Part shown: positions 1 to 37,499 of the stretch, in pieces | Position numbering within the stretch: the first letter of the stretch is position 1 | Layout of the letters: every line of letters starts with the position of its first letter | DNA from: Chloroflexota bacterium | Lineage (GTDB): Bacteria; Chloroflexota; Dehalococcoidia; Bin125 | DNA: 37,499 nt | Assembly (NCBI GenBank): GCA_009838735.1 | Contig: VXQZ01000027.1 | Span: 1-37,499, forward strand | Direction of reading: 5' to 3' | Made by a program: the position numbers and the translations under genes | Notes under the pieces: model-generated | The model's database searches: none | What the model was told of the DNA's origin: nothing | What the model saw: only the letters and a program-made list of their open reading frames with translations

Positions 1-35
1 GCCGCCGGGTAACAACCCAGCGCCCCGCACGCCCT

Positions 36-90
36 CCCCCTCCGATGCCCCGTGCTTGACACGGGGCCCAGACCGCGATCTACCTACGCA
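36..90. repeat. Hairpin repeat, family C copy 1
   Basis: A GC-rich repeat unit begins with CCTCCCCCTCCGATGCC and carries a hairpin at 47-67 (8-bp stem, loop CTTGA), followed by GGCCCAGACCGCGATC. The same order of elements recurs at 123-235 and at 37350-37420. It resembles REP-type intergenic repeats in size and structure. No open reading frame here is credible. Confidence 0.75.
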
Positions 91-122
91 GGCCCGCCGT
101 CCCTCTGGCAGCCAGACCGATG

Positions 123-235
123 CCCTCCCCCTCCGATACCCCGCACTCGCCTGCCCCGCACTTGCCTGCCCCTGGCTTGAACAGGGGATGCGGGGATGCG
201 GGGCCCAGACCGAGGTCCTCCCACGCAGGTCCCAT
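123..235. repeat. Hairpin repeat, family C copy 2 (nested stems)
   Basis: Second family C unit. An inner stem CCCCTG/CAGGGG (169-174 with 182-187, loop GCTTGAA) lies inside an outer stem CCCCGCA/TGCGGGG (154-160 with 189-195). The unit contains partial duplications: CCCCGCACT appears twice, and GATGCGGGG appears twice. Together with copy 1 it fills most of the 288-base stretch before the halogenase gene. I see no gene in that stretch. Confidence 0.75.
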
Positions 236-288
236 GTCCCCGTCCCCGCAATACGCTCCACCACCCACCCAACCACTACGATCCCCCC

Positions 289-1974
289 ATGACCCACCGG
301 ATCATCGTCATCGGAGGAGGCCCCGGCGGCTCCACGGCCGCCACCCTCCTCGCCCGGCAGGGCTTCGATGTCACCCTCTTCGAGCGCGATGTCTTCCCCC
401 GAGAGCACGTCGGAGAGTCGCTGCTCCCCGCCTCGATCCCCATCCTCGAAAACCTCGGCGTCATCGAAGAAATCGAGGCCGCCGGCTTCACCCCCAAGTA
501 CGGCGCGACCATGGTCTGGGGGAAAGACCCTGAGCCCTGGTCCTGGCACTTCGCCGAGACCAACGCCAGCTATCCCCACGCCTACCAGGTCTGGCGGCCG
601 ACCTTCGACCAGATGCTGCTGAACAACGCCGAACGCCACGGCGTCACTGTCCGCCAGGGTTGGCGCGTCGTCGACGCCACGGTTGAATCGGCCGAGCCTC
701 CGACCCTGAAGGTGGAATCGAACGACGGCGAAACGGAAGCGGTCGAGGCCGACTGGATCGTCGATGCCAGCGGCCAGAACGGCTTCCTCGCCACCCGCCT
801 GGACCTACGCACCAACGACGAATTCTTCCGCAATCTCGCCGTTTACAGCTACTTCCGCGGTGCCGATCGCCTGCCCGAGCCGGACGCCGGCAACATCTTC
901 ATCGAGGCCTACGAACACGGATGGTCCTGGGCCATCCCCTTGCCCGACGACGTGATGTCCGTCGGCATCGTCGTCGACGCCGCCTGGGGCGCGTCCCAGT
1001 TGATCGAGCGAGCCGCGCCCGACTTCTATCGCGATCAGTTGTCCATGACCGGACGAACGGCGCGGATGCTGAAGCCGGCCGAGCTCATTGATGAACCGCG
1101 CGTCATCCGCGACTGGTCCTACACCTCGCAACGCCTCGTCGGCGACCGCTTCATCCTCGTCGGCGACGCCGCCTGCTTCATCGACCCGCTCTTCTCCTCC
1201 GGCGTCCACCTGGCCATGTCGTCCGCCGTCCTCGCATCCGCCTACGTCACCTCCGCACTCCGAGACCCGGAAATGCAGAAGCCCGCCGCCGAGGTCTACA
1301 CCCAGCTCTACATGCAGCAGTACCACCAGTTCCGCGAAATGGCCGCCCTCTTCTACGCCTCCAACCGCACCTCCGACTCCTACTTTTGGGAAGCCCGCCG
1401 GCTCACCCAGACGTCAGACGACGTCTCGCCCCGCGAAGCCTTCATCGCCGCCGTCGCCGGACAACCGCCCCAGGGCTATGAACGCGTCGTGCTCGAGCGC
1501 GGCGAAGCCCCAGCCGATTTCGTCGATGGCGTCGCTGCCGTCGAAACCGAACGAGCTCAGCGAGATGCCGAGATGGCGAAACTGATCGATTCCGCCTGGC
1601 CCGATCGCAGCCCGATGCTCGACGCCATCCCCGCGCTCGCCGAGGGCGTCAGCCTGGCCCGAAAGCCGGTGATCGGCGACGGACACTTCGAGTGGGGCGC
1701 CGTCATGTCCTCTCCGACGCGACCGCAAGGCGCGCCAATCTCAATGGTCGTGGCCGCGCTGGCAACACGGATCGACGGCCGCCGCACCGCCCGGGCGCTA
1801 CTCCAGGACCTCTTCGACGGAGTCCCCGACCAGCAACAGACCCAACTCCTCCCCGGCCTCCTCACCGCACTCCGCGTCCTCTACGTCGACGGCATGATCG
1901 CCAGTTGGACACCTGCGCAAAACTCTCCCATCCCGTTCTCCCCCCGCGAAGCGGGGGGAGATGTCACGCAGTGA
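289..1974 (+). CDS. Flavin-dependent halogenase-like FAD protein
   Basis: A 561-aa FAD monooxygenase-fold protein with the marks of flavin-dependent halogenases. It has an N-terminal dinucleotide-binding GGGPGG (9-14), GES at 42-44, a lysine in the context FTPKYGATMVWG (K70) where the family keeps its catalytic Lys, WSWAIP at 212-217 matching WxWxIP, and FIDPLFSSG at 297-305 matching FxxPxxSxG. By family knowledge such enzymes use FADH2, O2 and chloride or bromide to halogenate a phenol, pyrrole or carrier-bound substrate. The substrate cannot be read here, and no NRPS, PKS or flavin reductase gene lies nearby. I chose ATG 289 because the motif-bearing fold begins there; an in-frame ATG at 196 adds 31 repeat-coded residues. 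The last 12 residues (550-561) and the stop codon are encoded by hairpin repeat A copy 1. A related non-halogenating monooxygenase is the alternative. Confidence 0.85.
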   Translation: MTHRIIVIGGGPGGSTAATLLARQGFDVTLFERDVFPREHVGESLLPASIPILENLGVIEEIEAAGFTPKYGATMVWGKDPEPWSWHFAETNASYPHAYQVWRPTFDQMLLNNAERHGVTVRQGWRVVDATVESAEPPTLKVESNDGETEAVEADWIVDASGQNGFLATRLDLRTNDEFFRNLAVYSYFRGADRLPEPDAGNIFIEAYEHGWSWAIPLPDDVMSVGIVVDAAWGASQLIERAAPDFYRDQLSMTGRTARMLKPAELIDEPRVIRDWSYTSQRLVGDRFILVGDAACFIDPLFSSGVHLAMSSAVLASAYVTSALRDPEMQKPAAEVYTQLYMQQYHQFREMAALFYASNRTSDSYFWEARRLTQTSDDVSPREAFIAAVAGQPPQGYERVVLERGEAPADFVDGVAAVETERAQRDAEMAKLIDSAWPDRSPMLDAIPALAEGVSLARKPVIGDGHFEWGAVMSSPTRPQGAPISMVVAALATRIDGRRTARALLQDLFDGVPDQQQTQLLPGLLTALRVLYVDGMIASWTPAQNSPIPFSPREAGGDVTQ

Positions 1975-1990
1975 CAGAGGGGGGTTCCCC
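1938..1990. repeat. Hairpin repeat, family A copy 1, overlapping halogenase 3' end
   Basis: Two adjacent hairpins. The first is a perfect 10-bp stem at 1938-1947/1951-1960 with loop GAA. The second is TGTCAC/GTGACA at 1962-1967/1971-1976 with loop GCA. A G-run and GGTTCCCC follow. The repeat supplies the terminal codons of the halogenase gene. A 10-bp palindrome TGAGCGCTCA (1996-2005) follows. The best matching copy is at 35985-36030. Confidence 0.85.
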
Positions 1991-2056
1991 GAACGTGAGC
2001 GCTCATGCGCCAGGTTCTAGAATCATGCCAGTCGAGGTTCCAAGGCGGATAGTGAC

Positions 2057-2608
2057 ATGACCACAGCCAAATCCAAGTCCACCGGACGCATAGAGCAGCT
2101 CAACGTCTCCGCGGGAGGCGTACCCAAGCGGGCAGTCCCCGAAGCCGTCGTCAACGAATACGGCCTCACCCGAGACCGCCAGCGCGACCGGCGCCACCAC
2201 GGCGGCCGCGAGCGCGCCGTATGCCTCTTCTCCGCCGAGATCCTCGACGGCCTGCGCGCCGACGGCCACGAAATCGGTCCCGGGACCACCGGCGAAAATG
2301 TCACTGTCCGCGGAGTCGACTGGAAGAAACTGGTCCCCGGCTCCCGCGTGCATCTCGGAGAACAGGTCATCGTCGAGATCACCTCCTACGCCGCCCCCTG
2401 CAGAATCATCTCCCACTGCTTCCGCGACGGCGATTTCAATCGCATCAACCAGGCGACGCATCCCGGCCGCTCGCGCCTCTACGCCCGCGTCGTCAGGCAG
2501 GGCACGATGTACCCGGGCGACGATGTCAGCATCGAAGCCGATTCAGCCGCCGATCGAGGCGCGCGATTGCAACCCAAGACCACCCGCTGGCGCCCGCCCT
2601 CAAGCTGA
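2057..2608 (+). CDS. MOSC domain protein
   Basis: A 183-aa single MOSC-domain protein. The residues APCRII (Cys near residue 115) correspond to the conserved cysteine of MOSC domains, and the run GENVTVRGVDWKKLVPGSRVHLG with a preceding ERAVCLFS strand is typical of the beta-rich fold. MOSC domains occur at the C-terminus of molybdenum cofactor sulfurases and as stand-alone YiiM/YuaD-like proteins, where they are thought to bind or deliver sulfur through the Cys. The physiological substrate here is unknown. The start ATG 2057 has only a weak ribosome-binding stretch. The gene sits 82 bases after the halogenase, with repeat A copy 1 covering the halogenase end and the first part of that gap. 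An operon is possible but not shown. Confidence 0.85.
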   Translation: MTTAKSKSTGRIEQLNVSAGGVPKRAVPEAVVNEYGLTRDRQRDRRHHGGRERAVCLFSAEILDGLRADGHEIGPGTTGENVTVRGVDWKKLVPGSRVHLGEQVIVEITSYAAPCRIISHCFRDGDFNRINQATHPGRSRLYARVVRQGTMYPGDDVSIEADSAADRGARLQPKTTRWRPPSS

Positions 2609-2649
2609 TCGACCAACCACCAGAATCGTATCAACGCGTCGATCCCGCT

Positions 2650-2680
2650 CGCGTGCGCAGTGATACTCTGCGCGCACGCG
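2650..2680. other. Imperfect palindrome upstream of the acetyltransferase gene
   Basis: CGCGTGCGCAG at 2650-2660 faces CTGCGCGCACGCG at 2668-2680 across a 7-base centre, TGATACT. The two arms are complementary except for two extra bases on the right. It could terminate the MOSC transcript or act as an operator; TGATACT at the centre also resembles a -10 element. None of these roles is proven. Confidence 0.35.
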
Positions 2681-2728
2681 AAAAGCACGCGATTCGACAC
2701 GTCAGGACTGTGAAACGGGAGAAGAACG

Positions 2729-3334
2729 ATGACCACCGACGCATCCGCCCGCCAAGCCGCCCTGATTGCCCGCCGCTATCCCAGTCGAGCCACGCTGCGC
2801 GGCGGCAGGGAAATTGACATGCGCCTGATGAGCCCTGCCGACAAGGCGCGCTTCCTCGCCTTCGCTCGTTCCCTCTCCACCGATGACCTGCTCTACCTGC
2901 CCTGGGACATCACCGACGAGGGAGTCGTTGATCGCTGGCTCGAGAACATCGCCGAACACCGCACGACCACCGTGCTCGCGGTCGACTCTGGCGACATCGT
3001 CGGCGAAGCCTCACTGGTCCACAACGAGGCCGGCTGGACCAACCACATCGGCGAAATTCGGGTCACCGTCAACTCCCAGATTCGAGGACAGGGCTTGGGC
3101 CGCTTCCTGGCCGAAGAGATCTTTGCGATCGCCGACTCAATCGGCCTCGAACGCATCTCCGCCCGCATGACCCACGACCAGCTCAGCGCCCAGGCCGTCT
3201 TCGAGTCCCTCGGCTTCCAGCCCGTCGCGACCCTCCCCGGCTGGGTCATGGACCGCAGCGGCCGACTGCGCGACCTCGTCATGATGGCCTACGACCTTCG
3301 CGCCCGCGGCGCCCCCACCTCCGCCCAACGCTAG
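2729..3334 (+). CDS. GNAT-family N-acetyltransferase
   Basis: A 201-aa GNAT acetyltransferase. The acetyl-CoA binding motif A is visible as EIRVTVNSQIRGQGLGRFLAEEIFAIADSIGLERI, with IRGQGLG matching the R/QxxGxG/A pyrophosphate loop. It is followed by the usual FESLGF-type element (AVFESLGFQPVATLPGWVMD). The strand ahead of motif A (GDIVGEASLVHN) also fits. Acceptor substrates of such proteins range from antibiotics to protein N-termini and cannot be told from sequence. The start ATG 2729 is preceded by GGGAGAAG at a suitable distance. The gene stands between the MOSC and aminotransferase genes with gaps of over 100 bases on each side, so it is probably its own transcription unit. Confidence 0.9.
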   Translation: MTTDASARQAALIARRYPSRATLRGGREIDMRLMSPADKARFLAFARSLSTDDLLYLPWDITDEGVVDRWLENIAEHRTTTVLAVDSGDIVGEASLVHNEAGWTNHIGEIRVTVNSQIRGQGLGRFLAEEIFAIADSIGLERISARMTHDQLSAQAVFESLGFQPVATLPGWVMDRSGRLRDLVMMAYDLRARGAPTSAQR

Positions 3335-3340
3335 GCAGAC

Positions 3341-3385
3341 CTCCCATAGGGGGAGTGGTCACGCTACGCCGAGGGGCCTCCCTAC
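3341..3385. repeat. Hairpin repeat, family A copy 2 (degenerate)
   Basis: CTCCC (3341-3345) and GGGAG (3351-3355) form a short hairpin. A GGTCACGC/GCCGAGGGGCC stretch follows, in the same order as in the other family A units. It starts just after the acetyltransferase stop codon. Confidence 0.55.
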
Positions 3386-3459
3386 GAGACCCCAGACATA
3401 CGATCGGTTCTTGCAGCGCCTATCCTGTTTGAACAACCCATGGCACGACAGGACGCTGC

Positions 3460-4827
3460 ATGACGACCCCGACCCAGGAAGCACTACGCAAGCAATCACT
3501 GGAGCATCTCTGGATCCCAACCCAGTCCCACGCCGACCTCGCCGCCGACGACGGACTGCTCGTGATCCAGAAGGGTGAGGGAATCTTCCTCCACGACGAC
3601 CAGGGACGCGAGTACATCGACGCGATGTCCGGCCTCTGGCTGAATGCGGTCGGCCACGGCCGCAGCGAGCTCGCCGACATCGCCCATGAGCAGATGTCCA
3701 GGCTCGCCTATCAGAACACCTTCGCCTACGCCTCCGAGCCCGCGGTCGGGCTGGCGACCAAGCTGTTCGAGCTGACGCCGTCCTCAATCCGCAAAGCCGT
3801 CTTCGTCAACGGCGGATCCGAGGCAGTCGAAACGGCGCTCAAGATCGCCAAGCAGTACCACAAGCTGCGCGGCAACAGCGCCAAGTTCAAGGTCATCTCC
3901 CGAATCGGCTCATATCACGGCCAGACGGCGGGCGCCCTGTCCGTCAACGCCGCCACCTACTCCATGCGCGCGCCGTACGAACCGCTGGTGCCCGGTTCGA
4001 TCCACGTCCCAAACGTCAACTGCGACCGATGTCCATACGAAAAGACCTTCCCCGAGTGCGACGTCTTCTGCGCCCGCACGATCGAGGATGTCATTGTGGC
4101 GGCCGGGCCAGACACCGTGGCGGCGATCATCGCCGAGCCAATCTCAACCGCCAACGGCAGCTACGTCCCCGACCCCAAATACTGGCAAACGCTGCGCGAC
4201 ATCTGTGACAGGCACGACATCGTCCTGATCGCCGACGAGGTCATCAACGGCTTCGGGCGCACCGGCAAGTGGTTCGGCATGGACCATTTCGGCGTCGAGC
4301 CCGACATCATGACCACGGCCAAGCAGATCTCCTCCGGTTACTCACCAATCGCCGCGACCCTGGTCAACGACACCATCGCTCGCGCCTTCGAGGAGGCCGG
4401 CAAGGACGGCACCATCGGTGGCATCACCTGGGGAGCCAATCCGGTCTCCTGTGCCGTTGCGCTGGGCAACCTCAACATCATCGAGCGTGAAGGCCTGGTC
4501 GAAAACTCCGCCCGCGTCGGCGAGCATGTCCGCTCGCGCCTCGTCCAGCTGCGCGAGGAACACCGCACGATTCACCAGACCCGAGGCATCGGCCTGATGC
4601 AGATCGTTGAGCTGAAGAAGGACCCGTCGACGGGCGAAGACTTCGACGAAGCCGACAACGTCCAGGCCCGCATGACCCAGTACATGCGCGACGAGGGTGT
4701 GCTCGCCCGCGCAGGCGCAGCGATTCCGTTCGCGCCGCCGCTGACTACCAACCTCGAAGAGGCGGACGAACTGGTCAACCGAATCTCACGCGCGATCGCC
4801 AGGCTGGAAAACGAGTTGGGTCTCTAG
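3460..4827 (+). CDS. Class III (omega) aminotransferase, PLP-dependent
   Basis: A 455-aa fold type I PLP enzyme of aminotransferase class III. The phosphate-binding NGGSEAVETALK segment, the DEVINGFGRTGKWFG motif and the PLP lysine in TTAKQISSGYSP (K288) are all present. A four-cysteine segment, CDRCPYEKTFPECDVFC, lies near residues 188-204; comparable RCP...C..C segments occur in a subset of class III enzymes. The N-terminus (EALRKQSLEHLWIPTQSH) is typical of omega-amino acid:pyruvate or taurine/putrescine:pyruvate aminotransferases, which move an amino group from a terminal amine to pyruvate. The amine substrate cannot be assigned. The length is normal for the family. The gene ends 16 bases before a strong inverted repeat that separates it from the converging STAS gene. 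Confidence 0.93.
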   Translation: MTTPTQEALRKQSLEHLWIPTQSHADLAADDGLLVIQKGEGIFLHDDQGREYIDAMSGLWLNAVGHGRSELADIAHEQMSRLAYQNTFAYASEPAVGLATKLFELTPSSIRKAVFVNGGSEAVETALKIAKQYHKLRGNSAKFKVISRIGSYHGQTAGALSVNAATYSMRAPYEPLVPGSIHVPNVNCDRCPYEKTFPECDVFCARTIEDVIVAAGPDTVAAIIAEPISTANGSYVPDPKYWQTLRDICDRHDIVLIADEVINGFGRTGKWFGMDHFGVEPDIMTTAKQISSGYSPIAATLVNDTIARAFEEAGKDGTIGGITWGANPVSCAVALGNLNIIEREGLVENSARVGEHVRSRLVQLREEHRTIHQTRGIGLMQIVELKKDPSTGEDFDEADNVQARMTQYMRDEGVLARAGAAIPFAPPLTTNLEEADELVNRISRAIARLENELGL

Positions 4828-4842
4828 CCGGCCGAACATCCA

Positions 4843-4893
4843 ACGTCGCTTGAATGTCTCGCCCCGGCTAGCGGCGAGACATTCAAGCGACGT
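4843..4893. terminator. Perfect 21-bp inverted repeat between converging genes
   Basis: Bases 4843-4863 are exactly complementary to 4873-4893, with a 9-base loop (CCGGCTAGC). It lies between the aminotransferase stop (4827) and the STAS stop (4920), where a bidirectional terminator would be expected. There is no T-run on either side, so it is not a canonical intrinsic terminator. It is far longer than the other hairpins in the window and shares no sequence with them. Confidence 0.6.
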
Positions 4894-4919
4894 GTTCTGT
4901 ACCGGACGAACGACGGTCG

Positions 4920-5258
4920 TTAGATGAAGGTGTTCAGGGCCCCGGGTCGATCCTCATGGATCGGAATGATCTCGGAGAACCCCGAGAACTTGAACACTTC
5001 CTGAATGTGATCCTGAACCGCACAGAGAGCGAGTTGGCCGGCCGACTGGCTCGTGCGCTTCGCAGCCATGAGCAGCACGCGCAAGCCCGCCGAGGAGATG
5101 TAGTTGATCCCCTCGAAGTTCATCAGGATCTGCGTGTCACCGGCATCGATCCTCCCCAGCAGCGCCTCTTCGAACGCCTTGGCGTTCGTGCCGTCGATGC
5201 GACCCAGCGGATTCAGGACCAACACGCTGTCGTCGTACTCGGGATACAGGTCTACCAT
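4920..5258 (-). CDS. STAS-domain anti-sigma factor antagonist
   Basis: A 112-aa stand-alone STAS domain of the SpoIIAA/RsbV type. The sequence INYISSAGLRVLLMAAKRTS contains the D/N-x-x-x-S-S-A-G-L-R-V-L signature, with the serine that the cognate kinase phosphorylates and a PP2C phosphatase dephosphorylates. The unphosphorylated form is expected to bind the RsbW-like kinase and release its target. GAGGAG sits about 8 bases before ATG 5258. It follows the PP2C/HATPase gene on the same strand after 41 bases, so both are probably co-transcribed and form a partner-switching module. No sigma factor gene lies in the window, so the downstream target is unknown. Confidence 0.93.
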   Translation of the reverse strand: MVDLYPEYDDSVLVLNPLGRIDGTNAKAFEEALLGRIDAGDTQILMNFEGINYISSAGLRVLLMAAKRTSQSAGQLALCAVQDHIQEVFKFSGFSEIIPIHEDRPGALNTFI

Positions 5259-5299
5259 GCTGTTTCTCCTCAGTCACATGTCGCCGGGGTCAGGATAGC

Positions 5300-7348
5300 C
5301 TAATCCGGTTCCTCGTCGGGAGTCGCCCGACTCTGTCGCAGCATCGTAACGTTCCGGTCGGCGGCCCGCTCATAACTCACATCGTCGAAGGTCGAGGCGA
5401 TCAGCTGCAGCCCCAGACCGCCAATCGGCCGCTCGTCCAGCTCCAATTCCGTGTCCTGCTCCGTCGCTTGCAATGGATTGAACTCCGGACCATTGTCCTC
5501 GTAGCGCACGATCACGCTGTCTCCCTCACTGCGGATTGCGACAGAGATATCCGCCTCCTGCTCTCGTCCGGGGAATCCATGCTCGATCGTGTTGGTCAGC
5601 AGCTCGTCCAGCGCCAGATTGATTCGATAGATCTCGCCGGCCGAAAATCCTTGCGCCTCGGCGAAGCGCTCGACGAATGCCGCCACTCGCGGCAGGGACG
5701 TCTCCAGCGTCGGCTGCACCACCATCCGCCGCCAGCCCGACGCCAGGTGCGTCTGGCCGCGTCCAGGGATGTACGGCTCCGGCGATGCCCCGCCGACAAA
5801 CTGCAGGGCCATGCACGTGATGTCATCGAACTGTTTGGCGTCGCCGGTAAACGCGCGCAGATCGCCAAGAATGTCATCCATCAACACCTGAGGACCGGCG
5901 CCATTTGTGCCGGCCAGCTTCTCCTCCAGACGATCACGTCCGAACTGTTGGCCGCTGGCGTTCTCCGCCTCCGTGATTCCGTCCGTGTACAGGTAGAGCG
6001 ATGTTCCCGGATCGAGCGGGATGGTCGTCTCTGCATAGTCAAGCTCGGGTAAGACTCCAAGGGCAATGCCGCCCGTATGGGGAATCATCTCCGGCGCCTC
6101 GTTCGGGCGGATCAGGTAAGGAGGATCGTGTCCCGCGTTGACATACGTCAATGTGCCCAGATCCATGTCAATCACGCCGAAGAATGCGGTGATGAACAGC
6201 TCCTTCGGATTCATGCTGCAGAGATGATCGTTGGTCGATGCGACGGCGTTGCTCGGATCGGGGTGCTGATTTGCAGCGCTGCGCAACAGCGCCCGTCCTA
6301 CGGCCATCATTAGTGCCGACGCCACACCCTTGCCTGAGACATCCGCGATCGCAAAGGCCAGCCGCCCGTCATCGGTCAGGAAGGCATCGTAGAAGTCGCC
6401 ACCAACATCCAGCGCCGGCGTCATGTACGCAGCCACGCCCGCGCGAGGATCCTCGGGCAGGTCCGCCGGAACCAGCGCCGCCTGGACCGAGTGCGCCATC
6501 TCGAGATCGTTGCGAATCTCGCGCTGCGCGTCCTCGAGCGCGCGATTCTTCTCCGACAGCTCAACAGTCCGTTCGTCAACCAGAGCATTGAGCTGGATCT
6601 CCCGCGCGCCAACTTCGCGAGCCATGTCCAGGAAGACGCCGGCCAGTTCGCCATATTCGTCACGAGTCAACGACGTGTTGCGCAACGAAGCAGCCACGCC
6701 CGGTTCGGGCTGCCGGCCGTCTTCCACCGCTCTGGCGGCCCGAACCATCAGACCAATTGGTTTTGCCAGCCGCCGGGCCAGGAACCAACTGGCGAAGACC
6801 AGCGCAAGCAGAATGAGGATCACGCCGATGATGTACTCGGTGCGATAGAGCTCGAAGTGGGTCCCGATCTGGCTGGTGGTGAACTCAATCCGCACCGCTC
6901 CGATGGTCGCGCCGTCGGCGTTTCGCACCGCCGCCGTCCCGGCGTATCGTCCGTCCGGCAGAGCCTCAATCACCGTCTCGGTACCCGGATCCAGCACTCG
7001 ACGGGCAGAGAGTATCTCGGCGCGATCAATGGTGCGCGCGTCGCTCGAAGAAGCTGCGAGCCGCGCCTGGGAGTTGAAGACCCAGATGGTTCCCAGCTCA
7101 ACCCCGGCAGCTTCACTATCTGCCGCTGAAGGCGCCTGGACACGGAGCATTTCTGCAATCTCCGCATCCGCCAGTGATTCGACGTCGTTCGCAACCAGCC
7201 AGCGCGCGACAGCCTCGGACAACACCTTGGCGGTCTGTCGCCCAGAGTCCTTCTCCGAGTCGAGAGCCAGTGTCAACAACACCGCTGCGGCGGCAACGAC
7301 GCCAACGAGCGTCAATACCGAGATCATGCCTACGATTCGGCCGGCCAT
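5300..7348 (-). CDS. Membrane sensor PP2C (RsbU-type) phosphatase fused to RsbW-like HATPase
   Basis: A 682-aa multidomain regulator. It has a first membrane helix at about 8-30, an extracytoplasmic sensor domain at about 31-170, and a second helix in YIIGVILILLALVFASWFLA (about 173-192). A HAMP-like linker and a coiled coil (ELSEKNRALEDAQREI) follow. The SpoIIE/PP2C domain shows metal-ligand motifs GGDFYDAF, ADVSGKG, YTDGITEAEN and FDDIT. The C-terminal GHKL/HATPase domain has LDELLTNTIEHG (N box), RYEDNGPEF (G1) and GGLGLQL (G2). The family role is to dephosphorylate a STAS antagonist in response to an external signal, while the HATPase acts as the opposing serine kinase and partner-binding domain. 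Fusing both puts phosphatase and kinase on one chain, with its STAS substrate encoded next. Start ATG 7348 is supported by the membrane helix directly after it. Confidence 0.93.
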   Translation of the reverse strand: MAGRIVGMISVLTLVGVVAAAAVLLTLALDSEKDSGRQTAKVLSEAVARWLVANDVESLADAEIAEMLRVQAPSAADSEAAGVELGTIWVFNSQARLAASSSDARTIDRAEILSARRVLDPGTETVIEALPDGRYAGTAAVRNADGATIGAVRIEFTTSQIGTHFELYRTEYIIGVILILLALVFASWFLARRLAKPIGLMVRAARAVEDGRQPEPGVAASLRNTSLTRDEYGELAGVFLDMAREVGAREIQLNALVDERTVELSEKNRALEDAQREIRNDLEMAHSVQAALVPADLPEDPRAGVAAYMTPALDVGGDFYDAFLTDDGRLAFAIADVSGKGVASALMMAVGRALLRSAANQHPDPSNAVASTNDHLCSMNPKELFITAFFGVIDMDLGTLTYVNAGHDPPYLIRPNEAPEMIPHTGGIALGVLPELDYAETTIPLDPGTSLYLYTDGITEAENASGQQFGRDRLEEKLAGTNGAGPQVLMDDILGDLRAFTGDAKQFDDITCMALQFVGGASPEPYIPGRGQTHLASGWRRMVVQPTLETSLPRVAAFVERFAEAQGFSAGEIYRINLALDELLTNTIEHGFPGREQEADISVAIRSEGDSVIVRYEDNGPEFNPLQATEQDTELELDERPIGGLGLQLIASTFDDVSYERAADRNVTMLRQSRATPDEEPD

Positions 7349-7408
7349 ACCTGGAGATTAACGGCCTGAGCTTGTCGACGCCACGAGTGACACTGGTGTG
7401 CGCATGTT

Positions 7409-8266
7409 TCACATATTGATCAGGCTGGCGGCGGAACTGGCTCCGTATGCGCCGGCCACGTCGCCCAGAACGGCCTGCGCGGTAGCGATCCCGTCGGCGG
7501 CGCCGCGAGACACGATGCGCAGAAAATGCCATTCGCCGACCGGAGGCCGGTGCAGGTGCAGGGTGATGTCGGCATTGACGTAGCCGCTGCGACCTGGCTG
7601 CATGTTCGCGAACGGCGAGACGAAATCAGCGATTCCGGCGGCTCGCACTGCTGGTGTGAGTGGCGTTTCAGCGACCACACGTGCGTCGGTTCTCATCCAG
7701 ACCACGGGTGGTTGCGAACCACCCGGCGGCACGACATGGCGCATCTCCAGCGTCCCCGGATACGACACCCAGCGATTGCCAATCCGATCCACCCTGTTCG
7801 GCGTTGCCTCATCGGGAGACAGGGGCGGCTCAGTCATGTGGACGGCGCCGACAGAGCCCAGAGTCTCGTTCGCGCGCAGACAGAGCGTGGTCGCCTGCGT
7901 CAGCAACTTGCCCTCGCAACTCAGACGCGACTGAAACACCGCAACCCGGCGCCCTTCGCGAATCGGCAAGACCTCGACCGACAGCGGTCGGTACGGGACA
8001 CGACGAAACAGGTCGATGGTCTGGCGGGCGATCCTCAGATCGCCAGCTTCGGTCGATGCCGTACCCGACTCAAGCAGCCGCTGTTCAACGCAGTAGGCAA
8101 TCAGCGCCGCGACCGGACTTCCATGCAGGGAGTCGAACGTCCAGGGACCGCGCGCGCGGTCGGTTGGAATGAAGTAGTCGCCGTCCCTCGTGAACAGGGC
8201 GCCGTCAGGCGCATCCGGTGCGGCCGCGCTCTGCTCCGCGGAAGATTCAGCCGAATGTTGGGACAC
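7409..8266 (-). CDS. Acyl-CoA thioesterase-like double hotdog protein
   Basis: A 285-aa protein resembling the TesB/4HBT_3 thioesterase-like superfamily. The early segment GPWTFDSLHGSPVAALIAYCVEQRL matches the N-terminal hotdog helix region (HGGPVAALLA type). The late segment GYVNADITLHLHRPPVGEWHFLRIVSRG matches the second hotdog, where NADxTLxLHRxP is conserved. Such enzymes hydrolyse acyl-CoA to free acid and CoA; chain length is not predictable. The start codon is GTG (8266-8264), immediately after the TAG stop of the NIPSNAP gene with no spacer, which suggests translational coupling. The first 20 or so residues are Ala/Ser-rich and probably disordered. Confidence 0.82.
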   Translation of the reverse strand: MSQHSAESSAEQSAAAPDAPDGALFTRDGDYFIPTDRARGPWTFDSLHGSPVAALIAYCVEQRLLESGTASTEAGDLRIARQTIDLFRRVPYRPLSVEVLPIREGRRVAVFQSRLSCEGKLLTQATTLCLRANETLGSVGAVHMTEPPLSPDEATPNRVDRIGNRWVSYPGTLEMRHVVPPGGSQPPVVWMRTDARVVAETPLTPAVRAAGIADFVSPFANMQPGRSGYVNADITLHLHRPPVGEWHFLRIVSRGAADGIATAQAVLGDVAGAYGASSAASLINM

Positions 8267-8587
8267 CTATTGAATCGGCGACCGCGGGGTGGCTTCGAGC
8301 CGCCTGACCGAGATGCTGTCGCGGCTCATCATGTCGCCCACCTGCGGCGCGATGTCGTTCTTCCAGTGATCGGAGTTGTAGACCGCGTCATACAGCCGCT
8401 CGCGCTCTTCCTCGGAGTGGAAGCGCCGAATCCAGACGTAGGTGTTGTCGTCTTCCTCGGAGATGAAGGAGCCCAGGATCGTCATTCCCTGCGCCGTCTG
8501 GAAGGGAATGATCTGCTCTTCCATCAGCTTGACGAACTGTTCCCGCTTTCCTTCGTTGATGGTGTACTGACGAAGTTCGAACAACAT
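8267..8587 (-). CDS. NIPSNAP family protein
   Basis: A 106-aa protein with the features of a NIPSNAP domain, a ferredoxin-like dimeric alpha/beta barrel fold. It opens with MLFELRQYTINEGKREQFVKLMEE and has the hallmark mid-segment YVWIRRFHSEEERERLYDAVYNSDHWKNDI, where W.R.F....ER......Y..W is conserved. The length is typical of single-domain bacterial members. The molecular function of bacterial NIPSNAP proteins is not established. Its TAG stop abuts the GTG start of the thioesterase gene, so the two very likely form one translation-coupled pair. The NIPSNAP protein may therefore act on or with acyl-CoA substrates, though this is only inference. Confidence 0.9.
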   Translation of the reverse strand: MLFELRQYTINEGKREQFVKLMEEQIIPFQTAQGMTILGSFISEEDDNTYVWIRRFHSEEERERLYDAVYNSDHWKNDIAPQVGDMMSRDSISVRRLEATPRSPIQ

Positions 8588-8680
8588 GCGTTCATGCTCC
8601 CTGACAGATGATGTGTGCGGGCGGGCTGCCCGCCGCGACGACCGGTCGCGTGCGAACGTATGCTAACTGTTCGTTGCCGT

Positions 8681-9199
8681 TTACTGGTTGCCCAGCGGTC
8701 GGGCCCCGAATGTGGTCGTCGAGGTCACAACTGGTGGACCATCGCTTCGCTCTGCCGGCGCGGCACTGCTCTCTCCTGCGCCGCCCGCGATCAATGCCCA
8801 TCGATTCCGACCGGTGTTCTGGATCTCACCCATCTCCTTCATCCGCTGCAGCGTCGACTGCAGCGTCGGCATGGGCTTGGCCGACTGCGGCGCCGCATCG
8901 TTCCTCTCCAGGAATGCCAGGATCTCGGTGGCGTGAACCGGACCACTCTGCTGGCCCAGGAACTCCCGCACCTTTCCGGTGATCAGTCCCCTCGGTCGGC
9001 GCGTCCGTTTCGCTGGAGCGCCGCCCCGTCGAGCTGCGCGTCGCCGAGCCGGCTTGGCCGTCGCTGCTCCAGAGGATCCGGCGCCCGACTCATTGCTCAG
9101 TAGCTCGTGGATCAGCCTGCGCTTCGTTTCCAGACGATCAATCTCCGTCTGAATGCCGGCAAGTTCTGCTTGCAGTTGTTCTTCAAAGTTGCCAGCCAT
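8681..9199 (-). CDS. Coiled-coil, basic linker and winged-helix protein (putative DNA-binding)
   Basis: A 172-aa protein I cannot assign to a named family. It has an N-terminal coiled coil (FEEQLQAELAGIQTEIDRLETKRRLIHELL), then a strongly basic, AT-hook/histone-tail-like linker (PARRRAARRGGAPAKRTRRPRG). A winged-helix-like segment follows (GKVREFLGQQSGPVHATEILAFLERNDAAPQSAKPMPTLQSTLQRMKEMGEIQNTGRNRWAL), and the tail is low-complexity. The architecture suggests an oligomeric DNA-binding protein, either nucleoid-associated or a regulator. I chose ATG 9199 over the upstream ATG 9229 because GAGGGG stands 10 bases before it and the coiled coil begins there. It has its own promoter and two palindromes directly ahead of the start, which would suit autoregulation. 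Confidence 0.75.
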   Translation of the reverse strand: MAGNFEEQLQAELAGIQTEIDRLETKRRLIHELLSNESGAGSSGAATAKPARRRAARRGGAPAKRTRRPRGLITGKVREFLGQQSGPVHATEILAFLERNDAAPQSAKPMPTLQSTLQRMKEMGEIQNTGRNRWALIAGGAGESSAAPAERSDGPPVVTSTTTFGARPLGNQ

Positions 9200-9200
9200 A

Positions 9201-9224
9201 GACGTACGTCCCCTCAGTACTGAG
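9201..9224. promoter_or_regulatory. Twin perfect palindromes at the start of the winged-helix gene
   Basis: GACGTACGTC (9201-9210) and CTCAGTACTGAG (9213-9224) are both perfect palindromes, two bases apart. They lie immediately upstream of the ATG at 9199 and inside the presumed 5' leader. The second overlaps the ribosome-binding stretch GAGGGG. They are candidate binding sites for a dimeric regulator, possibly the adjacent protein itself. Confidence 0.5.
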
Positions 9225-9280
9225 ATCATCCCTGCGATCGTGCCGAGTCATCTGAACAGTGTCCGGCCGGCCGCGACGAC

Positions 9281-9311
9281 ATTATATGCAAACGCTCACG
9301 GAACACGTCAA
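9281..9311 (-). promoter_or_regulatory. Sigma-70-like promoter for the winged-helix gene
   Basis: Reading the minus strand, TTGACG (9311-9306) and TATAAT (9286-9281) are separated by 19 bases. The -10 is a perfect consensus, the -35 differs in one position, and the spacer is slightly long. It lies directly after the MutY-like gene stop and about 80 bases upstream of the start at 9199. Confidence 0.65.
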
Positions 9312-10268
9312 CTACGTCTCAGCACCCAGGAATAACTTATGATCGGCACAACGAATCAATCCATCATCTATGAGGGACTGTTCTGCCAACGCGACCCGCG
9401 ACCGCCTGGCTCCCGAACGTCTCGCCGCCTCCTGCAACACTCGATCACGCGGGAGCGGATCTTCTGCCTCTCGCAACAGCGACAACAACAAACCTCGAAT
9501 CTCCCGTTGCGATCCGACGAATGACGGTTGTGCGCGAACTGCTTCCGCCCTTGCTCCTGCCTTGAACTTCGCATGGGCGTCGCACAGGCGGGTCAGCGGA
9601 CACAACTCACACTTCGGATTTGGCGCGCAGATTGATGCGCCAAAGTCCATCAACGCAGGATTCCAGCGCGTGGCCTGATGGTCGGGCAGCAAACGTTCCG
9701 AGGCCCAACGTATGTCGCGTACCGATGTCTCGAGCGCGGGTTGCAGGGCCCCGAACAATACCCGACCCAACACACGTGTAATGTTCGTATCGACAGCGGC
9801 AGCATCTAGTCGGTGTCCAAAGTTCAGAATGATTGCCGCCGTGAACGGACCGACTCCGGGTAGTCGTTCTAGCGAGTCGCGGTCCGTCGGCAACTGTCCT
9901 CTGTGTTCGTTACATACAACCTGCGCGGTTTGATGCAGGTACACCGCTCGACGCGGATAGCCGGCTCGTCCCCACACACGAATCGCCTCAGCGCTGTCGG
10001 CTTCAGCCAGATCCTCGATCGTCGGAAACGCTCTCATCCAACGGTCGTAGATTTCAAGCACGCGGGACATCTGCGTTTGCTGGGCGCACACTGCCGCCAC
10101 AAGGGCGGCATAGGGATCGCGAGCGCTACGCCAGGGAAACGGTTGCTCATTGTCGGCGTACCACTCAAGCAACCGCTTGCGAATTGCCCCCAGGCGCTGC
10201 GGCGACAGCGGTCGTGGCAGTTGCGGTTCGTATCGCTTCACCGGCATCAGGTTCAGGTCAACCCGCAC
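9312..10268 (-). CDS. MutY-like HhH-GPD adenine glycosylase homologue lacking the catalytic Glu
   Basis: A 318-aa base-excision glycosylase homologue. A PWRSARDPY element precedes the QQTQ helix. The helix-hairpin-helix-Gly/Pro motif is LPGVGPFTAAIILNFG and the conserved aspartate lies in VDTNITRV (D160). The iron-sulfur loop has C214, C220, C223 and C229 (C-x5-C-x2-C-x5-C). MutY removes adenine opposite 8-oxoguanine using a Glu in SEVMLQQTQ; here the aligned residues read AAVCAQQTQ, so Ala59 replaces that Glu. The lysine of EndoIII-type enzymes is also absent. The C-terminal NUDIX-like 8-oxoG recognition domain is replaced by about 65 residues resembling a small winged helix. Start is GTG 10268 (overlapping the upstream gene by 16 bases) or ATG 10247. 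It may act on another lesion or only bind DNA. Confidence 0.8.
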   Translation of the reverse strand: MRVDLNLMPVKRYEPQLPRPLSPQRLGAIRKRLLEWYADNEQPFPWRSARDPYAALVAAVCAQQTQMSRVLEIYDRWMRAFPTIEDLAEADSAEAIRVWGRAGYPRRAVYLHQTAQVVCNEHRGQLPTDRDSLERLPGVGPFTAAIILNFGHRLDAAAVDTNITRVLGRVLFGALQPALETSVRDIRWASERLLPDHQATRWNPALMDFGASICAPNPKCELCPLTRLCDAHAKFKAGARAEAVRAQPSFVGSQREIRGLLLSLLREAEDPLPRDRVLQEAARRSGARRSRVALAEQSLIDDGLIRCADHKLFLGAET

Positions 10269-10546
10269 ATGTCGTCGTAACAGTCCCGACCAACCGGGGT
10301 GACATAAACCCGGTATGCCGAATCTCCGACGTGTGTGAGATCAACCAAACCATGCTCGGCCAGCTTCGCGAGGACCCCTGGGTGATATCCCGTGTGGCGC
10401 AGTGCTGGACGAAAGACGAGACCGTCCTCTGCGACCGCATCCTCGACGATGACCGCGCGCGGTGTTGGAGCATCCTGAAACTCCATCAGGTCCTCCAGCA
10501 TGGCGCAGTGGTACTCATTCAGCCGGACGTGTCGGAACTGGATCAC
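10253..10546 (-). CDS. Small winged-helix-like protein in the HEPN operon
   Basis: A 97-aa protein with no family I can name. The second half, HPGVLAKLAEHGLVDLTHVGDSAYRVYVTPVGRDCYDD, has the spacing of a winged-helix recognition helix and wing (LxxLxxxGLV, then YxVTPxGRxxYD), so DNA binding is likely by inference. The first half is acidic. The start is GTG (10546-10544), overlapping the HEPN stop codon in a GTGA arrangement. Its 3' end overlaps or abuts the MutY-like gene. This tight coupling suggests that it works with the HEPN and nucleotidyltransferase proteins, for example as a transcriptional repressor of the set. Confidence 0.7.
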   Translation of the reverse strand: MIQFRHVRLNEYHCAMLEDLMEFQDAPTPRAVIVEDAVAEDGLVFRPALRHTGYHPGVLAKLAEHGLVDLTHVGDSAYRVYVTPVGRDCYDDMCGLT

Positions 10547-10953
10547 TGGTCGAGCGAACTGAGCCTGGTATCGACGAACTGCAGCACATCCCGGGCGATC
10601 TCGATGGCTCGGGATGAGTCCGTTTGATCGTAGGCATCATGAGGAATGCCGCCGGGGAGACCGGTCGGATATCTGGTCGGGTGATAGTACTTGTCCAACA
10701 GCATCGCCACAGACTTGATCACATCGAACGACTTGTCGAGCTGCATCGCGTCCTCGCACAGGTCCGCCAGAGCGTGTCCCCACACGTGGTCGGCGCCGCG
10801 GGCGAAGAGGTAGCCGGCGACAGCCTTCTCCCCGGCCTGCTGTGAGAGAAAGCAGGCCAGCGCGTGAAATCCACCGTCCGACGCGTGTTCGGCGGCCTCC
10901 AGATCGCGGCGAGACTGGGTAAGCCAACGCTCCGACTCCGGCCGGGCGCTCAC
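10543..10953 (-). CDS. HEPN domain protein
   Basis: A 136-aa all-helical HEPN protein of the PF05168 type. Conserved segments are WLTQSRRDLEAAEHA, FLSQQAGEKAVAGYLFARG, GHALADLCEDA and the diagnostic LLDKYYHPTRYPTGLP, with a closing A-rich helix (SSRAIEIARDVLQFVDTRL). HEPN proteins pair with minimal nucleotidyltransferases as toxin-antitoxin or modification modules, and many are RNases with an Rx4-6H motif. I find no such motif with correct spacing here, so RNase activity is doubtful. The start is GTG (10953-10951), overlapping the nucleotidyltransferase stop as GTGA. The same arrangement links it to the following winged-helix gene. Confidence 0.88.
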   Translation of the reverse strand: MSARPESERWLTQSRRDLEAAEHASDGGFHALACFLSQQAGEKAVAGYLFARGADHVWGHALADLCEDAMQLDKSFDVIKSVAMLLDKYYHPTRYPTGLPGGIPHDAYDQTDSSRAIEIARDVLQFVDTRLSSLDQ

Positions 10954-11282
10954 ACGATCACCTCCTCGCTCAGGCTCGTCGCCTCAATGATCACTCGGTC
11001 ACGCTCGCAGAGGCGGGCAAACTCTTCGGGCGTATAGACGATGAAGGTCGTTCCCACTTGCGGTCTCAGGTGAGTTTGGAAGAAGTCGGAGCGGCGGTGA
11101 AAGGGCTGCTCGGTTTCATGCACCACGAGCAGTTCAAGCTCGGAATCGGGTCCGATCTCGTTGCGAGCCAGATCGCCGGTCAGCCAGAACCGCTGGGCGC
11201 CCAATTGCCGCATCGATCCGGCAATCCGCAGGAACTCCGCCTCCAGTTGTTGGCGGCGATGCGTGGCGAAGCCGAAGACCAT
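10950..11282 (-). CDS. Degenerate minimal nucleotidyltransferase (MNT-like), HEPN partner
   Basis: A 110-aa protein that keeps the layout of a minimal nucleotidyltransferase but not its active site. The usual GSRARG...SDIDLLV motif reads TGDLARNEIGPDSELELLVV. The second Gly-Ser position is Asp, both catalytic Asp are Glu (E48, E50), and the third Asp expected in GVDLLVYTPEEF is Thr (GTTFIVYTPEEF). MntA-type antitoxins adenylylate their HEPN toxin with these residues. This copy may therefore only bind its partner. The reading frame stays open to 11678, but that extension lies across the NHL gene on the same strand in another frame. ATG 11282 matches the family N-terminus. Ribosome-binding signal is weak. 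Confidence 0.78.
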   Translation of the reverse strand: MVFGFATHRRQQLEAEFLRIAGSMRQLGAQRFWLTGDLARNEIGPDSELELLVVHETEQPFHRRSDFFQTHLRPQVGTTFIVYTPEEFARLCERDRVIIEATSLSEEVIV

Positions 11283-11317
11283 CGGCACTGGCTTCGCCCG
11301 ATCTGTTAAGACGCGAC

Positions 11318-12340
11318 CTACGTAGTCGACAGCGTTGGCGCCCGCAGCTCGGCCATGATCTGCTGCTCGGTCAGCGGCTCGGCGTCCTTCTTGTAAACCT
11401 GGACGCGGTGGCTGCCGAAATCGCAGATGTAGAGCCGGCCCTCGTGGTAGCGCACGCCCTGCGGGAAGCGCAACAGCTTCTGCTCTTCCAGGGAAGTCAT
11501 CTCGCGCAGACGCAGCGTCTTCTGGTTGGCGCGAATGTACTCGCGACCCATCCGGCCCAGCGTTGCCGCTCCATAGAACGACTCGACGTAGCGTCCGCGA
11601 TGGTCGTACATCACGACCCTGTGCTTGTTGCGCTCGGCGACATACAGGTCTCCGTGCTCGTCCACCGCGACGCCGCACGGTCGGCCCACTTCGTAACCCG
11701 GCCGCGTGCCGAAGTCCATGATGTGTTCGCCCGACGCAGTCAACTTCTGGACCCGGTCGTTGCGCCAGTCGGAGATGTACAGGTCGCCAGCCGCATCGAA
11801 GGTGATCCCCCAGGGCATGTTGAACTGGCCGGGGCCGTCACCGAACTCGCCGAAGCCGCCGATCAGCTCGCCATCAGCCGAGAACTGCTGGATCCGGTGA
11901 TTCTGCGTGTCGACGACCCAGACATTGCCCTCTGAGTCGAAGGCGAAGCCCGACGGCCGGTCCAACTGTCCCGGTCCTGAGCCGTGCTCGCCCCACTGGT
12001 TCAGCTTCTCGCCCTCGGGCGAGTAGGTCGTGACGTTGTGGTTGCCTTCGTCGAGCACGTGCAGGTTGCCGTCCTCGGTACGCAGCAGGCCGACGGGCCA
12101 GAGGAGTCCGGTGTCGGCCATCGTGCCCAGATCACCGTGCGTGAGGTCATCGCCGAGCTCGTCGTCGGTCTTCAACGAGACCATGCGGATGTTACCGCCC
12201 ACTCCGAGCTCCGTACGGCCCACCACGTAGATCCGGTCGTCGCCGATCGCAACGTCAACCGGGAACGTTGTGACTCGGCGCATGCCCATCACCCGCTCAT
12301 ACGGGTAGCCGCAGCGCAGCATCGCGTGTGGATATGCCAT
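11318..12340 (-). CDS. NHL-repeat beta-propeller protein
   Basis: A 340-aa protein made almost entirely of NHL repeats, probably a six-bladed propeller. Repeating units include GLDRPSGFAFDSEGNVWVVDTQNHRIQQFSADGELI, FNMPWGITFDAAGDLYISDWRNDRVQKLTASGEHI and GRPCGVAVDEHGDLYVAERNKHRVVMYDHRGRYV, each with the P-x-G-(V/I/F)-x-(V/F)-D and N-H/D-R-V/I-Q elements. No signal peptide is visible, so a cytoplasmic location is likely, although propellers of this type are often exported. Ligand or enzymatic function cannot be inferred. AGGAGG stands 7 bases before ATG 12340, a strong ribosome-binding site. Upstream lies an inverted pair of family A repeats, and 35 bases downstream is the nucleotidyltransferase gene. 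Confidence 0.92.
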   Translation of the reverse strand: MAYPHAMLRCGYPYERVMGMRRVTTFPVDVAIGDDRIYVVGRTELGVGGNIRMVSLKTDDELGDDLTHGDLGTMADTGLLWPVGLLRTEDGNLHVLDEGNHNVTTYSPEGEKLNQWGEHGSGPGQLDRPSGFAFDSEGNVWVVDTQNHRIQQFSADGELIGGFGEFGDGPGQFNMPWGITFDAAGDLYISDWRNDRVQKLTASGEHIMDFGTRPGYEVGRPCGVAVDEHGDLYVAERNKHRVVMYDHRGRYVESFYGAATLGRMGREYIRANQKTLRLREMTSLEEQKLLRFPQGVRYHEGRLYICDFGSHRVQVYKKDAEPLTEQQIMAELRAPTLSTT

Positions 12341-12369
12341 TCGGAACCTCCTCTTTGGACCTCCCGGAA

Positions 12370-12407
12370 CTCCCCATTAGGGGGAGCTGCCGAAGGCTGA
12401 GGGGGCA
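12370..12407. repeat. Hairpin repeat, family A copy 3
   Basis: CTCCCC/GGGGAG (12370-12375 with 12381-12386) is followed by GCC GAA GGC (12389-12397) and a G-run, giving the two-hairpin layout of family A. It faces copy 4 in inverted orientation 17 bases away. Confidence 0.7.
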
Positions 12408-12424
12408 TCCGGTACGTCGCGAGC

Positions 12425-12467
12425 GGCCCCCTCAGTCGCTCCGCGATAACTCCCCCACTGGGGAGCT
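12425..12467. repeat. Hairpin repeat, family A copy 4 (inverted)
   Basis: Read on the minus strand this is another family A unit: CTCCCC/GGGGAG hairpin (12450-12455 with 12460-12465), then a GA-rich run ending GAGGGGGCC. With copy 3 it forms a head-to-head inverted pair between the DUF1501 and NHL genes. Confidence 0.65.
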
Positions 12468-12480
12468 CTGATCGTGCTCG

Positions 12481-13644
12481 CTAGTTCGACAGCATCGTCT
12501 TCTTGAACGGGTGAACCTGCTCGAAGTCGCCTACGACGATTTCCTCAGGCTCGACACCCATCCACTGCTCCAGCATCGTGCCGTAGATGCCGCGGAAGTC
12601 GACGGTGTGCTTCAGGTCTTCGCCGTTCAGCCAGTCCTTGGGGTCGACCGACGGGTACTCGGCATAGAGGCCGCCCTCGACGTTCTCACCGATAATGAAG
12701 GCGCCGCCGCCGGAGCCGTGATCGGTTCCCGAGCCGTTGTCCTTCATCCGCCGGCCAAACTCGGTGAAGACCAGCACCGCAACCTCCTCGGCCGCGTCGT
12801 GTTCACGCAGGTCGGTCAGGAAGTCGTCGAGCGCGCCGGTCATGTCCCGCAGCAGACCGGGGTGAACCGGCGGCTGGTGCGAGTGCGTGTCGTAGCCGAT
12901 GTGGTTGGTGTAGAACACGCGGGCGCCGAGTCCGGCGGTGTGGATCCGGGCGACATCTCGCAGGGCCTTGGCGATCGGGTTCGCGCCGTACTCGACTGAC
13001 GATTCGTACATGCCGGGGACGGGCGCCAGCATGTCGGCCCCGGCAAGGGAGTCGACGCCAGTCTGGCGCAGGTAGTCCATCACAATGCCGCTGCCTATCG
13101 CCGGCGTGTACATCCGCTTGAAGATCTCCAGATCGCGGTTGCGATCCTCCTCTGCCTGGATGTCTGGCATCAGGCCGTAGTTGTCCAGGTCGCCAACGGA
13201 GGTCGCCGTCACGCCGGCGGCGGCCATGGCGCGAGGCAGACCGCGGCCGATGTTGATCCCGGTCAGCGGATTCTCGGAGTCTGGGTCGAGCCGCTGGATC
13301 AGCTTGGCTACCCAGCCCTCGGTCGAGATCCGATCTGGCTCACAGGTGTGCAAGATGTCCATGCCGCGGAAGTGCGAGCGCGATGCGTTGGGGTAGCCAA
13401 TGCCCTGGACAACAGCGACATCGCCGTTGTCGTACATCTTTTTCATCCGCTCGGCGGCCGGATTGAAGCCCAGCTCGTCGTTGATCGGCATCACCTCGTC
13501 CTGAGGCACGCCGACCAGCGGCCGGGCGTCGTAATAGTGGCCCTCGTTGTAGGGAACCAGGGTGTTCATGAAGTCGTTGCCGCCCGAAAGCTGGACAATG
13601 ACGAGGACCGGGTCCTTCTTCTCGCTGTGTCCGTTGCCGCTCAT
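12481..13644 (-). CDS. DUF1501 family protein
   Basis: A 387-aa DUF1501 protein. Recognisable parts are PVLVIVQLSGGNDFMNTLVPYN (QLxGGNDxLNTVVP), HFRGMDILHTCEP (the SHF..mdIw.T element), GYDTHSHQ (YDTHxxQ) and VLVFTEFGRRMKDNGSGTDHGSGGGAFIIG (the TEFGRR...GTDHG signature). These motifs suggest a metal-dependent hydrolase fold related to sulfatases/alkaline phosphatases, but no activity is established. DUF1501 genes almost always travel with DUF1800, as here. The twin-arginine signal common in the family is absent. I chose ATG 13644; an in-frame ATG at 13680 lies inside hairpin repeat B copy 1, where its putative ribosome site touches the start codon. Confidence 0.93.
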   Translation of the reverse strand: MSGNGHSEKKDPVLVIVQLSGGNDFMNTLVPYNEGHYYDARPLVGVPQDEVMPINDELGFNPAAERMKKMYDNGDVAVVQGIGYPNASRSHFRGMDILHTCEPDRISTEGWVAKLIQRLDPDSENPLTGINIGRGLPRAMAAAGVTATSVGDLDNYGLMPDIQAEEDRNRDLEIFKRMYTPAIGSGIVMDYLRQTGVDSLAGADMLAPVPGMYESSVEYGANPIAKALRDVARIHTAGLGARVFYTNHIGYDTHSHQPPVHPGLLRDMTGALDDFLTDLREHDAAEEVAVLVFTEFGRRMKDNGSGTDHGSGGGAFIIGENVEGGLYAEYPSVDPKDWLNGEDLKHTVDFRGIYGTMLEQWMGVEPEEIVVGDFEQVHPFKKTMLSN

Positions 13645-13679
13645 TGACTTGTTCCGTTCCGTTGCTTGCGTTGATCCCA

Positions 13680-13713
13680 TCTCCCTGAGGGAGAGCGTTC
13701 GGGGTAAGGGCCG
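13680..13713. repeat. Hairpin repeat, family B copy 1
   Basis: TCTCCC TGA GGGAGA (13680-13694) followed by GCGTTCGGGGTAAGGGCC, the family B layout. It fills the gap between the DUF1800 stop and the DUF1501 start and could form a hairpin in the mRNA between the two. Confidence 0.75.
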
Positions 13714-13715
13714 GT

Positions 13716-15113
13716 TTAGGCGAACTGATACTCGGGAGAGGCGATCACGAGTCGCAGGGCCTGCGCTGCGCGCTGGCCTGTCGCTTCGATCGCCTCGTCA
13801 CCGTCGAATGAGAGCGCGCCGCCCTCGGAGGCTGCAGCGAGCAGCGCTTCTCGGGTGTTGTCCGACACCACCAGCGGGCCGGCGAAGTCGAGCGCCGCGT
13901 CGACCAGATCCTCCGGGCTGCTTGCGCCCTGTTCCTGCAATCGGCCGACCAGTTCCTGGACGCCCGGGGCAGACGGATCGGAGACCAGCTTGGAGGCGAA
14001 GTTGATCCGCTCCATCAGTGTCCCGCCGTCGATCCACTCCTTGCCCGTGTGCCAGCCTTCGACCGAGGGCGGGTCCATCAGGCTCTGGCCCATGGCGCCC
14101 ATCGTCATGTGCAGGTTCCACATCTCGGGCTGCGGAACCCCCAGGGTTCCCGACAGCTTGTATGCGCCAGCGACCCACTCGGCCGGGCACTTGACCCGCT
14201 CGTAGCGGGCCTGTTTGAACCACTCGGCGTTGAACAACACGCGCATCACCGCCCGCAGGTCGCCGTTCGACTCGGCAAAGGCGGAGGCCAGTTCGGCCAC
14301 GGCCTCTGGGTTGCCCGGGTCGGTCACCGACCAGGCCGAAACACCCGGCTCGTCCTTGACGAAGAAGTTGTACAGGTGCCGTCCAATGAAGCGGCCGGTC
14401 GCCGGCTGCTGGACGATGATGTCGATGATGTCCTCACCGTTGAAGTTGCCCTTGTGGCCGAGGAATTCCTTCTCGGAATGGTCGTGCAGATCGTCGCGGT
14501 AGACGAAACGCGCCGGGTAGCCGCCGTGCGGGTAGAGCGGAATCGGCTGCTCGAAGGTCCAGCCGGTGAAGCTGTAAGCGGCAGCCTTAATGTCGTCCTC
14601 GGTGTAGTTGCCGACACCCATCGAGAACAGCTCAAGCAGTTCGCGGCCGTAATTCTCGTTCGGCGCGCCGACAACCGACTCGCTGTTGTCCAGCCAGAAA
14701 ATCATCAACGGGTCGCGCGACAGTTCCTCCAGCAGCACGCGCATGTTGGCCATGCCGTGCTGGCGGAACATCTGGATATGGACCGGCATTGATGGTCCGT
14801 GCTCCGACTTGAACCAGGCCGTCGCGAACACGTGGTGCCAGAACAGCGCCATCTTCTCGCGCAGCGGCGACTCGGAGTTGACCATCCAGTAGATCCAGCG
14901 CCCGCTCCAGGGCCACGGCGTGTCCGAGTTGGCCAACGCCGGGAAGTAGCGGAAGACCAGATCGTCATCATCTTCCGCCATCTTCGGATTGATCAGGTCT
15001 TCAACAACGTCGGCGTAGGGCCGCTTGGCCAGCTCATCGAGCTGAGCGGGCGGCGCGCCGGCGCCGGCGCGACGCATCAGGTGGGCGACCAGTGCTCGTT
15101 GGTCGTCAGACAT
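13716..15113 (-). CDS. DUF1800 family protein
   Basis: A 465-aa DUF1800 protein. Family segments include the N-terminal HLMRRAGAGAPPAQLDEL, the central EKMALFWHHVFATAW (where the W.NHF motif is WHHVF), NENYGRELLELFSMGVGNYTEDDIKAAAYSFTGW, FVYRDDLHDHSEKEFLGHKGNFNGEDIIDIIVQQPATGRFIGRHLYNFFV, and CPAEWVAGAYK near the C-terminus. The biochemical role is unknown; it is found in Planctomycetes, Bacteroidetes, Chloroflexi and others next to DUF1501. Start ATG 15113 is preferred over GTG 15122 because GGAGAG is properly spaced only from the ATG. The gene is followed directly by repeat B and the DUF1501 gene, very likely as one operon. Confidence 0.93.
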   Translation of the reverse strand: MSDDQRALVAHLMRRAGAGAPPAQLDELAKRPYADVVEDLINPKMAEDDDDLVFRYFPALANSDTPWPWSGRWIYWMVNSESPLREKMALFWHHVFATAWFKSEHGPSMPVHIQMFRQHGMANMRVLLEELSRDPLMIFWLDNSESVVGAPNENYGRELLELFSMGVGNYTEDDIKAAAYSFTGWTFEQPIPLYPHGGYPARFVYRDDLHDHSEKEFLGHKGNFNGEDIIDIIVQQPATGRFIGRHLYNFFVKDEPGVSAWSVTDPGNPEAVAELASAFAESNGDLRAVMRVLFNAEWFKQARYERVKCPAEWVAGAYKLSGTLGVPQPEMWNLHMTMGAMGQSLMDPPSVEGWHTGKEWIDGGTLMERINFASKLVSDPSAPGVQELVGRLQEQGASSPEDLVDAALDFAGPLVVSDNTREALLAAASEGGALSFDGDEAIEATGQRAAQALRLVIASPEYQFA

Positions 15114-15286
15114 GTGGGGCACCTCTCCAAGAAAAGTCCATGCGCAGGTACGAAAATTCCGTCAAGCCCGCGCGATTGCTCTACAGGGGCAATATACGAC
15201 ATGGCGGACGGAACATTCGGCATGTGTACGGGTCAGTTCGTTTCACGTTTTCCCCTCCCGCTCGGCCGCCGTCCCACATTTCCGTC

Positions 15287-15309
15287 ATACCCGCGCTTGC
15301 CGCGGGTAT
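15287..15309. repeat. REP-like hairpin
   Basis: ATACCCGCG CTTGC CGCGGGTAT forms a perfect 9-bp stem with a 5-base loop. It is flanked by CGTC and CTCG, the layout of widespread bacterial CGTCAT-type intergenic hairpins. Only one copy is seen in this window. Confidence 0.6.
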
Positions 15310-15417
15310 CTCGCCGAGACCAGAACGGACCACGCTCCCAGGCAGCACGAGATTGCCGCGCCGAGTACTGCGTTGTCGGGCTGATTGCTGCTTAGTTTTG
15401 GAAGAGGGACCTCTCGC

Positions 15418-15423
15418 TATACT
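15418..15423 (+). promoter_or_regulatory. Possible -10 element (TATACT)
   Basis: TATACT fits a sigma-70 -10 box upstream of ATG 15469. No good -35 match is present at 16-18 bases, so the call is weak. Confidence 0.3.
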
Positions 15424-15468
15424 GCGCATCAACTTCAGCAATTCCGTATTCAGTGCCTGGAGCGCTCA

Positions 15469-17223
15469 ATGGGCCTGCACAAGACGTCCGGTACCGGAGA
15501 CAGTGGTTCGTCCCCTGCCTACATGGATCGCAAGACCGCGGCCGCCTACGACCGCTACCGCGAAACGATCGTCGAGCGCGACAACACGTCGGCGTTGCAC
15601 CAGGCCTTTGATCTGATCAAAGGCGGCCGCCCAACCACGGAGATTCTCTCCGAAACGATCCGCGCGCACGCGCCCTACACCCACGTGCCCTACCACCAGC
15701 GAATCGACTCGGGCATCGTGCGCTTCGTCAACAACGATCACTGCCTGCTCTCCTCGCGGGCGACGCTGGGTCTGCAGAACATGGTCTCTGAAGAGATGCG
15801 TCACCTGCCGCTCAGCCAGACCGCCTGGTACGTGCCCACCGGCCTCGATATCTGGAACCAGCTCAAGGGCAGGATGCCCGGCCACTACTCCCGCCGCACC
15901 TACGACCCCGAGAAGTACCCCGACGGTCCGGCCCCGCCCGCCGCGCACTGGGACGACCAGGAGCCGGCCGACTACGACGGCAGCCTGGAAGAAGGCCTGA
16001 ACGACTGGCTCACCCTGGTCCAGTACGGACACGTCAACGAGGAATATTCGCTCTTTCTCGGCCTATGGGACAAGTTCCCCGAGCGCCGCGAGGAAATCCT
16101 CGGCCAAATGATGTTCGCCGGACTGATCGATGTGCAGGACCGAATGTTCTGGAACCGCTCGTACACGACCGGCCACAAGTCATTCCGCGCTCGAAGCACG
16201 ATCCAGCTCGGACGCGCAATCGGCTGGGACAACGCGCACCACGTGCTCTACGCCGGCGTGCCCGACATCGCCGTCGGCCCGCGTTGGTACTCGCTGTTCG
16301 AGTCGGCCTGCCAGATCATGATGTACCACCTCGAGGAAGAGCCGCCCGCATCCTCGCTCAACGCAACGACCACCTCGACCCGCGACCAGGAACTGTTCAC
16401 TAACCGGATTCCGCTCTCTCCGCCCGAGGCCGAGGGCCTGATTCGCTCGATCATCCGCGAACCCGAGGAGTCCTATATCGAGGACATCGTGGCGCTGCTC
16501 AAGGCCGGACGATCGCCCAAGTCGATCCTCGACGCAATTCAGATCGCCGCCGCCCGCGTAGTGCTCGAATGCGGCCTGCCGGCCAATTTCTCGATGCCCC
16601 AGCATGGCTACGAGTACACCAACATGCTCGGCTGGTTCTACGAGAATTTCGACCACCCGCATAAGACCAAGCTGCTCTTCATCGCCGCCAACTTCATCAA
16701 TCAATGCGCCCACTGGGTGACCAACTCCAAGGGCAACAAGACCCGCGGCGCCGCGACCTACTTCGCCGGCTACTCGATGGACGAGGACGCCCCGCCGATG
16801 TCGCAGGGCAAGCTCCTGGGCGAGCTCAATGAGGCCATGCTAGCCCTTGACTCAGAACAGTCGGTGTTCTGGGTCGAGAACTACCTCAAGCAGGGCTACG
16901 ACGACGCACCGCTGGTCGAAACACTTGCCGACGGCATCGCCAAGCAGGGCAACGATCCGCACAACCAGGAGATCGGCCTCTGCATGCTCGAGGATTACCG
17001 CCGTACCACCTCCGAGATGCGCAACACACTGCTGCTTTCGGCCGCGCATCACACGGCCGGTCACATGAAGTACGGCGACCAGTACCAGTCCTACCGCTAC
17101 TTCGCCGACGCCTTCGATATGCAGGTCGAGGACGGATGCCTCGGCGAAACGCCGGTCATCGACAACCTCGCCGACGACGTCGAGGCTGAACTGCTGGTCT
17201 CCGAACCCGCCAGGGCCGACTAG
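15469..17223 (+). CDS. Conserved-looking 584-aa protein of unknown function
   Basis: I do not recognise the family. The protein is mostly helical and soluble, without signal peptide or membrane segments. Two stretches look alike: LHQAFDLIKGGRPTTEILSETIRAHAPYTHVPYHQ (about 43-77) and IEDIVALLKAGRSPKSILDAIQIAAARVVLE (about 338-368), each a helix pair with a K-x-G-R-x-P turn, so it may hold an internal duplication. His and aromatic residues cluster in YHQRID, NAHHVLYAG, MPQHGYEYTNMLGWFYENFDHPHK (H379 and following) and AAHHTAGHMKYG, which suggests a metal, haem or flavin-type site. A distant relation to questin oxidase-like proteins is possible but not shown. Start ATG 15469 is preferred to upstream in-frame codons, which would add repeat-like residues. 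It stands alone between DUF1800 and an alpha/beta hydrolase. Confidence 0.85.
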   Translation: MGLHKTSGTGDSGSSPAYMDRKTAAAYDRYRETIVERDNTSALHQAFDLIKGGRPTTEILSETIRAHAPYTHVPYHQRIDSGIVRFVNNDHCLLSSRATLGLQNMVSEEMRHLPLSQTAWYVPTGLDIWNQLKGRMPGHYSRRTYDPEKYPDGPAPPAAHWDDQEPADYDGSLEEGLNDWLTLVQYGHVNEEYSLFLGLWDKFPERREEILGQMMFAGLIDVQDRMFWNRSYTTGHKSFRARSTIQLGRAIGWDNAHHVLYAGVPDIAVGPRWYSLFESACQIMMYHLEEEPPASSLNATTTSTRDQELFTNRIPLSPPEAEGLIRSIIREPEESYIEDIVALLKAGRSPKSILDAIQIAAARVVLECGLPANFSMPQHGYEYTNMLGWFYENFDHPHKTKLLFIAANFINQCAHWVTNSKGNKTRGAATYFAGYSMDEDAPPMSQGKLLGELNEAMLALDSEQSVFWVENYLKQGYDDAPLVETLADGIAKQGNDPHNQEIGLCMLEDYRRTTSEMRNTLLLSAAHHTAGHMKYGDQYQSYRYFADAFDMQVEDGCLGETPVIDNLADDVEAELLVSEPARAD

Positions 17224-17253
17224 CCCGATTCGCCCTCCCTTCCCCCGGTCCCA

Positions 17254-17288
17254 TCTCCCTCCGGGAGAGGGTTCGGGTGGGGGCCTCC
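17254..17288. repeat. Hairpin repeat, family B copy 2
   Basis: TCTCCC TCC GGGAGA (17254-17268) followed by GGGTTCGGGTGGGGGCC, the family B order. It lies 30 bases after the stop of the 584-aa gene. Confidence 0.75.
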
Positions 17289-17329
17289 CCTCAGCCCGTT
17301 CGCTGCCGCGAGTGATACGATCCGACTAC

Positions 17330-18352
17330 ATGACAACCGCCGAGATTTCCAGCCGAGCCACCGACGACGATCCCGAGCCGCCACATAGCGAGGTCCGGCT
17401 CGCCGACGGCCGGACGTTGAGCTGGACCGAGTACGGCGATCCCAGGGGTGAGCCGCTCTTCTTCCATCACGGAATCCCGTCGTCTCGCGTTGCCGCCGCG
17501 GTCATGGATCCCGGCGCCGCTCGCGCCGGTGTGCGCCTGATTGCGCCGGAACGACCAGGATTCGGCTACTCCGACCCGTTGCCGGGCCGCGACATTCTTG
17601 ACTGGCCATCCGACCTGCGCCAGTTGGCCGATTACCTCGAGATTGAAAAATTCTCCGTTGCCGGCATATCGGCCGGGTTGCCGTACACGCTCGCCTGCGC
17701 CCTGAGGATGCCCGAGCGCCTGCATCGCGTCGCCCTCGTGTCCGGCCTGGGGGCAATCGACTCCGGCGAGGTGCTGGAGGGTATGTCCTACGAGTGGCGG
17801 CTGATCTACACCCTGTTCCTCAAGTCGCAACGCCTGGCGTCACTCTGGATGCGGGGCTACGGCCGCTCGGTGCAGAAGCGACCGGACCGCGTCGTGGCCG
17901 AGCAGATCAAGCGGATGCCGCCAGTAGACGGTGCCATCCTTGGCTCGGAGCCGACGCTAACCAATCGAATCACCGACCTGCGAGAAGCTTTCAGGCAGGG
18001 CCCCGCCGCAGCTGGCGACGAAGCCCGCCACCACCTGGAGCCGTGGGGCTTCGAGTTGCGCGATGTCCAGTTCCCGGTCGTGCTCTGGCACGCGATGCTG
18101 GATGAGTCCCATCCCATCCAGATGGGTCGTCGGATCGCCGCCGAACTCCCGGATTGCCGTCCGATCTACGTCGACGGCGTCGGCTCACTCGGATTCATCG
18201 AGCACGCCGAGTCGATCTTCAACGCCCTCTTCAGCGAGGGCCCCAGAGTCCCCAGAACCGTCAACCCCGTCGAAACCACCCCCGTCGACGAAGAAGCCGA
18301 AATCTTCGGCGGCCTCCTCGACGTCCTCCCCGAGCCGGTCGTCGGCGAGTAA
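17330..18352 (+). CDS. Alpha/beta hydrolase with altered catalytic triad
   Basis: A 340-aa alpha/beta hydrolase-fold protein. The oxyanion-hole strand reads LFFHHGIPSSR, followed by PERPGFGYSDP, and the nucleophile elbow is GISAG with S114. The acid residue is plausibly D258 in HAMLDESHP. The catalytic His is normally in GHLGF-like sequence near the end; here the aligned text is GVGSLGFIEH, so Ser286 stands where His is expected, and H292 six residues later is the only nearby His. The enzyme may be inactive or rearranged. Substrate is unknown. ATG 17330 is preferred to an in-frame GTG at 17312; no clear ribosome site is present, so the mRNA may be leaderless (TGATAC lies just upstream). Confidence 0.85.
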   Translation: MTTAEISSRATDDDPEPPHSEVRLADGRTLSWTEYGDPRGEPLFFHHGIPSSRVAAAVMDPGAARAGVRLIAPERPGFGYSDPLPGRDILDWPSDLRQLADYLEIEKFSVAGISAGLPYTLACALRMPERLHRVALVSGLGAIDSGEVLEGMSYEWRLIYTLFLKSQRLASLWMRGYGRSVQKRPDRVVAEQIKRMPPVDGAILGSEPTLTNRITDLREAFRQGPAAAGDEARHHLEPWGFELRDVQFPVVLWHAMLDESHPIQMGRRIAAELPDCRPIYVDGVGSLGFIEHAESIFNALFSEGPRVPRTVNPVETTPVDEEAEIFGGLLDVLPEPVVGE

Positions 18353-18371
18353 AATCGCCCCGTCTCTTCTC

Positions 18372-18403
18372 CGGTTCCCCGCCTCCGAGCGGGGACCAGT
18401 CCC
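18372..18403. repeat. 32-bp repeat D, left copy (inverted pair around GIY-YIG gene)
   Basis: These 32 bases are the exact reverse complement of 18744-18775. The unit contains a 7-bp hairpin, TCCCCGC/GCGGGGA with loop CTCCGA. It ends 4 bases from the stop codon of the GIY-YIG gene. A further short inverted match, CCGTCTC (18360-18366) with GAGACGG (18788-18794), lies outside the pair. Confidence 0.9.
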
Positions 18404-18407
18404 CCGC

Positions 18408-18710
18408 CTACGCCAGTTCGTCCGACAGATCTCTCCATTCAGGATTCTCCGCCTCGATCAATTCATCCTTCCACGCTCGATCCCATCGCTTGAGCCGGTA
18501 ATCCCGCTGCATTGCTGTCGTCACGGACTCATGCTGCTCAAACCAGACGAGCTTACGGATGTTGTAGCGGGCGGTGTGCCGACTCCCTGTTCCGGCCTTG
18601 TGTTGCTCAATCCGATTGGCGAGGTCGGTCGTGGAGCCGACATAGATTGGGCGGCGCCCCGCATCAGGCTTGTAGCCCGCCAGAATGTAGACGTAGGCTT
18701 CTGTGCTCAT
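18408..18710 (-). CDS. GIY-YIG domain nuclease, URI/UPF0213-like, within inverted repeats
   Basis: A 100-aa single-domain GIY-YIG protein. The GIY-YIG core is YVYIL...PIYVGST (Y8, Y23, G25), followed by NRIEQHK with the expected Arg (R33). The family's closing segment A.QREK.LK.W.R..K..LI...NPEW.DL reads AMQRDYRLKRWDRAWKDELIEAENPEWRDL. The catalytic metal-binding Glu is therefore Asp (D70), a conservative change. Members of this class are small endonucleases, some acting site-specifically on single-stranded DNA. The gene lies between perfect 32-bp inverted repeats, 4 bases from its stop and 33 bases before its start. A -10-like TATTAT sits 6 bases before ATG 18710, suggesting leaderless expression. 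Base composition is visibly less GC-rich than in its neighbours, consistent with transfer. Confidence 0.92.
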   Translation of the reverse strand: MSTEAYVYILAGYKPDAGRRPIYVGSTTDLANRIEQHKAGTGSRHTARYNIRKLVWFEQHESVTTAMQRDYRLKRWDRAWKDELIEAENPEWRDLSDELA

Positions 18711-18716
18711 ATGTTC

Positions 18717-18722
18717 ATAATA
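18717..18722 (-). promoter_or_regulatory. -10-like TATTAT just before the GIY-YIG start
   Basis: On the minus strand TATTAT is followed after 6 bases by the ATG, the spacing expected for a leaderless transcript. No matching -35 box is evident. The right repeat D copy lies 21 bases further upstream. Confidence 0.4.
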
Positions 18723-18743
18723 CGTGATCAGCCCAAGTCAGTA

Positions 18744-18775
18744 GGGACTGGTCCCCGCTCGGAGGCGGGGAACCG
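18744..18775. repeat. 32-bp repeat D, right copy
   Basis: Exact inverted copy of 18372-18403, placed 33 bases upstream of the GIY-YIG start codon. The two copies and the gene between them span 404 bases. Confidence 0.9.
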
Positions 18776-18807
18776 AGCAACTGAGTGGAGACGGTTCTGC
18801 TTGTTGC

Positions 18808-19623
18808 TCAGCCCCGCGCCCAGTTGATGCTGTTCTTCAACAGCTGACCGTACTCCGCGGTCTCCCAGGTGAAGCGCAGGGTGCGCGGCATTTCGCCGTC
18901 CGCGTCTCTCGCGTTCTCCTCGACGAACGGCTGCGAGTTCGTTAGCGGCGAGTGGCAGTGGCCCAGGGCGATGTAGCAGACGCCGCCCTCGCCGATCCCG
19001 CGGGTGTAGCCGAAGACTCGCGTGACTCCGTCAGCCTCGAGCGCCGTGTCTTCCTCGTAGTCGAAGCCAAAGTCCGGATAGTTGTCCGGACCGATTGGCG
19101 CCGTCAGCAGGATGTCAGTGTTCGGACGATCCGTGATCTCAATCATGTACGGCTCGTCGATCACATCGAATTGCTCGGGCAATCCCTCGAGGATCGGTGA
19201 ATCGACATTCTTCACGTCGACCGTGAAGCGCTTGATCGGCGGGTGGTTGATGAAGAAGCCGCCCAGCGTCTCGTGGTGCTCCATCTTGACCATCGCGCGC
19301 TTGCCCTCGCCCATGCGGGCCGCCTTGCCGCCCGACGTTCCGTGCAGCCCCACCCAGTGTCCGCCGTTGCCGATCCAGTCGCGCAGGATCTCGTTCTGCG
19401 GGTCGTCCGCATACGGGCCGGCCGTGTAGGTGATCAGCACGTCGGTGACGGGCAGCCACTTCCACATATCGGTGAAGTCGTTACCAGTCGTCGCCCGGAC
19501 ATTGCCGTCGGAATACAGCATGTCGAGCAGCCGCAGGCGGGCAAAGTCCATGTCGTGCCCCCCATGCTGTCCCGGCGGGAATCCACCTGTCACCACATGT
19601 ACGCGAGTCGGTGCACTGGCCAT
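18808..19623 (-). CDS. ThuA-like domain protein
   Basis: A 271-aa protein of the ThuA (trehalose utilisation, PF06283) family, which has a class I glutamine amidotransferase-like fold. Diagnostic parts are VHVVTGGFPPGQHGGHDMDFARLRLLDML at the N-terminus, DVLITYTAGPYADDPQNEILRDWIGNGGHWVGLHGTSGG (the LRDWVxxGGGxVGLHG element), GGFFINHPPIKRFTVDV, and near the end GEGGVCYIALGHCHSPLTNSQPF. ThuA proteins occur in sugar catabolism operons and are often linked to 3-ketoglycoside degradation, but the catalysed step is not certain. GAGG precedes ATG 19623 at a good distance. There is no signal peptide, so a cytoplasmic location is expected. It is a single gene, divergent from the VWA lipoprotein. Confidence 0.88.
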   Translation of the reverse strand: MASAPTRVHVVTGGFPPGQHGGHDMDFARLRLLDMLYSDGNVRATTGNDFTDMWKWLPVTDVLITYTAGPYADDPQNEILRDWIGNGGHWVGLHGTSGGKAARMGEGKRAMVKMEHHETLGGFFINHPPIKRFTVDVKNVDSPILEGLPEQFDVIDEPYMIEITDRPNTDILLTAPIGPDNYPDFGFDYEEDTALEADGVTRVFGYTRGIGEGGVCYIALGHCHSPLTNSQPFVEENARDADGEMPRTLRFTWETAEYGQLLKNSINWARG

Positions 19624-19692
19624 GTCGACCTCATTTCAGGTTCAGCATCGAACGATGGCCAAATGATAGGCCAACCAAGATCCCCCTCCGAC

Positions 19693-19751
19693 CCCTCTCC
19701 CCGAGGGAGAGAACTTGTCCCCGCGTAGGTGGAGGGCAGGGGTGAGGGCCC
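19693..19751. repeat. Hairpin repeat, family B copy 3
   Basis: CTCTCCC CGA GGGAGAG (19695-19711, 7-bp stem) is followed by an extra TTGTCCCCGCGTAGG segment and then GGAGGGCAGGGGTGAGGGCCC, the family B tail. It lies in the gap between the ThuA and VWA genes. Confidence 0.75.
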
Positions 19752-19859
19752 ATCATCGGTCTCCGGGAACTATTGCCTGGTTTACATCGTCTAGCTCTCC
19801 AACGGGTCGACAGCCGGTCGTCAATCTGTCGCCCCGAAGTAGTCGGTCAGGAGGACCAC

Positions 19860-21710
19860 GTGACCCAGAACCAGAGTCGAGTGAAGATCGGCAGGTGGAT
19901 ACGCATCCTCGCCCCACCGCTGATCATGCTGGCCATTGCAGCCGGCGCAGTGTTGTCCGTCGCCTGCAGCGACGACGCGCAACAGGCTGAAAGCGAACAG
20001 CCAACCCGCGTTGAGCAAGCCGTGACGCAGGCCGAACAGCAACAGCAGGAACAGCAGGCACAACAGGAAGCAATGCAGCAACAGGAAGAAGTCGAATACC
20101 AACAACAGGCGGCGCAACAACAGGCTCAGCAGGCCGCCGTCGAGTACCAGGAGGCCGAGCAAGAGCAGGAAGCGATGGAGCAGGAGCAGGAGCAGCAGGC
20201 GTCCGCCGACAGCTCGCGCTCCAGATCCCGCCAACAACAACAGCACTCGAGCGAAACACGCCAGACTCCCCGCCGCGCGCTGCCGGGAGCGACCAACTTC
20301 GAGGATTACCCAACCATCGGCTGGCGCGAAACCGTCGACGATGACACTTCCACGTTCTCCCTCGACGTTGACCGCACCTCGTACTTCCTCGCCCTCAACT
20401 GGGTCGAAGCCGGATACGCCATTGAGCCCGCTTCTGTACGAGCCGAGGAATGGATCAACGCGTTCAGCTACAACTACGACCTCCCCGAGGTCGATGACAG
20501 CTTCGCCGTCACCACCGATATCCTCGAACACCCCCTGCACGATGATCTGCATCTCGTCCGCATCGCCACCCAGGCGCCCGAGTTCGTCGACAACACGCCG
20601 CTCAACGTGACGCTGGTGCTCGACGCATCCGGCTCGATGCAGGAAGGCAATCGTGTCGAGATCGCCCGCGCGGCGGCAGAATCGATCCGCCGCGGACTGA
20701 GCTCGGACGACCGTATCGCAGTCGTGCTCTTCTCCGACAACATCGTCGCCAGCGAGTCTCATCAGCGTCCTGACGATCGCGACATCAGGAGAATCATCGA
20801 CCGGCTCGGACCAACCGGCTCAACCAATGTCCAGGCCGGCCTCAACCGTGGCGTCCGATTTGCAGATGAGATCCGTCGCGAACGACCCAACGCCCACAAC
20901 TACGTGATCCTCATGTCCGACGGCGTCGCCAACGTCGACGCTACCGACCCGTTCGCCATCCTGCGGACGGCCGAGGACCGCGATGACAGCAACCCGCTCC
21001 GTCTGATCACGGTCGGCGTCGGCATCGCCAACTACAACGACGTTCTGCTTGAGCAGCTCGCCCAGCACGGCAACGGCTGGTACCGCTACCTGCAGGACGT
21101 TGGCCAGGCCCGTTCAACCTTCAGTCGGGAGAACTGGCTGGCGCTCTCGATTCCCTTCGCCGACCAGGCTCGCGCCCAGGTCCGGTGGAACAACGAGTCG
21201 GTCGTTGCCTGGCGACTCGTCGGCTACGAGAACCGCGTCACTTCCGACCGTAACTTCGAGCAGGATCGCAAGGAGTTCGCAGAAATCCCGATGGGATCCG
21301 CCACCACCATGTTCTTCGAGGTTGAGTTGAGCGACACGGCAATCCGCGATGGCGTCGTTGACCTCGGCGAGGTCGAACTGCGCTGGCTTACTCCGATGTC
21401 CGGGGAATCCAATCGCCAGCAGATTCAGATGGTTTCCGGCATTTCGCGCTTCGGCGACGACGCCATGCTGGACCTCGGCTCAGTCGTTGCGCTCGCCGCC
21501 GATCGCTACAGCTGGTTCGGCCAGGACGGCCTCAGCGACGAGACCATGAACCTCGCTGCCGATCACCTCGACGAAATCGCCAACTGGTTCGAAGAACTGC
21601 CAACCGACATCCTCAACACCCAGTCGGGGGATGACTTCGCGAGACTCCTCGTCGCCATGGGCGCCATCGCTGAGGAGTTCGAATCGGAGGACCCCGGCTA
21701 CTCGCGCTAG
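19860..21710 (+). CDS. VWA-domain lipoprotein (YfbK-like) with Q/E-rich stalk
   Basis: A 616-aa surface lipoprotein. A charged N-terminus and hydrophobic helix (APPLIMLAIAAGAVL) lead to a lipobox LSVAC, giving Cys36 as the lipidated residue. Residues about 37-145 are an extreme Gln/Glu/Ala-rich low-complexity stalk. After it comes the YfbK-type N-terminal part (FSLDVDRTSYFLALNWVEAG, VRAEEWINAFSYNY). The von Willebrand A domain follows, with MIDAS residues DASGS (D255-S259), the downstream Thr in GSTNVQAGL and Asp in LMSDGVAN, then a C-terminal YfbK region. VWA domains bind protein ligands through a metal. The start is GTG 19860 with AGGAGG five bases before it; the in-frame ATG at 19773 would place non-signal sequence ahead of the signal peptide. 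Confidence 0.92.
   Translation: MTQNQSRVKIGRWIRILAPPLIMLAIAAGAVLSVACSDDAQQAESEQPTRVEQAVTQAEQQQQEQQAQQEAMQQQEEVEYQQQAAQQQAQQAAVEYQEAEQEQEAMEQEQEQQASADSSRSRSRQQQQHSSETRQTPRRALPGATNFEDYPTIGWRETVDDDTSTFSLDVDRTSYFLALNWVEAGYAIEPASVRAEEWINAFSYNYDLPEVDDSFAVTTDILEHPLHDDLHLVRIATQAPEFVDNTPLNVTLVLDASGSMQEGNRVEIARAAAESIRRGLSSDDRIAVVLFSDNIVASESHQRPDDRDIRRIIDRLGPTGSTNVQAGLNRGVRFADEIRRERPNAHNYVILMSDGVANVDATDPFAILRTAEDRDDSNPLRLITVGVGIANYNDVLLEQLAQHGNGWYRYLQDVGQARSTFSRENWLALSIPFADQARAQVRWNNESVVAWRLVGYENRVTSDRNFEQDRKEFAEIPMGSATTMFFEVELSDTAIRDGVVDLGEVELRWLTPMSGESNRQQIQMVSGISRFGDDAMLDLGSVVALAADRYSWFGQDGLSDETMNLAADHLDEIANWFEELPTDILNTQSGDDFARLLVAMGAIAEEFESEDPGYSR
20023..20262 (+). repeat. CAG/CAA/GAG-rich low-complexity tract in the VWA gene
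   Basis: The tract codes for about 80 residues that are mainly Gln, Glu and Ala. It mixes CAA and CAG codons, so it is not a pure trinucleotide repeat, but short units such as CAGCAACAG recur and could allow length change. It probably forms an extended or coiled-coil stalk between the lipid anchor and the VWA domain. Confidence 0.7.
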
Positions 21711-21796
21711 GCGGGGCAACTAGCCGCCAACGATCCACCGCGCGATGATGTGAGGGGTCGGCGCAGGCCGACCCCTCACTGATTGCGAGCACACCC

Positions 21797-22975
21797 ATGT
21801 CCGACTCCACCATCGTCGACCTGCGCTACTACCTGATCCACCCCACCGCGCCCGACACCGGCCAACCCGACCGCTACATCGCCGGGAAGAACCTCTGCTT
21901 TGTCCGACTCGAAACCGCCGACGGCCTCCACGGCTGGGGCGAGTGCTACACCCAGTCCGACCGCGACATCCAGATCACCGCCCACCTCGAGGCCATGCGG
22001 CGCTACATCGTCGGCTGGGACTCGGCCCGAATCAAGCCCTGGACCGACGCGATCCACAACGACTTCGGCAATCGCCGCGGCGCGATGGACCTCTACTCCG
22101 CCATCTCCGGCGTCGAGCAGGCGATGTGGGACCTGGCCGGCAAACGCGCCGGCATGCCCGTCCACCAGCTCCTCGGTGGAGCTGTGCGCGACCGGCTCCG
22201 CGTCTACGCCAACGGCTGGGCCAAGATGGACGACCTCGAGGAACTGCAGGCCCGCGCGCGGGCGATGGTTGAGCACGGCTTCACGGCGCTCAAGTTCGAT
22301 CCCGTCCCCGGCAAGTGGCGCAGCTACGTGGGAATGAACGAACTCCGCGTCGCTGCCGAGCGAGTCCGAGCCGTGCGCGAGGCGGTTGGCCCCGGCGTCG
22401 ACGTGCTGCTCGAGATCCACCGACGGCTGAGCCCATCCAACGCCATCCGACTCTCGAAGATGGTCGAGGAATATGAACCGTTCTGGTTCGAGGAGCCCGT
22501 CTGGGCCGAGAACATGACCGCGCTCGCCGCGGCCACCGCGCAGATCAACATCCCCACGGTCACCGGCGAGGAGCTCTACACCAAGTTCGAGTTCCGCGAG
22601 GCCTTCGAGCAGCGCGCAGCCGACATCATCAACCCCGACGTCGCCAATGTCGGCGGAATCAAGGAACTGACCGAGATCGCCGCCATGGCCGAGATCTATT
22701 TCGTCGCCGTCGCCCCGCACAACTACAACTCGACGACGATGGCCCTCGCGTCAACCCTCAACGCCGCCGCCACCATGCCCAACTTCATCATCACCGAGTA
22801 CTTCGTCAACTTCGAACCCTGGGGCCAGCAAGCCGCAACCCCCGCCTTCGAGGTCGAAGACAGCCACATCCAGCTCCCCACCACCCCCGGCCTCGGCATC
22901 GACCTGGACGAAGACGTCCTCAAAGGCCATCCGGCGCGAGACTTCCCCACTCGGACGATCGGTGATTTGGAGTAG
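21797..22975 (+). CDS. Enolase-superfamily sugar-acid dehydratase (mandelate racemase/galactonate dehydratase-like)
   Basis: A 392-aa member of the mandelate racemase/muconate lactonising enzyme family. The capping domain has GKNLCFVRLETADGLHGWGECYT. Barrel residues include LKFDP (K166, D168), the first metal-ligand position in LLEIHRRLSP (E206, H208), FWFEEPV (E232/E233), GEELYTKFEFREAF (E258) and the late histidine APHN (H308). The E-x-H-R-R arrangement and VDIINPD-type strand recall D-galactonate and related acid-sugar dehydratases, which abstract an alpha proton and eliminate water. The exact sugar acid is uncertain. The ATG at 21797 is preferred as the family N-terminus. The ParD gene follows after only 9 bases. 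Confidence 0.9.
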   Translation: MSDSTIVDLRYYLIHPTAPDTGQPDRYIAGKNLCFVRLETADGLHGWGECYTQSDRDIQITAHLEAMRRYIVGWDSARIKPWTDAIHNDFGNRRGAMDLYSAISGVEQAMWDLAGKRAGMPVHQLLGGAVRDRLRVYANGWAKMDDLEELQARARAMVEHGFTALKFDPVPGKWRSYVGMNELRVAAERVRAVREAVGPGVDVLLEIHRRLSPSNAIRLSKMVEEYEPFWFEEPVWAENMTALAAATAQINIPTVTGEELYTKFEFREAFEQRAADIINPDVANVGGIKELTEIAAMAEIYFVAVAPHNYNSTTMALASTLNAAATMPNFIITEYFVNFEPWGQQAATPAFEVEDSHIQLPTTPGLGIDLDEDVLKGHPARDFPTRTIGDLE

Positions 22976-22984
22976 CATGGCGAC

Positions 22985-23245
22985 ATGCCCACCCTGAATG
23001 TCGATCTCTCCGGTGAACTCAGGTCCTTTGTCGACCGGCAGGTCGCCGAACGCGGCTTGGAATCGTGTAGCGACTACATCCGCAACTTGGTGCAACTCGA
23101 GCGAGATCGCCAGCACCTGCGTGATCTGATCATGGAGGGCGTCAACTCGCCATCGGCGGTTGTCGCCGATGACGCGTTCTTCGACGAGATCCTCGCGCGC
23201 ATCGACCGGGCGGAGCAACAGTGGCACGTAAGCCGCTCGTCCTGA
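22985..23245 (+). CDS. parD: ParD-like ribbon-helix-helix antitoxin
   Basis: An 86-aa type II antitoxin of the ParD/CopG-like class. The N-terminal strand and two helices are TLNVDLSGELRSFVDRQVAERGLESCSDYIRNLVQLER, matching the ParD pattern (MxxxVxLxxELxxFVxxxVxxGxYxSxSEVIRxxLR). The C-terminal half (RDLIMEGVNSP... FFDEILARI) is the flexible toxin-binding part. By family it represses its own operon and neutralises the ParE toxin. The start ATG 22985 has GGAG a suitable distance upstream. It overlaps the ParE gene by 25 bases. The locus follows an unrelated dehydratase gene by 9 bases, so read-through from that gene is likely. Confidence 0.88.
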   Translation: MPTLNVDLSGELRSFVDRQVAERGLESCSDYIRNLVQLERDRQHLRDLIMEGVNSPSAVVADDAFFDEILARIDRAEQQWHVSRSS

Positions 23246-23550
23246 GTGAACGTGCTCGGCGAGATCTCGTATCCATCTTTGACTTCTACACCGCCGAAGC
23301 ATCCTTCGATGTCGCGAGGTCGTACAGCAGCGCCTTGAGAGCCGAGTTTGACCACATCGGCCGGTTTCCCGCCAGCGGATCGCCCCGCTTCGCCCCCACA
23401 GTCGGCGTGCGCGATGTTCGCTCATGGCCCGTTAGGGGCTTTCCCTACCTCTTCTTCCATGCCGAACGAGGGGACCGAATCGACTTCCTGCGAGTCCTGC
23501 ACACCTCCCGCGACATCCCCACATCGTTGCGCGATGACATGGAGGAGTAG
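23221..23550 (+). CDS. parE: ParE-like toxin (RelE/ParE superfamily)
   Basis: A 109-aa toxin of the RelE/ParE superfamily. It shows LVLSERARRDLVSIFDFYTAEASFDVARSYSSALRAEFDHIGRFPASGSPRF, the standard helix-rich N-terminal half (S..A..DL..I..Y......A..... ), followed by VRDVRSWPVRGFPYLFFHAERGDRIDFLRVLHTSRDIP with the conserved R-x-W-x-V-x-x-F-P-Y-x-x-F-Y and R-V-L-H-x-x-R-D elements. ParE toxins poison DNA gyrase. The start is a GTG at 23221 inside the ParD gene, giving a translationally coupled pair. The gene ends 4 bases before the start of a membrane protein whose ribosome site lies within the ParE 3' end. Confidence 0.9.
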   Translation: MARKPLVLSERARRDLVSIFDFYTAEASFDVARSYSSALRAEFDHIGRFPASGSPRFAPTVGVRDVRSWPVRGFPYLFFHAERGDRIDFLRVLHTSRDIPTSLRDDMEE

Positions 23551-23554
23551 TCAG

Positions 23555-24001
23555 GTGCGACGCCTCAGCGGACTCCTGCCAACCGAAGTGCATACCTATC
23601 GCGGCGACCCCTGGGTCACGAAGTTCTACCTCTTCCTGTCCCTCGTCATCACCTTCCGCAGCTTCGTGCACGTGTTCCGCGAGGACGGCGGGGCGAACTC
23701 CATCGCCGGCATCGACCTCGACGTCGAGGGCGGACAGAACATCGTCGCCATCTTCGCTCAGTGGGGACTCGAGCAGCTGCTCCTCGCCGGACTCGCCTGG
23801 CTCGCGCTGTTCCGCTATCGAGGACTGATCCCCCTGATCCTGCTGATCAACCTGCTCGACAACATCGGACGCATCCTGATCGGCCGATCAAAACCGCTCA
23901 AGATCGACAAGCCCCCGCCCGGCGCCTACGGACAGGTCATCATCCTCCCGTTCCTGGCCCTGGCGCTCTGGCGATCACTGCCGAAGTGCGACGAAGCCTA
24001 G
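23555..24001 (+). CDS. Small multi-pass membrane protein of unknown function
   Basis: A 148-aa integral membrane protein. I count four hydrophobic segments: FYLFLSLVITFRSFVHVF, IVAIFAQWGLEQLLLAGLAWLALF, LIPLILLINLLDNIGRILIG and GQVIILPFLALALW. I do not recognise a family. The start is GTG 23555, with GGAGG nine bases upstream inside the end of the ParE gene. A longer frame running back to 23348 would overlap ParE fully and is unlikely. Its stop codon overlaps that of the convergent beta-lactamase-like gene by two bases. Whether it belongs to the toxin-antitoxin unit or was only displaced by it is unclear. Confidence 0.75.
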   Translation: MRRLSGLLPTEVHTYRGDPWVTKFYLFLSLVITFRSFVHVFREDGGANSIAGIDLDVEGGQNIVAIFAQWGLEQLLLAGLAWLALFRYRGLIPLILLINLLDNIGRILIGRSKPLKIDKPPPGAYGQVIILPFLALALWRSLPKCDEA

Positions 24002-25290
24002 ATCAGCGCCTCATAGACGCCCTTCTCGAAATCGGTCTCCAGGTAGGCGACCGGATTGAACTGGTACATGAACACGTGCGTGAAGAACAGCCCGGCCAGG
24101 TTCTCCGACGGGTCGACGAAGAACCACGTGCCTGCCGCGCCGCCCCATCCGTACGTGCCGACGCTGCCTGGATACGCAGTCCCCGCAATCCGGTCGCGCA
24201 CCGCGTAGCCGAATCCGAATCCAAACCCCGGTCCGGTCAGATCAATCTCGGTGCCGCAAATCGCCCCAAGGTGATTGGCGGTCATCAGCTCGATCGTCTT
24301 GCGACCCAGCACGCGCGCGCCGTCCAACTCGCCGCCGTTGAGCAGCATCGCCGCGAATCGCGTGTACGCCGCCGGCGTCATCAGCACGCCGCCGTACAGT
24401 CCGTTCCCGGATATCTGCTGGCCCAGCGACTCACGCACCTTGTGTGAGTCCTCCGGCCGCTCGACGGGATTGAGCGATCCGTCTTCGGACCAGTGATGGT
24501 TGGTCACCAACCGAGCGGCGTCTCCGGGCGGGCAATAGAACCCGCAGCCCTCGACTCCGAGCGGACCAAAGATCCGCTCCTGGAAGAGTTCGTCCAGGTT
24601 CTGCCCGGTCGCGCGTTCGAGCAGCAACGTCAGCACGTCGAAGTCGGCCGCATACTCCCAGGCCGCGCCCGGCTGACGCGCGTTGGGAAGCTGCGCCATC
24701 TGCAACACGCGCTGCTCCGCCGATACCGATGTATCGACGACACCGGGATTCGTGATGCCGAACTCAGTCCCGCTCCATGCCGGTTCGAGCAGTGGGAACA
24801 TCGCCGACGGGATATTGCCGAACGACGGCAACCCCGACGTCATCGTCAGCAGGTCGCGGATCGTGATCTGCCGCGTCATCGGCACCGTCTGGCCCATCAG
24901 CAACCCCTCGCCGCGGACCTTGTTCGGCGGATCGAACGGGGCCAGTACCTGCCGATTGGCAAACTCGGGCAGCCACTTCGTGATCGGCTCGTCGACGTAG
25001 AAGACGCCCTCTTCCTGCAGCTGCATCGCCAGCGCCGCGGTCACCGGCTTGGTCTGCGAGTACATCCTGAACAGCGCGTCAATCGGCAGCGGATTCTTCC
25101 GTTCCGCATCGAGGTAGCCGTGCGACGACACGTGCGCGACATGTCCATGCCGGATGAGCACCGTCGTCACCCCGGGCACCTCGCCGTTTTCGACGGCCTG
25201 AGCCATGCGGGCATCCGTGCGAGCCAGACGATCGGCATCGATACCGAGGGAAGCAGGATCGGCGGAGGGAAGATTGGCAAAGTCAGTCAT
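23998..25290 (-). CDS. Serine beta-lactamase-like hydrolase (class C/esterase EstB type)
   Basis: A 430-aa beta-lactamase-fold serine hydrolase. The SxxK motif is SQTK (S78-K81) in FRMYSQTKPVTAALAMQLQEEG, preceded by DARMAQAVENGEVPGVTTVLIRHGHVAH, as in the class C/EstB esterase clan. The tyrosine motif YxN is represented by YAADFDVL in WEYAADFDVLTLLLERATGQNL. The third motif is probably WGGAAGTWFFVDP, an H/W-x-G type. No signal peptide is present, so a cytoplasmic esterase or amidase is more likely than a true beta-lactamase. AAGGAG is well placed before ATG 25290. It converges on and overlaps the membrane protein stop. Confidence 0.9.
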   Translation of the reverse strand: MTDFANLPSADPASLGIDADRLARTDARMAQAVENGEVPGVTTVLIRHGHVAHVSSHGYLDAERKNPLPIDALFRMYSQTKPVTAALAMQLQEEGVFYVDEPITKWLPEFANRQVLAPFDPPNKVRGEGLLMGQTVPMTRQITIRDLLTMTSGLPSFGNIPSAMFPLLEPAWSGTEFGITNPGVVDTSVSAEQRVLQMAQLPNARQPGAAWEYAADFDVLTLLLERATGQNLDELFQERIFGPLGVEGCGFYCPPGDAARLVTNHHWSEDGSLNPVERPEDSHKVRESLGQQISGNGLYGGVLMTPAAYTRFAAMLLNGGELDGARVLGRKTIELMTANHLGAICGTEIDLTGPGFGFGFGYAVRDRIAGTAYPGSVGTYGWGGAAGTWFFVDPSENLAGLFFTHVFMYQFNPVAYLETDFEKGVYEALI

Positions 25291-25366
25291 CGGTCACTCC
25301 TTCAAGGGTTCGCAGCGGCCACAGGATAGCTCGCAGTCTCGTAACCTCCAGCTATGCGAGAGGTCT

Positions 25367-25402
25367 ACCCCCTCTTCCTCTGGGAGAGGGTTGGGGTGAG
25401 GG
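25367..25402. repeat. Hairpin repeat, family B copy 4, supplying the thiolase ribosome site
   Basis: CCCTCTTCC TCT GGGAGAGGG (25370-25390) forms a 9-bp stem with one G-U pair. GTTGGGGTGAGGG follows and ends 5 bases before ATG 25408, so the purine-rich tail serves as the only visible ribosome-binding stretch. Confidence 0.8.
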
Positions 25403-25407
25403 AAACC

Positions 25408-26619
25408 ATGGCGTACGAATACGACCGCAACATCCGCGACAGGGTCGCCGTGATCGGCGTAGGGGAAACTGAATACACCAAGCACGGCCGCATCGGACGC
25501 CCCGAGTTTCGCCTCGCGCTCGAAGCCATCCTCGCCGCCTGCGCCGACGCCGGACTCGAACCGCGCATGCTCGACGGCTTCTCCTCCTACTCCGCCGACC
25601 GCAACGACCCGAATCGCCTCTCGACTGCGCTTGATCTGCCGCACTATGCATTCGCCTCGATGGTCTACGGAGGCGGTGGCGGCGGCGTCTGCGCCGCCAT
25701 CGGCAATGCCGCAGCGGGAATCACCGCGGGCTATGCGAACTTCGTTGTCGTGTATCGGGCCCTCGCACAGGGTGAGTTTGGCCGCTTCGGCCTATCCCGC
25801 CGAGGCGGACGCCTGCGCGGACAGTACGCCTTCAATGTCCCCCAGGGCTTGATGTCGCCGGCCCAGTTCCTGGCGATGAAGATGCAACGCCACATGTATG
25901 AGTACGGGACCACCTCAGCCCAGCTCGGTCAGATCGCGGTCGCGGCCAACAAGCACGCCCAGAACAATCCCCGAGCCGTGATGAACGGCCGCCCGATCAC
26001 GCTCGAAGATCACCAGAATTCGCGCATGATCGCCGACCCGTACCGCCTGTACGACTGCTGCCTCGAGACCGACGGCGCGGCGGCGATGATCCTCACCACC
26101 GCCGAGATCGCCCGCGACTTCACCGACAACCCGGTCTACCTCGCCGCCTCGGTTCAGGGCTCCGGCCACCGACAGGGCAACGTCGTCGACGGCTTCTGGC
26201 ACGACGAGTTCATGAGCTCCAACTACACAACAATGGTCGACCGCCTGTACTCCGCCGCCGGCATGGGCCCCGAGGACATCGACTGTGGACAGTTCTACGA
26301 GAACTTCACCGGACAGGTGTTGACCTCGTTCGAGGATCACAAACTCTGCGAGGTCGGCGAGGGCGGACCGTTCTGCGAGGGCGGACGGCTGGAAACCAGA
26401 CAGGTCGCCGACCCCGGCGCTCCGAACGCCGGAGCCTTCCCGATTAACACTTCTGGAGGGAACCTCTCCGAGGCCTACACGCACGGCTTCAATCTCGCAG
26501 TCGAAGCGGTCCGCCAGCTGCGGGGCGATTCATCCAATCCCGTCGAGGGCGCTCACACCTGCCTCGTCGCCGCCGGACCCGCGTCCGCCCCAATCTCCTC
26601 GGCCATTTTCCGAAACTGA
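25408..26619 (+). CDS. Ltp/SCP-x-like thiolase
   Basis: A 403-aa thiolase-superfamily protein of the non-specific lipid-transfer (Ltp/SCP-x) branch. The N-terminus RVAVIGVGETEYTKHGR, the SMVYGGGGGGVCAAIGNAAAGITAGYANFVVVYRAL element, the mid-segment PYRLYDCCLETDGAAAMILTTAE, and the NTSGGNLSEAYTHGFNLAVEAVRQLRG region match this branch. Proteins of this type act as beta-ketothiolases or, in steroid side-chain breakdown, as retro-aldolases paired with a DUF35 protein. A DUF35 gene lies 1.1 kb downstream at 27699, which supports such a partnership. C95 sits in the nucleophile region, but whether it is catalytic is not certain. ATG 25408 is chosen; an in-frame ATG at 25354 would translate through repeat B copy 4. 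Confidence 0.9.
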   Translation: MAYEYDRNIRDRVAVIGVGETEYTKHGRIGRPEFRLALEAILAACADAGLEPRMLDGFSSYSADRNDPNRLSTALDLPHYAFASMVYGGGGGGVCAAIGNAAAGITAGYANFVVVYRALAQGEFGRFGLSRRGGRLRGQYAFNVPQGLMSPAQFLAMKMQRHMYEYGTTSAQLGQIAVAANKHAQNNPRAVMNGRPITLEDHQNSRMIADPYRLYDCCLETDGAAAMILTTAEIARDFTDNPVYLAASVQGSGHRQGNVVDGFWHDEFMSSNYTTMVDRLYSAAGMGPEDIDCGQFYENFTGQVLTSFEDHKLCEVGEGGPFCEGGRLETRQVADPGAPNAGAFPINTSGGNLSEAYTHGFNLAVEAVRQLRGDSSNPVEGAHTCLVAAGPASAPISSAIFRN

Positions 26620-26625
26620 GACTGG

Positions 26626-26640
26626 GAGCCGACTCGGCTC
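26626..26640. terminator. Small hairpin between converging stops
   Basis: GAGCCG ACT CGGCTC forms a 6-bp stem between the thiolase stop (26619) and the stop of the opposing gene at 26639. It may serve both as terminator. There is no T-run. Confidence 0.35.
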
Positions 26641-27655
26641 AGGAAAGCGCCCGCTTGATGCAGTGGCTCGGTGCGTCCGACCACTGACCAGCTTCGCGGA
26701 GCACGATTGCATCGGCCAGTATGGCGCCGATGAAGTCCTGGAGCTTACGCGAACCGACCCAGGTGTAGAAGCTCTCCTGCATGATGGCGACGACGTAACG
26801 CGGTTGACTCCCCTGCGACGGCGCGGTCAGCCAGATCGCGGCGCTGTTCATTCTGACCAGCACGCGGTCTCTGCTGGCCAGTTGCTTGAGCGGTGTGTCG
26901 CCTTCATCATCCCGAGCCTCCGTCGGCACGTCGTACAGATCGCTGAGCAACGTGTGCCGGTCCAGGTAGTCATGCGGGTCGATCTTGGCAACCGCGTCTC
27001 CACCTGCCGATTCGGGCAGGGTGAAGTTGCCGGTTTTGATCAATGACTCCCAGCCGGGAAGCGACTGCTCGGGGATCGTCGCGCCCCATCGATGACCGTC
27101 GACAACGGCTCTGAGGAGATCGAATCCATGTTCACGGGCCAGATCGGGGACGGTCTCTGACATCGCCAGCGCCGCGAAGAGCCGCGCCAGGTGGACCGGC
27201 TGCGCTCGACTCGCTCCCCAGCGCGAGCGATGAGAGAGCTCAATCAACTCGGGAACGCCCCAGCGTTGGTAGAAGTCATTCAACCCCTGCAGCCCGCCGA
27301 TCATCGAAAGCAGAGTCGAAACATCGGGATTGAATGACAGGGCGACCATGTAGAAGAGCGAGTCGCGGTGCACTTTGGTCAGCGGGCGGCCTGCTTCATA
27401 AGCGTCGCTGAGGACGGCCCAGGCGATCGGCGGTTTGATCACGCTGTGGAGCGCAAACGGTCCGGTGTGGCCGCCGCTCCAGATGCTGCCGGTCCGCAGG
27501 TCGTACACCGCCGCGCCGACAATCGCGTCGTTCGCCAACACCTGTCGCTCGAAGTCCGGAGAGAGCGTGCACAGGGGCGCCTCCGCCGCCGATTGGGAGG
27601 CGATTCCAAGCCAGATCAGGACAGGAAGGAGGACTACCGCTAACAGTCGACGCAT
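26639..27655 (-). CDS. Secreted class A beta-lactamase-like serine hydrolase
   Basis: A 338-aa protein with an N-terminal signal peptide (MRRLLAVVLLPVLIWLGIASQSAAEA). All three penicillin-recognition motifs appear in order: SxxK as SVIK (S71-K74), SxN as SFN (S107-N109) and KTG as KTG (207-209). This points to a class A beta-lactamase or beta-lactamase-related transpeptidase or esterase fold. The glutamate of the class A omega loop is not obvious, so antibiotic hydrolysis should not be assumed. ATG 27655 starts the signal peptide. It is divergent from the DUF35 gene across 43 bases, and interrupts what would otherwise be a thiolase/DUF35 pair on the plus strand. Confidence 0.85.
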   Translation of the reverse strand: MRRLLAVVLLPVLIWLGIASQSAAEAPLCTLSPDFERQVLANDAIVGAAVYDLRTGSIWSGGHTGPFALHSVIKPPIAWAVLSDAYEAGRPLTKVHRDSLFYMVALSFNPDVSTLLSMIGGLQGLNDFYQRWGVPELIELSHRSRWGASRAQPVHLARLFAALAMSETVPDLAREHGFDLLRAVVDGHRWGATIPEQSLPGWESLIKTGNFTLPESAGGDAVAKIDPHDYLDRHTLLSDLYDVPTEARDDEGDTPLKQLASRDRVLVRMNSAAIWLTAPSQGSQPRYVVAIMQESFYTWVGSRKLQDFIGAILADAIVLREAGQWSDAPSHCIKRALS

Positions 27656-27698
27656 GCCGGATCAGGCTACAAGCTCGGATACCCGTTACTCTCGCGAT

Positions 27699-28160
27699 AT
27701 GACTAGTGGCCCGGATCGAGCAGAATTTCTCGACGCTCCGTTCTTTCCCGAGGGGATGACGACACCCGATCCCGAAGACCCGATTAATGGCGGCTACTTC
27801 GCCGCCGCTGCTGAGGGGCGTCTGGTTGTCCAGGGCTGTGCTGACTGCGACGTCCGGCAGTATCCGCCGGAACTCAACTGCCACGCCTGCTACTCCTTCG
27901 ACATGGAATGGGAAGAGTCGGCCGGGACCGGAACAGTCTGGTCCTGGGTCGAGGTGGTCCATCCCGCCCATCCCGCCTTGCGCGAATTCGGTCCCTACAT
28001 GGTCGCCCTGGTTGAACTGGACGACATGCCCGAGATCAAGCTGATGGGCGCGGTCGTCGACGCGCCGCTAGGGGGGGTGATGGAGATCGGCGCGCGCGTG
28101 CGAGTGGTGTTTGAACGCACGGCTGACGATCTCGTACAGCCGCGCTGGCGCATGGCATGA
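27699..28160 (+). CDS. DUF35 OB-fold/zinc-ribbon acyl-CoA-associated protein
   Basis: A 153-aa DUF35 protein. The zinc-ribbon has CADCDVRQYPPELNCHAC (C47, C50, C61, C64), followed by an OB-fold domain with GTGTVWSWVEVVHPAHPALREFGPYMVALVEL and the DDMPEIKLMGAVVDAP strand. DUF35 proteins bind acyl-CoA and form complexes with Ltp-type thiolases and aldolases, for example in steroid side-chain cleavage. The thiolase at 25408 is its likely partner, though a divergent gene separates them. Start ATG 27699 follows TACTCT at a distance that suits a leaderless transcript; the frame runs further back but into antisense of the beta-lactamase-like gene. The stop overlaps the next start as ATGA. Confidence 0.9.
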   Translation: MTSGPDRAEFLDAPFFPEGMTTPDPEDPINGGYFAAAAEGRLVVQGCADCDVRQYPPELNCHACYSFDMEWEESAGTGTVWSWVEVVHPAHPALREFGPYMVALVELDDMPEIKLMGAVVDAPLGGVMEIGARVRVVFERTADDLVQPRWRMA

Positions 28161-29887
28161 CCACTCAAGCCTCCGCTGCTCCATCGGCGAGCTCAACGTC
28201 CCGCCGGCGCTGGATAATCCTGCTCGTCCTGGCGGGCAGCCAGATGCTGGTCCAGCTCGATGCGACGATCATCAACACGGCGATGCCCGCGATCAAGCGG
28301 GCCTTCGAGATGTCGGAGGCCCAGTCGCTCTGGGTCGTCGACGCGTACATGGTGATCTTCGGCGGACTGCTCCTATTGGCTGGCGCGTTGGGTGACCGGT
28401 TCGGACGCCGCAAGATCCTGATCGTCGGCATGGGGATCTTCGTCGTCGCTTCCATTGCCATCGCCTTCTCGCCCGACGCCAACTTCATGATCGTCGGACG
28501 CGGCCTGCAGGGACTGGGCGGCGCGCTGGTCATCCCGCAAACGCTGTCGATTTTGACCGCCGTCTTTCCGCGCGAGGAACGAGGCCGCGCGATCGGAATC
28601 TGGGCGGGGGCGATGGGCTTCGGCATGGCCTTCGGCCCGCTGGTCGGCGGCGTGCTCGTCGATCTGATCGGCTGGGCCGGGGTCTTCTGGGTACCGGCTC
28701 CGATCGCGGCGCTGTGCATGTTCGGTATGGCCGCGGTCCCCGAGTCTCGATCGCAGTTGCACACCAAGCTGGATGTGCCGGGAGCGATCACCGGAACGAT
28801 CGCGATGGTCGCGATCGTCTTTGCGATCATCGAGGGTATCCAGAAGGGCTGGACCGACCCGCTGATCGTCGGCTCGTTCGCCGTCGCCATCGTCTCGGCT
28901 CTGATGTTCATCGTCATCGAACGGCGCACGGACCAGCCCTTGCTGCCCATGGCCTTCTTCAAGCAGCGCGACTTCACCGGCTCGATGGTCGGAATGTTCT
29001 TCATCATGTTCGCCCTGATGGGAGTCATGTTCTATCTGCCCCAGTTCTTCCAGCTGGTCCAGGGCATGTCGGCCTCCGAGAGCGGCGCGCGGTTGATGCC
29101 CCTGGCTCTGGCGATGATGTTCTTTGCGCCGGTCGCTGCCAAGTTGTTGCCGAAAATCGGACCGCGCCTGATGCTCTTCTGGGCCCCAGCAGTTCACGGG
29201 GCCGGGGCGCTGTTGATATTCAGCTTCATCCTCGACATCGACACGCCCTACTGGATGATCGGCCTGACGATGGCCTTCCTCGGCATGGGCGGCGCGATGC
29301 ATATGCCCGCCACGACCGACACGGCGATGGCGTCGGTGCCCGTTGACCTGGCCGGCAAGGCGTCGGCGGTCAACAACGCCGGACGCCAACTCGGCGGCAC
29401 GCTGGCGATCGCCATTCTCGGATCGTTCGCCGCGGCCGTGTACTCCTCGGGAGTCAGCGCCGGGCTGGGGCCGCTGGGGCTGCCAGACGAGTCGGTCGAG
29501 ATCCTTGCCACAGGCATCGGGGCCGCGCAGCAGGTATTGCCGACGCTCGACCAGTCACTGCTCATGCCGACCCAATTGGTGCTGCGCGAGTCGTTCGTCG
29601 ATGCGATCACCGACACGATGAGATTCGGAGTCATCTTCGCGCTGATCTCGGGCATCGTTGGCTGGATCCTGGTGCCCAAGCGCCAACGCCAGACGCAAGC
29701 GCAATGGGAAGGCGGCCAGCCGGTCGAACAGCCGTCCGCGCCTGCAGCAATGTCGACGAACGGCGCGAGCGCGAACGGGTTGTCTGCAAATGGCCTGGCC
29801 CCGGCTCCAACAGGGGGGCGACGGGAAGTCGCGCCAAAGGCCAGATCAATGGCGCTCCAACGCCCACAGAAGACGGGCCCGCCATAG
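28157..29887 (+). CDS. DHA2-family drug:H+ antiporter-like MFS exporter, copy 1
   Basis: A 576-aa transporter with about 14 hydrophobic segments, the DHA2 (EmrB/QacA-type) class of the major facilitator superfamily. The first helix has LDATIINTAMPAIKRAFEMSEAQSLWVVDAYMV (motif D1), and the loop 2-3 motif A is GALGDRFGRRKI. Motif C-like glycines occur in IGIWAGAMGFGMAFGPLVGGVLVD. The predicted role is proton-driven export of hydrophobic compounds; the substrate cannot be deduced. The C-terminus has a low-complexity stretch with NGASANGLSANGLAP and ends RSMALQRPQKTGPP. It overlaps the DUF35 gene by four bases (ATGA) and is followed after 75 bases by a paralogue, so the three may be co-transcribed. 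Confidence 0.93.
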   Translation: MTTQASAAPSASSTSRRRWIILLVLAGSQMLVQLDATIINTAMPAIKRAFEMSEAQSLWVVDAYMVIFGGLLLLAGALGDRFGRRKILIVGMGIFVVASIAIAFSPDANFMIVGRGLQGLGGALVIPQTLSILTAVFPREERGRAIGIWAGAMGFGMAFGPLVGGVLVDLIGWAGVFWVPAPIAALCMFGMAAVPESRSQLHTKLDVPGAITGTIAMVAIVFAIIEGIQKGWTDPLIVGSFAVAIVSALMFIVIERRTDQPLLPMAFFKQRDFTGSMVGMFFIMFALMGVMFYLPQFFQLVQGMSASESGARLMPLALAMMFFAPVAAKLLPKIGPRLMLFWAPAVHGAGALLIFSFILDIDTPYWMIGLTMAFLGMGGAMHMPATTDTAMASVPVDLAGKASAVNNAGRQLGGTLAIAILGSFAAAVYSSGVSAGLGPLGLPDESVEILATGIGAAQQVLPTLDQSLLMPTQLVLRESFVDAITDTMRFGVIFALISGIVGWILVPKRQRQTQAQWEGGQPVEQPSAPAAMSTNGASANGLSANGLAPAPTGGRREVAPKARSMALQRPQKTGPP

Positions 29888-29962
29888 CGCCGAATTTCGA
29901 TTCGGCTTGATTACGCTGTCCGCGATGAGTGTCACGCCAACGGTTTCAATGCCTGGGCGGAG

Positions 29963-31654
29963 ATGGTCGTGAATCCCACTGCCGACGGTCATGTCGCATC
30001 GGTTGATGTCAGCCCGCGACGGCGCTGGTTGACCCTGTTCGTCCTGGCCGGCGCGCAAGCGATCGTCATGCTCGATGCGACGATCGTCAACACGGCGCTG
30101 CCGACCCTCAAGCGCCACTTCGAAATGACCGAGTCGCAGTCCCTCTGGGTGGTGGACGCCTACCTGGTTTTCTTTGGCGGTCTGTTGCTGCTTTCCGGAG
30201 CGCTCGGTGACCGCTTCGGCCGTCGCCGGATGCTGATGCTCGGGCTCGTCGTCTTCACCGCGGCGTCGATCGGGGTCGCCTTCTCGACCACTGCCGAAAT
30301 GCTCATCGTCGGCCGAGGGTTGCAGGGCGTCGGCGGCGCGATGGTCCTACCCCAGGGCCTGTCCACGCTCACGGCAGTGTTCCCGCGCAAGGATCGCAGC
30401 AAGGCGTTCGGCATCTACATGGGTTCGATGGGCATCGGCATGGCCCTCGGTCCGTTCCTCGGCGGAACACTGGTTGATCAAATCAGCTGGTCGGCCGTCT
30501 TCTGGGTGCCGGCGCCGGTTGCCGCGTTGTCGCTGGTTGGACTCACCCTGGTCCCGGCGACCAGGTCGCTGCAGCACACGAGACTCGACGTGCCCGGCGC
30601 GGTGACGGGCACCATCGGCATGGTCGCGCTGGTCTTTTCGATCATTGAGGGCATTCCGCGCGGCTGGGGTGATCCGGTCATTGTCGGCACGATCACCACT
30701 GCTGTGATTGCCCTCACGGTGTTCATCCTGATTGAGCGGCGGGCCAAGCAGCCGCTGTTGCCGTTGGGCTTCTTCAAACAACGAGACTTCGTCGGCGCCA
30801 TGGTTGGCATGTTCTTCATCATGTTCGCGCTAATGGGGCTGCTCTTCTATCTGCCCCAGTTCTTCCAGCTCGTGCAGGGCGTATCGGCTGCCGAAAGCGG
30901 GCTCCGGGTGATGCCGCTGGCGTTGGTGATGATCATCTGCGCGCCGATCGCAGGATTCATCCTGCCCAAGATCGGACCCCGCTTCCTGCTCTTCTGGGCG
31001 CCGACCATACACGGAGGCGGCTGTCTGCTCCTGCTTGGCCTGGTCCTGGCAGTCGACACGCCCTACTGGATCATCGGCCTGGCGCTGGCCTGGTTGGGCA
31101 TCGGCGGGTCATTGCACATGCCGGCCACGACCGATACCTCGATGGCCGCCGTCCCGGTCGACATGGCAGGCAAAGCCTCGGCCGTGACCACCACCGGCCA
31201 GGAGCTGGGCGGCACGATGGCGATCGCCATCCTCGGCAGCTTTGCCGCAGTCATGTACGCCTCCGGAGTCCGAGACGGCCTCAGTGATCTGCCGCTCTCG
31301 ACTGCCGAGGTGGATGTCATGGCGTCGGGGATCGGCGCGGCCTATCACCTGCTCCCCGGCCTCGACCCCGGCGTCGTCGGAGAGGTGCAAAGCACGCTGA
31401 CCGACTCCTTCGTCCAGGCGATCAAGCGGACCTTCCTCTTCGGCATCACCTTCGCCGTCATCGCCGGAGTCGTCGGCTGGTTCCTCGTGCCCCGCCGCCA
31501 GCGCCAGGTCCAGGCAACCTCCCTCGACACACCGGCGAGCGTCTCTGCGACGACCCCATCTACGTTCGAAGACTCGCCAAACGGCGCCGGCCCGCTTGGA
31601 TTGGCCGCCCGCAATATGGCATCGGTCAGACCCCAGAAGACCGGATTGCCGTGA
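29963..31654 (+). CDS. DHA2-family MFS exporter, copy 2 (tandem paralogue)
   Basis: A 563-aa, 14-helix DHA2 exporter closely related to the preceding gene. The opening RRRWLTLFVLAGAQAIVMLDATIVNTALPTLKRHFEMTESQSLWVVDAYLVFFGGLLLLSGALGDRFGRRRM parallels copy 1 nearly residue for residue, with motif A GALGDRFGRR. Identity is high through the helices and low in the C-terminal linker, yet the final residues (ARNMASVRPQKTGLP) again match copy 1. It is a tandem duplication product, probably with a different substrate range. Start is ATG 29963 or GTG 29969; GGCGGAG is better spaced from the GTG. The stop overlaps the lipoprotein start (GTGA). Confidence 0.92.
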   Translation: MVVNPTADGHVASVDVSPRRRWLTLFVLAGAQAIVMLDATIVNTALPTLKRHFEMTESQSLWVVDAYLVFFGGLLLLSGALGDRFGRRRMLMLGLVVFTAASIGVAFSTTAEMLIVGRGLQGVGGAMVLPQGLSTLTAVFPRKDRSKAFGIYMGSMGIGMALGPFLGGTLVDQISWSAVFWVPAPVAALSLVGLTLVPATRSLQHTRLDVPGAVTGTIGMVALVFSIIEGIPRGWGDPVIVGTITTAVIALTVFILIERRAKQPLLPLGFFKQRDFVGAMVGMFFIMFALMGLLFYLPQFFQLVQGVSAAESGLRVMPLALVMIICAPIAGFILPKIGPRFLLFWAPTIHGGGCLLLLGLVLAVDTPYWIIGLALAWLGIGGSLHMPATTDTSMAAVPVDMAGKASAVTTTGQELGGTMAIAILGSFAAVMYASGVRDGLSDLPLSTAEVDVMASGIGAAYHLLPGLDPGVVGEVQSTLTDSFVQAIKRTFLFGITFAVIAGVVGWFLVPRRQRQVQATSLDTPASVSATTPSTFEDSPNGAGPLGLAARNMASVRPQKTGLP

Positions 31655-33132
31655 AATTCGGACGTGTGTACAGAAGCAAGGCGGGCTTCCTTGCGATAGC
31701 GGTTCTGGCGGCAGTCCTGGCAGTCCTGCTCGCCGGCTGCACGGATGAGAGACAAGAGCAAGCCGAATCCCACCCGGTGGAGCAGCAGCAAGAAGTTGTC
31801 CGCTCACAATCCGGTCGCTCAGCGACGGTCGCTCCGCTTCCCGAGTACCTGAGCGGCGAGGGTGTCATCTGGATCGAGCAGTGGCCATGGATTCAGACCG
31901 CCGGACTCTGCGGTGAAGAAGTGACCAGCGACTTCGATGAGTTGCCCAAGCCGGGGCACGGCTTGACGGCCATGTCCCAACCGACTGCCGCCTTGAGGGA
32001 AGCAGCCAGCATGTTGGGATTGGAATGGGAAGACTGGGAACGCCGATGGTTCGACCGCAACGGAGTGACGCTCTACCGAAGAACTGCCTGGCAGGGAGAC
32101 TCACGCGAGTATGCCGCGGCATCCCTGTACCTGGTCTATCACGGGGATCCACCTCGTTGGGACGAGGCGCAATCGAGCATTCTGTATCTCTGTGACGAAG
32201 AGGCCGGAGACCCCGCGGATCGACCGTTGCCACCCCCGATCTACGTCGACCTGGACGGCGAACAGGTGGATGTTCGCTATGGAGCCGTGTTGGCACTCCT
32301 GAACTCGACTCACCTGCCTGGAGTCGATCTGGAACGCTCGTGTTCGTGGTTCTCGCCCGGGTTCGTCGACCATCGAGTCGGGCGACGCACGGCCGTGCCT
32401 CACGGATTGTCGTTGGGAATGGCTGCAGTATCCGATCTGCCAATATCACTGATGCATCTAGCGGTCATACATGGCCAAAAGACGCCCCTCAACCAGTTCG
32501 AGCATCTTTGGGTGACAGAGCATCGGGTCATGGCGTTCACGCGCGTCCCAAGGCAAAAGCGCGGCCGTGCCCGGCTGGCTGAGGTTCGAGAGTTCGCCCT
32601 GTTTGAAGACGCAGGCGACCAGCGCTGGATTGAACTCGCCAGCGGCACAGTCTGGAATTGCTCTGAGGTTACGCCTACGCCAACTCCAATGCTCGTTGAG
32701 CCACCGACGGAGATACCAGATGAACACGGAGGCATTCGGCTCATGCTCACTCGCATGTATGGGCGTATCGACGGCTTCTGTGTCGAAGATGCGGTAGCAG
32801 ATTTCCCCGAGGGATGGGATCTTGAGCACGGACTGACTCCTGACTCGACACCGCCAGATGAATTGCAAGACCTGCTAAATCGCTGGGAAACGTCCTACGG
32901 CGACTATCAGTACCGATGGTTTGATCGATATCGGATCGTGCTGATGTACCACGCATGGGTTGTGACCGACCTTGGTCGTCAAGGCGCAATCGCGTTCGCG
33001 CTTGACATCAGGCGCGGCTACGACGCCCAAGCCGATCGCGAGTTTTGGGAAGCGATAGAGACTGCGAGCGTCGCGCCTTGCGACTACTTCAATGAGCAAT
33101 ACGAGATCGTCTTCGAGCCAGGGAACCCCTGA
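31651..33132 (+). CDS. Lipoprotein with three Cys-paired repeats, unknown function
   Basis: A 493-aa predicted lipoprotein without a family I know. The signal peptide ends in lipobox LLAGC (Cys30), followed by a short Q/E-rich stretch. Three units of about 100 residues then repeat, each starting and ending in Cys: C87-C181, C231-C337 and C377-C477. Each unit has an HGL(T/S) element 17-21 residues after the first Cys and an aromatic W-x-x-(R/E) element about 46-56 residues after it: WFDR at 133 and 423, WVTE at 287. Two units share strong text, such as G(L/F)C.E..V.DF.E....GHGLT. A TPTPTP linker precedes unit 3. The GTG start overlaps the MFS stop. Codon use is less GC-biased than in neighbours. 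Confidence 0.8.
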   Translation: MKFGRVYRSKAGFLAIAVLAAVLAVLLAGCTDERQEQAESHPVEQQQEVVRSQSGRSATVAPLPEYLSGEGVIWIEQWPWIQTAGLCGEEVTSDFDELPKPGHGLTAMSQPTAALREAASMLGLEWEDWERRWFDRNGVTLYRRTAWQGDSREYAAASLYLVYHGDPPRWDEAQSSILYLCDEEAGDPADRPLPPPIYVDLDGEQVDVRYGAVLALLNSTHLPGVDLERSCSWFSPGFVDHRVGRRTAVPHGLSLGMAAVSDLPISLMHLAVIHGQKTPLNQFEHLWVTEHRVMAFTRVPRQKRGRARLAEVREFALFEDAGDQRWIELASGTVWNCSEVTPTPTPMLVEPPTEIPDEHGGIRLMLTRMYGRIDGFCVEDAVADFPEGWDLEHGLTPDSTPPDELQDLLNRWETSYGDYQYRWFDRYRIVLMYHAWVVTDLGRQGAIAFALDIRRGYDAQADREFWEAIETASVAPCDYFNEQYEIVFEPGNP

Positions 33133-33160
33133 GTGACGACGCAGGTACGCCCTTTTCTCC

Positions 33161-34690
33161 CTAGTCGCCGAGCATCGACTCCGCCACCCGTTCGCCGATC
33201 ATGATCGACGTCAGGTTCGTATTGCAACTGACGATGTCCGGCATGATAGACGCGTCCGCGACCCTCAGGTTCTCGACCTGGTGGACCTGACCCCGCTGAT
33301 CGGTCACAGCCAGCGGGTCGGTTGCCGGACCCATCTTCGCCGTTCCGCAAATGTGCCAGGTCGTCGAAGTCGTTCGACGGATGTAGTCGGCCAGCGCATT
33401 GTCCGACTCCATCACCGAGGCGCGCGGCGCGATCACGCGGTCGACGAACGGCGTGATCGCGTCGGAGTGCATGATCTCCCAGCACAACCGCGCGCCATCC
33501 ATCAACCGCCGCAGGTCCTCGGGATGTGAGGCGTAGTTCATGTCGAGTTGCGGCTGCTCCGACGGATCGGCCGAGCGCAGCGTCACCGATCCGCGCGAGT
33601 ATGGGCGCTGAATCACCGCGCCAACCCCAAACGACGGATGCTGACGCGGCGCTTCGGTCAGTCCGCGTACCTGATCCTCGTCCCAGATCGTCGAGATCGC
33701 CAGCTGCATGTCGTTGAACTGGTCCGAACCCGGAGCGGTGTAGCGCACGCCGATCTCCGTGACGACGTCCGGATCATGGACGACCTCTGGTTTGGGAAAC
33801 GCCTGGACCCCGGTGCCGAAGTGGTCGATCAGGTTCTCGCCGACCCCGGGCAGGGGCACGCGTTGCTGGATTCCATGCGGCGAGAGCTTCTCCGCCGGTC
33901 CGATCCCGCTGCGCAGCAGGATCGCCGGAGAGACGGCCGAGCCGGCCGAGACACAGATCCGCCTGCCGTTCACGACTTCGCCATCACTGAGCACGACCCC
34001 ATTGACGCGAGCGCCACTGCCGTCCTCGAAGCTGAGCCGATCGACCAACACGCCGTGCCGAATGGTCAGGTTCTCCCGTTCGCGAATGCCGAGCAGGTAG
34101 GCGATGTTGGTCGAGATCCGGTTGCCGTTGCTCCGATTTCGTGGCCACGGCCCGACGCCGGTCGCATCGGGCAGGTTGTGATCCCAGACGTCGCCGAATC
34201 CGCTGCCGCGACAGGCGTCATAGAAGGCGCGCTGCAGCGGCTGCCAGTTTCCCGACGGCTCGCGCTCAATCGGCACCGGACCGGACTGCCCGTGGAAATC
34301 GCCGCCCTCGGGATCCGACTCCAGTCGCCGGTAGTAGGGCAAGACGTCCTCAAAGCCCCACTCGTCGCAGCCCATCGCCACCCACGACTCGAAGTCACCC
34401 GGCACGCCCCGCAAGGCGATCGTCCCGTTGACCGCCGAGGAACCGCCCATCACCTTGCCTCGATGCAGCGGGAACTCACGACCATGACGCGCATTCGCCT
34501 TGAATCCCCAGTCGTGATCACGCCACGAGACCCAGGGCTTGAGCAAGTCCCTCGGCATGTCTTCGACTCGGGTGTAATCGGGTCCGGCCTCCAACAACAA
34601 CACCCGCCGGCTTGGATCCTCCGACAGCCTGGCCGCAATCACCGCCCCCGCAGACCCGGCCCCGATGATGATGTCGTCATACGTCGTCAT
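33161..34690 (-). CDS. GMC-family FAD oxidoreductase (choline/alcohol dehydrogenase-like)
   Basis: A 509-aa glucose-methanol-choline oxidoreductase. It has the FAD-binding GAGSAG with the family's ...RVLLLEAGP strand, the PROSITE-like GKVMGGSSAVNGTIALRG (GMC signature 1), and GSAVSPAILLRSGIGP (signature 2). The C-terminal catalytic pair is His in TTWHICGTAKMG and Asn in SCNTNLTSIMIGERVAE. Enzymes of this family oxidise primary alcohols, sugars or choline to aldehydes. The substrate is unknown. ATG 34690 is chosen because GGAGG stands 6 bases before it; the in-frame GTG 34702 lies upstream of that site. It is divergent from the CoA-transferase gene across a 108-base gap. Confidence 0.94.
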   Translation of the reverse strand: MTTYDDIIIGAGSAGAVIAARLSEDPSRRVLLLEAGPDYTRVEDMPRDLLKPWVSWRDHDWGFKANARHGREFPLHRGKVMGGSSAVNGTIALRGVPGDFESWVAMGCDEWGFEDVLPYYRRLESDPEGGDFHGQSGPVPIEREPSGNWQPLQRAFYDACRGSGFGDVWDHNLPDATGVGPWPRNRSNGNRISTNIAYLLGIRERENLTIRHGVLVDRLSFEDGSGARVNGVVLSDGEVVNGRRICVSAGSAVSPAILLRSGIGPAEKLSPHGIQQRVPLPGVGENLIDHFGTGVQAFPKPEVVHDPDVVTEIGVRYTAPGSDQFNDMQLAISTIWDEDQVRGLTEAPRQHPSFGVGAVIQRPYSRGSVTLRSADPSEQPQLDMNYASHPEDLRRLMDGARLCWEIMHSDAITPFVDRVIAPRASVMESDNALADYIRRTTSTTWHICGTAKMGPATDPLAVTDQRGQVHQVENLRVADASIMPDIVSCNTNLTSIMIGERVAESMLGD

Positions 34691-34798
34691 GAAATCCTCC
34701 ACCCGTGGCTAGATGGTAAGTCAGCCCTGGTTCGAGTTGGCGGGATCTTCCGATAACGTGACGCGTACCGGCCCAGCACAACGAGGGACGTCGTACGA

Positions 34799-37306
34799 GT
34801 GCCTGACACAACACCGGTTCCGGCCTACGAGGGCCTGGTCGTCGTCGATCTCTCCCGACGCATGTCGGGCGCCTTTGCCGCCCGCCTCTTCGCCGATCAC
34901 GGCGCCGATGTCATCATGCTGGAACCGCCCGATGGTCATCCGCTCCGGCATGAAGCTCCGTTCCTCAACGACGTTCCGGGCCCCGAGCGCTCCGCCCTGC
35001 ATGCCTACGTCAACTGGAACAAACGCTCCGTCGCGATCAGCGAGCCCTCCGACGCTCAAGCCTGGATCACCGTCGCAGACGTCGTCATCACCACGGACGG
35101 ATCGGACAAGCTGCCGAGTTGGCCCCTCGACGACATGCGACCGGACGCTGTCCATCTCTCCGTCACGCCGCACGGACTCGAGGGCCCGTTGGCCGACGCC
35201 CCGGGCAGCAACCTGACCCTCAACGCCCGCTGTGGCTGGGCCTACGTGAACGCCCTCCGCGATGAGTCTCCCCTGACCCTGCCCTCGCGACAGTTCGGCT
35301 ACATGGGCGGCCTCGCCGGCTTCGTCGCCGGATCCGCAGCGTTGCGTCGCCGCTTCGAGTCCAACTCGCCCGAACGCGTCGACGTCCGCGAGCTCGAAGC
35401 CATGACCCACACGGTCTACCCCTGGTCGATCGGCGCGATCTACCAGGGAACCGGATGGTCGCGCGGCGCGACCGGCGGTCGCCCGCGAGGCGAACCGGGA
35501 CCGCTCTGGGACGCGGCCGACGGGCGGATCAACTTCGGCTTCGGCGACTGGCACAACTGGCGCGAAGCAATGGACCTCTTCAATCTCCCCGAGCAGGGAG
35601 CGCGTGAAGACCTGCAAGCCCGCAACGCCCGCTACTCCAAGGATCTGTCCGCCGTGATGGCCGGAGTCGCGCGCGAGCTGCCCAGCATGGAGAAGTGGCC
35701 CCTGTTCCACAAACTGGCCCGGCTGCGCTGCATTTCGGGCGTGATGCAGACGATTCCCGAACTCGTCGAGAACGAGCAGTTCGACGCGCGAGGCTTCATC
35801 GTCGAAACCGAACTGGACGGCAACTCGGTGCGCGCTTCGGGCGATCCGCATCCAATGTCGCCGCCGAGTTGGTCGCTGAAATCACCGGCCCCAAAGCTGA
35901 ACGCCGTCTCATCTAATCAGCCTTCCTCTCCGTTGCCCGATGAAATCTCTCCACGTTCCCGTGAGAGTGATAGCAAGGTCTTTTCTCCCCCCGCGAAGCG
36001 GGGGGAGATGCCGAAGGCAGAGGGGGGTTCCCGCTCCCTGAGCGGCCCCCTCGACGGCGTCCGCGTCCTCACCTTCACCCAGGCCTGGAGCGGCACATTC
36101 GCGACAGAACTGCTGGCATTCCTCGGTGCCGACGTGGTCCAGATTGAAGCCTTGCGACGCGTCGACATCTGGCGGCTGCTTCGACCCTGGGTGCCCGACG
36201 CGATTCGCGACGACTCGAAGACGCAACACCCGGTCAACCTCCAGGGCGTCTACAACGCGGTCAACCTGAACAAGCGCGGGATTACGCTCGACCTCAGCAC
36301 CGACGAGGGCAAGGACATCTTCTGGCGGATGATGCCCAACTTCGACGTCATTTGCGAGAATTTCCGCCCCGGCGTCCTCGACGGCTGGGGCATCACCCTC
36401 GAGTCGCTGGCCGAGAAGCGTTCCGACGTCATCCTCGCCTCGATCTCCGGCTACGGCGTCACCGGACCGTTTTCCTCCTACCCCGCGAACGGCGCCACCA
36501 CCGAGCCGATGTCCGGACTCTCGTCAATCCACGGATACGAAGGCGATCCGGGCATGAACACCGGCGGACTGTTCCCGGACTCCATCTCCGGCTACTCGAT
36601 GACCGCCGCCATCATCGCCGCCCTGGCCCGGCGAGAGCGCGTAAACGGACCCCAGCGGATCGATGTCGCCATGCTCGAGGCCATGGGCGTAGTCGTCGGC
36701 GACGCGATCGCCGAGTTCGACGCCACCGGACGAATGCCGGTCCCAATCGGAAATCGCGACCGTCAGATGGCCCCGCACAACATCTACCCCTGCGCCGGTG
36801 AGGATGAGTGGATCGCCATCTCGGTCGCAACCGAGTCCGAGTGGCGCACACTCTGTCAGGAACTGGGCCTGGCCGGATTGGTGGATGATCCCCGGTTCTC
36901 GACCGCTGCGCTGCGCAAGAGCAATGAGGGCGACCTGGACGAGATCATCACCGCCTGGACTTCCGATCAGGAGTCGGATGCGCTCGAACAGCGCCTGCTC
37001 GCGGCCGGCCTGGACGCGGCTCGGGTCTCCCGGCCCTACGACCAGTTCTCCGACCCCGATCCGACCTACCTGTCCAGTGGATTCATCCAGTCGGTCGACC
37101 ATCCCGAGGTCGGCGAATCGTGGCTGCCCGGCGCGCCCTGGCGACTGAGCGGGCCGGAAGATCGCCAACTCAGGCCCTCGCCCTGCGTCGGCGAGCACTC
37201 GTTCGAGGTCTTTGCCCAGGAACTGGGCATGACCCAGGCCGAATACCAATCCCTGGTCGAGCGAGGAATCAGCGGAACCATGGACGACGTCGCCGCCTCA
37301 GGCTAG
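34799..37306 (+). CDS. Tandem two-domain CaiB/BaiF family CoA-transferase
   Basis: An 835-aa protein made of two complete class III CoA-transferase domains in tandem, about residues 1-380 and 418-835. Each begins with a strand and helix of the family (YEGLVVVDLSRRMSGAFAARLFADHGADVIMLE; LDGVRVLTFTQAWSGTFATELLAFLGADVVQIE). The catalytic Asp that forms the acyl-aspartyl anhydride is present in domain 2 (D594 in GLFPDSISGY). In domain 1 the aligned residues are PSRQFGY, with S163 or R164 at that place, so domain 1 is probably a structural partner. Family enzymes transfer CoA between acyl donors and acids and normally form interlinked dimers, which a fusion could mimic. Residues 395-412 of the linker are encoded by hairpin repeat A copy 5. 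The start is GTG 34799 after GAGGGA. A frame-intact double gene is rare but known. Confidence 0.9.
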   Translation: MPDTTPVPAYEGLVVVDLSRRMSGAFAARLFADHGADVIMLEPPDGHPLRHEAPFLNDVPGPERSALHAYVNWNKRSVAISEPSDAQAWITVADVVITTDGSDKLPSWPLDDMRPDAVHLSVTPHGLEGPLADAPGSNLTLNARCGWAYVNALRDESPLTLPSRQFGYMGGLAGFVAGSAALRRRFESNSPERVDVRELEAMTHTVYPWSIGAIYQGTGWSRGATGGRPRGEPGPLWDAADGRINFGFGDWHNWREAMDLFNLPEQGAREDLQARNARYSKDLSAVMAGVARELPSMEKWPLFHKLARLRCISGVMQTIPELVENEQFDARGFIVETELDGNSVRASGDPHPMSPPSWSLKSPAPKLNAVSSNQPSSPLPDEISPRSRESDSKVFSPPAKRGEMPKAEGGSRSLSGPLDGVRVLTFTQAWSGTFATELLAFLGADVVQIEALRRVDIWRLLRPWVPDAIRDDSKTQHPVNLQGVYNAVNLNKRGITLDLSTDEGKDIFWRMMPNFDVICENFRPGVLDGWGITLESLAEKRSDVILASISGYGVTGPFSSYPANGATTEPMSGLSSIHGYEGDPGMNTGGLFPDSISGYSMTAAIIAALARRERVNGPQRIDVAMLEAMGVVVGDAIAEFDATGRMPVPIGNRDRQMAPHNIYPCAGEDEWIAISVATESEWRTLCQELGLAGLVDDPRFSTAALRKSNEGDLDEIITAWTSDQESDALEQRLLAAGLDAARVSRPYDQFSDPDPTYLSSGFIQSVDHPEVGESWLPGAPWRLSGPEDRQLRPSPCVGEHSFEVFAQELGMTQAEYQSLVERGISGTMDDVAASG
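35985..36030. repeat. Hairpin repeat, family A copy 5, inside the CoA-transferase gene
   Basis: A perfect 10-bp stem at 35985-35994/35998-36007 with loop GAA, identical in its first 23 bases to 1938-1960, then TGCC GAA GGCA (36009-36019) and a G-run with GGTTCCC. It is translated in frame as FSPPAKRGEMPKAEGGSR in the linker between the two domains. Confidence 0.9.
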
Positions 37307-37349
37307 AGCCCGACCACACCGCCAGATCACGATCCGCCTCCGCCCCTCT

Positions 37350-37420
37350 CTCCCTCCGATGCCCCGCACTTGCCTGCCCCTGGCTTGAACAGGGGACGCG
37401 GGGCCCAGCCCGCGATCCTC
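37350..37420. repeat. Hairpin repeat, family C copy 3
   Basis: TCCGATGCCCCGCACTTGCC is followed by an outer stem CCCCGC/GCGGGG (37362-37367 with 37398-37403) around an inner stem CCCCTG/CAGGGG (37377-37382 with 37390-37395) and ends with GGGCCCAGCCCGCGATCCTCC. It is nearly the same as copy 2 at the other end of the window. Confidence 0.85.
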
Positions 37421-37427
37421 CTCTGCT

Positions 37428-37464
37428 CCCTCTCCCTGAGGGAGAGGGTTGGGGTGAGGGCCCC
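37428..37464. repeat. Hairpin repeat, family B copy 5
   Basis: CCCTCTCCC TGA GGGAGAGGG (37428-37448) is a perfect 9-bp stem. GTTGGGGTGAGGGCCCC follows and ends 3 bases before a candidate start codon at 37468. Confidence 0.85.
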
Positions 37465-37467
37465 GCG

Positions 37468-37499
37468 ATGTCCTACTTCGACGACGCCCCCTTTCCCGA
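37468..37499 (+). CDS. Possible start of a gene cut by the window edge
   Basis: ATG 37468 opens a frame reading MSYFDDAPFP to the end of the window, with GAGGG about 8 bases upstream in repeat B copy 5. The arrangement matches the thiolase start at 25408. Too little is present to name it, and the call rests on this pattern only. Confidence 0.4.
   Translation, partial: MSYFDDAPFP

Follow-up and report, generated by a model that had tools for sequence, protein, structure and literature searches.

A small GIY-YIG nuclease gene boxed by inverted REP hairpins in a Chloroflexota genome, and the linkage of its homologues to such repeats

Organisation of the locus

The window, by which we mean the whole stretch of 37,499 nucleotides that was analysed (Chloroflexota contig VXQZ01000027.1), contains a small GIY-YIG nuclease gene set between two hairpin repeats, the whole lying between genes for an alpha/beta hydrolase and a ThuA-like protein (Table 1). 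No other small GIY-YIG gene was found in this genome, the two further matches being in longer frames.

Table 1. Position of the REP-gene-REP unit and of associated features in the window
Feature	Position	Strand	Remarks
GIY-YIG nuclease gene	18408..18710	-	100 aa, starts MSTEAYVYILAG; Pfam PF01541, E 3.3e-12
Left arm, hairpin repeat (REP)	18372..18403	+	Just 3' of the stop codon; tag end outward from the gene
Right arm, exact inverted copy	18744..18775	-	5' of the start codon; tag end outward from the gene
REP-gene-REP unit	18372..18775	.	404 bp; intergenic region 18353-18807, 455 nt
Left neighbour, alpha/beta hydrolase	17312..18352	+	Convergent; Pfam; conserved as neighbour in relatives
Right neighbour, ThuA-like protein	18808..19623	-	Pfam; conserved in the relatives searched, hydrolase adjacent in most
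Second CGTC-tagged REP family, copy of CGTCATACCCGCGCTTGCCGCGGGTATC	15283..15310	+	33 copies in own genome

An earlier sequence-only reading of this DNA had described two exact inverted arms of 32 nt, and these were recovered with 100% complementarity and 340 nt between them, 4 nt from the stop codon on the left and 33 nt from the start codon on the right. Each arm can, as that reading held, form a hairpin of its own (TCCCCGC-CTCCGA-GCGGGGA; in the left arm, stem 18376-18382/18389-18395 with loop 18383-18388), and the gene is indeed more AT-rich than its neighbours, with a G+C content of 58.1% against 65.7% and 63.5%. When extra flanking DNA was included, the minimum-energy DNA fold of the left arm took a different pairing (z -1.6), while a z of -2.3 was obtained for the right arm. 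The outer extension of the inversion comes down to a short CCGTCTC match, which may be a product of chance. Perfect inverted matches reached at most 14 nt in all composition shuffles of the 1.6-kb region, and a chance palindrome was rejected as a reading of the arms. Two further candidates were discarded: an RNA family, the window having yielded no Rfam family, and a phage origin of the unit, phage records being without a homologue of the nuclease.

The window holds several other repeats. These comprise a perfect 21-bp hairpin with a 9-nt loop at 4843-4893 (ACGTCGCTTGAATGTCTCGCC/GGCGAGACATTCAAGCGACGT), four copies of a 39-nt hairpin repeat of CCCTCTCCCTGAGGGAGAGGGTTGGGGTGAGGG type belonging to another dispersed family (13671, 17245, 25364 and 37422), two identical 28-nt hairpins at 1936-1963 and 35983-36010 (TTCTCCCCCCGCGAAGCGGGGGGAGATG), and a 44-nt repeat, 98% alike in its two copies, near both contig ends (152-195 and 37360-37403) with REP-like hairpins inside. 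Tandem membrane-transporter-like genes at 28157-29887 and 29963-31654 share 72-78% DNA identity over long stretches. The CGTCATACCCGCGCTTGCCGCGGGTATC family listed in Table 1 boxes other GIY-YIG genes in two relatives, G014 and G012.

Linkage of GIY-YIG genes to inverted repeats

Homologues were gathered from the genus, the class and other phyla, and 129 genes with both flanks were scored, an inverted repeat being called at a score of 18 or more across the gene. Such repeats were present at 44 of the 129 small GIY-YIG genes as against 2 of 170 other ORFs from the same loci (Fisher P 3e-16, a value that overstates certainty, related genes being non-independent) and 11 of 638 mismatched flank pairs. 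At this score the inverted pair was not detected for about two thirds of the 129 homologues. Boxed genes were found in Chloroflexota, Proteobacteria and a Verrucomicrobium. Genes with an outward-pointing tagged hairpin on each side numbered 23/122, against 1/155 control ORFs; in repeat-flanked genes the nearest copies were, with few exceptions, oriented '>' upstream and '<' downstream, which is the tags-outside pairing defined for CGTC REPs (PMC3733652). On the tree, the inverted-repeat label was scattered and required 26 or more changes; it was also clustered, none of 500 shuffles giving so low a number.

An independent set from a plasmid collection gave an inverted-repeat score of at least 22 at 10 of 15 loci, including those of Azospirillum lipoferum 4B, Novosphingobium aromaticivorans and Neisseria gonorrhoeae. 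Two of the collection's loci, L266 and L269 (PLSDB NZ_CP119140.1 and NZ_AP026896.1), belong to Neisseria and Aeromonas records that are listed as plasmids but have the size of a chromosome. The association of this clade with such repeats, raised beforehand as a prediction, has been borne out in several phyla and in the independent set; the boxed architecture and the link of the family to repeats are nearly certain.

Repeat families and their nucleases

The exact 32-mer occurs twice in its own genome, both times at the window locus. The expectation of further copies in the genome consequently failed for the exact sequence and held for diverged ones. The family consensus, CCGTCCCCGCCNCCGAGCGGGGACC, is dispersed through the genus: with up to three mismatches, copies were found in 13 of 20 genomes of the family, with six copies in the window's own genome and 27 in G001, and the reversed pattern returned none in the 20 genomes. 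Its consensus tag in the genus is CCGTC, of which GTC is able to pair; the window arms carry CGGT, a degenerate tag. A hairpin with an unpaired CGTC-like tag and a short tail was seen in most related units, and most arms have the form [CT]GTC, a stem of 7-9 bp, a loop of 4-6 nt and a CCA-like tail. Going by these sequence features, most arms of boxed genes are CGTC-tagged REPs (PMC3733652), and the window family shares the dispersed, multi-copy character of that superfamily (13/20 genomes). In G001 a MITE-like element of approximately 143 bp (L206-L212) is bounded by window-type REPs, the REP pairs being held at a constant spacing of 118 nt with conserved edges and a variable middle.

Different nucleases carry different repeat types, and within the genus the closest proteins mostly share one repeat (L039/L040, L035/L042, L031/L041 and window/G014). 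Similarity between proteins was correlated with similarity between repeats both in the genus (Mantel r 0.43; 16/5000 permutations) and over 38 genes (Mantel r 0.36; 1/5000 permutations), a match that is only partly independent because some pairs are orthologous loci. The strongest case is the repeat CGTCATTCCAGCTTGTCTGGAATC, with 181 copies in G006, 12 in G004 and none in 18 other genomes: G006 is the only genome with a matching nuclease, and its GIY-YIG gene is boxed by CGTCATTCCAGCTTGTCTGGAATC. This gene (L034, G006:C113:13526-13804), boxed by the 181-copy repeat, contains an in-frame TGA and is either a pseudogene or affected by a sequencing error. Copy number does not track nuclease presence in two families, the window type, whose 27 copies in G001 occur without the matching nuclease, and the CGTCATACCC type, of which G015 has 189 copies.

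Presence, absence and movement of units

Comparison of empty sites, as had been proposed, showed that the unit is polymorphic. The gap between the thuA-like and hydrolase genes is 3-4 nt in G012 and G013 as opposed to 455 nt in the window, and among relatives with both neighbours only the window genome and G014 have a unit at this site; in other relatives the gap holds other REP clusters. DNA identity between the window and G014 is 66% for the GIY-YIG gene and 91% for both neighbours, and the DNA outside the arms differs. This contrast would reflect two independent insertions or, alternatively, a unit that changes very fast.

Related units were also found at unrelated sites. Those of L039 and L040, which occupy unrelated sites, agree at 80% over a stretch of 365 bp that takes in the left REP, with both REPs matching, and the flanks of L039, when joined, have a match in its own genome as an empty site. 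L035 and L042 have common flanks around a unit that is inverted, an arrangement that recombination between the arms would also explain, and L044 and L045 have their upstream flank in common. In Azospirillum lipoferum 4B the unit has sufB on one side and sufC on the other, and three other Azospirillum are without it. No exact junction or target-site duplication was found at the three sites searched; the insertion junction is not readable because the intergenic DNA has diverged. Judging from these comparisons, units are likely to have moved.

The protein

The AlphaFold model of the window protein (pLDDT 90) has its best PDB match in 1zg2 (UPF0213), followed by Slx1. Residues Y8, Y23, R33, H37 and N89 are conserved in the alignment. 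At position 70, which by analogy with Slx1 would be that of the catalytic glutamate, the window protein has D where aligned relatives almost always have E. The gene also sits on a long branch of the tree, and its repeats are few in dispersed copies; together with D70, these features suggest that the window copy may be weakened.

The protein consists of a small GIY-YIG domain standing alone and belongs to the clade of a Neisseria protein, which we take to be Ssn. It shares 39 of 89 residues with the N. gonorrhoeae homologue in local alignment (46% in the multiple alignment), and the two fall within a 43-row set with SH-aLRT 95. The N. gonorrhoeae homologue can be aligned over most of its length and lies among repeats of dRS3/CGTC-1 type, dRS3 of Neisseria being CGTC-1 in the scheme of PMC3733652.

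Interpretation of the unit

The idea of a nuclease/repeat system, first put forward from the letters of the DNA, is supported by the linkage of homologues to repeats, the polymorphism of the unit at its site and the related units elsewhere. With moderate confidence, we regard the locus as a mobile or formerly mobile unit whose nuclease recognises its own REP, cuts, and spreads its repeat family. Such a unit would be a REP pair with the nuclease gene in the spacer and the tags facing outward. The protein would most likely recognise its cognate hairpin when single-stranded and cut near the tag, after which REPs, REP pairs or the entire unit could be copied or moved to other intergenic positions by host repair or recombination; each nuclease lineage would thereby spread and maintain its own repeat family. 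GIY-YIG enzymes hydrolyse DNA without the covalent intermediate of the known REP transposases, and movement would therefore need host repair. The repeat is a likely target of the nuclease; we infer that the protein binds and cleaves it and may be the cause of the movement.

The nuclease might instead be a resident, Ssn-like enzyme serving the host, its repeats being cut sites that tune DNA uptake or recombination, with the unit immobile and the repeats spread by other means. Ssn of Neisseria cuts single-stranded repeats and reportedly modulates transformation, the 46%-identical N. gonorrhoeae homologue lies among dRS3/CGTC-1 repeats, and some units stay put, as the upstream flank common to L044 and L045 indicates. 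A mobile unit nevertheless accounts better for the occurrence of units at unrelated sites, for the empty sites and for the one inverted unit, and we consider a purely resident role unlikely. That the repeats were moved by a RAYT or another transposase, with the GIY-YIG gene a passenger between REPs, is improbable: RAYTs are credited with moving GTAG REPs, which are structurally similar (PMC3733652, PMC2817692), but the 2013 survey reports that CGTC REPs do not flank any tyrosine transposase gene (PMC3733652), and the genes boxed here are GIY-YIG genes, with repeat types matched across phyla. It is very improbable that the REPs are common intergenic terminator or mRNA-stability hairpins paired by chance around a small gene between convergent genes, since, although REPs lie preferentially between genes that are convergent or co-directed (PMC3733652) and the thuA/hydrolase gap carries other REP clusters in other relatives, inverted pairs were found at only 2/170 and outward pairs at 1/155 control ORFs, and inverted repeats at 11/638 mismatched flanks.

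A wider role for the clade can be put forward, tentatively and with more doubt than confidence: across bacterial phyla, its members could serve as mobilisers dedicated to the CGTC REP superfamily, in a transposition system in which a hydrolytic nuclease and host repair replace the HUH transposase and nuclease and hairpin co-evolve. Whether any enzyme spreads CGTC REPs, and which, was left undecided by the 2013 survey (PMC3733652). Here a specific nuclease clade is tied to them in several phyla; nuclease and repeat form matched pairs, the units have probably moved, and the results point to the enzyme that the class was said to lack. The spread of CGTC REPs is therefore open to direct test, each pair offering a candidate sequence-specific single-strand nuclease together with its predicted target.

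Comparison with known systems

UPF0213/URI proteins and Slx1 are not known to be associated with repeats. UPF0213/URI GIY-YIG proteins (PDB 1zg2) and Slx1 provide the closest solved structures, to which sequence similarity is weak. The architecture of one protein gene flanked by its own REPs, and the existence of non-autonomous REP pairs, recall RAYTs, REPtrons and REPINs (PMC2817692, PMC3116915); the protein here is, however, a GIY-YIG nuclease and not an HUH/Y1 transposase. A REPtron has an HUH/Y1 tyrosine transposase between its REPs, and the only gene in the present unit is that of the GIY-YIG protein.

The CGTC REPs of PMC3733652 resemble most arms of the boxed genes in their outer CGTC-like tag, stem, loop, CCA-like tail and tags-outside (HH) dimers; their pairs mostly carry the tags outside, no associated transposase gene was found for them in the 2013 survey, and Chloroflexi are not among their listed hosts. 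In contrast, the repeats described here are linked to a nuclease and occur in Chloroflexota, and the window's own tag is degenerate (CGGT).

With Ssn/NTS the units share a small stand-alone GIY-YIG protein and dispersed repeats beside its gene. A 2025 paper reportedly describes Ssn as GIY-YIG single-strand nucleases that cut the NTS repeat in Neisseria and that have many homologues differing in specificity. The present case differs in its host phylum, Chloroflexota, in the compact REP-gene-REP units with outward tags and putative cleavage, and in having several repeat families per genus as well as presence and absence of units. Ssn already pairs such proteins with repeats, and the unit in the window would be a further case.
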